Positions 1 to 38,274 of a DNA stretch of 38,274 nt are shown piece after piece. A model generated the notes under the pieces. It was not told where the DNA came from. It worked only from the letters and a program-made list of their open reading frames with translations, and made no database searches. The first letter of the stretch is position 1, and each line of letters begins with the position of its first letter. Where the stretch lies: NCBI GenBank assembly GCA_902774035.1, contig CACYHA010000028.1, positions 1-38,274 of the forward strand, in the 5' to 3' direction. The stretch comes from Oscillospiraceae bacterium. GTDB taxonomy: Bacteria > Bacillota > Clostridia > Oscillospirales > Acutalibacteraceae. The position numbers and the translations under genes are program-made.

Positions 1-136
1 CTTTCGCCGTACCGGAACCCAAGCGGTTTCTCTTTCTTCGTCTATTCTTTCTCTTTGACAAGACAAAGAGAAAGAATGGACCCGCCGGAGGCTCCGAAAT
101 GTGAAAGCAAAAGCTGCGGCAGATGATAATTCGAAG
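1..136 (+). repeat. Dispersed intergenic repeat, copy A
   Basis: Positions 1-78 are almost identical to 21338-21414, and positions 78-136 are about 90% identical to the inverse of 20876-20971, so three copies of one repeat occur in the window. Its centre is a perfect 14-bp inverted repeat (44-57 against 64-77, six-base loop ACAAGA). The left boundary may lie outside the window. No convincing gene is present. Confidence 0.85.
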
Positions 137-258
137 CGGACGCAAACATTCGGCAAGACGCCATTCGCTCTTTCACTCCCCTTCGCGCGCGTGTGCGCGC
201 ATAAGTGTTGACGTCTTTCTTTCTATTCTTTCTTTTCTTTCTATATTGTGTGCGCTTG

Positions 259-291
259 TTGTGCATCTGTTGTGCATTTGTTGTGCAAAAT
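259..291 (+). repeat. Three tandem 11-bp repeats (iteron-like)
   Basis: TTGTGCATCTG (259-269), TTGTGCATTTG (270-280) and TTGTGCAAAAT (281-291) follow one another without gaps. The period is close to one helical turn, which would put the same face of each unit on one side of the DNA, as for cooperative protein binding. The function is unknown. Confidence 0.7.
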
Positions 292-543
292 GTGTTCACT
301 TTTCTGTTCACTTTTTTTGCCGGGAACCTCGAAACCCCTTGCGGCGCAACGGATTTCCCGCGTGCGGATGTGTGCAAAAATCTGTTCACTTTCGTGTGCA
401 GATTGCAGCGATTTTCGCCGCGTTCTCTGCGCTGTCCGTCTTTCGGCCAAAATTTTTGTCGTTCCAAAACATCTCCCCATCACAAAGCCGGAAACGCGGT
501 TTTGTCGCGCCTTTTCCGCAACGACCCGGCATTTCTTAATAGC

Positions 544-601
544 CTTTAATCTCCATATTCACTTCTTCATTCTTAATTCCTGATTCTTAATTTTTCTCAT
601 T
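544..601 (-). repeat. Solo heptamer array (right-type arm)
   Basis: Read on the minus strand this is a run of heptamers (AATTAAG, AATCAGG, AATTAAG, AATGAAG in perfect phase at 565-592, looser ones on either side). The same kind of array bounds the elements at 7113, 17918, 34257 and 35927. Its left partner was not found and may lie outside the window. The array ends about 30 bases before the dnaE start. Confidence 0.65.
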
Positions 602-634
602 CACCATCCCAAAACCGACCAAGGAGGGGCACCC

Positions 635-3600
635 ATGTCCTTTACCCATCTCCATCTCCACACCGAATACAGCCTGCTTGACGGGGCGTGCCGCATCAAA
701 GAGCTGATGCAGGCCGTCAAAGCCAGGGGGCAGACCGCCGTTGCCATCACCGATCACGGCAATATGTTCGGCGCGGTGGAATTCTATAAAGCCGCAAAGG
801 ATGCCGGTCTCAAGCCCATCATCGGCTGCGAGGTCTATGTTGCGCCGCGCTCGCGCTTTGACAAGGTCCGCGGGGCGGACAGCGAGCGCTATCATCTGAT
901 TTTGCTTTGCAAAAACATGACCGGCTACCGCAACCTGATCGCCATGGTCAGCAAGGCGTGGACGGAAGGGTTTTACACCAAGCCCCGCATCGACCGCGCG
1001 CTTTTGCAGGAACACCACGAGGGGCTGATCTGCCTGTCCGGCTGCCTTGCCGGCGAGGTTCCCAGAGCGCTTTTGCGCGGCGATTTCGAGGGCGCGAAGC
1101 AGACCGCGCTGTGGTATGCGAAGCTCTTCGGCCACGGGAACTACTTTTTGGAGCTGCAGAACCACGGTCTGCGGGAGGAGCTGGACATCCTGCCCGACCT
1201 CAAACGCCTCGCTGCGGAAACGAACATCCCTGTCGTCGCCACCAACGACGCCCATTATATCGAACAGACCGACGCCGAGATGCAGGAGGTGCTGCTGTGC
1301 ATTCAGACGAACCACACCCTCGGCGAAGATACCGGCCTTTCCTTCGGAACGCAGGAGTTTTACGTCAAAACCGAAGACGAGATGCGCACTCTTTTTCCCG
1401 ATGTACCCCAGGCGATCCAGAACACCGGTGTCATCGCCGAACAGTGCAATCTGGAATTCACCTTTGGCCAAACGGTGCTGCCGCATTTTGAAGTGCCGAA
1501 CCACATGGACCACTTCACCTATTTCAAAAACCAGTGCTTCTTCGGCCTTTGCCGGAAATTCGGCGACGACCCGCCGCAGAATTATGTCGACCGGCTGAAC
1601 TATGAGCTGGACGTGATTCATAAGATGGGCTATGTCGATTACTTCCTCATTGTCCATGACTTTATCCGCTACGCGAAGGAGCACGGCATTCCCGTCGGCC
1701 CGGGCAGAGGCTCCGGCGCAGGCTCCCTCGCGGCCTACTGCATCGGCATCACGGGCATCGATCCGCTGCAATACAATCTCCTGTTTGAGCGCTTTCTCAA
1801 CCCGGAACGGGTGAGTATGCCCGACTTCGATATCGACTTCTGCTATGTCCGCCGGCAGGAGGTCATCGACTATGTGATCGAAAAATACGGCGAAGATCAT
1901 GTGGCGCAGATCGTCACCTTCGGCACCCTTGCCGCCCGGGCCGCCGTGCGCGACGTGGGCCGTGTGCTGGGTCTGCCCTATCCGGCGGTGGACGCGGTGG
2001 CAAAGCTCATCCCCGCCGAGCTGAAGATCACGATCGACAAGGCGCTGAAGCAGTCCGCCGACCTGCGGCAAAAATACGAAAACGACCCCGACGTGAAGCG
2101 TCTGCTCGATCTTTCCCGCAAGGTGGAGGGTATGCCGCGCCACGCCTCCACCCACGCTGCCGGCGTGGTCATCACCCGGGAGCCGGTCGCCTACTATGTG
2201 CCGCTGGCCGTCAACGACGAAAGCGTCGTCACCCAGTACACGATGACGACCCTGGAGCAGCTCGGCCTTTTGAAAATGGACTTTCTGGGGCTGCGCACCC
2301 TGACGGTGATCGACGACACCGTGAAAATGATCCGAAAGAAGGATCCGTCCTTTTCGCTCGACAGCATCCCCGTCGACGATCCGGCGACCTTCCGGATGCT
2401 TTCCACCGGAAAGACCGACGGCGTGTTCCAGTTTGAATCCGCCGGCATGCGCAGCGTGCTCTCGCGCCTGAAGCCGGAAAGCCTCGAGGATCTCATCGCC
2501 GTGATCTCCCTTTACCGTCCGGGACCGGCGGACTCCATCGATACCTACATCAACAACCGCCACCACCCGGAGCAGACGACCTACAAATGCGAGCAGGTCA
2601 AAGACATCCTCGGCGTGACCTACGGCTGCATGGTCTATCAGGAGCAGGTCATGGAGATCTGCCGCAAATTGGCCGGCTATTCCTACGGCGCGGCCGACCT
2701 CGTGCGAAGGGCGATGGCCAAGAAAAAGTGGGACGTGATGGAAAAGGAGCGCACCCACTTTATCACCGGCGCAATGGAAAACGGGATCTCCGAACAGGCG
2801 GCGACGGAGTTGTTCGACGAGATGAGTCACTTCGCCAACTACGCGTTCAACAAATCCCACGCCGCGGCCTACGCCTTTGTGTCCTATCAGACGGCGTGGC
2901 TGAAATGCCACTACCCCTGCGAGCTGCTGGCGGCGACCCTGACCAGCGTGCTCGATTTCAGCCCCAAGGTGGCCGCCTACATCGCCGAGAGCCAGCGCCT
3001 TGGGATCAAGGTTCTGCCGCCGCACGTCAACGAGAGCGACGCGGGCTTTTCCGTCCGCGAAAACAGCATCCGCTTCGGCCTGCTCGCCATCAAGAATCTC
3101 GGCCGGGGCTACATCCGCGTGATCCTCGAAAAGCGGCGGAACCTGCCGTACCACAGCTTTTACGATTTCTGCAAGCGCACCCACTGCAGGGAGTTCAACC
3201 GCCGCGCCGTGGAAAGCCTGATCAAGGCCGGGGCGCTGGACGGTCTGGACATGACGCGCCGCCAGATGATCTATATGCTGCCGGAGATCATCGCGCAGAT
3301 CGACGGCGACCGGGGACGGAACATCGCCGGGCAGATCGGCTTTTTTGACGAGGATTCCCCCTTTGCGAGCCTGGACGAACCGAAGGCGCCCGACCTCGGC
3401 GAATTTGACCGCGACGTGCTGCTCGAAAACGAAAAGGAGGTCACCGGCCTCTACCTTTCCGGCCATCCGCTCGAAGCCGAAGCCGCGCGCGGCGCAGCCC
3501 TCGGCGCCGACCGGGTGTGCGATCTGCTGCTCGCGGGAGAAGAGAACAACCAAAGCGCCGACAACAGGCGGGTGAAGGTCTTCGGCCTCGTGTCCGCCGT

Positions 3601-4090
3601 CCAGAAAAAGCAGACCAAAGCCGGCGAAACCATGGCCTTTGTCCGCCTCGAGGACATGACCGGAACGATCGAGTGCGTGCTCTTCCCGAAGCTGTTTGCC
3701 ATCCACCAGACCGTGCTGCAGCAGGGACGCGTGCTCCTGCTGGAGGGGCGGCTTTCCCTGCGCGACGAAAAGGAACCCAACGTGATCGCCGAAAAGATCG
3801 ACACGAACCCGCAGCCGAACGCCGGCGCGGCAGCCGCGTCCCCCACAGCGTCCGCAGCGCCGCAAAAGAAAACGCGCGCGGGCGTGTTTGTCCGCGCCGC
3901 TTCCGAAGCCGACCCGAAGCTCGAAAAGCTGCGTCTGCTCACGGAGATCTTCGAGGGCAGCTTCCCGGTCTATCTTTACACCGCCGACACGGGCAAATAC
4001 CGCCCCTTCGCCCACATCTCCCCGAACGAGCCGCTGGAAAACGAACTGCGGCACATTTTCGGCGAAGAAAATGTGGCGGTGAGAAAGTAA
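635..4090 (+). CDS. dnaE: DNA polymerase III subunit alpha (DnaE)
   Basis: Catalytic subunit of the replicative polymerase. The 1151-aa protein opens with a PHP domain (HLHLHTEYSLLDG at residues 5-17; TDHG near 39). The polymerase core has GPGRGSGAGS near 355 and PDFDIDF at 396-402. D397, D399 and D549 (in MDFLGLR) correspond to the catalytic aspartates D401, D403 and D555 of E. coli DnaE. An OB-fold follows at about 975-1050. The length is typical of a full DnaE, and the domain order is not that of PolC (no inserted exonuclease). The ATG follows AAGGAGG at 621-627 with good spacing. No partner replication genes adjoin it; a repeat and a strong promoter for an unrelated glycosidase follow. 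Confidence 0.97.
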   Translation: MSFTHLHLHTEYSLLDGACRIKELMQAVKARGQTAVAITDHGNMFGAVEFYKAAKDAGLKPIIGCEVYVAPRSRFDKVRGADSERYHLILLCKNMTGYRNLIAMVSKAWTEGFYTKPRIDRALLQEHHEGLICLSGCLAGEVPRALLRGDFEGAKQTALWYAKLFGHGNYFLELQNHGLREELDILPDLKRLAAETNIPVVATNDAHYIEQTDAEMQEVLLCIQTNHTLGEDTGLSFGTQEFYVKTEDEMRTLFPDVPQAIQNTGVIAEQCNLEFTFGQTVLPHFEVPNHMDHFTYFKNQCFFGLCRKFGDDPPQNYVDRLNYELDVIHKMGYVDYFLIVHDFIRYAKEHGIPVGPGRGSGAGSLAAYCIGITGIDPLQYNLLFERFLNPERVSMPDFDIDFCYVRRQEVIDYVIEKYGEDHVAQIVTFGTLAARAAVRDVGRVLGLPYPAVDAVAKLIPAELKITIDKALKQSADLRQKYENDPDVKRLLDLSRKVEGMPRHASTHAAGVVITREPVAYYVPLAVNDESVVTQYTMTTLEQLGLLKMDFLGLRTLTVIDDTVKMIRKKDPSFSLDSIPVDDPATFRMLSTGKTDGVFQFESAGMRSVLSRLKPESLEDLIAVISLYRPGPADSIDTYINNRHHPEQTTYKCEQVKDILGVTYGCMVYQEQVMEICRKLAGYSYGAADLVRRAMAKKKWDVMEKERTHFITGAMENGISEQAATELFDEMSHFANYAFNKSHAAAYAFVSYQTAWLKCHYPCELLAATLTSVLDFSPKVAAYIAESQRLGIKVLPPHVNESDAGFSVRENSIRFGLLAIKNLGRGYIRVILEKRRNLPYHSFYDFCKRTHCREFNRRAVESLIKAGALDGLDMTRRQMIYMLPEIIAQIDGDRGRNIAGQIGFFDEDSPFASLDEPKAPDLGEFDRDVLLENEKEVTGLYLSGHPLEAEAARGAALGADRVCDLLLAGEENNQSADNRRVKVFGLVSAVQKKQTKAGETMAFVRLEDMTGTIECVLFPKLFAIHQTVLQQGRVLLLEGRLSLRDEKEPNVIAEKIDTNPQPNAGAAAASPTASAAPQKKTRAGVFVRAASEADPKLEKLRLLTEIFEGSFPVYLYTADTGKYRPFAHISPNEPLENELRHIFGEENVAVRK

Positions 4091-4131
4091 AGGAACCGTG
4101 ATGCGTTCAGAGGTGCAATTTGTGAACGAAC

Positions 4132-4308
4132 GGGGCTGCTGCATTTCACAAAAAACGTCAAAGTAAAAGAAAGAAAAAGCGCTTTTTGCAGACTTGTTCT
4201 GTGAAGAAAGCGCTTTCTTTGCTTTTTACTTCGTAAAAGAAGCAGGGGGTTCTGCTGAACTCGCCGTTTTTTCGCCCTCGGCGTACTTTTGTACAGCCTC
4301 CGGTCAAA
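4132..4308 (+). repeat. Dispersed intergenic repeat G, copy 1
   Basis: This 177-bp stretch matches 10090-10263 along its whole length. Shared blocks include CAAAAAACGTCAAAG, the hairpin AAGCGCTTTTTGCAGA...AGCGCTTTCTTT, and TTCGCCCTCGGCGTACTTTT followed by ACAGCCT and GGTCAAA. The central AAAGCGCT/AGCGCTTT arms can form a hairpin. No gene is present; it fills the dnaE-GH31 gap. Confidence 0.85.
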
Positions 4309-4347
4309 AACGCCGCCTTTTCCTGTGCGCCAACCCCCTTTCGGCCA

Positions 4348-4376
4348 TTGACAAACCCCGACATTTCCTATATAAT
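4348..4376 (+). promoter_or_regulatory. SigA promoter for the GH31 gene
   Basis: Perfect consensus: TTGACA at 4348-4353, a 17-bp spacer and TATAAT at 4371-4376. It lies 38 bases before the GH31 start codon and probably drives the three-gene unit 4415-8527. No obvious catabolite-responsive (cre) palindrome overlaps it. Confidence 0.9.
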
Positions 4377-4414
4377 AAAAAGGATATGACACAAAAGCCA
4401 GGGAGGAAAGAACG

Positions 4415-6442
4415 ATGTTGGAATTCTCATTGAACCAGGGCAGGCTGGAAATGCGGCGGGGCGAAAAAACGCTCTGCACCTTCTTTGAAGGCGGTCTGTT
4501 TGCCGAGGTCGGCTCGGCGGAGGATAAGTTCGCCATGAACCGCGGCTCCTTCAAGATCTCGGAGTCCGTGCTGGATCGGCGCGGGCTGTATATCCGCGAG
4601 ATCAAAATCAAGGAAAAGTGGATCACGCTCTATCTCAACGAGGGGCGCGCACGGCTGGAGCTCCAATACGGCGGCGACCGGCTGAAGATCTCCTTCCTCG
4701 GGCTTTCCATCTATGACAAGCTCTGGCTGCGCATCCCGGCCATTCCGGAGGAGGCCGTGTTCGGCACGGGCGAGACCTTCAGCGAATTCAACCTGCGCGG
4801 CGAAAGCACCACCGTCTGGGTCAGCGAGCACATCAACGCAAAACAGGTCGCGACCAAGCTGGTCAAGAACTTTTTGCATCTCGGAAAACCCGAACGCAAA
4901 AAAAGATTCCACAAATATGCCTCCTACTATGTGCAGCCGACCTTTTTGTCCAGCCGCAAGTATTTCTTCCACGCCGACGCGACCTCCATCTCCCGCTACG
5001 ACTTTACGGAGTCCCACGCCCATCTGGTGGAGATCAACGCCCTCACGCCGATCTATTTCGGCTTTGGCGACACATTCGAAGCCGTTCTCGGCAACCTGAC
5101 CGACCTGATCGGCCGCCAGCCCACCCTTCCCGACTGGGTGTTCGACGGCGAGATCCTCGGCATTCAGGGCGGCACCGGCATCATGGACCGCAAGGTTGAG
5201 ACCGCGCTGAACCACGGCATGAAGGTCGCCGGCGTCTGGATCCAGGACTGGGAGGGCCGCCGTGTCACCGCTGTCGGAAAACAGCTTTTCTGGAACTGGG
5301 AATGGGACAAAGAGCTTTACCCCGGCCTCGACCGCCGCGTTTCGGAATACGGCGAAAAGGGCATCAGGATCCTCGGCTACTGCAACCCCTTCCTCGCGGT
5401 GGAAAAGCCGCTGTATCAGATCGCGGCCGACAAGGGCTACTGCGTCAAGGACAGCGAAGGGGACGACTATCTGGTCACGATCACCACCTTCCCGGCCGCC
5501 ATGGTCGATCTGACGAACCCCGAGGCCTACGAATGGATCAAGAGTGTCATCAAGGAAAACATGATCGCCTTCGGCCTCGCCGGCTGGATGGCGGACTTCG
5601 GCGAATATCTGCCGACGGACTGCGTGCTGTTCAGCGGCGAAGACCCGGTGAGCGTACACAATATCTGGCCGACCCTCTGGGCAAAGGTCAACCGCGAAGC
5701 CCTGCAGGAGACCGGCATGGAGGGCAAGCTCCTGTTTTTCACCCGTTCCGGCTATACCGACACCGTGAAATATTCCACCATGATGTGGAACGGCGACAAC
5801 CATGTCGACTTCACCTTTGACCTCGGTCTGCCGTCCGTCATTCCCGCCATGCTGTCGCTGACCTGCTGCGGCTTCGGCCTGAGCCATTCCGACATCGGCG
5901 GCTACACCACCTTCTTCAACCTCAAGCGCAGCGAGGAGCTGCTCATGCGCTGGCGCGAAATGAACGCCTTCACGCCCATGCTGCGCGGCCATGAGGGTCT
6001 GAATCCCGACCTCAACGCCCAGTTTGACGCCAGCGAGGCCGTCCTGCGCCACGGCGCGGCGTTCAGCAGCATCCACGCCGCCCTCAAGCCCTATCTCATG
6101 GAAGCCGACCGCTACAACCACGAGCATGGCGTGGGCATCGTGCGTCCGCTGTTCTTCTATTACGACGAAAAACGCGCCTATGAGGAGACCCACGAGTTCC
6201 TGCTCGGCCGCGACATCCTTGTTGCCCCGGTGATCACCGAGGGCGCCGTGACGCGCGAGGTGTATCTGCCCGACGACGTGTGGATCCACGCGCCCTCCGG
6301 CAGAGAGTTCCGCGGCGGCATCCACACCGTGACCGCTCCCGTCGGCTCCATCCCGGTCTTCTTCCGCAAGGACGCGGACAAGGCTGTCCACGAGATGTTC
6401 GCCGCCATCACCTTCCCGAAGGAGGGCGAGATCTTTGGCTGA
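4415..6442 (+). CDS. GH31 alpha-glycosidase, YihQ (sulfoquinovosidase)-like
   Basis: Retaining alpha-glycosidase of GH31; 675 aa, no signal peptide, so probably cytoplasmic. It is collinear with E. coli YihQ from about residue 105 to the end. The nucleophile is D394 (WMADFGEYLPTD) and the acid/base D461 (MMWNGDNHVD), matching YihQ D405 and D472. Of the YihQ sulfonate-recognition set (Q262, Q288, R301, W304, Y508), this protein keeps Q251, Q277, W293 and Y497 but has Q290 instead of the arginine. The fold and general chemistry are therefore well supported, but the substrate may not be sulfoquinovoside. The ATG follows GGGAGG with good spacing, and the 3' end overlaps the next gene by 8 bp, so the two are translationally coupled. 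Confidence 0.92.
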   Translation: MLEFSLNQGRLEMRRGEKTLCTFFEGGLFAEVGSAEDKFAMNRGSFKISESVLDRRGLYIREIKIKEKWITLYLNEGRARLELQYGGDRLKISFLGLSIYDKLWLRIPAIPEEAVFGTGETFSEFNLRGESTTVWVSEHINAKQVATKLVKNFLHLGKPERKKRFHKYASYYVQPTFLSSRKYFFHADATSISRYDFTESHAHLVEINALTPIYFGFGDTFEAVLGNLTDLIGRQPTLPDWVFDGEILGIQGGTGIMDRKVETALNHGMKVAGVWIQDWEGRRVTAVGKQLFWNWEWDKELYPGLDRRVSEYGEKGIRILGYCNPFLAVEKPLYQIAADKGYCVKDSEGDDYLVTITTFPAAMVDLTNPEAYEWIKSVIKENMIAFGLAGWMADFGEYLPTDCVLFSGEDPVSVHNIWPTLWAKVNREALQETGMEGKLLFFTRSGYTDTVKYSTMMWNGDNHVDFTFDLGLPSVIPAMLSLTCCGFGLSHSDIGGYTTFFNLKRSEELLMRWREMNAFTPMLRGHEGLNPDLNAQFDASEAVLRHGAAFSSIHAALKPYLMEADRYNHEHGVGIVRPLFFYYDEKRAYEETHEFLLGRDILVAPVITEGAVTREVYLPDDVWIHAPSGREFRGGIHTVTAPVGSIPVFFRKDADKAVHEMFAAITFPKEGEIFG

Positions 6443-7109
6443 TCTGCTGCAGCGTCTGAACAATGTCAACGACGTGAAGGTTTTTCCCGTGTTTGACGAC
6501 GTTTTCCGCACCTTCGGCAACGTGCTTTCCGGCTTCGATTTTTCGCCGCTGACGGAGTATCTCGACGCCGAAACGTCCATTCCCCCGGCCGGCAACGTCT
6601 ATGTGCCGTCGGTCGAAGCGATGGAAGCGACCGCCGTCGCCGAAACGATCCGCACCGTCCTTTACGGCGGAATGCCGATCCAGATCGGCTATTGCAACGG
6701 CCGCAACACCACCTACAACGGCTTCGAATACCACAAGGGGAGCGAGCTGAACCTCGCCGCAACGGACTGTATGCTCGTCCTCGGTCACACCTGGCAGATC
6801 GAGCGCAACACCTTCACCGTGGGGAACGAGACTGTCTTTTTCGTGCCGAAGGGCACGGCGATCGAGCTGTTCCAGACCACGCTGCACCTGTCGCCCTGCC
6901 GCGTTTGCGACGAAGGCTTCAAGGTGGCCGTCGTCCTGCCCCGCGGCACGAATACCCCGCTGAAAGAACCGCCCGCCTGCCGCGAAGGAGAAGCGCGGCT
7001 GCTGCTGCAGACAAACAAGTGGGTCCTCTCCCATCCCGACCGGGAACCCCTGATGAAGCAGGGCGCGTGGCCGGGGCTGGTCGGGGAGAACAAGGAACTG
7101 AAATACTAA
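6435..7109 (+). CDS. DUF4867-type cupin-like protein, probable sugar-processing enzyme
   Basis: A 224-aa soluble protein that I recognise as DUF4867. Residues about 115-155 have a cupin-like pattern (VLGHTWQIE, then FFVPKGTAIELF, then LHLSPCRV). The start is a TTG: AAGGAGGG at 6419-6426 sits eight bases before it, and the next in-frame ATG is far inside the protein. It overlaps the GH31 gene by 8 bp and is followed by an isomerase-like gene, which points to a step just after glycoside cleavage. From memory, and needing a check, members of this family have been proposed as the sulfoquinovose isomerase of transaldolase-type sulfoglycolysis. The exact reaction here is unknown. Confidence 0.75.
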   Translation: MADLLQRLNNVNDVKVFPVFDDVFRTFGNVLSGFDFSPLTEYLDAETSIPPAGNVYVPSVEAMEATAVAETIRTVLYGGMPIQIGYCNGRNTTYNGFEYHKGSELNLAATDCMLVLGHTWQIERNTFTVGNETVFFVPKGTAIELFQTTLHLSPCRVCDEGFKVAVVLPRGTNTPLKEPPACREGEARLLLQTNKWVLSHPDREPLMKQGAWPGLVGENKELKY

Positions 7110-7112
7110 AAT

Positions 7113-7175
7113 AATTGAGAATTGAAAATTGAAAGTTGAAAATTATAGCTTTTTCTCAATTTTCCATTTTCAATT
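7113..7175. repeat. Short heptamer-bounded inverted element (E1)
   Basis: The left arm is AATTGAG, AATTGAA, AATTGAA, AGTTGAA, AATTATA (7113-7147). The right arm, on the minus strand, is AATTGAA, AATGGAA, AATTGAG (7155-7175). The core is only about seven bases, so the whole unit can fold into one long AT-rich hairpin. It fills the gap between the DUF4867 and isomerase genes and ends just before the next ribosome-binding site. Confidence 0.8.
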
Positions 7176-7192
7176 TCTACCGGAGGTTCATC

Positions 7193-8527
7193 ATGTCTTT
7201 TTTGTCCGCTTATATCCCCATCGGTGTGCCGACTTTTCATTTGGAATCGGCGCAAAAGGAATTTGAATCATCCGCCGCCCTGCTGCGTGCGCTCGACGAA
7301 AACGTCGCCGTGCCGCAGGAGATGCTGCTTTCTCTCGACAAGCTTCGCGCGTTTCTGGCCGGGATCAAGCCCGACCTTGCGATCGTTCAGAACATCACCT
7401 TTGCCAACGCGGCCTACATGAGCGAGGTGCTCCACAGCTTCGACTGTCCCGTTCTGCTCTGGACGCTGCGCGAGCCCGTGATCGACGGCGGTCGCCTGCG
7501 GCTGAACTCCCTGACGGGCGCATATTCCGCCGCAAACATCCTGCGCGCGTGCGGCAGGCGCTTCGCCTATGTCTTCGGCGCCCCGCAGGAGGAGGCGACC
7601 CGGGCGCAGCTCGCCGCCGTGATCGCCGCCGCGAAGGTCAAAAAGGACATTTCCGCTCTGCGTCTGCTGCAGATCGGCCACACGCCGGAGGGCTTCGGCT
7701 TCGGCCGCGCGCTGGACAGCGAGATGCTTTCGGCCTTCGGCGTGCGCCTGACAAGCATCGAAGCGCGCGAGCTGATCGACCGCGCCAAAGGCTACGGCGA
7801 CAGCGAGATCGCAGAGTACCTCGCGAAGGCCGGACAGAGCATCCGCGGCCTCGACGCCACGCCGGAAAAGAACAGGCTCGACTTTGCCCGCCTGTTCAAA
7901 GCCTACGACACCTATGTGAAGGAAAACGGCATCGGCGCAGTCTCCAGCCGCTGCTGGCCGGACTTTTTCACCTCCTTCGGCACGCCCGTGTGCGCCGTCC
8001 TCGCCATGCTCGGCGACAGCGGCGTTCCGGCCGCCTGCGAAGCGGATTCCTACGGCGCGCTGTCCATGTTCATCGGGCAGACGCTCACCGGGAAGCCGAC
8101 CTTCTTCGGCGATCCGGTCTCGCTCGACGAGGGCGAAAACACCGTCACCCTCTGGCACTGCGGCACGGCGGCCTGCTCCCTCGCCCGCGCGGACACCGGC
8201 GCTGCCTGCGGCGTGCACTGCAACCGAAAGATCGGCCCCACCCTCGACTTCGGCTGCAAGGCCGAGCCGAAAGTGACGATCTTCCGCATCGGCCGCGAGC
8301 CCGACGGCTCCTTCCGTTTCTTCATCTGCAGCGGTGAAGCGCTCGACAAGCCGAAACAGTTCACCGGCACGTCCATTGTCATCCAAACGAAAGCGCCGGC
8401 CCGGGAGGTGGTGGAAGCCAGCGTGAAAAACGGCTGGGAACCCCACTTCGTCGTCGCCATGGACGACATCGCCCCCGCGCTGAAAGCGCTGGCGGAGATG
8501 TACGGGATCCCGGTGGAGGAATATTAA
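7193..8527 (+). CDS. L-fucose/L-arabinose isomerase family protein
   Basis: A 444-aa protein of the fucose/arabinose isomerase fold. The C-terminal half has the recognisable block CEADSYGALSMFIGQ (catalytic metal-binding acidic residues) and LWHCGTAACSL, where the His would be a metal ligand. The family interconverts aldoses and ketoses with a divalent metal. The start is ATG 7193, seven bases after CGGAGG; a longer reading frame from 7136 begins inside the AT-rich repeat and lacks a ribosome-binding site. It is probably co-transcribed with the GH31 and DUF4867 genes, although repeat E1 lies between. The substrate cannot be read from sequence. Whether it is a true isomerase or an inactive relative is open. 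Confidence 0.8.
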   Translation: MSFLSAYIPIGVPTFHLESAQKEFESSAALLRALDENVAVPQEMLLSLDKLRAFLAGIKPDLAIVQNITFANAAYMSEVLHSFDCPVLLWTLREPVIDGGRLRLNSLTGAYSAANILRACGRRFAYVFGAPQEEATRAQLAAVIAAAKVKKDISALRLLQIGHTPEGFGFGRALDSEMLSAFGVRLTSIEARELIDRAKGYGDSEIAEYLAKAGQSIRGLDATPEKNRLDFARLFKAYDTYVKENGIGAVSSRCWPDFFTSFGTPVCAVLAMLGDSGVPAACEADSYGALSMFIGQTLTGKPTFFGDPVSLDEGENTVTLWHCGTAACSLARADTGAACGVHCNRKIGPTLDFGCKAEPKVTIFRIGREPDGSFRFFICSGEALDKPKQFTGTSIVIQTKAPAREVVEASVKNGWEPHFVVAMDDIAPALKALAEMYGIPVEEY

Positions 8528-8573
8528 ACAGAAAATGACCGGTAGTCTTTTCACGGGCTGCCGGTATTTGCTG

Positions 8574-8610
8574 CAAAAAAAGAAAAACGACGCGGGATCC
8601 CACGTCGTTT
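8574..8610 (-). terminator. Rho-independent terminator of the tRNA-Val gene
   Basis: On the minus strand, AAACGACG and CGTCGTTT (8585-8592 against 8603-8610), with an inner GGGATCCC, form a hairpin that is followed by a T-rich run (complement of 8574-8584). It begins two bases after the encoded CCA. Confidence 0.85.
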
Positions 8611-8611
8611 C

Positions 8612-8688
<77 letters not shown>

Positions 8689-8707
8689 ATTTGCGGTTGC
8701 GAGCAAT

Positions 8708-8736
8708 AGTTTACACTATTTTGGCGCAAATGTCAA
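8708..8736 (-). promoter_or_regulatory. SigA promoter of tRNA-Val
   Basis: On the minus strand, TTGACA (complement of 8731-8736), a 17-bp spacer and TAAACT (complement of 8708-8713). It lies about 20 bases before the 5' end of the mature tRNA. Confidence 0.85.
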
Positions 8737-8747
8737 TAGCTAAAACG

Positions 8748-8780
8748 AAAAAAAATCGCCGACAATCGGAATTGCGGCGA
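8748..8780 (-). terminator. Rho-independent terminator of the GDPD gene
   Basis: TCGCCG at 8756-8761 pairs with CGGCGA at 8775-8780, with an inner CAAT/ATTG pair. On the minus strand the hairpin is followed by eight T residues (complement of 8748-8755). It lies just after the GDPD stop codon and before the tRNA promoter. Confidence 0.85.
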
Positions 8781-8801
8781 ATCTGTTTTTTTGTTTGCGG
8801 C

Positions 8802-9569
8802 TCAGATGCAGCCGTGGGCTTCCAGCACGCCGCGGGCCACGTCCGGATAGTCGGTGATGATCCCTTCCACGCCGAGGGCAGCCATACGCAAAACGCTCCT
8901 CGGGCTGTTGACCGTCCACACGTTCACTTCCATCCCCGCGCTGTGGGCGGCGTCCACCAGATTTTTCGTCACATAAAGGGAGAAGGGGTGCAGGGCGTCG
9001 GCGCCGATCTCCTTCGCCACGGCCAGCATGTTTCGGTGCAGGATCCGGAAGGTGACCTTGCTGTTCGGGCTGTAAAGGAAGCCGGTTTTCGTCGCCGGGT
9101 CGATCTTCTTTGCTTCCGTCAGCAAAGCGGGATCGAAGGAGGAGATCAGCAGCCGGTCGAACAGACCGTGTTCCTTGACGGCGGCGATGGTCTCGCCCAC
9201 AATGGCCGTTTCGTTCTCCTTCGGGCTTTTCAGCTCGATGTTCAGCACGCGGAGCCTTTCGGCGGCAACGAGGTCAAGAAACTCGCCGAGGGTCGGGATG
9301 CGCGTTCCGGCAAACTTCTCGCTGAAATAGCTTCCGAAATCGTAGCCCCGCAGAACATCCAGCGTCATCCGGGAGATCAGCCCCGTACCGTTGGAGGTCT
9401 TGTCGATGGAGTAGTTGTGGCAAAGCACAAGCTGCCCGTCCCGCGTGAGATGCACGTCCGTCTCAAATCCGTCCGCACCCAGCTCCAGGCCGCGGCGAAA
9501 GGCGGGCAAAGTGTTTTGCGGCGCATAGATGTTGGCGCCCCGATGGGAAATGATGTTGATGTTTGCCAT
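8802..9569 (-). CDS. Glycerophosphodiester phosphodiesterase
   Basis: A 255-aa enzyme that hydrolyses glycerophosphodiesters (deacylated phospholipids) to glycerol 3-phosphate and an alcohol. It has the GDPD signature: SHRGANIYAPQNTLPAF near residues 7-23 (catalytic His-Arg), ELGADGFETDVHLTRDG (metal-binding Glu/Asp and second His), LNIELKSP near 110, and WTVNSPRSVLRMAALGVEGI near the C-terminus. No signal peptide is visible, so a cytoplasmic (UgpQ-like) role is likely. The start is ATG 9569 after AGAAGGGA; the longer reading frame to 9758 covers the promoter. It is a single-gene unit, unlinked to the sugar genes. Confidence 0.95.
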   Translation of the reverse strand: MANINIISHRGANIYAPQNTLPAFRRGLELGADGFETDVHLTRDGQLVLCHNYSIDKTSNGTGLISRMTLDVLRGYDFGSYFSEKFAGTRIPTLGEFLDLVAAERLRVLNIELKSPKENETAIVGETIAAVKEHGLFDRLLISSFDPALLTEAKKIDPATKTGFLYSPNSKVTFRILHRNMLAVAKEIGADALHPFSLYVTKNLVDAAHSAGMEVNVWTVNSPRSVLRMAALGVEGIITDYPDVARGVLEAHGCI

Positions 9570-9599
9570 TGCAATCCCTTCTTTATTGATTCTTCTCCT

Positions 9600-9629
9600 A
9601 CTATACACCCGATTTGCCGTCCTTGTCAA
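9600..9629 (-). promoter_or_regulatory. SigA promoter of the GDPD gene
   Basis: On the minus strand, TTGACA (complement of 9624-9629), an 18-bp spacer and TATAGT (complement of 9600-9605), 30 bases before the start codon. Confidence 0.8.
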
Positions 9630-9730
9630 GGAATTGTTTCTTTTTTCGTTATGGGAATGAACCTGTATAGAAAGGGCGTTATGTGCGAAAAACCGTCGTG
9701 TTTTTGTATAAAATCCCCATAGATTCAAAG

Positions 9731-9759
9731 TTGACAAAATATTTATTATATGATACAAT
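9731..9759 (+). promoter_or_regulatory. SigA promoter of the Xre regulator gene
   Basis: TTGACA at 9731-9736, a 17-bp spacer and TACAAT at 9754-9759. It is divergent from the GDPD promoter about 100 bases away. Confidence 0.85.
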
Positions 9760-9812
9760 CTATCTTAGGCGAAATGGCGATGTATTCAGAATTCAAATAA
9801 GGGTGTGAAAAC

Positions 9813-10064
9813 ATGCGAGTCAGAAAACAGTCCTTAGGCAATCAGAATATGATCGGCGCAAAAGTCGAAGCCAAGCGGAAGGAACTTGGCCTGAAACAAG
9901 TGGACCTGCTCACCCGGCTGCAAATCCAGGGCGTTGAACTGTCCTCCTCCGGCCTTTCCAAGCTGGAAGGACAGATCCGAAAAGTCAGCGACTATGAACT
10001 GGTGGCCTTTGCCGACGTTCTCGGCGTCAGCGTCAATTGGTTGATCGGACGGGAAGACGACTGA
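9813..10064 (+). CDS. Small Xre-family helix-turn-helix regulator
   Basis: An 83-aa protein that is little more than one HTH_XRE domain. Residues 14-78 run from MIGAKVEAKRKELGLKQVDL, the first helices, through ELSSSGLSKLEGQIRKVSDY (recognition helix region) to VLGVSVNWLIGRED, the typical end of this fold. There is no effector domain, so it probably acts as a dimeric DNA-binding repressor or activator. AAGGGTG precedes the ATG. It has its own good promoter and is followed by about 500 bases of repeats, so its target is not obvious from context. No phage or toxin partner gene is adjacent. Confidence 0.88.
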   Translation: MRVRKQSLGNQNMIGAKVEAKRKELGLKQVDLLTRLQIQGVELSSSGLSKLEGQIRKVSDYELVAFADVLGVSVNWLIGREDD

Positions 10065-10089
10065 ACAGTTCCCGGCATAATCCCCCGAA

Positions 10090-10263
10090 GGGGTTGTTGC
10101 GTTTCGCAAAAAACGTCAAAGCAAAAAGGAAAGCGCTTTTTGCAGAGTGATTCTGTAAAACAGCGCTTTCTTTCTATTGGATTTTTCAAAAGGGTGTCGA
10201 TTTCTGTGCTTTGACTCGACGTTTTTTCGCCCTCGGCGTACTTTTTCACAGCCTTTGGTCAAA
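10090..10263 (+). repeat. Dispersed intergenic repeat G, copy 2
   Basis: Second copy of the 4132-4308 repeat, with the same order of blocks and most differences in the centre. The AAAGCGCT/AGCGCTTT hairpin arms are conserved (near 10133 and 10163), which suggests that the structure rather than the exact sequence matters. Confidence 0.85.
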
Positions 10264-10273
10264 GATCTCTGCT

Positions 10274-10418
10274 GCCGCGCAGCCTTGCTGCGCGGCGAAG
10301 GCGGCGGCGGAACCGTGCGGCCCCGGGGCCGCGCGAAAACGAAGCGAGGCTTCGTTTTGAACCGTGCAGGGCACGGTTCGTTCCGCCGCCGCTCCCCGCG
10401 CACGGCAGAGCCGTGCGC
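10274..10418. repeat. Multi-hairpin block with a closing stem
   Basis: Five consecutive perfect inverted repeats: 10274-10296 (9-bp arms), 10317-10332 (16-bp palindrome), 10336-10358 (10-bp arms, loop GAG), 10359-10379 (9-bp arms, loop AGG) and 10398-10418 (9-bp arms, loop AGA). The middle three are enclosed by a perfect 12-bp stem, GCGGCGGCGGAA (10301-10312) with its complement at 10381-10392. The block is very GC-rich and has no supportable gene. It could be a structured RNA, a BIME-like repeat or a terminator-like barrier. Confidence 0.8.
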
Positions 10419-10490
10419 AAAAGCCGAAATAAAGCCGCCCTTTCCGGCTCCTTTCGTCACAATGAATAATTTTGCGCCGGAAAATTCTAC

Positions 10491-10519
10491 TTGATTTTTG
10501 GCCGTTTTATTGTTAAAAT
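10491..10519 (+). promoter_or_regulatory. Promoter of the TetR-FGGY operon
   Basis: TTGATT at 10491-10496, a 17-bp spacer and TAAAAT at 10514-10519. It is 57 bases upstream of the TetR start and the only good SigA match between the multi-hairpin block and the gene. Confidence 0.7.
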
Positions 10520-10575
10520 AAAGTTTGAATAAATCTTTGCCTGTGCGCTGCGGCAAAAGGGAGAGGATACAGCCG

Positions 10576-11268
10576 ATGGCCGATTTTTTTGAAGAGTCTT
10601 ACCACAAATCCACGTTTGACAACATTTCCGAGGAAAAACGCCAAAAGATCCTCAGCGTGGCGGTCAATGAATTTGCGACCCAGGGGTTCGAAAACGCCAA
10701 CATCAACACCATCGCCAAAAAAGCGGAGGTCAGCGTCGGTTCGCTGTATAAGTACTTCGACACGAAGACGGATCTGTTTCTCACCTGTGTGGGGCACGAG
10801 ATCAGCTACCTCGGCCAGCTTCTGGAGGCTGTGACCACGGACGAAAGCGACATCATGCTGAAGTTCGAAAAGCTGCTGCGCGCCGCGATCACCTTCTCGC
10901 GCGAAAACGCGATCATCAACATGCTCTATAACGAATTCACCACCGAGAGCAACAGCCTTTTGGGCAAGCAGCTTGTGGAACAGATGGAAGCCATGACCGC
11001 CAAGGCCTACAAGGCTGTGATCGTGCAGGGGCAGGTGGAAGGCGAGGTCCGCGCCGACATCGACCCGGGCATGGCGGCGTTCCTCGTGGACAATCTCCTG
11101 ATGGCGCTGCAGTTTTCCTATTCCTGCACCTATTATCGGGAACGCTACAAGATCTATGCAGGGGCAGACATTTTTGAAAAGGACGAGTTCGTGATCGAAA
11201 ACATCCTGCGCTTTGTCAAAGCCGCACTGAAACCGCAAAAGTATCCGGAAAGGAAGGATTTAATATGA
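10576..11268 (+). CDS. TetR/AcrR family transcriptional regulator
   Basis: A 230-aa regulator with a classical TetR N-terminal helix-turn-helix at residues about 17-60 (KRQKILSVAVNEFATQGFEN, then INTIAKKAEVSVGSLYKYF, the recognition helix). The rest is a helical ligand-binding domain with no recognised family. The start chosen is ATG 10576, nine bases after GGGAGAGG; an upstream in-frame ATG at 10525 has no ribosome-binding site. Its stop overlaps the FGGY kinase start (ATGA at 11265-11268), so the two are co-translated. This arrangement suggests a local regulator of sugar catabolism that responds to a sugar or sugar phosphate. I could not define its operator. Confidence 0.92.
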   Translation: MADFFEESYHKSTFDNISEEKRQKILSVAVNEFATQGFENANINTIAKKAEVSVGSLYKYFDTKTDLFLTCVGHEISYLGQLLEAVTTDESDIMLKFEKLLRAAITFSRENAIINMLYNEFTTESNSLLGKQLVEQMEAMTAKAYKAVIVQGQVEGEVRADIDPGMAAFLVDNLLMALQFSYSCTYYRERYKIYAGADIFEKDEFVIENILRFVKAALKPQKYPERKDLI

Positions 11269-12860
11269 AATATGCACTTGCTTATGACGTCGGCACCACC
11301 GGCATCAAAACCTGTTTGTTCGAGATCGGCGACAGCATCCGTCTGCTGGCCGGAGAAAGCGAAGGCTATGCGCTTTACGTGCTGCCCGGCGGCGGCGCGG
11401 AGCAGGATCCGGACGAATGGTGGAGCGCCATGTGCAACACCACCCGGCAGGTCCTTTCCACCACAGGCGTTGCCCCCGCGCAGATCGACGGCATTTCCTT
11501 CTGTTCCCAGGGTCAGGGCCTTGTGCTGGTGGACAAAGACGGCAAGCCCGTGCGCCGCGCCATGAGCTATATGGATCAGCGCGCACGCAAAGAGCTCAAG
11601 GAGGGTTTTGCGGGCGGCATTCAGGTCGCCGGCGCGAACGTCTTCAAGCTTCTGCCCGCCCTGATGATCACGGGCGCCGCGCCCCTTTCCGTGAAGGATC
11701 CGGTCTGGAAATACAACTGGGTGCGCAACAACGAACCCGACGTCTTTGCGCGCGTATATAAATGGCTCGACGTCAAGGAAGCGCTGATCTGCCGCATGAC
11801 CGGCGAATTCGTCATGACCCAGGACACCGCCTTCGGCGCGCTGCTGTATGACTACAAGAAAAAAGCGTGGAGCGAAAAGATGTGCAAGATGTGCAATGTC
11901 AACATCGACCACCTTCCGCGCATCATCAAATCCGCCGATCAGGTCGGCGGCCTGACGGCAAAGGCGGCGTCGGAGCTCGGCCTCGCGGAGGGCACGCCCG
12001 TCTTCGGCGGCGGCATGGACGCCTCGCTGATCGGCGTCGGCGCAGGCGCGTCCGCCATCGGCAAGACCCACATCTACATGGGAACGTCCGGCTGGGTCTC
12101 CACCGCTGTGGAGCCGAAAGCGCTGGTGGACACCGCGACCATGGTCGCGGCACTGGTCGGCGCTTCGGAAAAGACCTTCAACTACTGGGCGGAGCTGGAA
12201 ACAGCCGCAAAGTGCATGGAGTGGGTGAAGGATCACCTTGCGCTCGACGAAGTGGGCATCTACATGAAGAAGCACGACGTGACCCAGGCGGACGACATGG
12301 AGCGCAAATATACCTCGCTTTACACCTATTTGCAGGACGTGATGAAAACCGTGCCCGCAGGCTGCGGCGGCGTGATCTTCACCCCGTGGTTCCACGGCAA
12401 CCGCTGCCCGTTTGAGGACCCGAACGCCCGCGCCATGTTCTTCAACATGAGCCTTGACACCGGCAAGAGCGACCTGATCCGCGCCGTGGTCGAGGGCGTC
12501 TGCTTCCACATGCGCTGGATGCTCGAAGCGCAGGAAAAGAAGGTCAAGAGCAGCGACGCCATCCGCTTTGTGGGCGGCGGCGCTCTGGGTGAGACCACCT
12601 GCCAAATCCTCGCGGACTGCCTCGGCAAGCCGATCGAAACCGTGGCTTCCTCGCAGAACGTGGGCTCCGTCGGCGCAGCGGCCGTGGTCGCCGCCGGTCT
12701 CGGCCTGGTGGACGACGTCAACGACACCGACAAGTTCATTCAGGTGGAAAAGACCTATCTGCCCGACCCGTCGGTCAAGCCGGTCTACGACAAAAACTAC
12801 GCTGTGTTCAAGCAGCTTTACAGCGCCAACAAGAAGGGCTTTGCCATGCTGAACGGGTAA
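11265..12860 (+). CDS. FGGY-family carbohydrate kinase (xylulokinase-like)
   Basis: A 531-aa ATP-dependent sugar kinase. The N-terminal phosphate loop is YDVGTTGIKTCLFE (residues 7-20). D252 in GGGMDASLIGVG is the expected catalytic base. The C-terminal domain has VEGVCFHMRWML and the FGGY signature region RFVGGGALGETTCQILADC followed by a VGSVGAAAVVAAGLG adenosine-loop segment. It most resembles xylulokinases, but FGGY substrate specificity cannot be read with confidence. It is translationally coupled to TetR and followed after 75 bp by a GH109-like gene. It may phosphorylate the ketose made by the isomerase-like gene at 7193, although these lie in separate transcription units. Confidence 0.92.
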   Translation: MKYALAYDVGTTGIKTCLFEIGDSIRLLAGESEGYALYVLPGGGAEQDPDEWWSAMCNTTRQVLSTTGVAPAQIDGISFCSQGQGLVLVDKDGKPVRRAMSYMDQRARKELKEGFAGGIQVAGANVFKLLPALMITGAAPLSVKDPVWKYNWVRNNEPDVFARVYKWLDVKEALICRMTGEFVMTQDTAFGALLYDYKKKAWSEKMCKMCNVNIDHLPRIIKSADQVGGLTAKAASELGLAEGTPVFGGGMDASLIGVGAGASAIGKTHIYMGTSGWVSTAVEPKALVDTATMVAALVGASEKTFNYWAELETAAKCMEWVKDHLALDEVGIYMKKHDVTQADDMERKYTSLYTYLQDVMKTVPAGCGGVIFTPWFHGNRCPFEDPNARAMFFNMSLDTGKSDLIRAVVEGVCFHMRWMLEAQEKKVKSSDAIRFVGGGALGETTCQILADCLGKPIETVASSQNVGSVGAAAVVAAGLGLVDDVNDTDKFIQVEKTYLPDPSVKPVYDKNYAVFKQLYSANKKGFAMLNG

Positions 12861-12935
12861 GCCCGCAGAACCATTTTGAACAGCGCCCCGTCGCGGAGGA
12901 AATCCATGACGGGGCAATTTTAAAGGAGCGCTTTT

Positions 12936-14180
12936 ATGAAAACATTTCATGTCGGCGTGATCGGTCTCGGCAACCGGGGCGGCTGGTGGGTCACGGAGCT
13001 GCTCGCCGACCTCGATTACATCCATGTGACCGGTCTGTGCGACGTTTACCGCGACCGGATCGACGCGGCGGCAAAAAAGCTGGAAAAGAAAGGCCGCCCC
13101 GTGCCGCCGGTGCAGACGGAGGACTTCCGGGCGCTGATCGACGCGCCCGAGGTGGACGTTGTGCTGGTGTTTTCCGCCTGGGCGAACCACTTTGCCTCGG
13201 CGCTGTACGCCCTACGCAAAGGAAAACCGGTCGGGCTGGAGGTCGGCGGCGCCTACAGCACGGAGGAATGCTTCACGCTGGTCAGAACGCAGGAGGAGAC
13301 CGGCACCCCCTTTATGCTGCTGGAAAACTGCTGCTTCGGCGAATACGAGCTGATGGCGCTCAACATGGCGCGAAACGGCCTCTTCGGCGAGATCGTCCAC
13401 TGCGACGGCGGCTATCTCCACGACCTGCGCGACGAGATCTCCCGCGGCAACGAAACGCGGCACTACCGCTTTTACGAATATCTGACCCGCAACGCCGAAA
13501 ACTACCCGACCCACGAGATCGGCCCGATCGCAAAGCTCATGAACATCGGCAACGGCAACCGCTTTGTCTCCCTCGTTTCGGTCGCGTCCCGCGCCGCCGG
13601 CCTGCACACCTATATTGAAGAACATGGCGATTTACAAAAGAAATATGCCGACGTGGCGTTCCGGCAGGGCGACATCGTCAACACGCTCATCACCTGCGCC
13701 GACGGCGCCACTGTTGCCATCACGCTCGACACGACCCTGCCGCGCTATTACAGCCGCGGCCTGTGCGTGCGCGGCACAAAGGGCATGTATGAAGAAGCCA
13801 CCCAGTCGGTGCTGCTCGACAGCGAGCGCTATGAGGGCGCGGAATGGGACTGGTCGCCCCAGTTCTGCAACCGCAAAAAATACGAGGACGAATGGCGCCA
13901 CCCGATCTGGAAGCGCTACCGCGGCGAGGGCGTGAAGGATGACGGCCACAGCGGCCACGGCGGCATGGACTTTCTCGTGATCGACGCCTTCTTCGAAGCG
14001 CTCGACAAGGGGCTTCCCATGCCCATCGACGTCTGCGACGCCGCGACCTGGATGGCCATCACCGCACTTTCGGCGCAGTCGATCGCAAACGGTTCACAGC
14101 CTGTGGAGTTCCCGGACTTCACAAACGGACGCTGGAAGGAGCACCGCCTTGAGCCGGAATGGAAGTACCGGATCGGATGA
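12936..14180 (+). CDS. Gfo/Idh/MocA oxidoreductase, GH109-like
   Basis: A 414-aa NAD(P)-binding protein. The Rossmann motif is VGVIGLGNRGGWW (residues 6-18). Instead of the usual EKP it has LEVGGAYSTEE at 101-111. The block LLENCCFGEYELMALNMARN (128-147), followed by HDLRDE and YPTHEIGP (190-197), closely follows the pattern of GH109 NAD-dependent glycosidases, in which the YPTH histidine is part of the active site. Such enzymes cleave glycosides by transient oxidation at C3, so this is probably a redox glycosidase or 3-dehydrogenase. There is no twin-arginine signal, so it should act in the cytoplasm. Start ATG 12936 follows AAAGGAG. It belongs to the TetR-FGGY unit. The substrate is unknown; GalNAc should not be assumed. 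Confidence 0.85.
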   Translation: MKTFHVGVIGLGNRGGWWVTELLADLDYIHVTGLCDVYRDRIDAAAKKLEKKGRPVPPVQTEDFRALIDAPEVDVVLVFSAWANHFASALYALRKGKPVGLEVGGAYSTEECFTLVRTQEETGTPFMLLENCCFGEYELMALNMARNGLFGEIVHCDGGYLHDLRDEISRGNETRHYRFYEYLTRNAENYPTHEIGPIAKLMNIGNGNRFVSLVSVASRAAGLHTYIEEHGDLQKKYADVAFRQGDIVNTLITCADGATVAITLDTTLPRYYSRGLCVRGTKGMYEEATQSVLLDSERYEGAEWDWSPQFCNRKKYEDEWRHPIWKRYRGEGVKDDGHSGHGGMDFLVIDAFFEALDKGLPMPIDVCDAATWMAITALSAQSIANGSQPVEFPDFTNGRWKEHRLEPEWKYRIG

Positions 14181-14316
14181 TGGAATAATCGCGCGCAAAC
14201 GACTTGTGTTCTTAGAGGTGCCCAATTTCAAAATTTCTGTGAATGATACTCCCGAACACTGGAAATCCCGGGGCGAACGTGCTAAACTGAATGAGAAAAA
14301 TCAAGGAGGTCTTTTC

Positions 14317-15372
14317 ATGCTGAAATCCTTTGCCATCCGTGTTTCCTCCGCGGTCGTTGCGGCAGTCATGATGCTGGCGGCGGCTTTTGTTCCGGCCAGA
14401 AACTACGACGTGCGCGATCCGGAAGACTGCTTGCTCAACTTCTCGATCCTCTCGGACTCCCACATTGAGACCACGAATCTGCCGCGTTACCGCGTCTTCG
14501 TCAAGTGCCTGCAGGACGTGCGCAAAATCGAAAGCGGCAACGACGCCGTCGTTTTTCTCGGCGACAACACCATGAACGGCCAGGTGCTGGAAAACATGAT
14601 GTTCCACGGCGCGGTGCGCATGATCCTGAAAAAAGACCAGCCGATCCTGCCCGTGGTCGGCAACCACGACATCGGCAACGACGAGGGCGACCCGGCGAAG
14701 CTCAGAAAGCGCTGGTGCGATTTCACCAACGCCTTCTTCGGCAAGAACGTCACGACCCCTTACTACAGCGAGGTCATCGGCGGCTGCACCTTCATCGTCC
14801 TCGGCCCGGAAAGCAACGCGGACACCTTTGCGCTTTCCATGAGCGAGGCGCAGTTCACCTGGCTGGACGGCGTTTTGAAAAAAGCCGCGGAAAGCAAAAA
14901 GCCCACCTTCGTCTTCTCCCATTATCCCCCGGACGACGCCGAACTGAACGGCGAGCCCACCGACCGGCTGATCGACATGATGGCGGAATTCAACAAGGAA
15001 AACGACCTGTTCTATTTTTACGGCCACACCCACATGCCGCTCTACCTGTTCTGGTCCTTCCGCGACGATGACGGCTTTCCGACGGTCAACCTGCCGCGTT
15101 TGACGGAGCTTGGCGGCGGCGAGGACAACGAGATCATCGGCAACACCGGCGTCGGCGCCGTGGTCGAGGTCTACGGCGACCGGGTGATCGTGCGCGGCAG
15201 AGATTTTTACCGCGGCGAATGGCGGATCGAATCCGACGGCGAGGTCTGCGAAAAGCGCTATGACCTGAAGAACCCCGAGCCGAAGAAAACGCAGGAGATC
15301 ACCCCCCTGCCCTTCCCGTTTTTCCCGGTTCCGGAAACAACAACGGACCCGGCAGAACCGATCAAAAACTGA
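14317..15372 (+). CDS. Secreted calcineurin-like metallophosphoesterase
   Basis: A 351-aa protein with an N-terminal hydrophobic segment (residues about 8-29, ending near FVPARN), so it is exported or membrane-anchored. Phosphoesterase motifs are in order: SDSH (about 47-50), FLGDN, VVGNHDIGND, FSHYPP and FYGHTHMP, all dimetal-site residues. The Pro-rich C-terminus has no sorting motif. The start is ATG 14317, directly after AAGGAGG at 14303-14309; an upstream in-frame ATG at 14149 lies inside the preceding gene. The 136-bp gap from the GH109-like gene leaves room for a separate promoter. The substrate is unknown (phosphodiester, nucleotide or phosphosugar). Confidence 0.9.
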   Translation: MLKSFAIRVSSAVVAAVMMLAAAFVPARNYDVRDPEDCLLNFSILSDSHIETTNLPRYRVFVKCLQDVRKIESGNDAVVFLGDNTMNGQVLENMMFHGAVRMILKKDQPILPVVGNHDIGNDEGDPAKLRKRWCDFTNAFFGKNVTTPYYSEVIGGCTFIVLGPESNADTFALSMSEAQFTWLDGVLKKAAESKKPTFVFSHYPPDDAELNGEPTDRLIDMMAEFNKENDLFYFYGHTHMPLYLFWSFRDDDGFPTVNLPRLTELGGGEDNEIIGNTGVGAVVEVYGDRVIVRGRDFYRGEWRIESDGEVCEKRYDLKNPEPKKTQEITPLPFPFFPVPETTTDPAEPIKN

Positions 15373-15376
15373 AATG

Positions 15377-15416
15377 AAAAAACGAGATGGCAGATCACCT
15401 GTCATCTCGTTTTTTT
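15377..15416. terminator. Bidirectional Rho-independent terminator
   Basis: ACGAGATGGCAG (15382-15393) pairs with CTGTCATCTCGT (15399-15410) around a five-base loop. The stem is flanked by six A before and seven T after, so it works on both strands. It ends the metallophosphoesterase gene (plus) and the ctsR-clpC operon (minus). Confidence 0.92.
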
Positions 15417-15426
15417 CGATCAACGA

Positions 15427-17880
15427 TCAACTGTCAGCTTTCAACTCGAATTTGACCGCTCCGTCCTCGAATTTGGCAACATAGGCTTTGCCGGTTTCGA
15501 TGGTGCCCTCGAGGATCTTTTCGCTCAGGGGGTCTTCGAGCTTTGTCTGGATGGCGCGCTTCAAAGGACGTGCGCCGTAGACCGGATCAAAGCCCTCATC
15601 GGCGACCATTTCCACCACGCTGTCGTCGAAGGAAACGTCCATTTCCATGGCGGAAAGGCGGCGCTTTGTCTGTTCCAGCAGCCGCTTTGCGATCTCCTTG
15701 ATCTCCGGCTTCGTGAGCTGGTTGAAAACGATGATCTCGTCCACACGGTTGAGGAACTCCGGCCGGAAGGCGCGTTTGAGCTCGCCCATCACCGCGTCGC
15801 GGATCTGCTCCTCGCTCATCCGTCCGTTGTCCTCCTTGCCGTCAAAGCCGATGGCCTTGCCCTCGCCGGCGATCAGCTTGGCGCCGAGGTTCGACGTCAT
15901 GATGATCACGGTGTTCTTGAAGTCGATCTTCCTGCCCTGGGAATCGGTCAGAATGCCGTCGTCAAGGATCTGCAGGAGCATATTGAACACGTCGGGGTGG
16001 GCCTTTTCGATCTCGTCGAACAGCACGACGCTGTAGGGCTTGCGGCGCACCTTTTCGGTGAGCTGGCCGCCCTCCTCGTAGCCGACATAGCCCGGAGGCG
16101 AACCGACCAGACGCGAGGCGTTGTGCTTTTCCATATATTCGCTCATATCCAGGCGGATCACGGCGTTTTCGTCGCCGAACATCGCCGCGCCGAGCGCCTT
16201 ACACAGCTCGGTTTTGCCGACGCCCGTGGGGCCGAGGAAGATGAAGGAACCGAGGGGCCGCTTGGGGTCCTTGAGTCCGCTGCGGCCGCGGCGGATGGCG
16301 CGGGCAACGGCGGAAACCGCCTTGTCCTGGCCGACGATGCGGCGGTGGAGCTCCTCCTCCATATGCAGCAGCCGCTGGCTCTCTTCCCGCGTGAGCTCCG
16401 TTGTGGGGATGCCCGTCCAGCCGGACACGATCTGCGCCACCTCGTTCGCCGTGACTTCGCCGCCGGCGTGGGCGCTTTCCTCTTTCCAGTTGGTCTTTTG
16501 CGCGGTCAGCTCGGAGCGCAGCTTCTTTTCCCTGTCGCGCAGGGAGGCCGCCGTTTCAAAATCCTGGGCGCTGACGGCCGCCGCTTTTTCCTCGTTGATC
16601 TTCTTGATCTCGTCCTCCATCTGTTTGATCTCGGGCGGGACAGTGTAGGCGCGAAGGCGCACGCGGCTCGCCGCTTCGTCGATCAGGTCGATGGCCTTGT
16701 CGGGCAAAAAGCGGTCGGTGATATAGCGCGCGGACATTTTGACTGCGGCCGCGATCGCCTCGTCGGTGATCTTCACCTTGTGGTGGGCCTCATATTTGTC
16801 GCGCAAGCCCTTGAGGATCTCCACAGCCTCCTCCTCGCTTGGTTCGCCGACCTTGACAGGCTGGAACCGGCGCTCGAGCGCGGAATCCTTTTCGATGTGC
16901 TTGCGGTATTCTTCGAGCGTGGTTGCGCCGATGACCTGCAGCTCGCCCCGGGCGAGAGAGGGCTTGAGAATGTTCGCCGCGTCCACGGCGCCCTCGGCGG
17001 AGCCGGTGCCGATCAGGTTGTGCACCTCGTCGATGAAGAGGATCACGTCCTTTGCCGCCGTGACTTCGTCGATGCAGCTCTTGATGCGCTCTTCAAAATC
17101 GCCGCGGTATTTTGTGCCGGCCACCATGCCGGTGAGGTCGAGGGCGACGATGCGCTTATCCTTGAGCAGCTCCGGCACCTCGCCTTCGGCGATCTTCAGC
17201 GCGAGGCCCTCCGCGATCGCAGTTTTGCCGACGCCGGGTTCGCCGATCAGGCAGGGGTTGTTTTTGCTGCGGCGGGAAAGGATCTGGATCACGCGCTCGA
17301 TCTCCTGCGTTCTGCCGATCACGGGGTCGATCTCGTTGTTGCGTGCCTTTTCGGTGAGATCCTGGCCGTATTTATCCAGATTCGGGGTGTTGCTCTTGCC
17401 GTTTCGGGCGCGTCCGGCCGCGGTTCCGCGCACGGGAGAAACGCCCTGTTTGCCGGAAAGCAGAGAATCCAGCAGCAGCGGCACGCTCACGCCGAGCTGG
17501 GTCAGCAGATAGCAGGCGGCGGAATCATCCTCGTGCAAAATGGCGGCGAGCAGATGCTCCGTGCCCACGTAGCCGGCGTTTTCGCCCCGTGCAAGGGAGA
17601 TGGCAAGCTCGATGATGTGCTTGGAGCGGGGAGAAAAATCTTCCGGGGAAAGGACGGTCGGCACGCCGACGCCAATCGTTTTACGCAGCAGCTCATCCAC
17701 AGCCTGAGAAGACACGCCCTTGCTCTGCAGCAGAGCGGTCGCCGCGCCGTTGTCTTCGCGCACGAGGCCGGCGAGCAGATGCTCCGAACCGATGTAGGTA
17801 TGACCGAGGTTTTCCGCGATCTCAATGGCGGAATTCAGCGCCCGGTTCGCTTTTTCGGTAAAGCCGGTAAACTTATACAT
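15427..17880 (-). CDS. clpC: AAA+ unfoldase ClpC (Clp protease ATPase subunit)
   Basis: ATP-dependent unfoldase that feeds proteins to ClpP and handles McsB-phosphorylated substrates. The 817-aa protein has two N-terminal Clp repeats (about 1-140) and NBD1 with Walker A GEPGVGKT and Walker [13 protein letters not shown] middle region includes a UVR-like coiled coil ([19 protein letters not shown]), then NBD2 with GPTGVGKT and [11 protein letters not shown], and sensor-2 [11 protein letters not shown]. The start is ATG 17880, eight bases after AGGAAG; the in-frame GTG three codons upstream is too close to the ribosome-binding site. It is the last gene of the ctsR operon, separated from mcsB by a 238-bp repeat element that may alter its expression. 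Confidence 0.97.
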
Positions 17881-17917
17881 GTAAATCACTTCCTAAACTT
17901 ATAATTGGGGGGATCGG

Positions 17918-18116
17918 AATTCGGAATGCGGAATGCGGAATTCGGAATTAAGGTCGCGGGAAAAGCGCAATAAATCTGCGGGTTCGTGCCGCGAAAAGAA
18001 TCACTTTTGCGTTTTCGGTTCGTCGATTAGAAAAAACAACGCTTCGCAAACTCTTTTCACGCAGCGCGCAGCGCGGCGTTCTGCAATTCGGAATTCATCA
18101 TTCCGATTTCCGAATT
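17918..18116. repeat. Heptamer-bounded intergenic element (E2)
   Basis: The left arm is AATTCGG, AATGCGG, AATGCGG, AATTCGG, AATTAAG (17918-17952). The right arm, read on the minus strand, is AATTCGG, AAATCGG, AATGATG, AATTCCG, AATTGCA (18082-18116). The 129-bp core starts with GTCGCGGG and contains TTCGTCGATT; element E4 at 34257 has both at comparable places. It lies between mcsB and clpC. Confidence 0.85.
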
Positions 18117-18127
18117 GGCCTTGCGCT

Positions 18128-19135
18128 TCAGCGCAAGGCCTCCTTCACCGCTCTGGCGCGCAGAACGTCGCGCTCGGCGGGGGTGCAGCTTCGGCCCTGG
18201 GCGCAGTTGAGCGTTGCCGGCTGGGTCTCCACCAGCAGGCGGGTCAGGGTCTGGACAGGGATATCCAGCACGCCCTCGGCGGCGCCGATGCGCACAAGGG
18301 AGCCGAGCTCCATAAATTCGGCGCAGGAGAGCATGTGGGCGCTTTGGAGAATGCCCCAGGCGCGCCAGATGCGGTCGATGAACACGTCGTCCTTCAACAG
18401 GGCTTCCCGGGCGCTCTTTTCCTGGGCGATGATCTGGTTCGCGATGGATTCCAGATTCTTGATCGCCGCCTGCTCCGAGATGCCCAGCGTGACCTGATTG
18501 GAAAGCTGGTAGATGTCGCCCACGGGCTTACTGCCTTCGCCGTAAGCGCCGCGCAGGATCAGCCCGAGCTTTGCGACGGTGTTCGCCAGCCGCTGCATCG
18601 CGCCGGAGCGCGACAACGCGGGCAGGTGCAGCATCACCGAGGCGCGCAGACCCGTTCCGAGATTCGTCGGGCACTGGGTCAGATAACCGAGGCGCGGATC
18701 GAACGCGATCTCCACCTTGCGGGAGAGGGCTTCGTCCAGCTCGTTTGCCGTTTCATAGGCGGCCTCGAGCGACAGTCCCGGGTAGATCACCTGCACGCGG
18801 ACGTGGTCTTCCTCGCACAGCATGATGCTCACATCCTCGTCCTTGGAAAGGATCAGGGCGCGGCCTTCGCTGTCGGAGGCGAACTCGGGGCTGATCAGAT
18901 GCTTTTCCGCCAGAGAGACACACTGGGTGTGCGACAGGGTGCGCATTTCCACATAGTCAAAGGTTTTTGCGCGTTTGCCGGTCAAAAGCGCGTCGCGCAC
19001 GACGGCGTTGACCTTGTTCTTTCCGGCTTCATTCAGCCGTGACGGAAAGGGGTAGTCCTTCAGGTTGCGCGCCAGACGCACGCGGGTGCTCAAAACGATG
19101 TCTGCGTGTTCCGCGTTGTTTTCATACCATTTCAT
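18128..19135 (-). CDS. mcsB: Protein-arginine kinase McsB
   Basis: Phosphorylates arginines of damaged proteins and of CtsR, marking them for ClpC-ClpP. The 335-aa protein has the guanido-kinase fold: LSTRVRLARNL (15-25), and the active-site loop TQCPTNLGTGLRAS (153-166) with catalytic C155. The C-terminal RDVLRA (322-327) fits the RDXXRA phospho-arginine sensor motif of McsB, so allosteric activation should be intact. It is slightly short but complete. Its start overlaps the mcsA stop by 4 bp, as usual for this pair. Confidence 0.97.
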   Translation of the reverse strand: MKWYENNAEHADIVLSTRVRLARNLKDYPFPSRLNEAGKNKVNAVVRDALLTGKRAKTFDYVEMRTLSHTQCVSLAEKHLISPEFASDSEGRALILSKDEDVSIMLCEEDHVRVQVIYPGLSLEAAYETANELDEALSRKVEIAFDPRLGYLTQCPTNLGTGLRASVMLHLPALSRSGAMQRLANTVAKLGLILRGAYGEGSKPVGDIYQLSNQVTLGISEQAAIKNLESIANQIIAQEKSAREALLKDDVFIDRIWRAWGILQSAHMLSCAEFMELGSLVRIGAAEGVLDIPVQTLTRLLVETQPATLNCAQGRSCTPAERDVLRARAVKEALR

Positions 19136-19677
19136 TTCCGGTCGTCCCCCTTGAGTTCCTTGATCTTGTCGCGCAAAACGGCGGCCTGCTCAAAATTCTG
19201 GCTCTCGATCGCCTTTTGCATCTCGGCCTCCAGCGCCGCGATCTGCTGTTCTGCGGTTTGCGCCTTTGGCGCTTCGGCGACCTTATCGGCGCCTTTCTCG
19301 TCGGGTTCAACGGTATAGTGGGGCGTCTTGCCCGCGTGCCTTGCCCTGCCGTGGATACGCTGGATCGAGGGCAGCAGACGGTCAAAGAATTTGTCGTAGC
19401 AATCCGCGCAGCCGACCATACCGCTGCGCACGATGTCCTCGAAGGAGCTGCCGCAGGTGCCGCAGTGCTCCGCCCCCGCGCCCTTCAGCGCCGGCATGGT
19501 GTCGTGGAAGAACGAGGAGAAGAAATTGGGAATGCTCAGGGAAAAATCATCGAGAAAATGGTCGTAGCCGAGCTTCTTTGCGCATTCCGAGCAAAGATGA
19601 TGCTCTTCGGCCTCGCCGTTGACCACACGCTTGATGTGGGTCGTGGCTTCTTTTTGGTTGCAATTTTGACATAACAT
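19132..19677 (-). CDS. mcsA: McsA, zinc-binding activator of McsB
   Basis: Activator of the arginine kinase McsB. The 181-aa protein has a first zinc site C3-x2-C6 with a second pair LCSEC near residue 29. A second Cys block is HCGTCGSSFED with GCADCYDKFF around 75-100. A C-terminal UVR motif (ALEAEMQKAIESQNFEQAAV, then LRDKIKEL) matches the motif in UvrB/UvrC and in ClpC. Start ATG 19677 follows AAGGAGG. It overlaps mcsB by 4 bp. The 213-bp gap to ctsR is filled by a hairpin array, which is unusual for this operon. Confidence 0.96.
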   Translation of the reverse strand: MLCQNCNQKEATTHIKRVVNGEAEEHHLCSECAKKLGYDHFLDDFSLSIPNFFSSFFHDTMPALKGAGAEHCGTCGSSFEDIVRSGMVGCADCYDKFFDRLLPSIQRIHGRARHAGKTPHYTVEPDEKGADKVAEAPKAQTAEQQIAALEAEMQKAIESQNFEQAAVLRDKIKELKGDDRK

Positions 19678-19726
19678 GGTGAAAACCTCCTTCGGAAGCT
19701 GTGAATTGTTTGTTGGTTGTCAGGGT

Positions 19727-19881
19727 GCGGCTGCGCCGCGTTTGCCTCATCCGTCAGCCTGCGGCTGCCACCTTCAGTCTCGCCTGCCGGCTCGGTCGGC
19801 GCTTCTGCCTGCGGCAGAGGTCTCCCCCGGAGACCCGCGCCCCACCAGCGGGGAAGGCTTGCGATGTGGCGGCTGCGCCGC
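19727..19881. repeat. Hairpin array in the ctsR-mcsA gap
   Basis: A run of short perfect hairpins, most with the loop TGC: GCGGC-TGC-GCCGC (19727-19739), CAGCC-TGC-GGCTG (19755-19767), TCTGCC-TGC-GGCAGA (19804-19818), GGTCTCC-CCC-GGAGACC (19819-19835), and GCGGC-TGC-GCCGC again (19869-19881). The end piece GGGGAAGGCTTGCG..GGCGGCTGCGCCGC recurs at 21473-21504. No gene is present. Confidence 0.8.
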
Positions 19882-19890
19882 ATAGAATTC

Positions 19891-20346
19891 CTACTGCTCC
19901 TGCAGGACCGTCAGCAGCATGGATTTGAGGATCGCCGCGCGGACGGCGTCGCGCCGCGCCGGGTCGATCTCTTCCAGCGTCCGGTCGCTGACCGCCGCGC
20001 TCATCAGCGCCGCGTCGCGCTTGGAGAGCAAATCCAGATACACGAGGTTCAGCAGATGGCTGCGGCTCGTTTTTTCGTCCACCGCATCGCCGATGGCGCC
20101 GACGGTGTGCATGAGGGGCGTGGAGGCGTCGTAGCGGATCCGCGCGATGCGGATGCAGCCGCCGCCGCCCCGCCGACTCTCCACCAGGTAGCCGCGTTCG
20201 GGAGTGAAGCGGGAGGAGAGGACGTAGTTGATCTGACTCGGCACACAGCCGATGGTCTGGGCCAGCGAATTTCGCTGGATCTCGACCTCATTCTGATCTT
20301 CCAGCATTTCGGAGATCATGTGCGCAATCACATTGGACAGGTTCAT
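19891..20346 (-). CDS. ctsR: Heat-shock transcriptional repressor CtsR
   Basis: Repressor of clp genes that senses heat through a glycine-rich wing and is inactivated by McsB. The 151-aa protein starts MNLSNVIAHMISEMLED and has the winged HTH (NSLAQTIGCVPSQINYVLSS). The wing VESRRGGGGCIRI at about 62-74 contains the four-glycine thermosensing loop and target arginines. A C-terminal dimerisation helix bundle follows. The start is ATG 20346; the longer frame to 20520 runs through the operator region. The ribosome-binding site (GAGAAAG) is weak. Two full CtsR boxes lie upstream, so the operon is autoregulated. Confidence 0.96.
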   Translation of the reverse strand: MNLSNVIAHMISEMLEDQNEVEIQRNSLAQTIGCVPSQINYVLSSRFTPERGYLVESRRGGGGCIRIARIRYDASTPLMHTVGAIGDAVDEKTSRSHLLNLVYLDLLSKRDAALMSAAVSDRTLEEIDPARRDAVRAAILKSMLLTVLQEQ

Positions 20347-20429
20347 CTTTCTCAACTCTTTTCCGTGGGGCTGCCGCGTTTCGGTGGCGTCCGCGAACCG
20401 CCCTGTTTCTTTTCTTTTGTCTTTCTGAC

Positions 20430-20446
20430 TTTGACTTTCTTTGACC
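20430..20446 (-). promoter_or_regulatory. CtsR operator 1 (downstream of the start site)
   Basis: On the minus strand GGTCAAA-GAA-AGTCAAA, an exact match to the CtsR heptamer direct repeat RGTCAAA-NAN-RGTCAAA. It lies just downstream of the predicted transcription start. Confidence 0.92.
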
Positions 20447-20457
20447 TTGCAAGTCTT

Positions 20458-20486
20458 ATTATAGTCAAATTTGACCTTTGTGCAAA
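20458..20486 (-). promoter_or_regulatory. SigA promoter of the ctsR operon
   Basis: On the minus strand TATAAT (complement of 20458-20463), a 17-bp spacer and TTTGCA (complement of 20481-20486) as a partial -35. The spacer itself carries two further CtsR half-sites in opposite orientation (AGTCAAA at 20463-20469 and TTTGACC at 20470-20476). The predicted start site is near 20450. Confidence 0.85.
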
Positions 20487-20503
20487 GGTCAAAAATAGTC
20501 AAA
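20487..20503 (+). promoter_or_regulatory. CtsR operator 2 (upstream of -35)
   Basis: GGTCAAA-AAT-AGTCAAA on the plus strand, an exact CtsR box in the opposite orientation to operator 1. It abuts the -35 element. With 20470-20476 it also forms the 24-bp inverted repeat 20470-20493 (TTTGACC...GGTCAAA). Confidence 0.9.
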
Positions 20504-20522
20504 TTTCTGCCGTCGTGCATTA

Positions 20523-20708
20523 TTATCTCTTGTTTTCTTCGCTTTTCTTTGATTTTCTTTTATTTTCATATTTTTTAAAGTTTTTTCCGCCGGCGGTTTT
20601 CAGCCGGTTTTCGTGGGCGTTTGACTTTGACCTTTGATCTTCCTCCGGCGTTAAAGGAGCAGATATTTCCGTTTCCTTTCGCCAAAGGTCAAACTGTTCG
20701 CGCTTCAT
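20523..20708 (-). CDS. Small Lys/Glu-rich protein of unknown function
   Basis: A 61-aa ORF starting MKREQFDLWRKETEISAPL and ending in a strongly basic tail (KKYENKRKSKKSEENKR). It has a very good ribosome-binding site: GGGAGG seven bases before ATG 20708. It contains no recognised domain, signal peptide or membrane segment. It ends 20 bases before CtsR operator 2 on the same strand as ctsR, so it could be a leader gene read toward the ctsR operon. The ORF also carries single CtsR-like half-sites (GGTCAAA near 20686, TTTGACC near 20627). A TTG two codons upstream is an alternative start. It may be a real small protein or a chance ORF. Confidence 0.5.
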   Translation of the reverse strand: MKREQFDLWRKETEISAPLTPEEDQRSKSNAHENRLKTAGGKNFKKYENKRKSKKSEENKR

Positions 20709-20798
20709 GGGCAAACCTCCCGGGGAATTGAAATTGGTCAGCGGTTAGCGGTTAGCGAAGGGGTCGTCGGTAAAAGCGAACGTGCAAAGCCTTCCGCA

Positions 20799-20830
20799 CC
20801 TCACCCACCGGCATCCGCCGGTGGGTGAGG
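20799..20830. repeat. Perfect 13-bp inverted repeat
   Basis: CCTCACCCACCGG (20799-20811) and its exact complement (20818-20830) around the loop CATCCG. No T-run follows on either strand, so it is not a normal terminator. It lies inside element E3. Confidence 0.75.
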
Positions 20831-20875
20831 CCGGGAACCTATCAATCACCCTGCATCTTGCCATAAATCTCTTCT

Positions 20876-20971
20876 GCTTCGAATTATCATCTTCCGTATC
20901 TTTTGCTTTCACATTTCGAAGCCTCCGGCGGGTCCATTCTTTCTCTTTCCCTTCTAAAAGAGAAACCGCTT
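20876..20971 (-). repeat. Dispersed intergenic repeat, copy C (inverted)
   Basis: The reverse complement matches the tail of copy A (positions 78-136), including GGACCCGCCGGAGGC and GATAATTCGAAGC, and the short head piece AAGCGGTTTCTCTT. The central hairpin is lost through an internal deletion of about 30 bp. Confidence 0.8.
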
Positions 20972-21337
20972 TGCGCGTATATTGACGTGGTCCCGTTCAA
21001 AAATCGGAAAAGTTCGCGCTTCATGCCCCGCCGGTGATCTCATTTATCCTCGTGTTTGCAAATACGCGGCTTCACCGAACGGTTTTCAACCTAAAGCACA
21101 AATGTCACACCGCAAATTCACATCTCACGCCGCGTAAAGGCGTTCTTGGGTAAGAGCGGGCGTTCGATCAAAAATAGACCCTTTCAACAAAAGTAAAAAT
21201 CCCAGCCCATTCCGTTTGTCAGCGGTAGGCGAAATGACAGACGGCTTGCGCGGCAGAGGTAAGAGCAGACCCGGAGTGAAGAAAACTGTAGTGTTAATAG
21301 AGCATCTATCCGCAGCAACGCGCAAACGGCTGTCCTT

Positions 21338-21414
21338 CTTTCGCCGTACCGGAACCCAAGCGGCTTTCTCTTTCTTCGTCTATTCTTTCTCTTTGACAAG
21401 ACAAAGAGAAAGAA
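21338..21414 (+). repeat. Dispersed intergenic repeat, copy B
   Basis: Nearly identical to positions 1-76, including the perfect 14-bp inverted repeat with loop ACAAGA. After 21414 the sequence switches abruptly to another repeat (21418 onward), so copy B is a head fragment. Confidence 0.85.
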
Positions 21415-21417
21415 CGT

Positions 21418-21483
21418 ATCGCAACGAAGAAACGCTCCACGGGAGCCTTTCTTCTGCGCCTTCCCCGCTCGCGGGGAAGGCTT
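21418..21483 (+). repeat. Direct repeat D, copy 1
   Basis: ATCGCAACGAAGAAACGCTCC, a small hairpin (GCTCC-ACG-GGAGC), then the hairpin GCCTTCCCC-GCTCGC-GGGGAAGGC (21458-21481). It matches 21610-21677 except in the hairpin loops, which differ. Confidence 0.8.
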
Positions 21484-21609
21484 GCGTGGTGGCGGCTGCG
21501 CCGCGATTTTACCTCTCCCGTCATCGCGCGACGGACGTTGTCTCATTTCCGCAGAACTTCGTGCGCGATGCCTCTTTATGGTGTCTTGCCGCTGCCGCGT
21601 CAAGATGAT

Positions 21610-21677
21610 ATCGCAACGAAGAAACGCTCCGCCGGAGCCTTTCTTCTGCGCCTTCCCCATTGAAATGGGGAAGGCTT
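21610..21677 (+). repeat. Direct repeat D, copy 2
   Basis: Second copy of 21418-21483. The stem sequences are kept while the loops differ (GCC for ACG; a longer loop between CCTTCCCC and GGGGAAGG), as expected if hairpin formation is selected. Confidence 0.8.
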
Positions 21678-21817
21678 CAGCAGTTTCCTTTCACGTTCGC
21701 TTTTACCGATGCCCCGCTCGCAAACTGCTAACCGCTAACCGCTGACAGCGAACGGTCTTCCGATCCCGCATCCCACACTATTCTTCACCGCCGCACCCCG
21801 CGCTATGCAAAAACGAA

Positions 21818-21846
21818 GGAACCTCTTTGGCCGCAGCACGTATAAT
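21818..21846 (+). promoter_or_regulatory. Possible promoter of the Cys/Gly-rich miniprotein
   Basis: TATAAT at 21841-21846 lies 39 bases before the start codon but has no TTGACA-like -35. Instead GGAAC at 21818-21822, a 16-bp spacer and CGTA at 21839-21842 fit the general pattern of ECF-type (SigW-like) promoters. Which sigma factor reads it is a guess. Confidence 0.4.
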
Positions 21847-21885
21847 GGACTGTAAGCGCGCACGCTTCGGAAGGGAGGTCATTCC

Positions 21886-22032
21886 ATGTCGAACTGTCTG
21901 TTTGGCACCAACTGCTGCACCTGGCTCATCATCATCCTTCTGCTCGTGCTCTTCAACAACGAAGGCATCTTCGGGAACGGATGCGGCTGCGGCTGCGGCA
22001 ACAACAACGGCGGCTGCGGTTGCGGCTGCTGA
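21886..22032 (+). CDS. 48-aa Cys/Gly-rich membrane miniprotein
   Basis: Not in any long reading frame, but well supported: AAGGGAGG ends seven bases before ATG 21886. The product begins MSNCLFGTNCCTWLIIILLL, has one membrane helix (about residues 13-23), then FNNEGIFGN and a tail of alternating Cys and Gly with an Asn run (CGCGCGNNNGGCGCGC). Nine of 48 residues are Cys. Similar tiny high-cysteine proteins occur in clostridial genomes, some annotated by resemblance to chorion proteins, without known function. Metal binding or disulfide-linked assembly at the envelope is possible. It is a single gene, convergent with the hydrolase gene at 22154. Confidence 0.75.
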   Translation: MSNCLFGTNCCTWLIIILLLVLFNNEGIFGNGCGCGCGNNNGGCGCGC

Positions 22033-22045
22033 GGCGCTCTGACGT

Positions 22046-22085
22046 AAAAAAAGACCCGGCGGCGGGAGCGATCCTGCCGTCGGGT
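22046..22085 (-). terminator. Rho-independent terminator of the hydrolase gene
   Basis: A 13-bp stem with two G-U pairs (22054-22066 against 22073-22085), followed on the minus strand by seven T residues (complement of 22046-22052). On the plus strand only a short TTT follows, so it may also weakly end the miniprotein gene. Confidence 0.85.
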
Positions 22086-22153
22086 TTGCTGTTCGGGGAT
22101 CCTGCGCCGGATGGCAGCAGTTTTTTGCCCGGATCCCGCGTTTTCCGTGCGCG

Positions 22154-22900
22154 TCATTGCGCGGTGACAGCCGTGTTTCCTTCCACCAGCCGCAGGATCT
22201 CCCCTGCCGTTCGGGAAAGCTGCTTTTTGCGGGAGAGCTTGGCCTTGCCGTCGCCCTTCTGTTTGCCGTAGGCGCCGAAGTTCGCGTGGTTGCCGCCCTC
22301 CAGCTCCACCACCCGGGTATCCGGCGCACTCTTCTGCAGACCCTTGTCGAGCTTTTTGCGCGTCAGAACGCCGTCGTTGCTGCCATAGAGATACAGCACC
22401 GGGAAGGCCGCCTGCGTGAGGTCCTCGGCGGAATAGGCGCCGAGCAGGATCAGGCCGCTAAGGGTCTCGCCGTGTTTTTTTGCAAACCGCGCCGCCATCG
22501 CGCCGCCGAGGGAATGACCGGCAAGGAACCAGCGGGCATAGTCATAGCGCTTCATCAGCTTCTTTGCCCGGTTCACGCCGAAAAAAGCGTAGCCGCAGGG
22601 CATCTTCACCGCAAAGCAGTCCACGCCGGAAGCCGCCAGCGTGCGCAGCAGCGGCGCATAGGCCGTCTCCTGTACCCCTGCGCCGGGGTAAAACACCAGC
22701 GCGTCGGTTTCGCCCGGGCCGTCAAAAAACACCGCGTTGCCCTCTTCCGCGACGGAAACCAGCACGTCGGAGGCCATCGCCGCGTCCGCGTCCTCCGCCT
22801 TGTAGCGGATGCAGCCGGGCAGGAGCAGAACCAGAATCAGCGCCAGCGCGGCGGCGCAAAGTCTTTGTGTCATTCGTTTGAGTGTGCTTTCCTTTTTCAA
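22154..22900 (-). CDS. Lipoprotein alpha/beta hydrolase
   Basis: A predicted membrane-anchored alpha/beta hydrolase, 248 aa. It has a signal peptide with lipobox LLPGC near residues 26-30, so it should be lipidated at that Cys. Catalytic residues are visible: Ser in AGHSLGGAMAARF (about 122), Asp in YLYGSNDGV, and His in EGGNHANFG, the normal Ser-Asp-His order. The family includes dienelactone hydrolase-like and short-chain esterases; the substrate is unknown. The start is uncertain: TTG 22900 with a weak AGAAGAG, or ATG 22873 with AAGGA spaced too far. Both give a working signal peptide. It is a single-gene unit with promoter and terminator. Confidence 0.88.
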   Translation of the reverse strand: MKKESTLKRMTQRLCAAALALILVLLLPGCIRYKAEDADAAMASDVLVSVAEEGNAVFFDGPGETDALVFYPGAGVQETAYAPLLRTLAASGVDCFAVKMPCGYAFFGVNRAKKLMKRYDYARWFLAGHSLGGAMAARFAKKHGETLSGLILLGAYSAEDLTQAAFPVLYLYGSNDGVLTRKKLDKGLQKSAPDTRVVELEGGNHANFGAYGKQKGDGKAKLSRKKQLSRTAGEILRLVEGNTAVTAQ

Positions 22901-22980
22901 GTCTTTTCTCTTCTTTCCTTCAAAGGGCGCCGCCTATTCTTTTTCAATCTCTGCCTGAAGCGCATTGCAGGCCGCTTTTT

Positions 22981-23009
22981 ATTATACAATATTTTTTGCC
23001 GGAATACAA
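22981..23009 (-). promoter_or_regulatory. SigA promoter of the hydrolase gene
   Basis: On the minus strand TTGTAT (complement of 23004-23009), a 17-bp spacer and TATAAT (complement of 22981-22986). The leader before the start codon is about 75 bases. Confidence 0.8.
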
Positions 23010-23044
23010 TTACTTTTCGAAGAACAGTTTTTGAACCGCAGATG

Positions 23045-23075
23045 AAAACGCCCGCCGCGAAACCACGCAGCGGGC
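23045..23075 (-). terminator. Probable terminator of hppA
   Basis: GCCCGC (23050-23055) pairs with GCGGGC (23070-23075), extended inward by a GCG/CGC pair; on the minus strand four T residues follow. The short T-run lowers confidence. Confidence 0.6.
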
Positions 23076-23100
23076 GGATCTTCTGTTTTCGGCGAACGGC

Positions 23101-25128
23101 TCAGCCGAGCAGGCCGGCGCCGTTGTTGATGGCGATGAACAGCGGCGCGAAGACCAGAGACACGACCGTCATCAGCTTGATGAGGATGTTGATCGACGGG
23201 CCGGAGGTGTCTTTGAACGGGTCGCCGACGGTGTCGCCGACAACGGCCGCCTTGTGGCTTTCGCTGCCCTTGCCGCCGTGGTGGCCGCTTTCAATGTACT
23301 TCTTCGCGTTGTCCCAGGCGCCGCCGGCGTTGGACATGAAGATCGCGAGGAGGACGCCGGTGACGAGGGCGCCGGCAAGCAGACCGCCGAGGGCGTTGGC
23401 GCCCAGCAGCACGCCGACCAGCAGCGGCGCTGCGACGGCAAGCAGACCGGGAACGATCATCTCGCGCAGGGAAGCCTTCGTGGAGATGGCAACGCAGGTC
23501 TTGTAGTCCGGTTTTGCCTTGCCCTGCAGGATGCCGGGGATCTCGCGGAACTGGCGGCGGACCTCTTCGATCATCTGGTGCGCAGCCTTGGAAACGGATT
23601 CCATCGTGAACGCGGAGAAGATGAAGGGCAGCATACCGCCGATCAAAAGGCCGATGACGACGTTGCTGTTGAGAATGTCGATGCTCTGCAGGCCGACCGC
23701 TTCTTTATAGGAGAAGAACAGCGCCAGCGCAGTGAGCGCCGCGGAGCCGATGGCGAAGCCTTTGCCCATGGCGGCTGTGGTGTTGCCCACGGAGTCGAGC
23801 TTGTCGGTGATGCCGCGGACGGACTCGTCGAGGCCGCTCATTTCTGCGATACCGCCGGCGTTGTCGGCAATGGGGCCGTAGGCGTCCACCGCAACGGTGA
23901 TGCCGGTGGTGGAAAGCATACCGACCGCCGCAAGGGCGATGCCGTAGATGCCGCCCGCAACGCCGCCTGCCTTGTTGCCGCAGAAGAAGGCGATGAAGAT
24001 GCCGATACAGATGAAGATAATGGTGATTGCCGTGGACTGGAAGCCCGTGGCGATACCGGAGATGATGTTCGTGGCGGAGCCGGTTTCAGACTGCTGCGCA
24101 ATCTTTTTGACAAAGCGGTAAGCGTCGGAGGTATAGACCTCGGTGAAGTAGCCGATGAGCACGCCGACGATCAGACCGGCGACGATGGTGATGCCGAAGA
24201 GATAGGAGCCGAGCAGCGGCTTGCTGAGCAGGATGGAACCGATCAGCACCACGCCGGAAGCGACATAGGTGCCGACTTTCAGCGCGCCGGCCGGGTTCTT
24301 TTCGCCGCGGACAAAGAAGGTGCCGATCACGGAGGAGAGCAGACCCAGCGCCGCAATCAAAAGCGGATAGAGCAGGCCGTTGATGCCGAGGCCGTTGTTC
24401 TGCGTCCAGGCGAGGCCGAGGGTCATGGCAGAGATCACGGCGCCGCCGTAGCTTTCAAACAAGTCGGCGCCCATGCCGGCCACGTCGCCGACATTGTCGC
24501 CCACGTTGTCGGCGATAACCGCCGGGTTGCGCGGGTCGTCTTCGGGGATGCCGGCCTCGACCTTACCCACAAGGTCGGCGCCGACGTCGGCAGCCTTGGT
24601 ATAGATGCCGCCGCCCACACGGGCGAACAGCGCGATGGACGAAGCGCCGAGAGAGAAGCCGAAGAGTACGTCGGCATTCTTGGTGATCGCATAGATCACG
24701 GAGATGCCCAGCAGACCGAAGCCCGCCACGCAAAGGCCCATGACCGCGCCGCCGGAAAACGCCACGGAAAGCGCCTTCGCCATACCCTTTTCCTTGGCGG
24801 CGTTGGCGGTGCGCACATTGGCGAGGGTCGCCACCTGCATACCGAAATAGCCGGCCGCGATCGAGAACACGGCGCCGACCAGGAAGCAGACCGCTTCCAG
24901 CCAGTTTTTCAGCAGAAGGCCGATGGCAAGGAAGATGACAGCGACGAAGATGACGATGATCTTGTACTCGGAAAAGAGGAACGCCGTTGCGCCTTCATGG
25001 ATGGATGCGGCGATCTCCTTCATGCGGTCGGTCCCGGCGGGCTGCTTTTTGACCCTCAGCGCAAGGAACAGCGCGAAGAGCAGGCCGAGCACACTGACGG
25101 CAGGCACAATGTAGATAAGTTTGTCCAT
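23101..25128 (-). CDS. hppA: Membrane pyrophosphatase, K+-dependent (ion pump)
   Basis: Couples pyrophosphate hydrolysis to Na+ and/or H+ export. The 675-aa protein has about 16 membrane segments. The substrate-binding block DVGADLVGKVEAG (181-193) and DNVGDNVGD (207-215) are intact. GNTTAA at 448-453 has Ala at the position where K+-independent enzymes carry Lys, so K+ dependence is expected. The semi-conserved gate glutamate is E225 in DLFES, the position found in Na+-pumping and dual Na+/H+ enzymes rather than the later one of plant H+ pumps. Proton pumping is not excluded. Start ATG 25128 follows AAAGGAGT. It has its own promoter. Confidence 0.96.
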   Translation of the reverse strand: MDKLIYIVPAVSVLGLLFALFLALRVKKQPAGTDRMKEIAASIHEGATAFLFSEYKIIVIFVAVIFLAIGLLLKNWLEAVCFLVGAVFSIAAGYFGMQVATLANVRTANAAKEKGMAKALSVAFSGGAVMGLCVAGFGLLGISVIYAITKNADVLFGFSLGASSIALFARVGGGIYTKAADVGADLVGKVEAGIPEDDPRNPAVIADNVGDNVGDVAGMGADLFESYGGAVISAMTLGLAWTQNNGLGINGLLYPLLIAALGLLSSVIGTFFVRGEKNPAGALKVGTYVASGVVLIGSILLSKPLLGSYLFGITIVAGLIVGVLIGYFTEVYTSDAYRFVKKIAQQSETGSATNIISGIATGFQSTAITIIFICIGIFIAFFCGNKAGGVAGGIYGIALAAVGMLSTTGITVAVDAYGPIADNAGGIAEMSGLDESVRGITDKLDSVGNTTAAMGKGFAIGSAALTALALFFSYKEAVGLQSIDILNSNVVIGLLIGGMLPFIFSAFTMESVSKAAHQMIEEVRRQFREIPGILQGKAKPDYKTCVAISTKASLREMIVPGLLAVAAPLLVGVLLGANALGGLLAGALVTGVLLAIFMSNAGGAWDNAKKYIESGHHGGKGSESHKAAVVGDTVGDPFKDTSGPSINILIKLMTVVSLVFAPLFIAINNGAGLLG

Positions 25129-25199
25129 AGTGTTACTCCTTTGACTGTTGTTTTCTCCATAGCGATTTTCTCACAAACGATCACTATGCTGTATCCAAT

Positions 25200-25228
25200 A
25201 TCATACCCTAAAATTTGTCGGATGTCAA
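25200..25228 (-). promoter_or_regulatory. SigA promoter of hppA
   Basis: On the minus strand TTGACA (complement of 25223-25228), a 17-bp spacer and TATGAT (complement of 25200-25205). Confidence 0.88.
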
Positions 25229-25297
25229 GATTTCGGGAGGGATTTCTTGGAATGATTCAATAAAAATTTTCTTTTTCGGAATGTGATTTTAGGCATA

Positions 25298-26821
25298 TTA
25301 TGCCAACATCTCGGTTTGGATCTCATTCGTCATGTAATCAAAGGTCACGCGCACGACCGTGTTGTCCTGCGCAATGCGCAGCTTCCCCTTGTCTCCCGTT
25401 CCCGAAAACGGAAACGGATGCGCCGTGCTCACGCAGGCGGAAAGCGTGCCCCAGGTGGAAAGGGCAAAATCATAATCGCCCGCATAGGGCATCACGAAGC
25501 TCAGGCTGTATTTGCCGCCGCCGATGTAATACATGCGCGTGATCTCGCTGTTGGAATCGTCTGCCACAGCGCCGACATAAGGCTGGAAAGAGCCGTAGAG
25601 CACCACCTTTTCCGGATAGCGCACACCGGTTTCGGGGTCGTCCTGCTCCTTGCCGCCGTAATCGAGCATCGAAGGGTTCCCGAGGGCGCGGAATTTTGCA
25701 TAGCCCCCCTGCAGGAGCCTTGCCGCCGCGTCCTCCTGCGAAAAGCCGCGGGGACAGGCGGCGGAGCGGTTGTTCATCTTATACGGCCGGTCGTCGCCGA
25801 CGCAGCCCTCGCCGAGGCCGCGCATGAGCGGAAAGAGAAAGTAGCCGTCGGGGTTGTTGACCGCCGTCCATTTGAGCGTGTAATCGAGGAACTTGTTGCG
25901 TTCCTCCTCCGGCTGACAGGCGAACCACGAGATCTGGTCGCCGCCCCACCACTGGTTCCACGCACGCTCCTCATAGGTCTGGTGTTCATAGGCCCATTTG
26001 TCTCTGCCGCCCCAGTTGTCATATTCATACAGGAACGGCAGCGCTTCCTCATAGACGCCCTCGGGCGAGACGCCGCCGCCGGACTTGCCTTCGCGCACAA
26101 GCACCAGCTTTTCTCCCGGGCGGTCGAGCACGGGGAAGCGCGTAAGCGGCATGGCGTTGTAATCGAGCAGGCTCTTTCCGTTCACAACGAGCGAATGGGA
26201 GTGCGCGTCAAAAATCACCTTGTGGCGGCGGGCGTGGATTTTTCCGTAGGCGCGCAGCAGCTCCAGCACCCGGCCGATACCCCGATAGCCGCGGTCGTGG
26301 CCGGTGTAAAGGTGGATCTGTCCCATATGGAAGGCTTCATAGCCGCTGTCGATATAGCGCACGCCGCGATAATAAAACCACATCTGGGTTTCAAGTTGCG
26401 AAATGTCGGGCATACAGTCCCAAGTGCCGGCTTCGGGCGGAAAGATGGCTGCGTCATAGTTGAAGTTTCGCGTTTCCACCGGCAGGCCGAAGGCTTCGAA
26501 CACCCAGGGCGGCACCGGCACCGGCTCCACATCTTCGCGATAAAGCGCCTCAAAAATGCAGGCCTGCAAAATGATCTCCGGGTCGGCGGCGTGGATTTTG
26601 TCCGCGGCGGCCTTCACCTTTGCAAAATGCGCCTCCTCGGGCAGGTCGCCCTTCCAGATCCCGGCGGCGCGGCCGAGAAATTTCAGCCCCGTTTTGAGAA
26701 TGACGCGGATGTCGTCGTCCAGCGTGTCACTCATGGAGATCCACTGCGCCGAAGCTGCGTGTGAAAGATAGTATTCGAGTACCTTGCGCGGCATGCTGCC
26801 GTCGAAATAGCCTTCGTTCAT
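25298..26821 (-). CDS. Uncharacterised 507-aa protein, possibly glycoside-processing
   Basis: I do not recognise a family. The protein has no signal peptide or membrane segment. The N-terminal 270 residues alternate hydrophobic strands and helices as in a TIM barrel: LKTGLKFLGRAAGIW, EIILQACIFEALY, GVRYIDSGYEAFHMGQIHLY, RRHKVIFDAHSHSLV. The middle is Trp-rich and acidic (EYDNWGGRDKWAYEHQ, WNQWWGGDQISWF), typical of carbohydrate-binding surfaces. The last 100 residues look like a beta domain. The conserved-looking Glu in SGYEAFHMGQ and the Asp-His pair in FDAHSH are catalytic candidates. ATG 26821 follows AAAGGAG. It lies 55 bp after the EEP gene on the same strand, so they are likely co-transcribed, divergent from the Gfo/Idh-TIM operon. 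Confidence 0.8.
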   Translation of the reverse strand: MNEGYFDGSMPRKVLEYYLSHAASAQWISMSDTLDDDIRVILKTGLKFLGRAAGIWKGDLPEEAHFAKVKAAADKIHAADPEIILQACIFEALYREDVEPVPVPPWVFEAFGLPVETRNFNYDAAIFPPEAGTWDCMPDISQLETQMWFYYRGVRYIDSGYEAFHMGQIHLYTGHDRGYRGIGRVLELLRAYGKIHARRHKVIFDAHSHSLVVNGKSLLDYNAMPLTRFPVLDRPGEKLVLVREGKSGGGVSPEGVYEEALPFLYEYDNWGGRDKWAYEHQTYEERAWNQWWGGDQISWFACQPEEERNKFLDYTLKWTAVNNPDGYFLFPLMRGLGEGCVGDDRPYKMNNRSAACPRGFSQEDAAARLLQGGYAKFRALGNPSMLDYGGKEQDDPETGVRYPEKVVLYGSFQPYVGAVADDSNSEITRMYYIGGGKYSLSFVMPYAGDYDFALSTWGTLSACVSTAHPFPFSGTGDKGKLRIAQDNTVVRVTFDYMTNEIQTEMLA

Positions 26822-26876
26822 GTTTTTCTCCTTTCAAAAATGCTGTTCGAAACGGATCGTGCGCAACCGGCGCGGG

Positions 26877-27782
26877 TCATTGTGCCGCGTCGCCGAGCGC
26901 GATCTTCATCAGGATCGGGTAATGGTCGCTGGGGTAGACGCCGTTTTCGTTGTCGCGCAAGATCCTGTACTGCTGCACGTCGATGCCGGCCTTGGAGATA
27001 AAGAAGTAATCGTCGATCTCCACATAATCTGTGATCTCCCAGCCGTGCCAGGTCGTGCCGCTGTCGGAATCTTCCGTGCGGTATTTTGCGTCGTCGTAAA
27101 GGCTCGTTGCAATGCGGTAGGCGTTTGTGCGCTCGCTGCCGAAGTTGAAGTCCCCGGTGAGGATGCAGGGAATGTCGCCGTAAGCAGCCGCACGTTCGGC
27201 AATGAGCCGGACCCCGTTCTCCCGCGCCTCTCTGCTGACATGATCCAGATGGGTGTTGAAGACCGCAAAACGCTGTCCGTCGCTCTTTTGCTCCAGAATC
27301 ATAAAGATACAGCCGCGGATGCAGTCGGCGTTCCAGCCGTAGGACTGCTGTTCCGGAGTTTCGCTGATCCAGAAGGAACCCTTTTCCACCAGCGAGAATT
27401 TCGCCGTGTTATAGAAAATCGCAACGCCGCCGGAGAACGCGCCGCTGTCGTCGGGCACCATGATGTCGCTGTCATAGCCCTTCAGCGACTTTTTCAAATA
27501 CGGATACTGCACATTGGAGACCTCCTCCATCGTGAGGAGATCGGGCGCGGCCTTTTCGAGCGTTCTCAACAGAATCGGCGCACGCACGAACCAGTGGGTG
27601 TCGCCCCTGTCGTCCTGATCGAAGCCGCGCACGTTCGCGTTGACCACAGTGATTACGCCGGGATCGGCGCTTTGCGTGATGTCGAAGCTCGGCTGATTCT
27701 GCCGGTAGTTCAGATACGCGGGGAACATGGTGACCACACAGAAAAAGAAAATGGCCATTCGTTTGATCGTTGCAAAGTTCAT
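26877..27782 (-). CDS. Membrane-anchored endonuclease/exonuclease/phosphatase family protein
   Basis: A 301-aa phosphohydrolase of the EEP (DNase I / inositol phosphatase / sphingomyelinase) superfamily. It has one N-terminal membrane segment (MAIFFFCVVTMFPAYL, about 9-24), so the catalytic domain should be outside. Superfamily motifs are in order: VVNANVRG, TMEEVS (metal Glu), FNTHLDHVS, LTGDFNFGS and PSDHYPI with the catalytic Asp-His. The substrate could be a phospholipid head group, a phosphosugar or nucleic acid. ATG 27782 follows GGGAGG at good spacing. It is probably the first gene of a two-gene minus-strand unit with the 507-aa unknown. Confidence 0.88.
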   Translation of the reverse strand: MNFATIKRMAIFFFCVVTMFPAYLNYRQNQPSFDITQSADPGVITVVNANVRGFDQDDRGDTHWFVRAPILLRTLEKAAPDLLTMEEVSNVQYPYLKKSLKGYDSDIMVPDDSGAFSGGVAIFYNTAKFSLVEKGSFWISETPEQQSYGWNADCIRGCIFMILEQKSDGQRFAVFNTHLDHVSREARENGVRLIAERAAAYGDIPCILTGDFNFGSERTNAYRIATSLYDDAKYRTEDSDSGTTWHGWEITDYVEIDDYFFISKAGIDVQQYRILRDNENGVYPSDHYPILMKIALGDAAQ

Positions 27783-27814
27783 GGCAAACGCCTCCCGGAT
27801 GCGTGATTTTCCTT

Positions 27815-27823
27815 ATTATAGCA
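27815..27823 (-). promoter_or_regulatory. Extended -10 promoter of the EEP gene
   Basis: On the minus strand TGC-TATAAT (complement of 27815-27823), an extended -10 element without a recognisable -35, about 35 bases before the start codon. Confidence 0.6.
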
Positions 27824-27914
27824 CACTTTGGCCGGAAGCGGTGCGGCAAGCCGCGCAAAAGAGCGAAAAAATTCATGAATTTTTTTTGAACCCGCCATTT
27901 TCTTTTCAAATTCG

Positions 27915-27944
27915 TTGGACTTTTGCCTTTTCTTGTGGTATAAC
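27915..27944 (+). promoter_or_regulatory. Promoter of the Gfo/Idh-TIM operon
   Basis: TATAAC at 27939-27944 preceded by TGG (extended -10), with TTGGAC at 27915-27920 as a weak -35 at 18 bp. It lies about 46 bases before the first gene and is divergent from the EEP promoter. Confidence 0.6.
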
Positions 27945-27990
27945 ATAAGAAAATAAAGCATTTTTCCGAAAATGCAAGGAGGAATACATC

Positions 27991-29145
27991 ATGGCAAACG
28001 CAGCAGGTCTGGATGCTTTCAAAGAGATCCACGAGACCAAAGAAAAAACGGCGGGCAAAAAGCTCAAGATCGGCATCATCGGCACCGGATGGATCGCCGG
28101 CTGCCACGCGGAAAACTATCTGAAAATGGACGATGTGGAGATCGTCGCGCTGGCGGATCTGATCCCGGGCAAGGCGCAGGCCTTCGCCGAAGAGTTCGGC
28201 ATTGAAGGCGCGCGCATCTACGACAGCGACGAAGCGCTCCTTGCGGCGGAAAAAGACCTTGACGGCGTGAGCATCTGCACCTATAACTGCCAGCACGCGC
28301 CCTGCGCCATCCACGCGCTGGACGCCGGCATCAACGTCATGCTTGAAAAGCCCTTCACCGTCACGCTCGACGAGGCGATCGAAGTCATGCGCGCCGAAAA
28401 GCGCAGCGGAAAGATCCTGACCATCGGCTTCCAGCCGCGCATGAGCGAAAATATGCAGATGATCAAAAAGATCGTGCAGTCCGGCGAGCTGGGTCAGGTC
28501 TATTACATCCAGTCCGGCGGCGGAAGACGCCGCGGCATTCCCACGCCCTTCGGCACGTCCTTCATCGAAAAGGACACCGGCGGCATCGGCGCCGTGGGCG
28601 ATATCGGCACCTATTCGCTCGACATGCTCCTCGGTGCGGTCGGCTATCCGAAGCCGCTGACCGTGAGCGGTTACACCTCCAGCTTTTTCGGCAAGGATCC
28701 GGCCTACTACCCCGGCCATCCGGAATATGCCGAAAAATTCGGCGTGGATGATTTTGCCGCGGGCTTTGTCCGTCTGGAAGGCGGCATCATCCTGGATTTC
28801 CGCATCTCCTGGGCCATGAACATGGACACCCCGGGCGACGCGCTGATCCTCGGCACCAAGGGCGGCCTGCGCATCCCCTCCACCGACTGCTGGAACGGCG
28901 AGTTCGACAGCCCGCTGACCATCTATAAGACCGTCTGCGGCGAAGAAGTGGAGTACAAGGTTCCGCTGCGCCCGACAAAGGATCTCTTCTTCGAAAAGCT
29001 GCGCGCCTTTACGGACGCGATCCAGACCGGCGGCAAGCCGACCGTTCCCTCCGGCGAGATCGTCTATAACCAGGCGATCATCGACGGCATCGTGCGTTCC
29101 GCGGCCCTCGGCAAGGAGATCGAGATCGAGATCCCGGAAGTCTGA
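27991..29145 (+). CDS. Gfo/Idh/MocA oxidoreductase 1 of the keto-sugar operon
   Basis: A 384-aa NAD(P)-dependent sugar dehydrogenase. After a 24-residue leader rich in charged residues comes the Rossmann motif KIGIIGTGWIAGCHAENY (about 25-42). The family motif EKPFTVTLDEA is near 120, and VGDIGTYSLDMLLGAVG near 203 carries the active-site Asp, with Tyr where many relatives have the catalytic His. AAGGAGG precedes the ATG with good spacing. It is the first gene of a five-gene operon with short gaps (6-22 bp), so oxidation of a glycoside, inositol or free sugar at C3 is a plausible first step. The exact substrate cannot be read from sequence. Confidence 0.93.
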   Translation: MANAAGLDAFKEIHETKEKTAGKKLKIGIIGTGWIAGCHAENYLKMDDVEIVALADLIPGKAQAFAEEFGIEGARIYDSDEALLAAEKDLDGVSICTYNCQHAPCAIHALDAGINVMLEKPFTVTLDEAIEVMRAEKRSGKILTIGFQPRMSENMQMIKKIVQSGELGQVYYIQSGGGRRRGIPTPFGTSFIEKDTGGIGAVGDIGTYSLDMLLGAVGYPKPLTVSGYTSSFFGKDPAYYPGHPEYAEKFGVDDFAAGFVRLEGGIILDFRISWAMNMDTPGDALILGTKGGLRIPSTDCWNGEFDSPLTIYKTVCGEEVEYKVPLRPTKDLFFEKLRAFTDAIQTGGKPTVPSGEIVYNQAIIDGIVRSAALGKEIEIEIPEV

Positions 29146-29155
29146 GGTTCGAACC

Positions 29156-29956
29156 ATGGAGATGAAACTCGGAATCATTGCGGAGCCGGATGTCGAAAGC
29201 GTGCAATGGGCAGCCGGCAAGGGTCTGCACTATCTGGAATACTGCTACAATGTCGGCGCAAACATCGACGCGCTGGAAGCCCGAATTCCGGCGCTGAAAA
29301 AAGCCTATGCGGAATGCGGCGTGCAGCTCGGCGCCCTCGGACGCTGGGGCGAAGACAAGATCGGCCCCGACGGCGCGCTGCTGGAAGAAGGCGTGAACAA
29401 CACAAAGCGCCTGATCGACATCGCCGCCGCGCTCGGCGCTCCCGTGTTCAACACCGGCGTCAACTATGTGGAGGGACTGACCTTCCTTGATAATCTCAAC
29501 GCCGCCGTGAAATTCCTGCGTCTGGCCGTGGAGCACGGCAGGCAGAAGGGCGTCAGGGTCGCGGTCTACAACTGCGACTGGAACAACTGGATCCGCAAGC
29601 CCGACATCTGGCGCATCGTGCTGGAAGCCGTGCCGGAGCTTGGGATTAAATATGATCCGTCGCACTGCATCAACGTCCACCACGGCGACTATCTCGCCGA
29701 GATCCACGCATTCGGCGAGCGGATCTTTCACTTCCACATCAAAGGCACACTGAACATTGCCGGCGACCATGTGGACGATCCCCCGGCCGGCCTCGACGCC
29801 GTCAACTGGAACGCCGTCCTCGGCCTGCTCTATGCCAAGGGCTACGACGGTATGCTCTCCATTGAGCCGCATTCGCACACCTGGAAGGGCGACATGGGCG
29901 AATGGGGCATCGACTATACCATTCAATTTATTTCAAAAATGCTTTACAAAGGGTGA
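29156..29956 (+). CDS. Xylose isomerase-like TIM-barrel protein 1
   Basis: A 266-aa protein of the sugar phosphate isomerase/epimerase (AP endonuclease 2) fold. Metal-site residues visible are D167 and H170 (KYDPSH), HFHIKG at 192-197 and E237 (LSIEPHS). The usual first glutamate, normally followed by Asn, is replaced: the strand reads VRVAVYNCDWNNW, with Tyr138-Asn139. This suggests an altered metal site or a specialised reaction such as beta-elimination or hydration of a keto-sugar. The start is ATG 29156 after TGAGG, 10 bp after the previous stop; ATG 29162 is an alternative. It ends 6 bp before the next gene. Confidence 0.92.
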   Translation: MEMKLGIIAEPDVESVQWAAGKGLHYLEYCYNVGANIDALEARIPALKKAYAECGVQLGALGRWGEDKIGPDGALLEEGVNNTKRLIDIAAALGAPVFNTGVNYVEGLTFLDNLNAAVKFLRLAVEHGRQKGVRVAVYNCDWNNWIRKPDIWRIVLEAVPELGIKYDPSHCINVHHGDYLAEIHAFGERIFHFHIKGTLNIAGDHVDDPPAGLDAVNWNAVLGLLYAKGYDGMLSIEPHSHTWKGDMGEWGIDYTIQFISKMLYKG

Positions 29957-29962
29957 TAACTT

Positions 29963-30769
29963 ATGAAAATCGGTGTACAGCTTTATTCCGTCCGCGACGA
30001 GATGGACAAAGACTTTGAAGGAACGCTCAAACGAGTGAAAGACATGGGCTATGAGTGCGTGGAATTTGCCGGCCTGTTCGGCAGATCCGCCGCCGAGGTC
30101 AAGGCGATTTGCGACAAGCTCGGCCTGATCCCGATTTCGGCCCACGTTTCGCTTGACGACATGCTCGGCGACGACAGCGTGCTGCAGACCTATGCGGACA
30201 TCGGCTGCAAATTCATTGTCATTCCGTGGATGAGCGAAGAATACCGTCCGGGCAATCCGGCGTTTGAACAGAACCTTCCCAAGCTCATTGCGCTGGCAAA
30301 ACGCGCCAAAGAACACGGCTTGTTCCTCGGCTATCACAACCATGATGTGGAGTTTGAAAAAACAGGCGACGAGTACGTCCTTGACGCGCTTTATCGGCTG
30401 ATCCCCGCCGACCTTTTGAAGGCGCAGCTCGACACCTGCTGGGTCAATGTGGGCGGCGCGGATCCCGTGGCGTATATCCATAAATATGCCGGCCGTGTGG
30501 ACATTCTTCACTTCAAAGATTTCGCCGGCAAAAAGAGCGAGAACATGTATGCCCTCATCGGCGTGAACGGCGGAAACAAAGACGACATCGTGGGCAACTT
30601 TGAATACCGTCCGCTCGGCCAGGGCCTGCAGGATGTGCCTGCGCTTGTTGAAGCGGCAAAGGAATGCGGCACCGAATGGGCCATTGTCGAGATCGACGAG
30701 CCCTCTGCCGGAAAGACGTCGATGCAGTGCATCAAAGAGAGTATCGACTATCTGAAAACGGTTCTGTAA
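29963..30769 (+). CDS. Xylose isomerase-like TIM-barrel protein 2 (YHNHD type)
   Basis: A 268-aa TIM-barrel protein of the same superfamily but a different subgroup. YHNHDVEF at 124-131 replaces the normal Glu-Asn strand. D157 is in QLDTCWVNVGG, H183 in HFKDFAG and E243 in AIVEIDEP. The YHNHD/LDTCW/HFKD/VEID set is typical of proteins annotated as sugar phosphate isomerase/epimerase in oxidoreductase-containing clusters. AAGGGTG precedes the ATG. It lies 6 bp after TIM 1 and 15 bp before TIM 3, so all three are translated from one message. Low identity to TIM 1 and TIM 3 argues for different steps rather than recent duplication. Confidence 0.93.
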   Translation: MKIGVQLYSVRDEMDKDFEGTLKRVKDMGYECVEFAGLFGRSAAEVKAICDKLGLIPISAHVSLDDMLGDDSVLQTYADIGCKFIVIPWMSEEYRPGNPAFEQNLPKLIALAKRAKEHGLFLGYHNHDVEFEKTGDEYVLDALYRLIPADLLKAQLDTCWVNVGGADPVAYIHKYAGRVDILHFKDFAGKKSENMYALIGVNGGNKDDIVGNFEYRPLGQGLQDVPALVEAAKECGTEWAIVEIDEPSAGKTSMQCIKESIDYLKTVL

Positions 30770-30784
30770 GAAAGGGGCGAGCTT

Positions 30785-31750
30785 ATGAAACTCGGCGTAT
30801 TGACCAACATGCTCGGTTCTTGGCCGCTGGAAAAAGCACTGGCATACTTTACCTCCCTCGGCATCGAGATGGTGGAGATCGGCGCGGGCGGCTACCCGGG
30901 CAAACAGCACGCGGACCCCGAAGTGCTGCTGCACAGCGAGAGCGAGCTGCAGAAGTTCAAGGATCTGATCGCAAAATACAACGTCGGCATCAGCGCCATC
31001 AGTTGCCACGGCAACCCCGTGCATCCGAACAAGGCGATCGCCAAACAGTTCGATGCGGAAATGCGGCAGGCGATCTTGCTGGCGGAAAAGCTCGGCATCC
31101 ATCAGATCAACACCTTTTCCGGCTGCCCGGGCGACTGCCCGACTTCGGAAAACCCGAACTGGGTCACCTGCCCGTGGCCGAACGAGTTCGGCGACATTCT
31201 GAGCTACCAGTGGAACGACGTGCTGCTCCCCTACTGGTCGGAATTTGTGAAATTCGCCGCCGACCACGGCGTGGACAAGATCGGCTTTGAGCTGCACCCG
31301 GGCTTCTGCGTCTACAACACGGAGTCCATGCTGCGCATCCGCAAAGAGGTCGGTCCCGCCCTTGGCGCGAACCTTGACCCCAGCCATCTGATCTGGCAGG
31401 GCATGGAGCCGGTCGCCGTCATTCGCGCGCTGGGCGACGCGATCTTCCACTTCCACGCCAAGGACACCAAGGTGGATCCCTACAACACCGCCGTCAACGG
31501 TGTACTGGACAACAAGCCCTACGGCGACGAGATCCACCGCTCGTGGGTCTTCCGCTCGGTCGGCTACGGCCACGGCGAGCTGTACTGGAAAGAGATCATC
31601 AGCAACCTGCGCATGGTCGGCTATGACCACGCGATCTCCATCGAACACGAGGATTCCATCATGAGCCAGAGAGAAGGTCTGGAACGGGCAGTCTCCATGC
31701 TCAAACGCTGTCTGATCGGCGAACAGCCCGGCGACATGTGGTGGGTCTGA
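30785..31750 (+). CDS. Xylose isomerase-like TIM-barrel protein 3 (complete metal site)
   Basis: A 321-aa member with the full ligand set: E169 (IGFELHPGF), D198 and H201 (NLDPSHLIW), H222/H224 (FHFHAKDT) and E287 (ISIEHED). An unusual Cys-rich loop, FSGCPGDCPTSENPN at 111-125, precedes the active-site face. This subgroup is often found next to Gfo/Idh dehydrogenases and is annotated as epimerase. A metal-dependent enolisation of a keto-sugar is expected. GAAAGGGGCG precedes the ATG. Of the three barrels this is the best candidate for a canonical catalyst. Confidence 0.93.
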   Translation: MKLGVLTNMLGSWPLEKALAYFTSLGIEMVEIGAGGYPGKQHADPEVLLHSESELQKFKDLIAKYNVGISAISCHGNPVHPNKAIAKQFDAEMRQAILLAEKLGIHQINTFSGCPGDCPTSENPNWVTCPWPNEFGDILSYQWNDVLLPYWSEFVKFAADHGVDKIGFELHPGFCVYNTESMLRIRKEVGPALGANLDPSHLIWQGMEPVAVIRALGDAIFHFHAKDTKVDPYNTAVNGVLDNKPYGDEIHRSWVFRSVGYGHGELYWKEIISNLRMVGYDHAISIEHEDSIMSQREGLERAVSMLKRCLIGEQPGDMWWV

Positions 31751-31772
31751 TAAAAGAAGTGAGGCGAAAACA

Positions 31773-32831
31773 ATGGATCCTGTAAAGGTTGCAATCGTCG
31801 GCTACGGCGGCATGGGCGGCTGGCACGCCGGAAAAATTTCGGAAATGGAAAACTTTGAGCTTGCCGGCGTTTGGGACATTGATCCCAAACAACTGCAAGA
31901 GGCGCGTGAACAAGGCATCCATACCTACACATCGTTCGCCGCTGTACTTGCGGACGAGGACGTGGAGCTTGTGGTCGTCGCCACCTGGAACGACGTGCAC
32001 AAGCCGCTGTGCATCGAAGCCATGCGCGCCGGGAAAAACGTGATCTCGGAAAAGCCCGTGGCCATGAGTCTCGCGGAGCTGGACGAGATGATCGCCGTTT
32101 CCGAAGAGACCGGAAAGCTCTTCACCGTCCACCAGAACCGCCGCTGGGACAACGACTATCTCACGATGAGAAACATTGCCGAAAAAAACAAGCTCGGCAA
32201 GGTCTTCCGCATTGAATCGCGTGTGCAGGGCTCGCGCGGCATTCCCGGCGACTGGCGCAGAGAAAAAGGCCATGGCGGCGGCATGGTGCTCGACTGGGGC
32301 GTACATCTGCTCGACCAGGCGCTGACGATGAACGACAACGTGAAGCTGGAAAGCGTTTGGGCGCAGACAACGATGGTGACCAACGACGAATGCGACGACG
32401 GCTTTTACTGCGAGCTGAAATTCGCGAACGGCCTGCGCTACTATGTGGAGGTCACAACGAATAATTTCATCTCCCTGCCCCGGTGGTACATCCTCGGTGA
32501 AAACGGCTCCGCCGTGATCGAGGACTGGGATCTTTCCGGCAGGATGACGCTGGTGCACAACTGGGACAAGATCGATTCCGTGCCGGTCAAGGCGGGTACG
32601 GGCATCACGAAGACCATGGCGCCGCGCACGGACGAAACGATCCACGACGCCCCGCTGGAGCGCATCTGCGGCGACTGGGGCGAGTATTACGGCAACATCT
32701 ACGATGTGCTGAAAAACGGCGCTGCGCAGACCGTGACGCACCGCCAGATGCGCCGCTGCCTCAAGCTGATCGAGGCCGTGTTTGAATCGGCGGAAAAGAA
32801 TCAGGTCATCACGTTCGATGAAGAGCGCTGA
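31773..32831 (+). CDS. Gfo/Idh/MocA oxidoreductase 2 of the keto-sugar operon
   Basis: A 352-aa NAD(P)-dependent sugar dehydrogenase. The Rossmann motif is VAIVGYGGMGGWHAGKI (5-21) and the family motif SEKPVAMSLAE is near 92. The catalytic segment VLDWGVHLLDQAL (about 171-183) has both Asp and His, so unlike oxidoreductase 1 it carries the classical pair. HQNRRWDNDY near 120 is a substrate-side loop. It closes the operon, and a terminator follows at 32852. With oxidoreductase 1 at the start, the two could oxidise the substrate and reduce the product, recycling NAD within the pathway. GAAGTGAGG precedes the ATG. Confidence 0.93.
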   Translation: MDPVKVAIVGYGGMGGWHAGKISEMENFELAGVWDIDPKQLQEAREQGIHTYTSFAAVLADEDVELVVVATWNDVHKPLCIEAMRAGKNVISEKPVAMSLAELDEMIAVSEETGKLFTVHQNRRWDNDYLTMRNIAEKNKLGKVFRIESRVQGSRGIPGDWRREKGHGGGMVLDWGVHLLDQALTMNDNVKLESVWAQTTMVTNDECDDGFYCELKFANGLRYYVEVTTNNFISLPRWYILGENGSAVIEDWDLSGRMTLVHNWDKIDSVPVKAGTGITKTMAPRTDETIHDAPLERICGDWGEYYGNIYDVLKNGAAQTVTHRQMRRCLKLIEAVFESAEKNQVITFDEER

Positions 32832-32851
32832 TGCTCCGCGAAAAACCGAAG

Positions 32852-32886
32852 GGCCGCGAGGATGTTCCCCGCGGCCTTGTTTTTTG
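32852..32886 (+). terminator. Rho-independent terminator of the Gfo/Idh-TIM operon
   Basis: GGCCGCG (32852-32858) pairs with CGCGGCC (32870-32876), followed by TTGTTTTTT. It ends 13 bases before the murD stop on the other strand and may act on murD too, with a weaker T-run there. Confidence 0.88.
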
Positions 32887-32898
32887 CGTTCTTTCTTG

Positions 32899-34239
32899 TT
32901 ACAGCGCTCTTACGAACTCCTTGAACATCGTGCCGCGCTGCTGATAGTTCTTGAACATGCCCCAGCTCGCGCAGGCGGGCGAAAGCAGCACACAGTCACC
33001 TGCTCCGGCGGCCGCGTGCGCAAGCGCCACCGCTTCTTCCAGCGTTTCGGCAAAAACGTAATTTGAAAAACCGATCCTGTCGCAGCAGGCGGCGATCTGT
33101 TCCCGTGTCTGGCCGAGAAGGATCAGCTTCTTGACCTTGCCGGGAAAGCGGGCGACCCAGTCGCTGAAATCGGCGTGCTTGTCGTAGCCGCCGCCGAGCA
33201 GCACCGTCGGCCCGGGCATGGCCTCGATGGCCTTGATCGCGGCGTCGGTGTTTGTGCCCTTGGAGTCGTTGTAATACTTCACGCCGTCCTTTTCGCGCAC
33301 GAATTCGATTCGGTGCTCCACAGCGGTAAAGTCCCGCGTCACGCTGCGGATGAGCTCGAGCGGCACGCCGGCGCAGTGCGCCATAGCTGCGGCGGCCATG
33401 ATGTTTTCCATGTTGTGCAGACCCACGAGCTTCACCTCGTCCGCGCCGAGCAGACGGAGCGTTTCGCCGTTCTCCCGCAGGAAGATCTCGCCGCCGCGGT
33501 AAAACCAGCCTTCCTCCAGCTCCCGCGCCGAAGAGAAGAACACGACCTTGCAGGGCGCCTTTGCACCGAAAGCACGCAGCACCTCGTCCTCGTAGTTGAG
33601 CACACAGAAGTCGTCCCTGTCCTGATTCTTCGTGATGGATTCCTTGACGGCGATGTAGCCCTCCATGGAACCGTGGCGGTCGAGGTGGTCGGGCGTGATA
33701 TTGAGGATGGCGGAGACCTTCGGCTTCACGGTGCGCATGGTCTCGAGCTGGAAGGAGCTGATCTCGGCGACCGTCCAGCCGCCCGCAACGCTTTCGCCCA
33801 CAAGACCGGTATAAGGGATCTCGATGTTGCCCACAAGCAGGGTGTGTTCGTTCCACGCCTTGAAGATGGCGTAGGTCAGGGCGGTGGTGGTCGTTTTGCC
33901 GTTGGTGCCGGTGATGGCGACCACGCTGCCCCTGTCGCAGCGGTAGGCAAGCTCGATCTCGCTCCAGATGGGGATCCCTTTTTCGGCAACCGCGGTCAGC
34001 ACGTCGGAAAACAGCGGCACGCCCGGACTGGTCACGCAGATGTCGACCCCGTCGAGGTCGCCTTTTTTCAGCGCGCCGAGAATAAACGGAATGTCCACTT
34101 TGCCCACACGCGCACACACGGCGGCCGTGTCGAGCCGCTCGTTGCCGTCAAACATCACGAAGTCTTTGCCCAGCGAACGCAGCAGCCGCGCGGAATCGAT
34201 GCCGCTGCGGCCCGCGCCGACGATGAGATCTTTTGCCAT
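32899..34239 (-). CDS. murD: UDP-N-acetylmuramoylalanine-D-glutamate ligase (MurD)
   Basis: Adds D-glutamate to UDP-MurNAc-L-Ala in cytoplasmic peptidoglycan synthesis, using ATP. The 446-aa protein has an N-terminal uracil-binding Rossmann domain (LIVGAGRSGIDSARLL), the ATP loop ITGTNGKTTTTALTY, the central ILNITPDHLDRHGSM, and the C-terminal ligase block EHRIEFVREKDGVKYYNDSK with GTN after it. The start is ATG 34239 after GGAGG; the longer frame to 34365 is repeat sequence. It stands alone here, without mra, ftsW or murG neighbours, so the gene is outside the usual dcw cluster. Confidence 0.96.
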   Translation of the reverse strand: MAKDLIVGAGRSGIDSARLLRSLGKDFVMFDGNERLDTAAVCARVGKVDIPFILGALKKGDLDGVDICVTSPGVPLFSDVLTAVAEKGIPIWSEIELAYRCDRGSVVAITGTNGKTTTTALTYAIFKAWNEHTLLVGNIEIPYTGLVGESVAGGWTVAEISSFQLETMRTVKPKVSAILNITPDHLDRHGSMEGYIAVKESITKNQDRDDFCVLNYEDEVLRAFGAKAPCKVVFFSSARELEEGWFYRGGEIFLRENGETLRLLGADEVKLVGLHNMENIMAAAAMAHCAGVPLELIRSVTRDFTAVEHRIEFVREKDGVKYYNDSKGTNTDAAIKAIEAMPGPTVLLGGGYDKHADFSDWVARFPGKVKKLILLGQTREQIAACCDRIGFSNYVFAETLEEAVALAHAAAGAGDCVLLSPACASWGMFKNYQQRGTMFKEFVRAL

Positions 34240-34256
34240 TTGGAGCACCTCCAAAA

Positions 34257-34464
34257 AATTGAAAATTGAATGAATGAAGAATGGAGAATGGAGAATGAAG
34301 GTCGCGGGGAGCGCAGCTGCAATCTCCGTGTTTTTTCCGCAAAAAGAGGGGCAGAATGTCATCACGTTCGTCGATTGTATGAAAGCGCTTTTTCAACACA
34401 GCCTCGGCGCATCGCCGCAGGCGGCGCCCCCTCATTCTCCATTCTTCACTCTTCATTCTCCATT
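34257..34464. repeat. Heptamer-bounded intergenic element (E4)
   Basis: The left arm is AATTGAA twice, then AATGAAG, AATGGAG, AATGGAG, AATGAAG (34257-34300). The right arm, read on the minus strand, is AATGGAG, AATGAAG, AGTGAAG, AATGGAG, AATGAGG (34430-34464). The 129-bp core starts GTCGCGGG and contains TTCGTCGATT, as in E2. It lies between purB and murD and holds no gene. Confidence 0.87.
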
Positions 34465-34476
34465 TAGCTGACTTGC

Positions 34477-35910
34477 TCAAACATTCAGCTCCGCCTTGAA
34501 TCCCTCGTCCGCATATCTTGCCAGCACGGGCGCGATCACGTCGGCGAGGAATTCGTCGACCTGGCCGGGGGCGCGGCCGGTGTACTTCGTCGGATCAAGG
34601 TGTTTGGTGATCTCCTCCTTCGTCAGGGGGAAGGCGTCGTCGTCGGCGATGCGGTCAATGAGGTCGTTCGCGCCGCCCTCGAGCTTGACCTTTGCGGCCG
34701 CTGCGTGGGAATGCACGCGCAGTCTTTCGTGCAGCTCCTGGCGGTTGCCGCCCCGGCGCACGGATTCCATCATGATGTTTTCGGTGGCCATAAACGGCAG
34801 CTTTTCCATCACGCGGCGTTCCACGACCTTGTCGTAGACCACCAGACCGTCGGTGACGTTGATGTAGATCTGCAGGATCGCGTCCACGGCGAGGAAAGCC
34901 TCGGCCACGCTGATGCGCTTGTTGGCAGAATCGTCGAGGGTGCGCTCAAACCATTGGGTAGAAGCCGTCATCGGGGCGTTGAGCGCGTCGACCATCACAT
35001 AGCGCGCCAGAGAGCAGATGCGCTCCGAGCGCATGGGGTTGCGCTTGTAGGGCATGGCGGACGAACCGATCTGATGTTTGCCGAAGGGCTCTTCCATCTC
35101 CTCAAACGACTGCAGGATGCGCAGGTCATTGGCGAACTTGCACGCGCTCTGGGCGATGCCGGAGAGCGCGCCGAGGAAATAGGAATCCACCTTGCGGGAA
35201 TAGGTCTGGCCGGAAACGGGCACGCAGCCGGCAAAACCCATGTCGGCGGCGATCAGCGCCTCCAGTTCCTTGACCTTCGCTTCGTCGTTGTCGAACAGTT
35301 CCATGAACGACGCCTGCGTGCCGGTGGTGCCCTTGGAGCCGAGCAGCTTCAGGCGCGAAACCTGGAACTCCAGATTTTCCACATCTTCCACCAGCTCGTT
35401 CATCCAAAGTGTGGCGCGTTTGCCGACAGTGGTGAGCTGAGCGGGCTGCAGATGGGTGTAAGCAAGGCAGGGCATGGCCTTATATTTTTCGGCGAAGGCG
35501 GCGAGGTTGCGCAGCACCTGGGCGCACTGCTTGAGCACCAGCTCGCTGGCCTCGCGCAGAATGATGACGTCGGTGTTGTCGCCCACATAGCAGCTCGTGG
35601 CGCCAAGGTGGATGATGGCCTCCGCGTTCGGGCACTGCTTGCCGTAGGCGTAAACGTGGCTCATCACGTCGTGGCGCACTTCCTTTTCGCGCGCCTCGGC
35701 AACGTCGTAATTGATGTCGTCTTTGTTGGCCTCCAGCTCGGCGATCTGTTCGTCGGTGATGGCAAGGCCGAGCTTCTGTTCCGCTTTTGCAAGCGAGATC
35801 CACAGCCGGCGCCAGGTCTTGAATTTATGGTCCTGCGAGAACAGAAATTGCATTTCCGCGCTGGAATAGCGGGTGGAAAAGGGGGAGATGTAGGTGGATT
35901 TGTCAGACAT
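34477..35910 (-). CDS. purB: Adenylosuccinate lyase
   Basis: Catalyses two fumarate-releasing steps of purine synthesis: SAICAR to AICAR, and adenylosuccinate to AMP. The 477-aa protein is of the fumarase/aspartase superfamily. Catalytic His153 is in YTHLQPAQ, and the signature loop GSSAMPYKRNP at 282-292 includes the catalytic Ser. IHLGATSCYVGDN near 100-112 and the C-terminal helical domain are intact. Start ATG 35910 follows GGAGG. It shares strand and pathway with guaB, but a heptamer-bounded element with its own gene lies between them. Confidence 0.97.
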   Translation of the reverse strand: MSDKSTYISPFSTRYSSAEMQFLFSQDHKFKTWRRLWISLAKAEQKLGLAITDEQIAELEANKDDINYDVAEAREKEVRHDVMSHVYAYGKQCPNAEAIIHLGATSCYVGDNTDVIILREASELVLKQCAQVLRNLAAFAEKYKAMPCLAYTHLQPAQLTTVGKRATLWMNELVEDVENLEFQVSRLKLLGSKGTTGTQASFMELFDNDEAKVKELEALIAADMGFAGCVPVSGQTYSRKVDSYFLGALSGIAQSACKFANDLRILQSFEEMEEPFGKHQIGSSAMPYKRNPMRSERICSLARYVMVDALNAPMTASTQWFERTLDDSANKRISVAEAFLAVDAILQIYINVTDGLVVYDKVVERRVMEKLPFMATENIMMESVRRGGNRQELHERLRVHSHAAAAKVKLEGGANDLIDRIADDDAFPLTKEEITKHLDPTKYTGRAPGQVDEFLADVIAPVLARYADEGFKAELNV

Positions 35911-35926
35911 GAGGTACCTCCGGTAA

Positions 35927-36442
35927 AATTAAGAATTAAGAATTAAGAATTAAGAATTAAGAATGGAGAATTGAGGCAAGGTTGGCAAGGAAAAGCTGTG
36001 CAATATGACGGAACAAAGATCAAGCAAGGCGTGCGGCCGTATTTGTGCGGTGTTGCCTTATTTTTCCTTTGAAGTTTTGACGATAGAGGATAAGATTTTG
36101 TATATTTCCGAAGAATCATTCAGTAAGCTTTCAGCCTCATTATCGTTCAAAACCTCCGTTGCTTTCAATAGCCGGAGCCAATAAACCGTTTCGGCTGTTT
36201 CTTTCAAAGCAATACTCATTTTAGAAATAAAGTCTGCTTTGCTCTGTGCATGCTGCGCTTCTGCAACATTTGCGCCAATGCTTGTGCCGCTTTTCAGAAT
36301 TTGCTTTGCAAACGTATATGCTTTCTTTTCTTTGATCAAGTATTCATTTAAAAAATAGATGCGCACAGCAAAATCAAAGCTCTTTTTCTCAATGACGTTT
36401 TCCGCAGAATAATTCTCCATTCTTCATTCTCCATTCTTCATT
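35927..36442. mobile_element. Heptamer-bounded element carrying a four-helix-bundle gene (E5)
   Basis: The left end is AATTAAG five times without a break, then AATGGAG and AATTGAG (35927-35975). The right end, on the minus strand, is AATGAAG, AATGGAG, AATGAAG, AATGGAG, AATTATT (36408-36442). Between them lies one gene, whose ATG is part of the fourth right-end heptamer. The interior is clearly more AT-rich than its purB and guaB neighbours. The end structure is that of the gene-less elements E1, E2 and E4, so this could be the autonomous form. Mobility is inferred, not shown. Confidence 0.6.
36058..36420 (-). CDS. Four-helix-bundle protein (23S rRNA IVS / bAvd family)
   Basis: A 120-aa all-helical protein of the S23 / intervening-sequence family, which also includes the Avd accessory protein of diversity-generating retroelements. 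The family core is visible: KKSFDFAVRIYFLNEYL, LKSGTSIGANVAEAQHAQSK (normally SI..NI.EG), ISKMSIALKETAETVYWLRLL. These proteins form pentamers with a basic, nucleic-acid-binding surface. ATG 36420 is preceded by GGAG, both within the heptamer array. Codon and base use are AT-richer than around it, a sign of acquisition. No reverse transcriptase or rRNA gene is nearby, so a DGR or an rRNA intervening sequence is not supported. Confidence 0.9.
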   Translation of the reverse strand: MENYSAENVIEKKSFDFAVRIYFLNEYLIKEKKAYTFAKQILKSGTSIGANVAEAQHAQSKADFISKMSIALKETAETVYWLRLLKATEVLNDNEAESLLNDSSEIYKILSSIVKTSKEK

Positions 36443-36447
36443 GCGGA

Positions 36448-36478
36448 AACAAGTAACAGGCCCAGCCTGTTACTTGTT
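36448..36478. other. Perfect 13-bp inverted repeat spanning the guaB stop
   Basis: AACAAGTAACAGG (36448-36460) and its exact complement (36466-36478) with loop CCCAG. The last guaB codons and the stop lie in one arm. No T-run follows on the minus strand, so it is not a standard terminator. It could stabilise the guaB mRNA 3' end or mark the edge of element E5. Confidence 0.7.
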
Positions 36479-37975
36479 CCCGCCGCTGCTTTCTTTCCGA
36501 ATCACGTCGTGCGCGCCGCCTTCCACGATGCTGGTGGCGGACACAAGGGTGAGCTTCGCTTTTTGCTGGAATTCCTTGATGTTCAGCGCGCCGCAGTTGC
36601 ACATGGTCGAGCGCACCTTCGACAGCGTGCGGTCCACGTTGTCCTTCAGCGGACCGGCATAGGGCACATAGGAGTCGACGCCCTCTTCAAACGAAAGCTT
36701 CCTGTCGCCGCCCATGTCGTAGCGCTGCCAGTTGCGCGCGCGGTTGCTGCCCTCGCCCCAATACTCCTTGACGTAGGTGCCGCCGAAAAAGAGCTTGGCT
36801 GTCGGGCTTTCATCAAAGCGGGCAAAATAGCGGCCCAGCATGACGAAATCCGCGCCCATGGCGAGCGCCAGTGTCAGGTGGTGGTCATAGACGATGCCTC
36901 CGTCGGAGCACACGGGGACATAGACGCCGGTCTCTTCAAAGTATGCGTCTCGGGCTTTGCAGACGTCGATCAGCGCGGTCGCCTGGCCGCGGCCGATGCC
37001 CTTGGTCTCGCGGGTGATGCAGATGGAGCCGCCGCCGATGCCGACTTTCACGAAGTCCGCACCGCAGTCTGCAAGGAAGCGGAAGCCGTCCGCGTCCACC
37101 ACGTTGCCCGCGCCGACCTTGACCGTGTCGCCGTAACGCGCACGGATCCATTCGATCGTCAGCTTCTGCCATTCCGAAAAGCCCTCGGAGGAATCGATGC
37201 AAAGCACATCCGCACCGGCATCCACGAGCGCCGGCACACGCTCGGCATAGTCGCGCGTGTTGATGCCCGCGCCGACCACAAAACGCTTTTTCGCGTCCAG
37301 CAGCTCGTCGGGGTTCTCCTTGTGGGATTCATAGTCCTTGCGGAACACGAAATAGCAAAGTGTGCCGTCGTCACGCACGATGGGCAGGGAGTTGAGCTTG
37401 TTGTCCCAGATGATGTCATTCGCCTCGGCAAGGGTGGTGCCCTCTTTCGCGGTGATGAGCTTTTCAAGCGGGGTCATGAAATCTTTGACCAACGCGGTTT
37501 TTTCCATGCGGGTCACGCGGTAATCACGGCTGGTGACAATACCGACCAGCTTGCCGTTGGCTGTGCCGTCGTCGGTCACCGCCACAGTGGAGTGGCCGGT
37601 CTTTTCCTTGAGCGCAAGCACATCCGCCAGCGTTGCTTCGGGCGTGATATTGGAATCACTCGACACAAAGCCGGCCTTGTAGGCCTTCGCTCTGGCAACC
37701 ATGGCCGCCTCGTCCTCCACAGTTTGGGAGCCGTAGATGAACGACACACCGCCGCTTTTTGCCAGCGCCACCGCCAAACGGTCGCCGGAGACGGACTGCA
37801 TGATGGCGGAGACCATGGGAATGTTCAGCGTGATCGCGCTCTGCTCTCCCTTTTTGAACTTCACCAGCGGCGTTTTCAAAGAGACGTTCGCCGGGATACA
37901 TTCAGAGGACGAATATCCGGGGATCAGCAGATACTCGTTAAAGGTATGAGAGGGTTCATTGATGTAGGTTGCCAT
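36470..37975 (-). CDS. guaB: IMP dehydrogenase, Tritrichomonas foetus-like type
   Basis: Oxidises IMP to XMP, the first committed step to GMP. The 501-aa protein has a TIM barrel with two inserted CBS domains (about 95-215). Catalytic C319 is in [14 protein letters not shown]418 and Y419 in NWQRYDMGG are the flap residues that activate water. All three numbers are the same as in the T. foetus enzyme, and long stretches ([25 protein letters not shown]) agree with my memory of that protein. Most bacterial IMPDHs have GPGSICTTR instead. Start ATG 37975 follows AAAGGA. A strong promoter lies upstream; the four-helix-bundle gene follows 49 bp downstream. Confidence 0.96.
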
Positions 37976-38013
37976 GTGCGCTCATCCTTTCTTTGAAAAA
38001 TATATTATTGTTT

Positions 38014-38042
38014 ATTATATCGAATTTGCAGGGAAAAGTCAA
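38014..38042 (-). promoter_or_regulatory. SigA promoter of guaB
   Basis: On the minus strand TTGACT (complement of 38037-38042), a 17-bp spacer and TATAAT (complement of 38014-38019), 38 bases before the start codon. The leader is too short for a purine riboswitch. Confidence 0.9.
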
Positions 38043-38110
38043 CCGAAAAAACGGGAGTGGGAGAAAAAAGGAACTGAAAATTCTCATTCTTCCCGACCCG
38101 TTTCAACGCG

Positions 38111-38147
38111 AAAAAAAGTCCGCCGCGGAACGCAAATTCCGCAGCGG
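38111..38147 (-). terminator. Rho-independent terminator of the partial gene at the window end
   Basis: CCGCCGCGGAA (38120-38130) pairs with TTCCGCAGCGG (38137-38147, one G-U), followed on the minus strand by seven T residues (complement of 38111-38117). It lies 16 bases after the stop codon of the truncated gene. Confidence 0.88.
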
Positions 38148-38163
38148 GATTTGTTTTGACTGT

Positions 38164-38274
38164 TTATTTCTGAACCGGCGTGCCGTCGGGGTTGAACTTT
38201 TTGCCGAAAAGTTTGGCAAAGATGTTGTGGAAGAACGCAACGATCTTCTGGAAGAAACCGTCGCTGTGGTCTTT
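38164..38274 (-). CDS. C-terminal end of an unidentified protein (cut by window)
   Basis: The last 36 codons and the TAA of a minus-strand gene that continues beyond the window. The visible end runs from DGFFQKIVAFFHNIFAKLFG to KKFNPDGTPVQK. It is an amphipathic, Phe-rich helix followed by a short polar tail. Such ends are seen on some clostridial surface or secreted proteins, but this is too little for a family call. Codon use fits the surrounding genes and a good terminator follows, so it is a real gene end rather than a chance frame. Confidence 0.7.
   Translation of the reverse strand, partial: KDHSDGFFQKIVAFFHNIFAKLFGKKFNPDGTPVQK

Follow-up and report, generated by a model that had tools for sequence, protein, structure and literature searches.

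The window analysed here, a stretch of 38,274 nt (contig C28), belongs to a 2.3-Mb draft genome of 48 contigs that is 85% complete. Near its right end guaB, a 120-amino-acid open reading frame and purB are arranged in the same direction, the two flanking genes being assigned by NCBIfam to IMP dehydrogenase (guaB) and purB. The open reading frame (36058–36420, minus strand) encodes a four-helix-bundle protein of the S23 family (TIGR02436) and is enclosed by two arrays of 7-nt repeats, hereafter termed arms. Arm A, 3′ of the gene (35927–35975, plus strand), comprises seven heptamers, namely five AATTAAG, one AATGGAG and one AATTGAG; the repeat finder ended this arm at 35972 and sequence reading extended it to 35975. 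A non-coding interior (35976–36057, by sequence reading) lies between arm A and the stop codon. Arm B, 5′ of the gene (36412–36442, minus strand), reads AATGAAG AATGGAG AATGAAG AATGGAG AAT, or ATTCTCC ATTCTTC ATTCTCC ATTCTTC ATT on the forward strand, and thus presents five AAT cores at 7-nt spacing that are inverted relative to arm A. Arm B includes both the ATG (36418–36420) and, eight bases before it, a GGAG. The preliminary description of this locus had reported seven left heptamers, five of them AATTAAG in an unbroken row, four or five inverted right heptamers, and a single gene between them whose start codon and ribosome-binding site are formed from the right array; each of these points was borne out, the right array containing four heptamers and the core of a fifth. 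The window also carries tandem 7-nt intergenic repeats of the kind that we take to be short tandemly repeated repetitive (STRR) heptanucleotide sequences. Exact runs of three AATTAAG units occur at two loci in the genome, a count for which the reversed unit provides no contrast, since reversing AATTAAG only rotates the repeat.

The protein encoded between the arms matched PF05635 (E = 2.4e-27; 95.6 bits against a cut-off of 33.8), TIGR02436 (1.2e-30; 105.9 bits against a cut-off of 24) and PDB entry 2rld (5e-35), in agreement with the four-helix-bundle identity originally proposed for it, and scored 14.5 against the NCBIfam Avd model, below the cut-off of 80. When its AlphaFold model (pLDDT 93.8) was searched with Foldseek, good matches were obtained to the S23 structures 2rld (TM 0.90) and 2gsc (TM 0.80). 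The Avd protein of diversity-generating retroelements (DGRs; 4dwl, TM 0.75) and a DGR ribonucleoprotein (8ub7, TM 0.74) have a similar four-helix fold and were matched with weak E-values near 0.1; the Avd match (E = 0.08) ranked under pectin-methylesterase inhibitors from plants, which share the general fold. Each of the solved S23 structures, 2rld and 2gsc, consists of five chains, and five four-helix bundles are mentioned in the title of the publication on 2gsc, as cited among the references of PMC10053308. By analogy with these structures, the window protein is probably a homopentamer.

The architecture seen in the window, an S23 gene within matching inverted period-7 arrays, was found around 88 of 188 testable S23 genes, compared with 1 of the 549 far ORFs that these loci contain, far ORFs being those of at least 300 bp that lie at least 700 bp from any S23 gene; with duplicates removed, 86 of 185 S23 genes were armed. 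The preliminary description had proposed testing whether inverted heptamer arrays surround genes for this protein more frequently than random genes, and they clearly do. Heptamer arrays were also seen next to unrelated genes, where matching inverted pairs were almost never found. Two sets of loci contributed to these counts. Set 1 consisted of 100 regions chosen among the matches listed (80 belonging to the genus, the remaining 20 to different families of the same order), together with the window and L005, and contained 47 armed genes among 104, against 0 of 240 far ORFs. Set 2, the best 80 of 582 relatives from a scan of named genomes with one peptide pattern, which consequently favours the KQ..R..TS clade, allowed 84 of 86 S23 genes to be tested, of which 41 were armed (39 of 81 without the contigs shared between the sets, L189 being the same contig as L088 and L214 the same as L107), against 1 of 309 far ORFs. 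The loci are not statistically independent, as L005 and L068 are related insertions and relatives in general share descent.

A period of seven was the only one common around S23 genes. Other periods scored in 0 of 104 S23 genes in set 1 (periods 4–6 and 8–12) and in at most 1 of 84 in set 2 (other periods from 4 to 12), and size-matched ORFs in 0 of 66 and 1 of 83, respectively; ORFs less than 700 bp from an S23 gene scored in 4 of 173 cases in set 2. In an initial test of set 1 the controls were ORFs of at least 450 bp; once those at edges had been dropped, 104 of the 111 S23 genes and 356 of the 394 controls were left, and 3 of these 356 controls scored. Inverted repeats of any kind with a score of at least 15 surrounded 113 of 188 S23 genes and 5 of 549 far ORFs. 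Where arrays were present on both sides of an S23 gene, an inverted 9-mer was shared between them in 47 of 49 cases in set 1 and 41 of 44 in set 2.

S23 genes were present in 47 of the 59 near genomes searched (our own and 58 relatives), with up to nine per genome. The second S23 gene of our own genome (C15, L005), the only other one found in this 85%-complete draft, has the same architecture as the first. According to record titles, the armed loci of set 2 derive from Bacillota, Bacteroidota, a Pseudanabaena, Ignavibacteria, a Neomarinimicrobiota, a Desulfohalobiaceae, a Victivallales and a Bdellovibrio metagenome-assembled genome (MAG). Nine plasmid loci (Treponema, Anabaena, three Nostoc, Aulosira, Chlorohelix, Bernardetia and Planktothrix), drawn from 28 S23-bearing plasmid records, all had period-7 arrays in their flanks, the right array of L173 being recognised by eye. 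Viral contigs gave four pattern matches with no relative among them, and phage records two tblastn matches. The strict arm test found no detectable arms at 100 of the 188 S23 genes, and in the N-Q..R..TS clade arms were detected in only 3 of 31 (28 of 31 unarmed), suggesting that this clade may have been domesticated.

Two classes of heptad could be distinguished. In the main class (class 1) the heptad is A, A (83%) or G (17%), T, G (54%) or T (44%), followed by three unconstrained positions (N-N-N), and in the class that we refer to as ‘SNIAEG’ (class 2) it is A-G-T-N-N-N-C/T. Arm length peaked at 31–33 nt on either side of the gene. Counting three-base cores (AAT/AGT/AAC in class 1 and AGT/AGG/AGC in class 2), we found exactly five in-phase cores in 108 of 164 class-1 arms, compared with a maximum of three in shuffled class-1 segments, and in 11 of 20 class-2 arms; five cores were also present in 55 of 111 arrays distant from any S23 gene. 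A stricter count of full four-base boxes made four the commonest number (91 of 164) and five the next (37), because that count stops at the edge of the array, where the last box is often cut. Within single elements the left and right arms had a median identity of 92% (n = 34), compared with 67% across elements (1122 pairs), although the former figure is raised by the selection of arms for a shared 9-mer, a selection that applies equally to the analyses of arm length, G-U changes, covariation and core counts.

Arms and proteins varied together. Protein identity was correlated with arm similarity across 92 elements (Mantel r = 0.50; 0 of 2000 permutations), and AAT[GT] boxes were absent from all 10 class-2 elements but present in the class-1 elements that share their genomes (G004, G005, G019 and G029). 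This is the pattern expected of a binding protein that co-evolves with its sites, and it supports recognition of the arms by S23; on the strength of these sequence correlations, we infer that the S23 protein binds the arms.

Comparison of orthologous sites revealed presence and absence of the elements. Seven guaB–purB gaps were read, namely our own (562 bp including the S23 element) and those of six relatives in which guaB lies beside purB. The gap is near-empty in G011 (28 bp including the stop codon, with no array) and contains one array in G022 (93 bp). It is occupied in G012 (279 bp) and G009 (369 bp) by non-coding inserts between inverted AATTCGG arrays, in G001 by a 605-bp non-coding insert with an AATTCGG-type array on the purB side only, and in G027 by a different gene (843 bp). 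None of the six relatives holds an S23 gene without heptamers in this gap, contrary to the possibility raised in the preliminary description that the gene would always be found there unaccompanied. G028 and G018 have a different gene ahead of purB; in G019 purB is preceded by an array and has an S23 gene on its other side. On the Nostoc plasmids pNPM1, pNsp_c and p057_G, an element is located within a DNA-cytosine methyltransferase gene that is annotated as a single gene of ~760 nt in four other plasmids; the insert replaces ~320 nt of the gene, so that there is no clean cut. The element also separates cas2 from cas1 in Anabaena cylindrica and Nostoc TCL26-01 (L167 and L168), and these genes adjoin in two other Nostoc plasmids. 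No target-site duplication was evident at the two Nostoc sites, and the purB–guaB relatives are too diverged for one to be judged. We also noted that the annotated cas1 of L168 is 972 nt long, compared with 1041–1044 nt in L260 and L261, and ends within the element, and that the annotated cas1 of L167 (1053 nt) overlaps an arm.

Heptamer arrays are abundant in these genomes. The degenerate four-box pattern AATKNNNAATKNNNAATKNNNAATK matched 132 times (69+63) in our own 2.3-Mb genome, compared with 2+2 matches to the reversed pattern, which exceeds what chance would give. Among the places listed of these 132, there were 11 pairs of neighbouring arrays less than 2 kb apart, of which seven were inverted, one was direct and three were neither. 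One gene-less pair lies in the window itself, where a non-coding element of the same kind as the S23 element (34255–34464) is bounded by inverted arrays at 34255–34300 and 34433–34464 and has the interior GGTCGCG...GGCGCATCGCCGCAGGCGGCGCC; inserts whose interior resembles it occupy the guaB–purB gap of three relatives, in two of which the insert has an array at either end. Three other array sites in the window are worth recording, namely a minimal gene-less hairpin at 7113–7176 in which a short loop joins two inverted heptad arrays (AATTGAA/TTCAATT type), a pair of class-2-like inverted GGTTAGC/GCTAACC arrays about 1 kb apart at 20736–20757 and 21719–21743 with no evident S23 gene between them, and a single TCGGAAT array at 17914–17949.

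The number of arrays was correlated with the number of S23 genes across the 59 near genomes, our own included (Spearman 0.47). At least 10 array matches were found in 28 of 47 genomes with S23, the other 19 having fewer despite S23, and in 3 of 12 genomes without it. Across 249 Bacillota genomes, S23 was present in 11 of 13 with at least 20 array matches compared with 34 of 236 others (Fisher 1.3e-7, ignoring phylogeny); the thresholds of 10 and 20 were set after the counts were seen, and one of the 11, G268, has an S23 match under the family cut-off. The two array-rich genomes with no S23 match, G285 (135 array matches) and G195 (28), may have a different arm-reading protein or may have lost S23.

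A search for recent identical copies at unrelated sites within one genome found none. The near-identical pairs that it returned were duplicated rRNA operons, and these revealed a link to the intervening sequences (IVSs) of rRNA genes. Four Bacillota genomes contain S23 genes within complete 23S rRNA genes (Rfam RF02541, one operon each), the S23 match in that of G238 being in two pieces. The stems of these IVSs are imperfect heptad arrays, for which lag 7 was the best among lags 3–12 in all eight arms, with a score reached by 0 to 22 of 1000 shuffles, and the two arms were inverted complements in all four cases (0 of 200 shuffles each). Since their stems are complementary heptad arrays, rRNA IVSs look like one niche of the heptad-armed S23 family. 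Exact 23S rRNA motifs were absent from the window and from the loci up to L262, which indicates that the arm statistics given above do not derive from IVSs. The IVS of Coxiella burnetii has been described with a 28-bp terminal stem and three tandem GACAGAT heptamers ahead of the S23p start (PMC4990558), and excision of IVSs by RNase III is reported in the same paper; in the portion of it available to us, heptamers are not presented as common to S23 loci in general. Like these IVSs, the window element has an S23 gene between complementary terminal arms, but it sits between protein genes, guaB and purB. As its location was tested and is not within an rRNA gene, we do not class it as an rRNA IVS but as a relative of these sequences that occupies a new site. 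The earlier suggestion of an undescribed element family is supported, with the word undescribed to be qualified, as the rRNA IVSs already described share the architecture.

Taken together, we consider it probable (roughly 70%) that the window element is one copy of a widespread kind of selfish insertion element, which we call an S23 heptad element, with the layout arm, S23 gene, inverted arm, in which S23, as a pentamer, reads the five heptads of an arm, rRNA IVSs occupy one niche and gene-less array pairs are non-autonomous. Each arm would be a short array of mostly five in-phase cores, and S23 a homopentameric ring of four-helix bundles with one subunit per heptad, such that a ring would accommodate a single arm of five boxes, probably in the form of single-stranded DNA or RNA; this proposal draws on the agreement between five cores per arm and five subunits. 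The protein would then protect or mobilise elements with matching arms, gene-less pairs would be copies served by S23 in the same manner, and copies that landed in 23S rRNA genes would be the classical rRNA intervening sequences. Miniature inverted-repeat transposable elements (MITEs) and REPINs are also gene-less copies with inverted ends; S23 heptad elements differ from both in ending in tandem heptad arrays and carrying no transposase, and no target duplication was evident at the two Nostoc sites.

A rival account, tentative and clearly less probable than the selfish-element reading, is that these are RNA-processing elements, in which the arms form a stem around S23 that is cut by RNase III, S23 chaperones the excised hairpin, and spread is passive, through recombination or rare insertion. 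The shared design of the rRNA IVSs, with the RNase III excision reported for them (PMC4990558), favours this account. The arms of the window element do pair in its RNA fold, although the effect is modest (z = −2.05; 2 of 100 shuffles folded as well). Moreover, armed S23 genes are strongly biased in orientation: among 84 with two callable neighbours, based on crude ORF calls, 63 were sense to both neighbours and 4 antisense to both. Unarmed S23 genes are equally biased, however (48 sense and 3 antisense, of 72), so that the bias may reflect read-through expression only. Mismatches between arms likewise gave no sign of selection for RNA pairing, with no preference for G-U changes on the sense strand (72 vs 67).

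We regard as improbable a second alternative, in which the arms are operators through which S23 represses its own and neighbouring messages, the whole being a domesticated and immobile module. Such autoregulation would fit the position of the start codon and ribosome-binding site within an arm and the covariation of arm and protein, but it leaves unexplained the second, inverted arm, the insertions in a methyltransferase gene and in 23S rRNA, the presence and absence at orthologous sites, and the gene-less arm pairs. Less probable still is a retroelement, in which S23, like Avd, would serve a reverse transcriptase acting in trans to copy element RNA to new sites. The fold likeness to Avd and the DGR ribonucleoprotein, and the sense bias, would be in keeping with this idea. 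A reverse transcriptase (PF00078) was found in only 13 of the 59 near genomes, however, by which a general dependence on the enzyme is rejected and a retroelement as a general requirement largely refuted. RVT_1 had no match in our own draft genome (G000, 85% complete), which therefore does not show the enzyme that accompanies Avd in a DGR, and PF00078 none in the array-rich genomes G028, G001, G019 (97% complete) and G030 (98% complete), the last of which also gave a high count with the reversed pattern (55+42). With reverse transcriptase set aside as a general partner, any mobilising chemistry would come from the host or from an S23 activity not yet recognised. Finally, that the arrays are ordinary slippage repeats among which S23 genes merely happen to lie is scarcely credible, given that, common as arrays are in our own genome, matching inverted pairs are concentrated at S23 genes, arms covary with protein class inside one genome, and five cores are the mode.

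The selfish-element reading can be extended to the heptameric repeats of other bacteria. Repeats of this kind have been described in Xanthomonas (GGGAATC) and Nostoc (GGGGA(C/T)T) (PMC4692102) and in Beggiatoaceae (TAACTGA) (PMC4679880), and, in the text of these papers available to us, they resemble the window arrays in having a period of seven, a mostly intergenic location and some inverted pairs. The regions beside the Planktothrix S23 gene contain AATCCCC, which is complementary to GGGGATT, a repeat of the Nostoc type, and the Beggiatoaceae repeat, which becomes AGTTATC on the opposite strand, agrees with the class-2 heptad. The terms ‘S23’ and ‘four helix’ do not occur in the main texts of either paper; the Beggiatoaceae study called for identification of the repeat-binding protein (PMC4679880), a role for which S23 is a candidate at heptad arrays such as these. 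We found no link between S23 and heptamers beyond the Coxiella IVS in the open-licence PMC literature searched, which does not prove its absence from print, and the accessible parts of PMC5041132 and PMC5088731 have no text on this question. The broader proposal, that S23 heptad elements are an unrecognised selfish class whose sole protein is a non-enzymatic homopentameric ring reading five boxes per arm, one per subunit, and that they explain both the heptameric repeats (cyanobacterial STRRs, TAACTGA and GGGAATC) and the origin of IVSs, is in our judgement evenly poised between right and wrong. If it were true, the richness of bacterial genomes in heptameric repeats, the function of the S23 or ‘four helix bundle protein’ family and the origin of rRNA IVSs would become a single story.

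Two variations on the usual arrangement were seen among the S23 loci. Two oppositely oriented arrays lie upstream of the S23 genes at L060, L080, L092, L095, L099, L103, L104, L180, L201, L234 and L245, many of the arrays across these loci being of the TTATTCA/TGAATAA type. At L249 (5001–6086), from a Thiodiazotropha MAG, three S23 genes are arranged in tandem, with arrays only outside the cluster.
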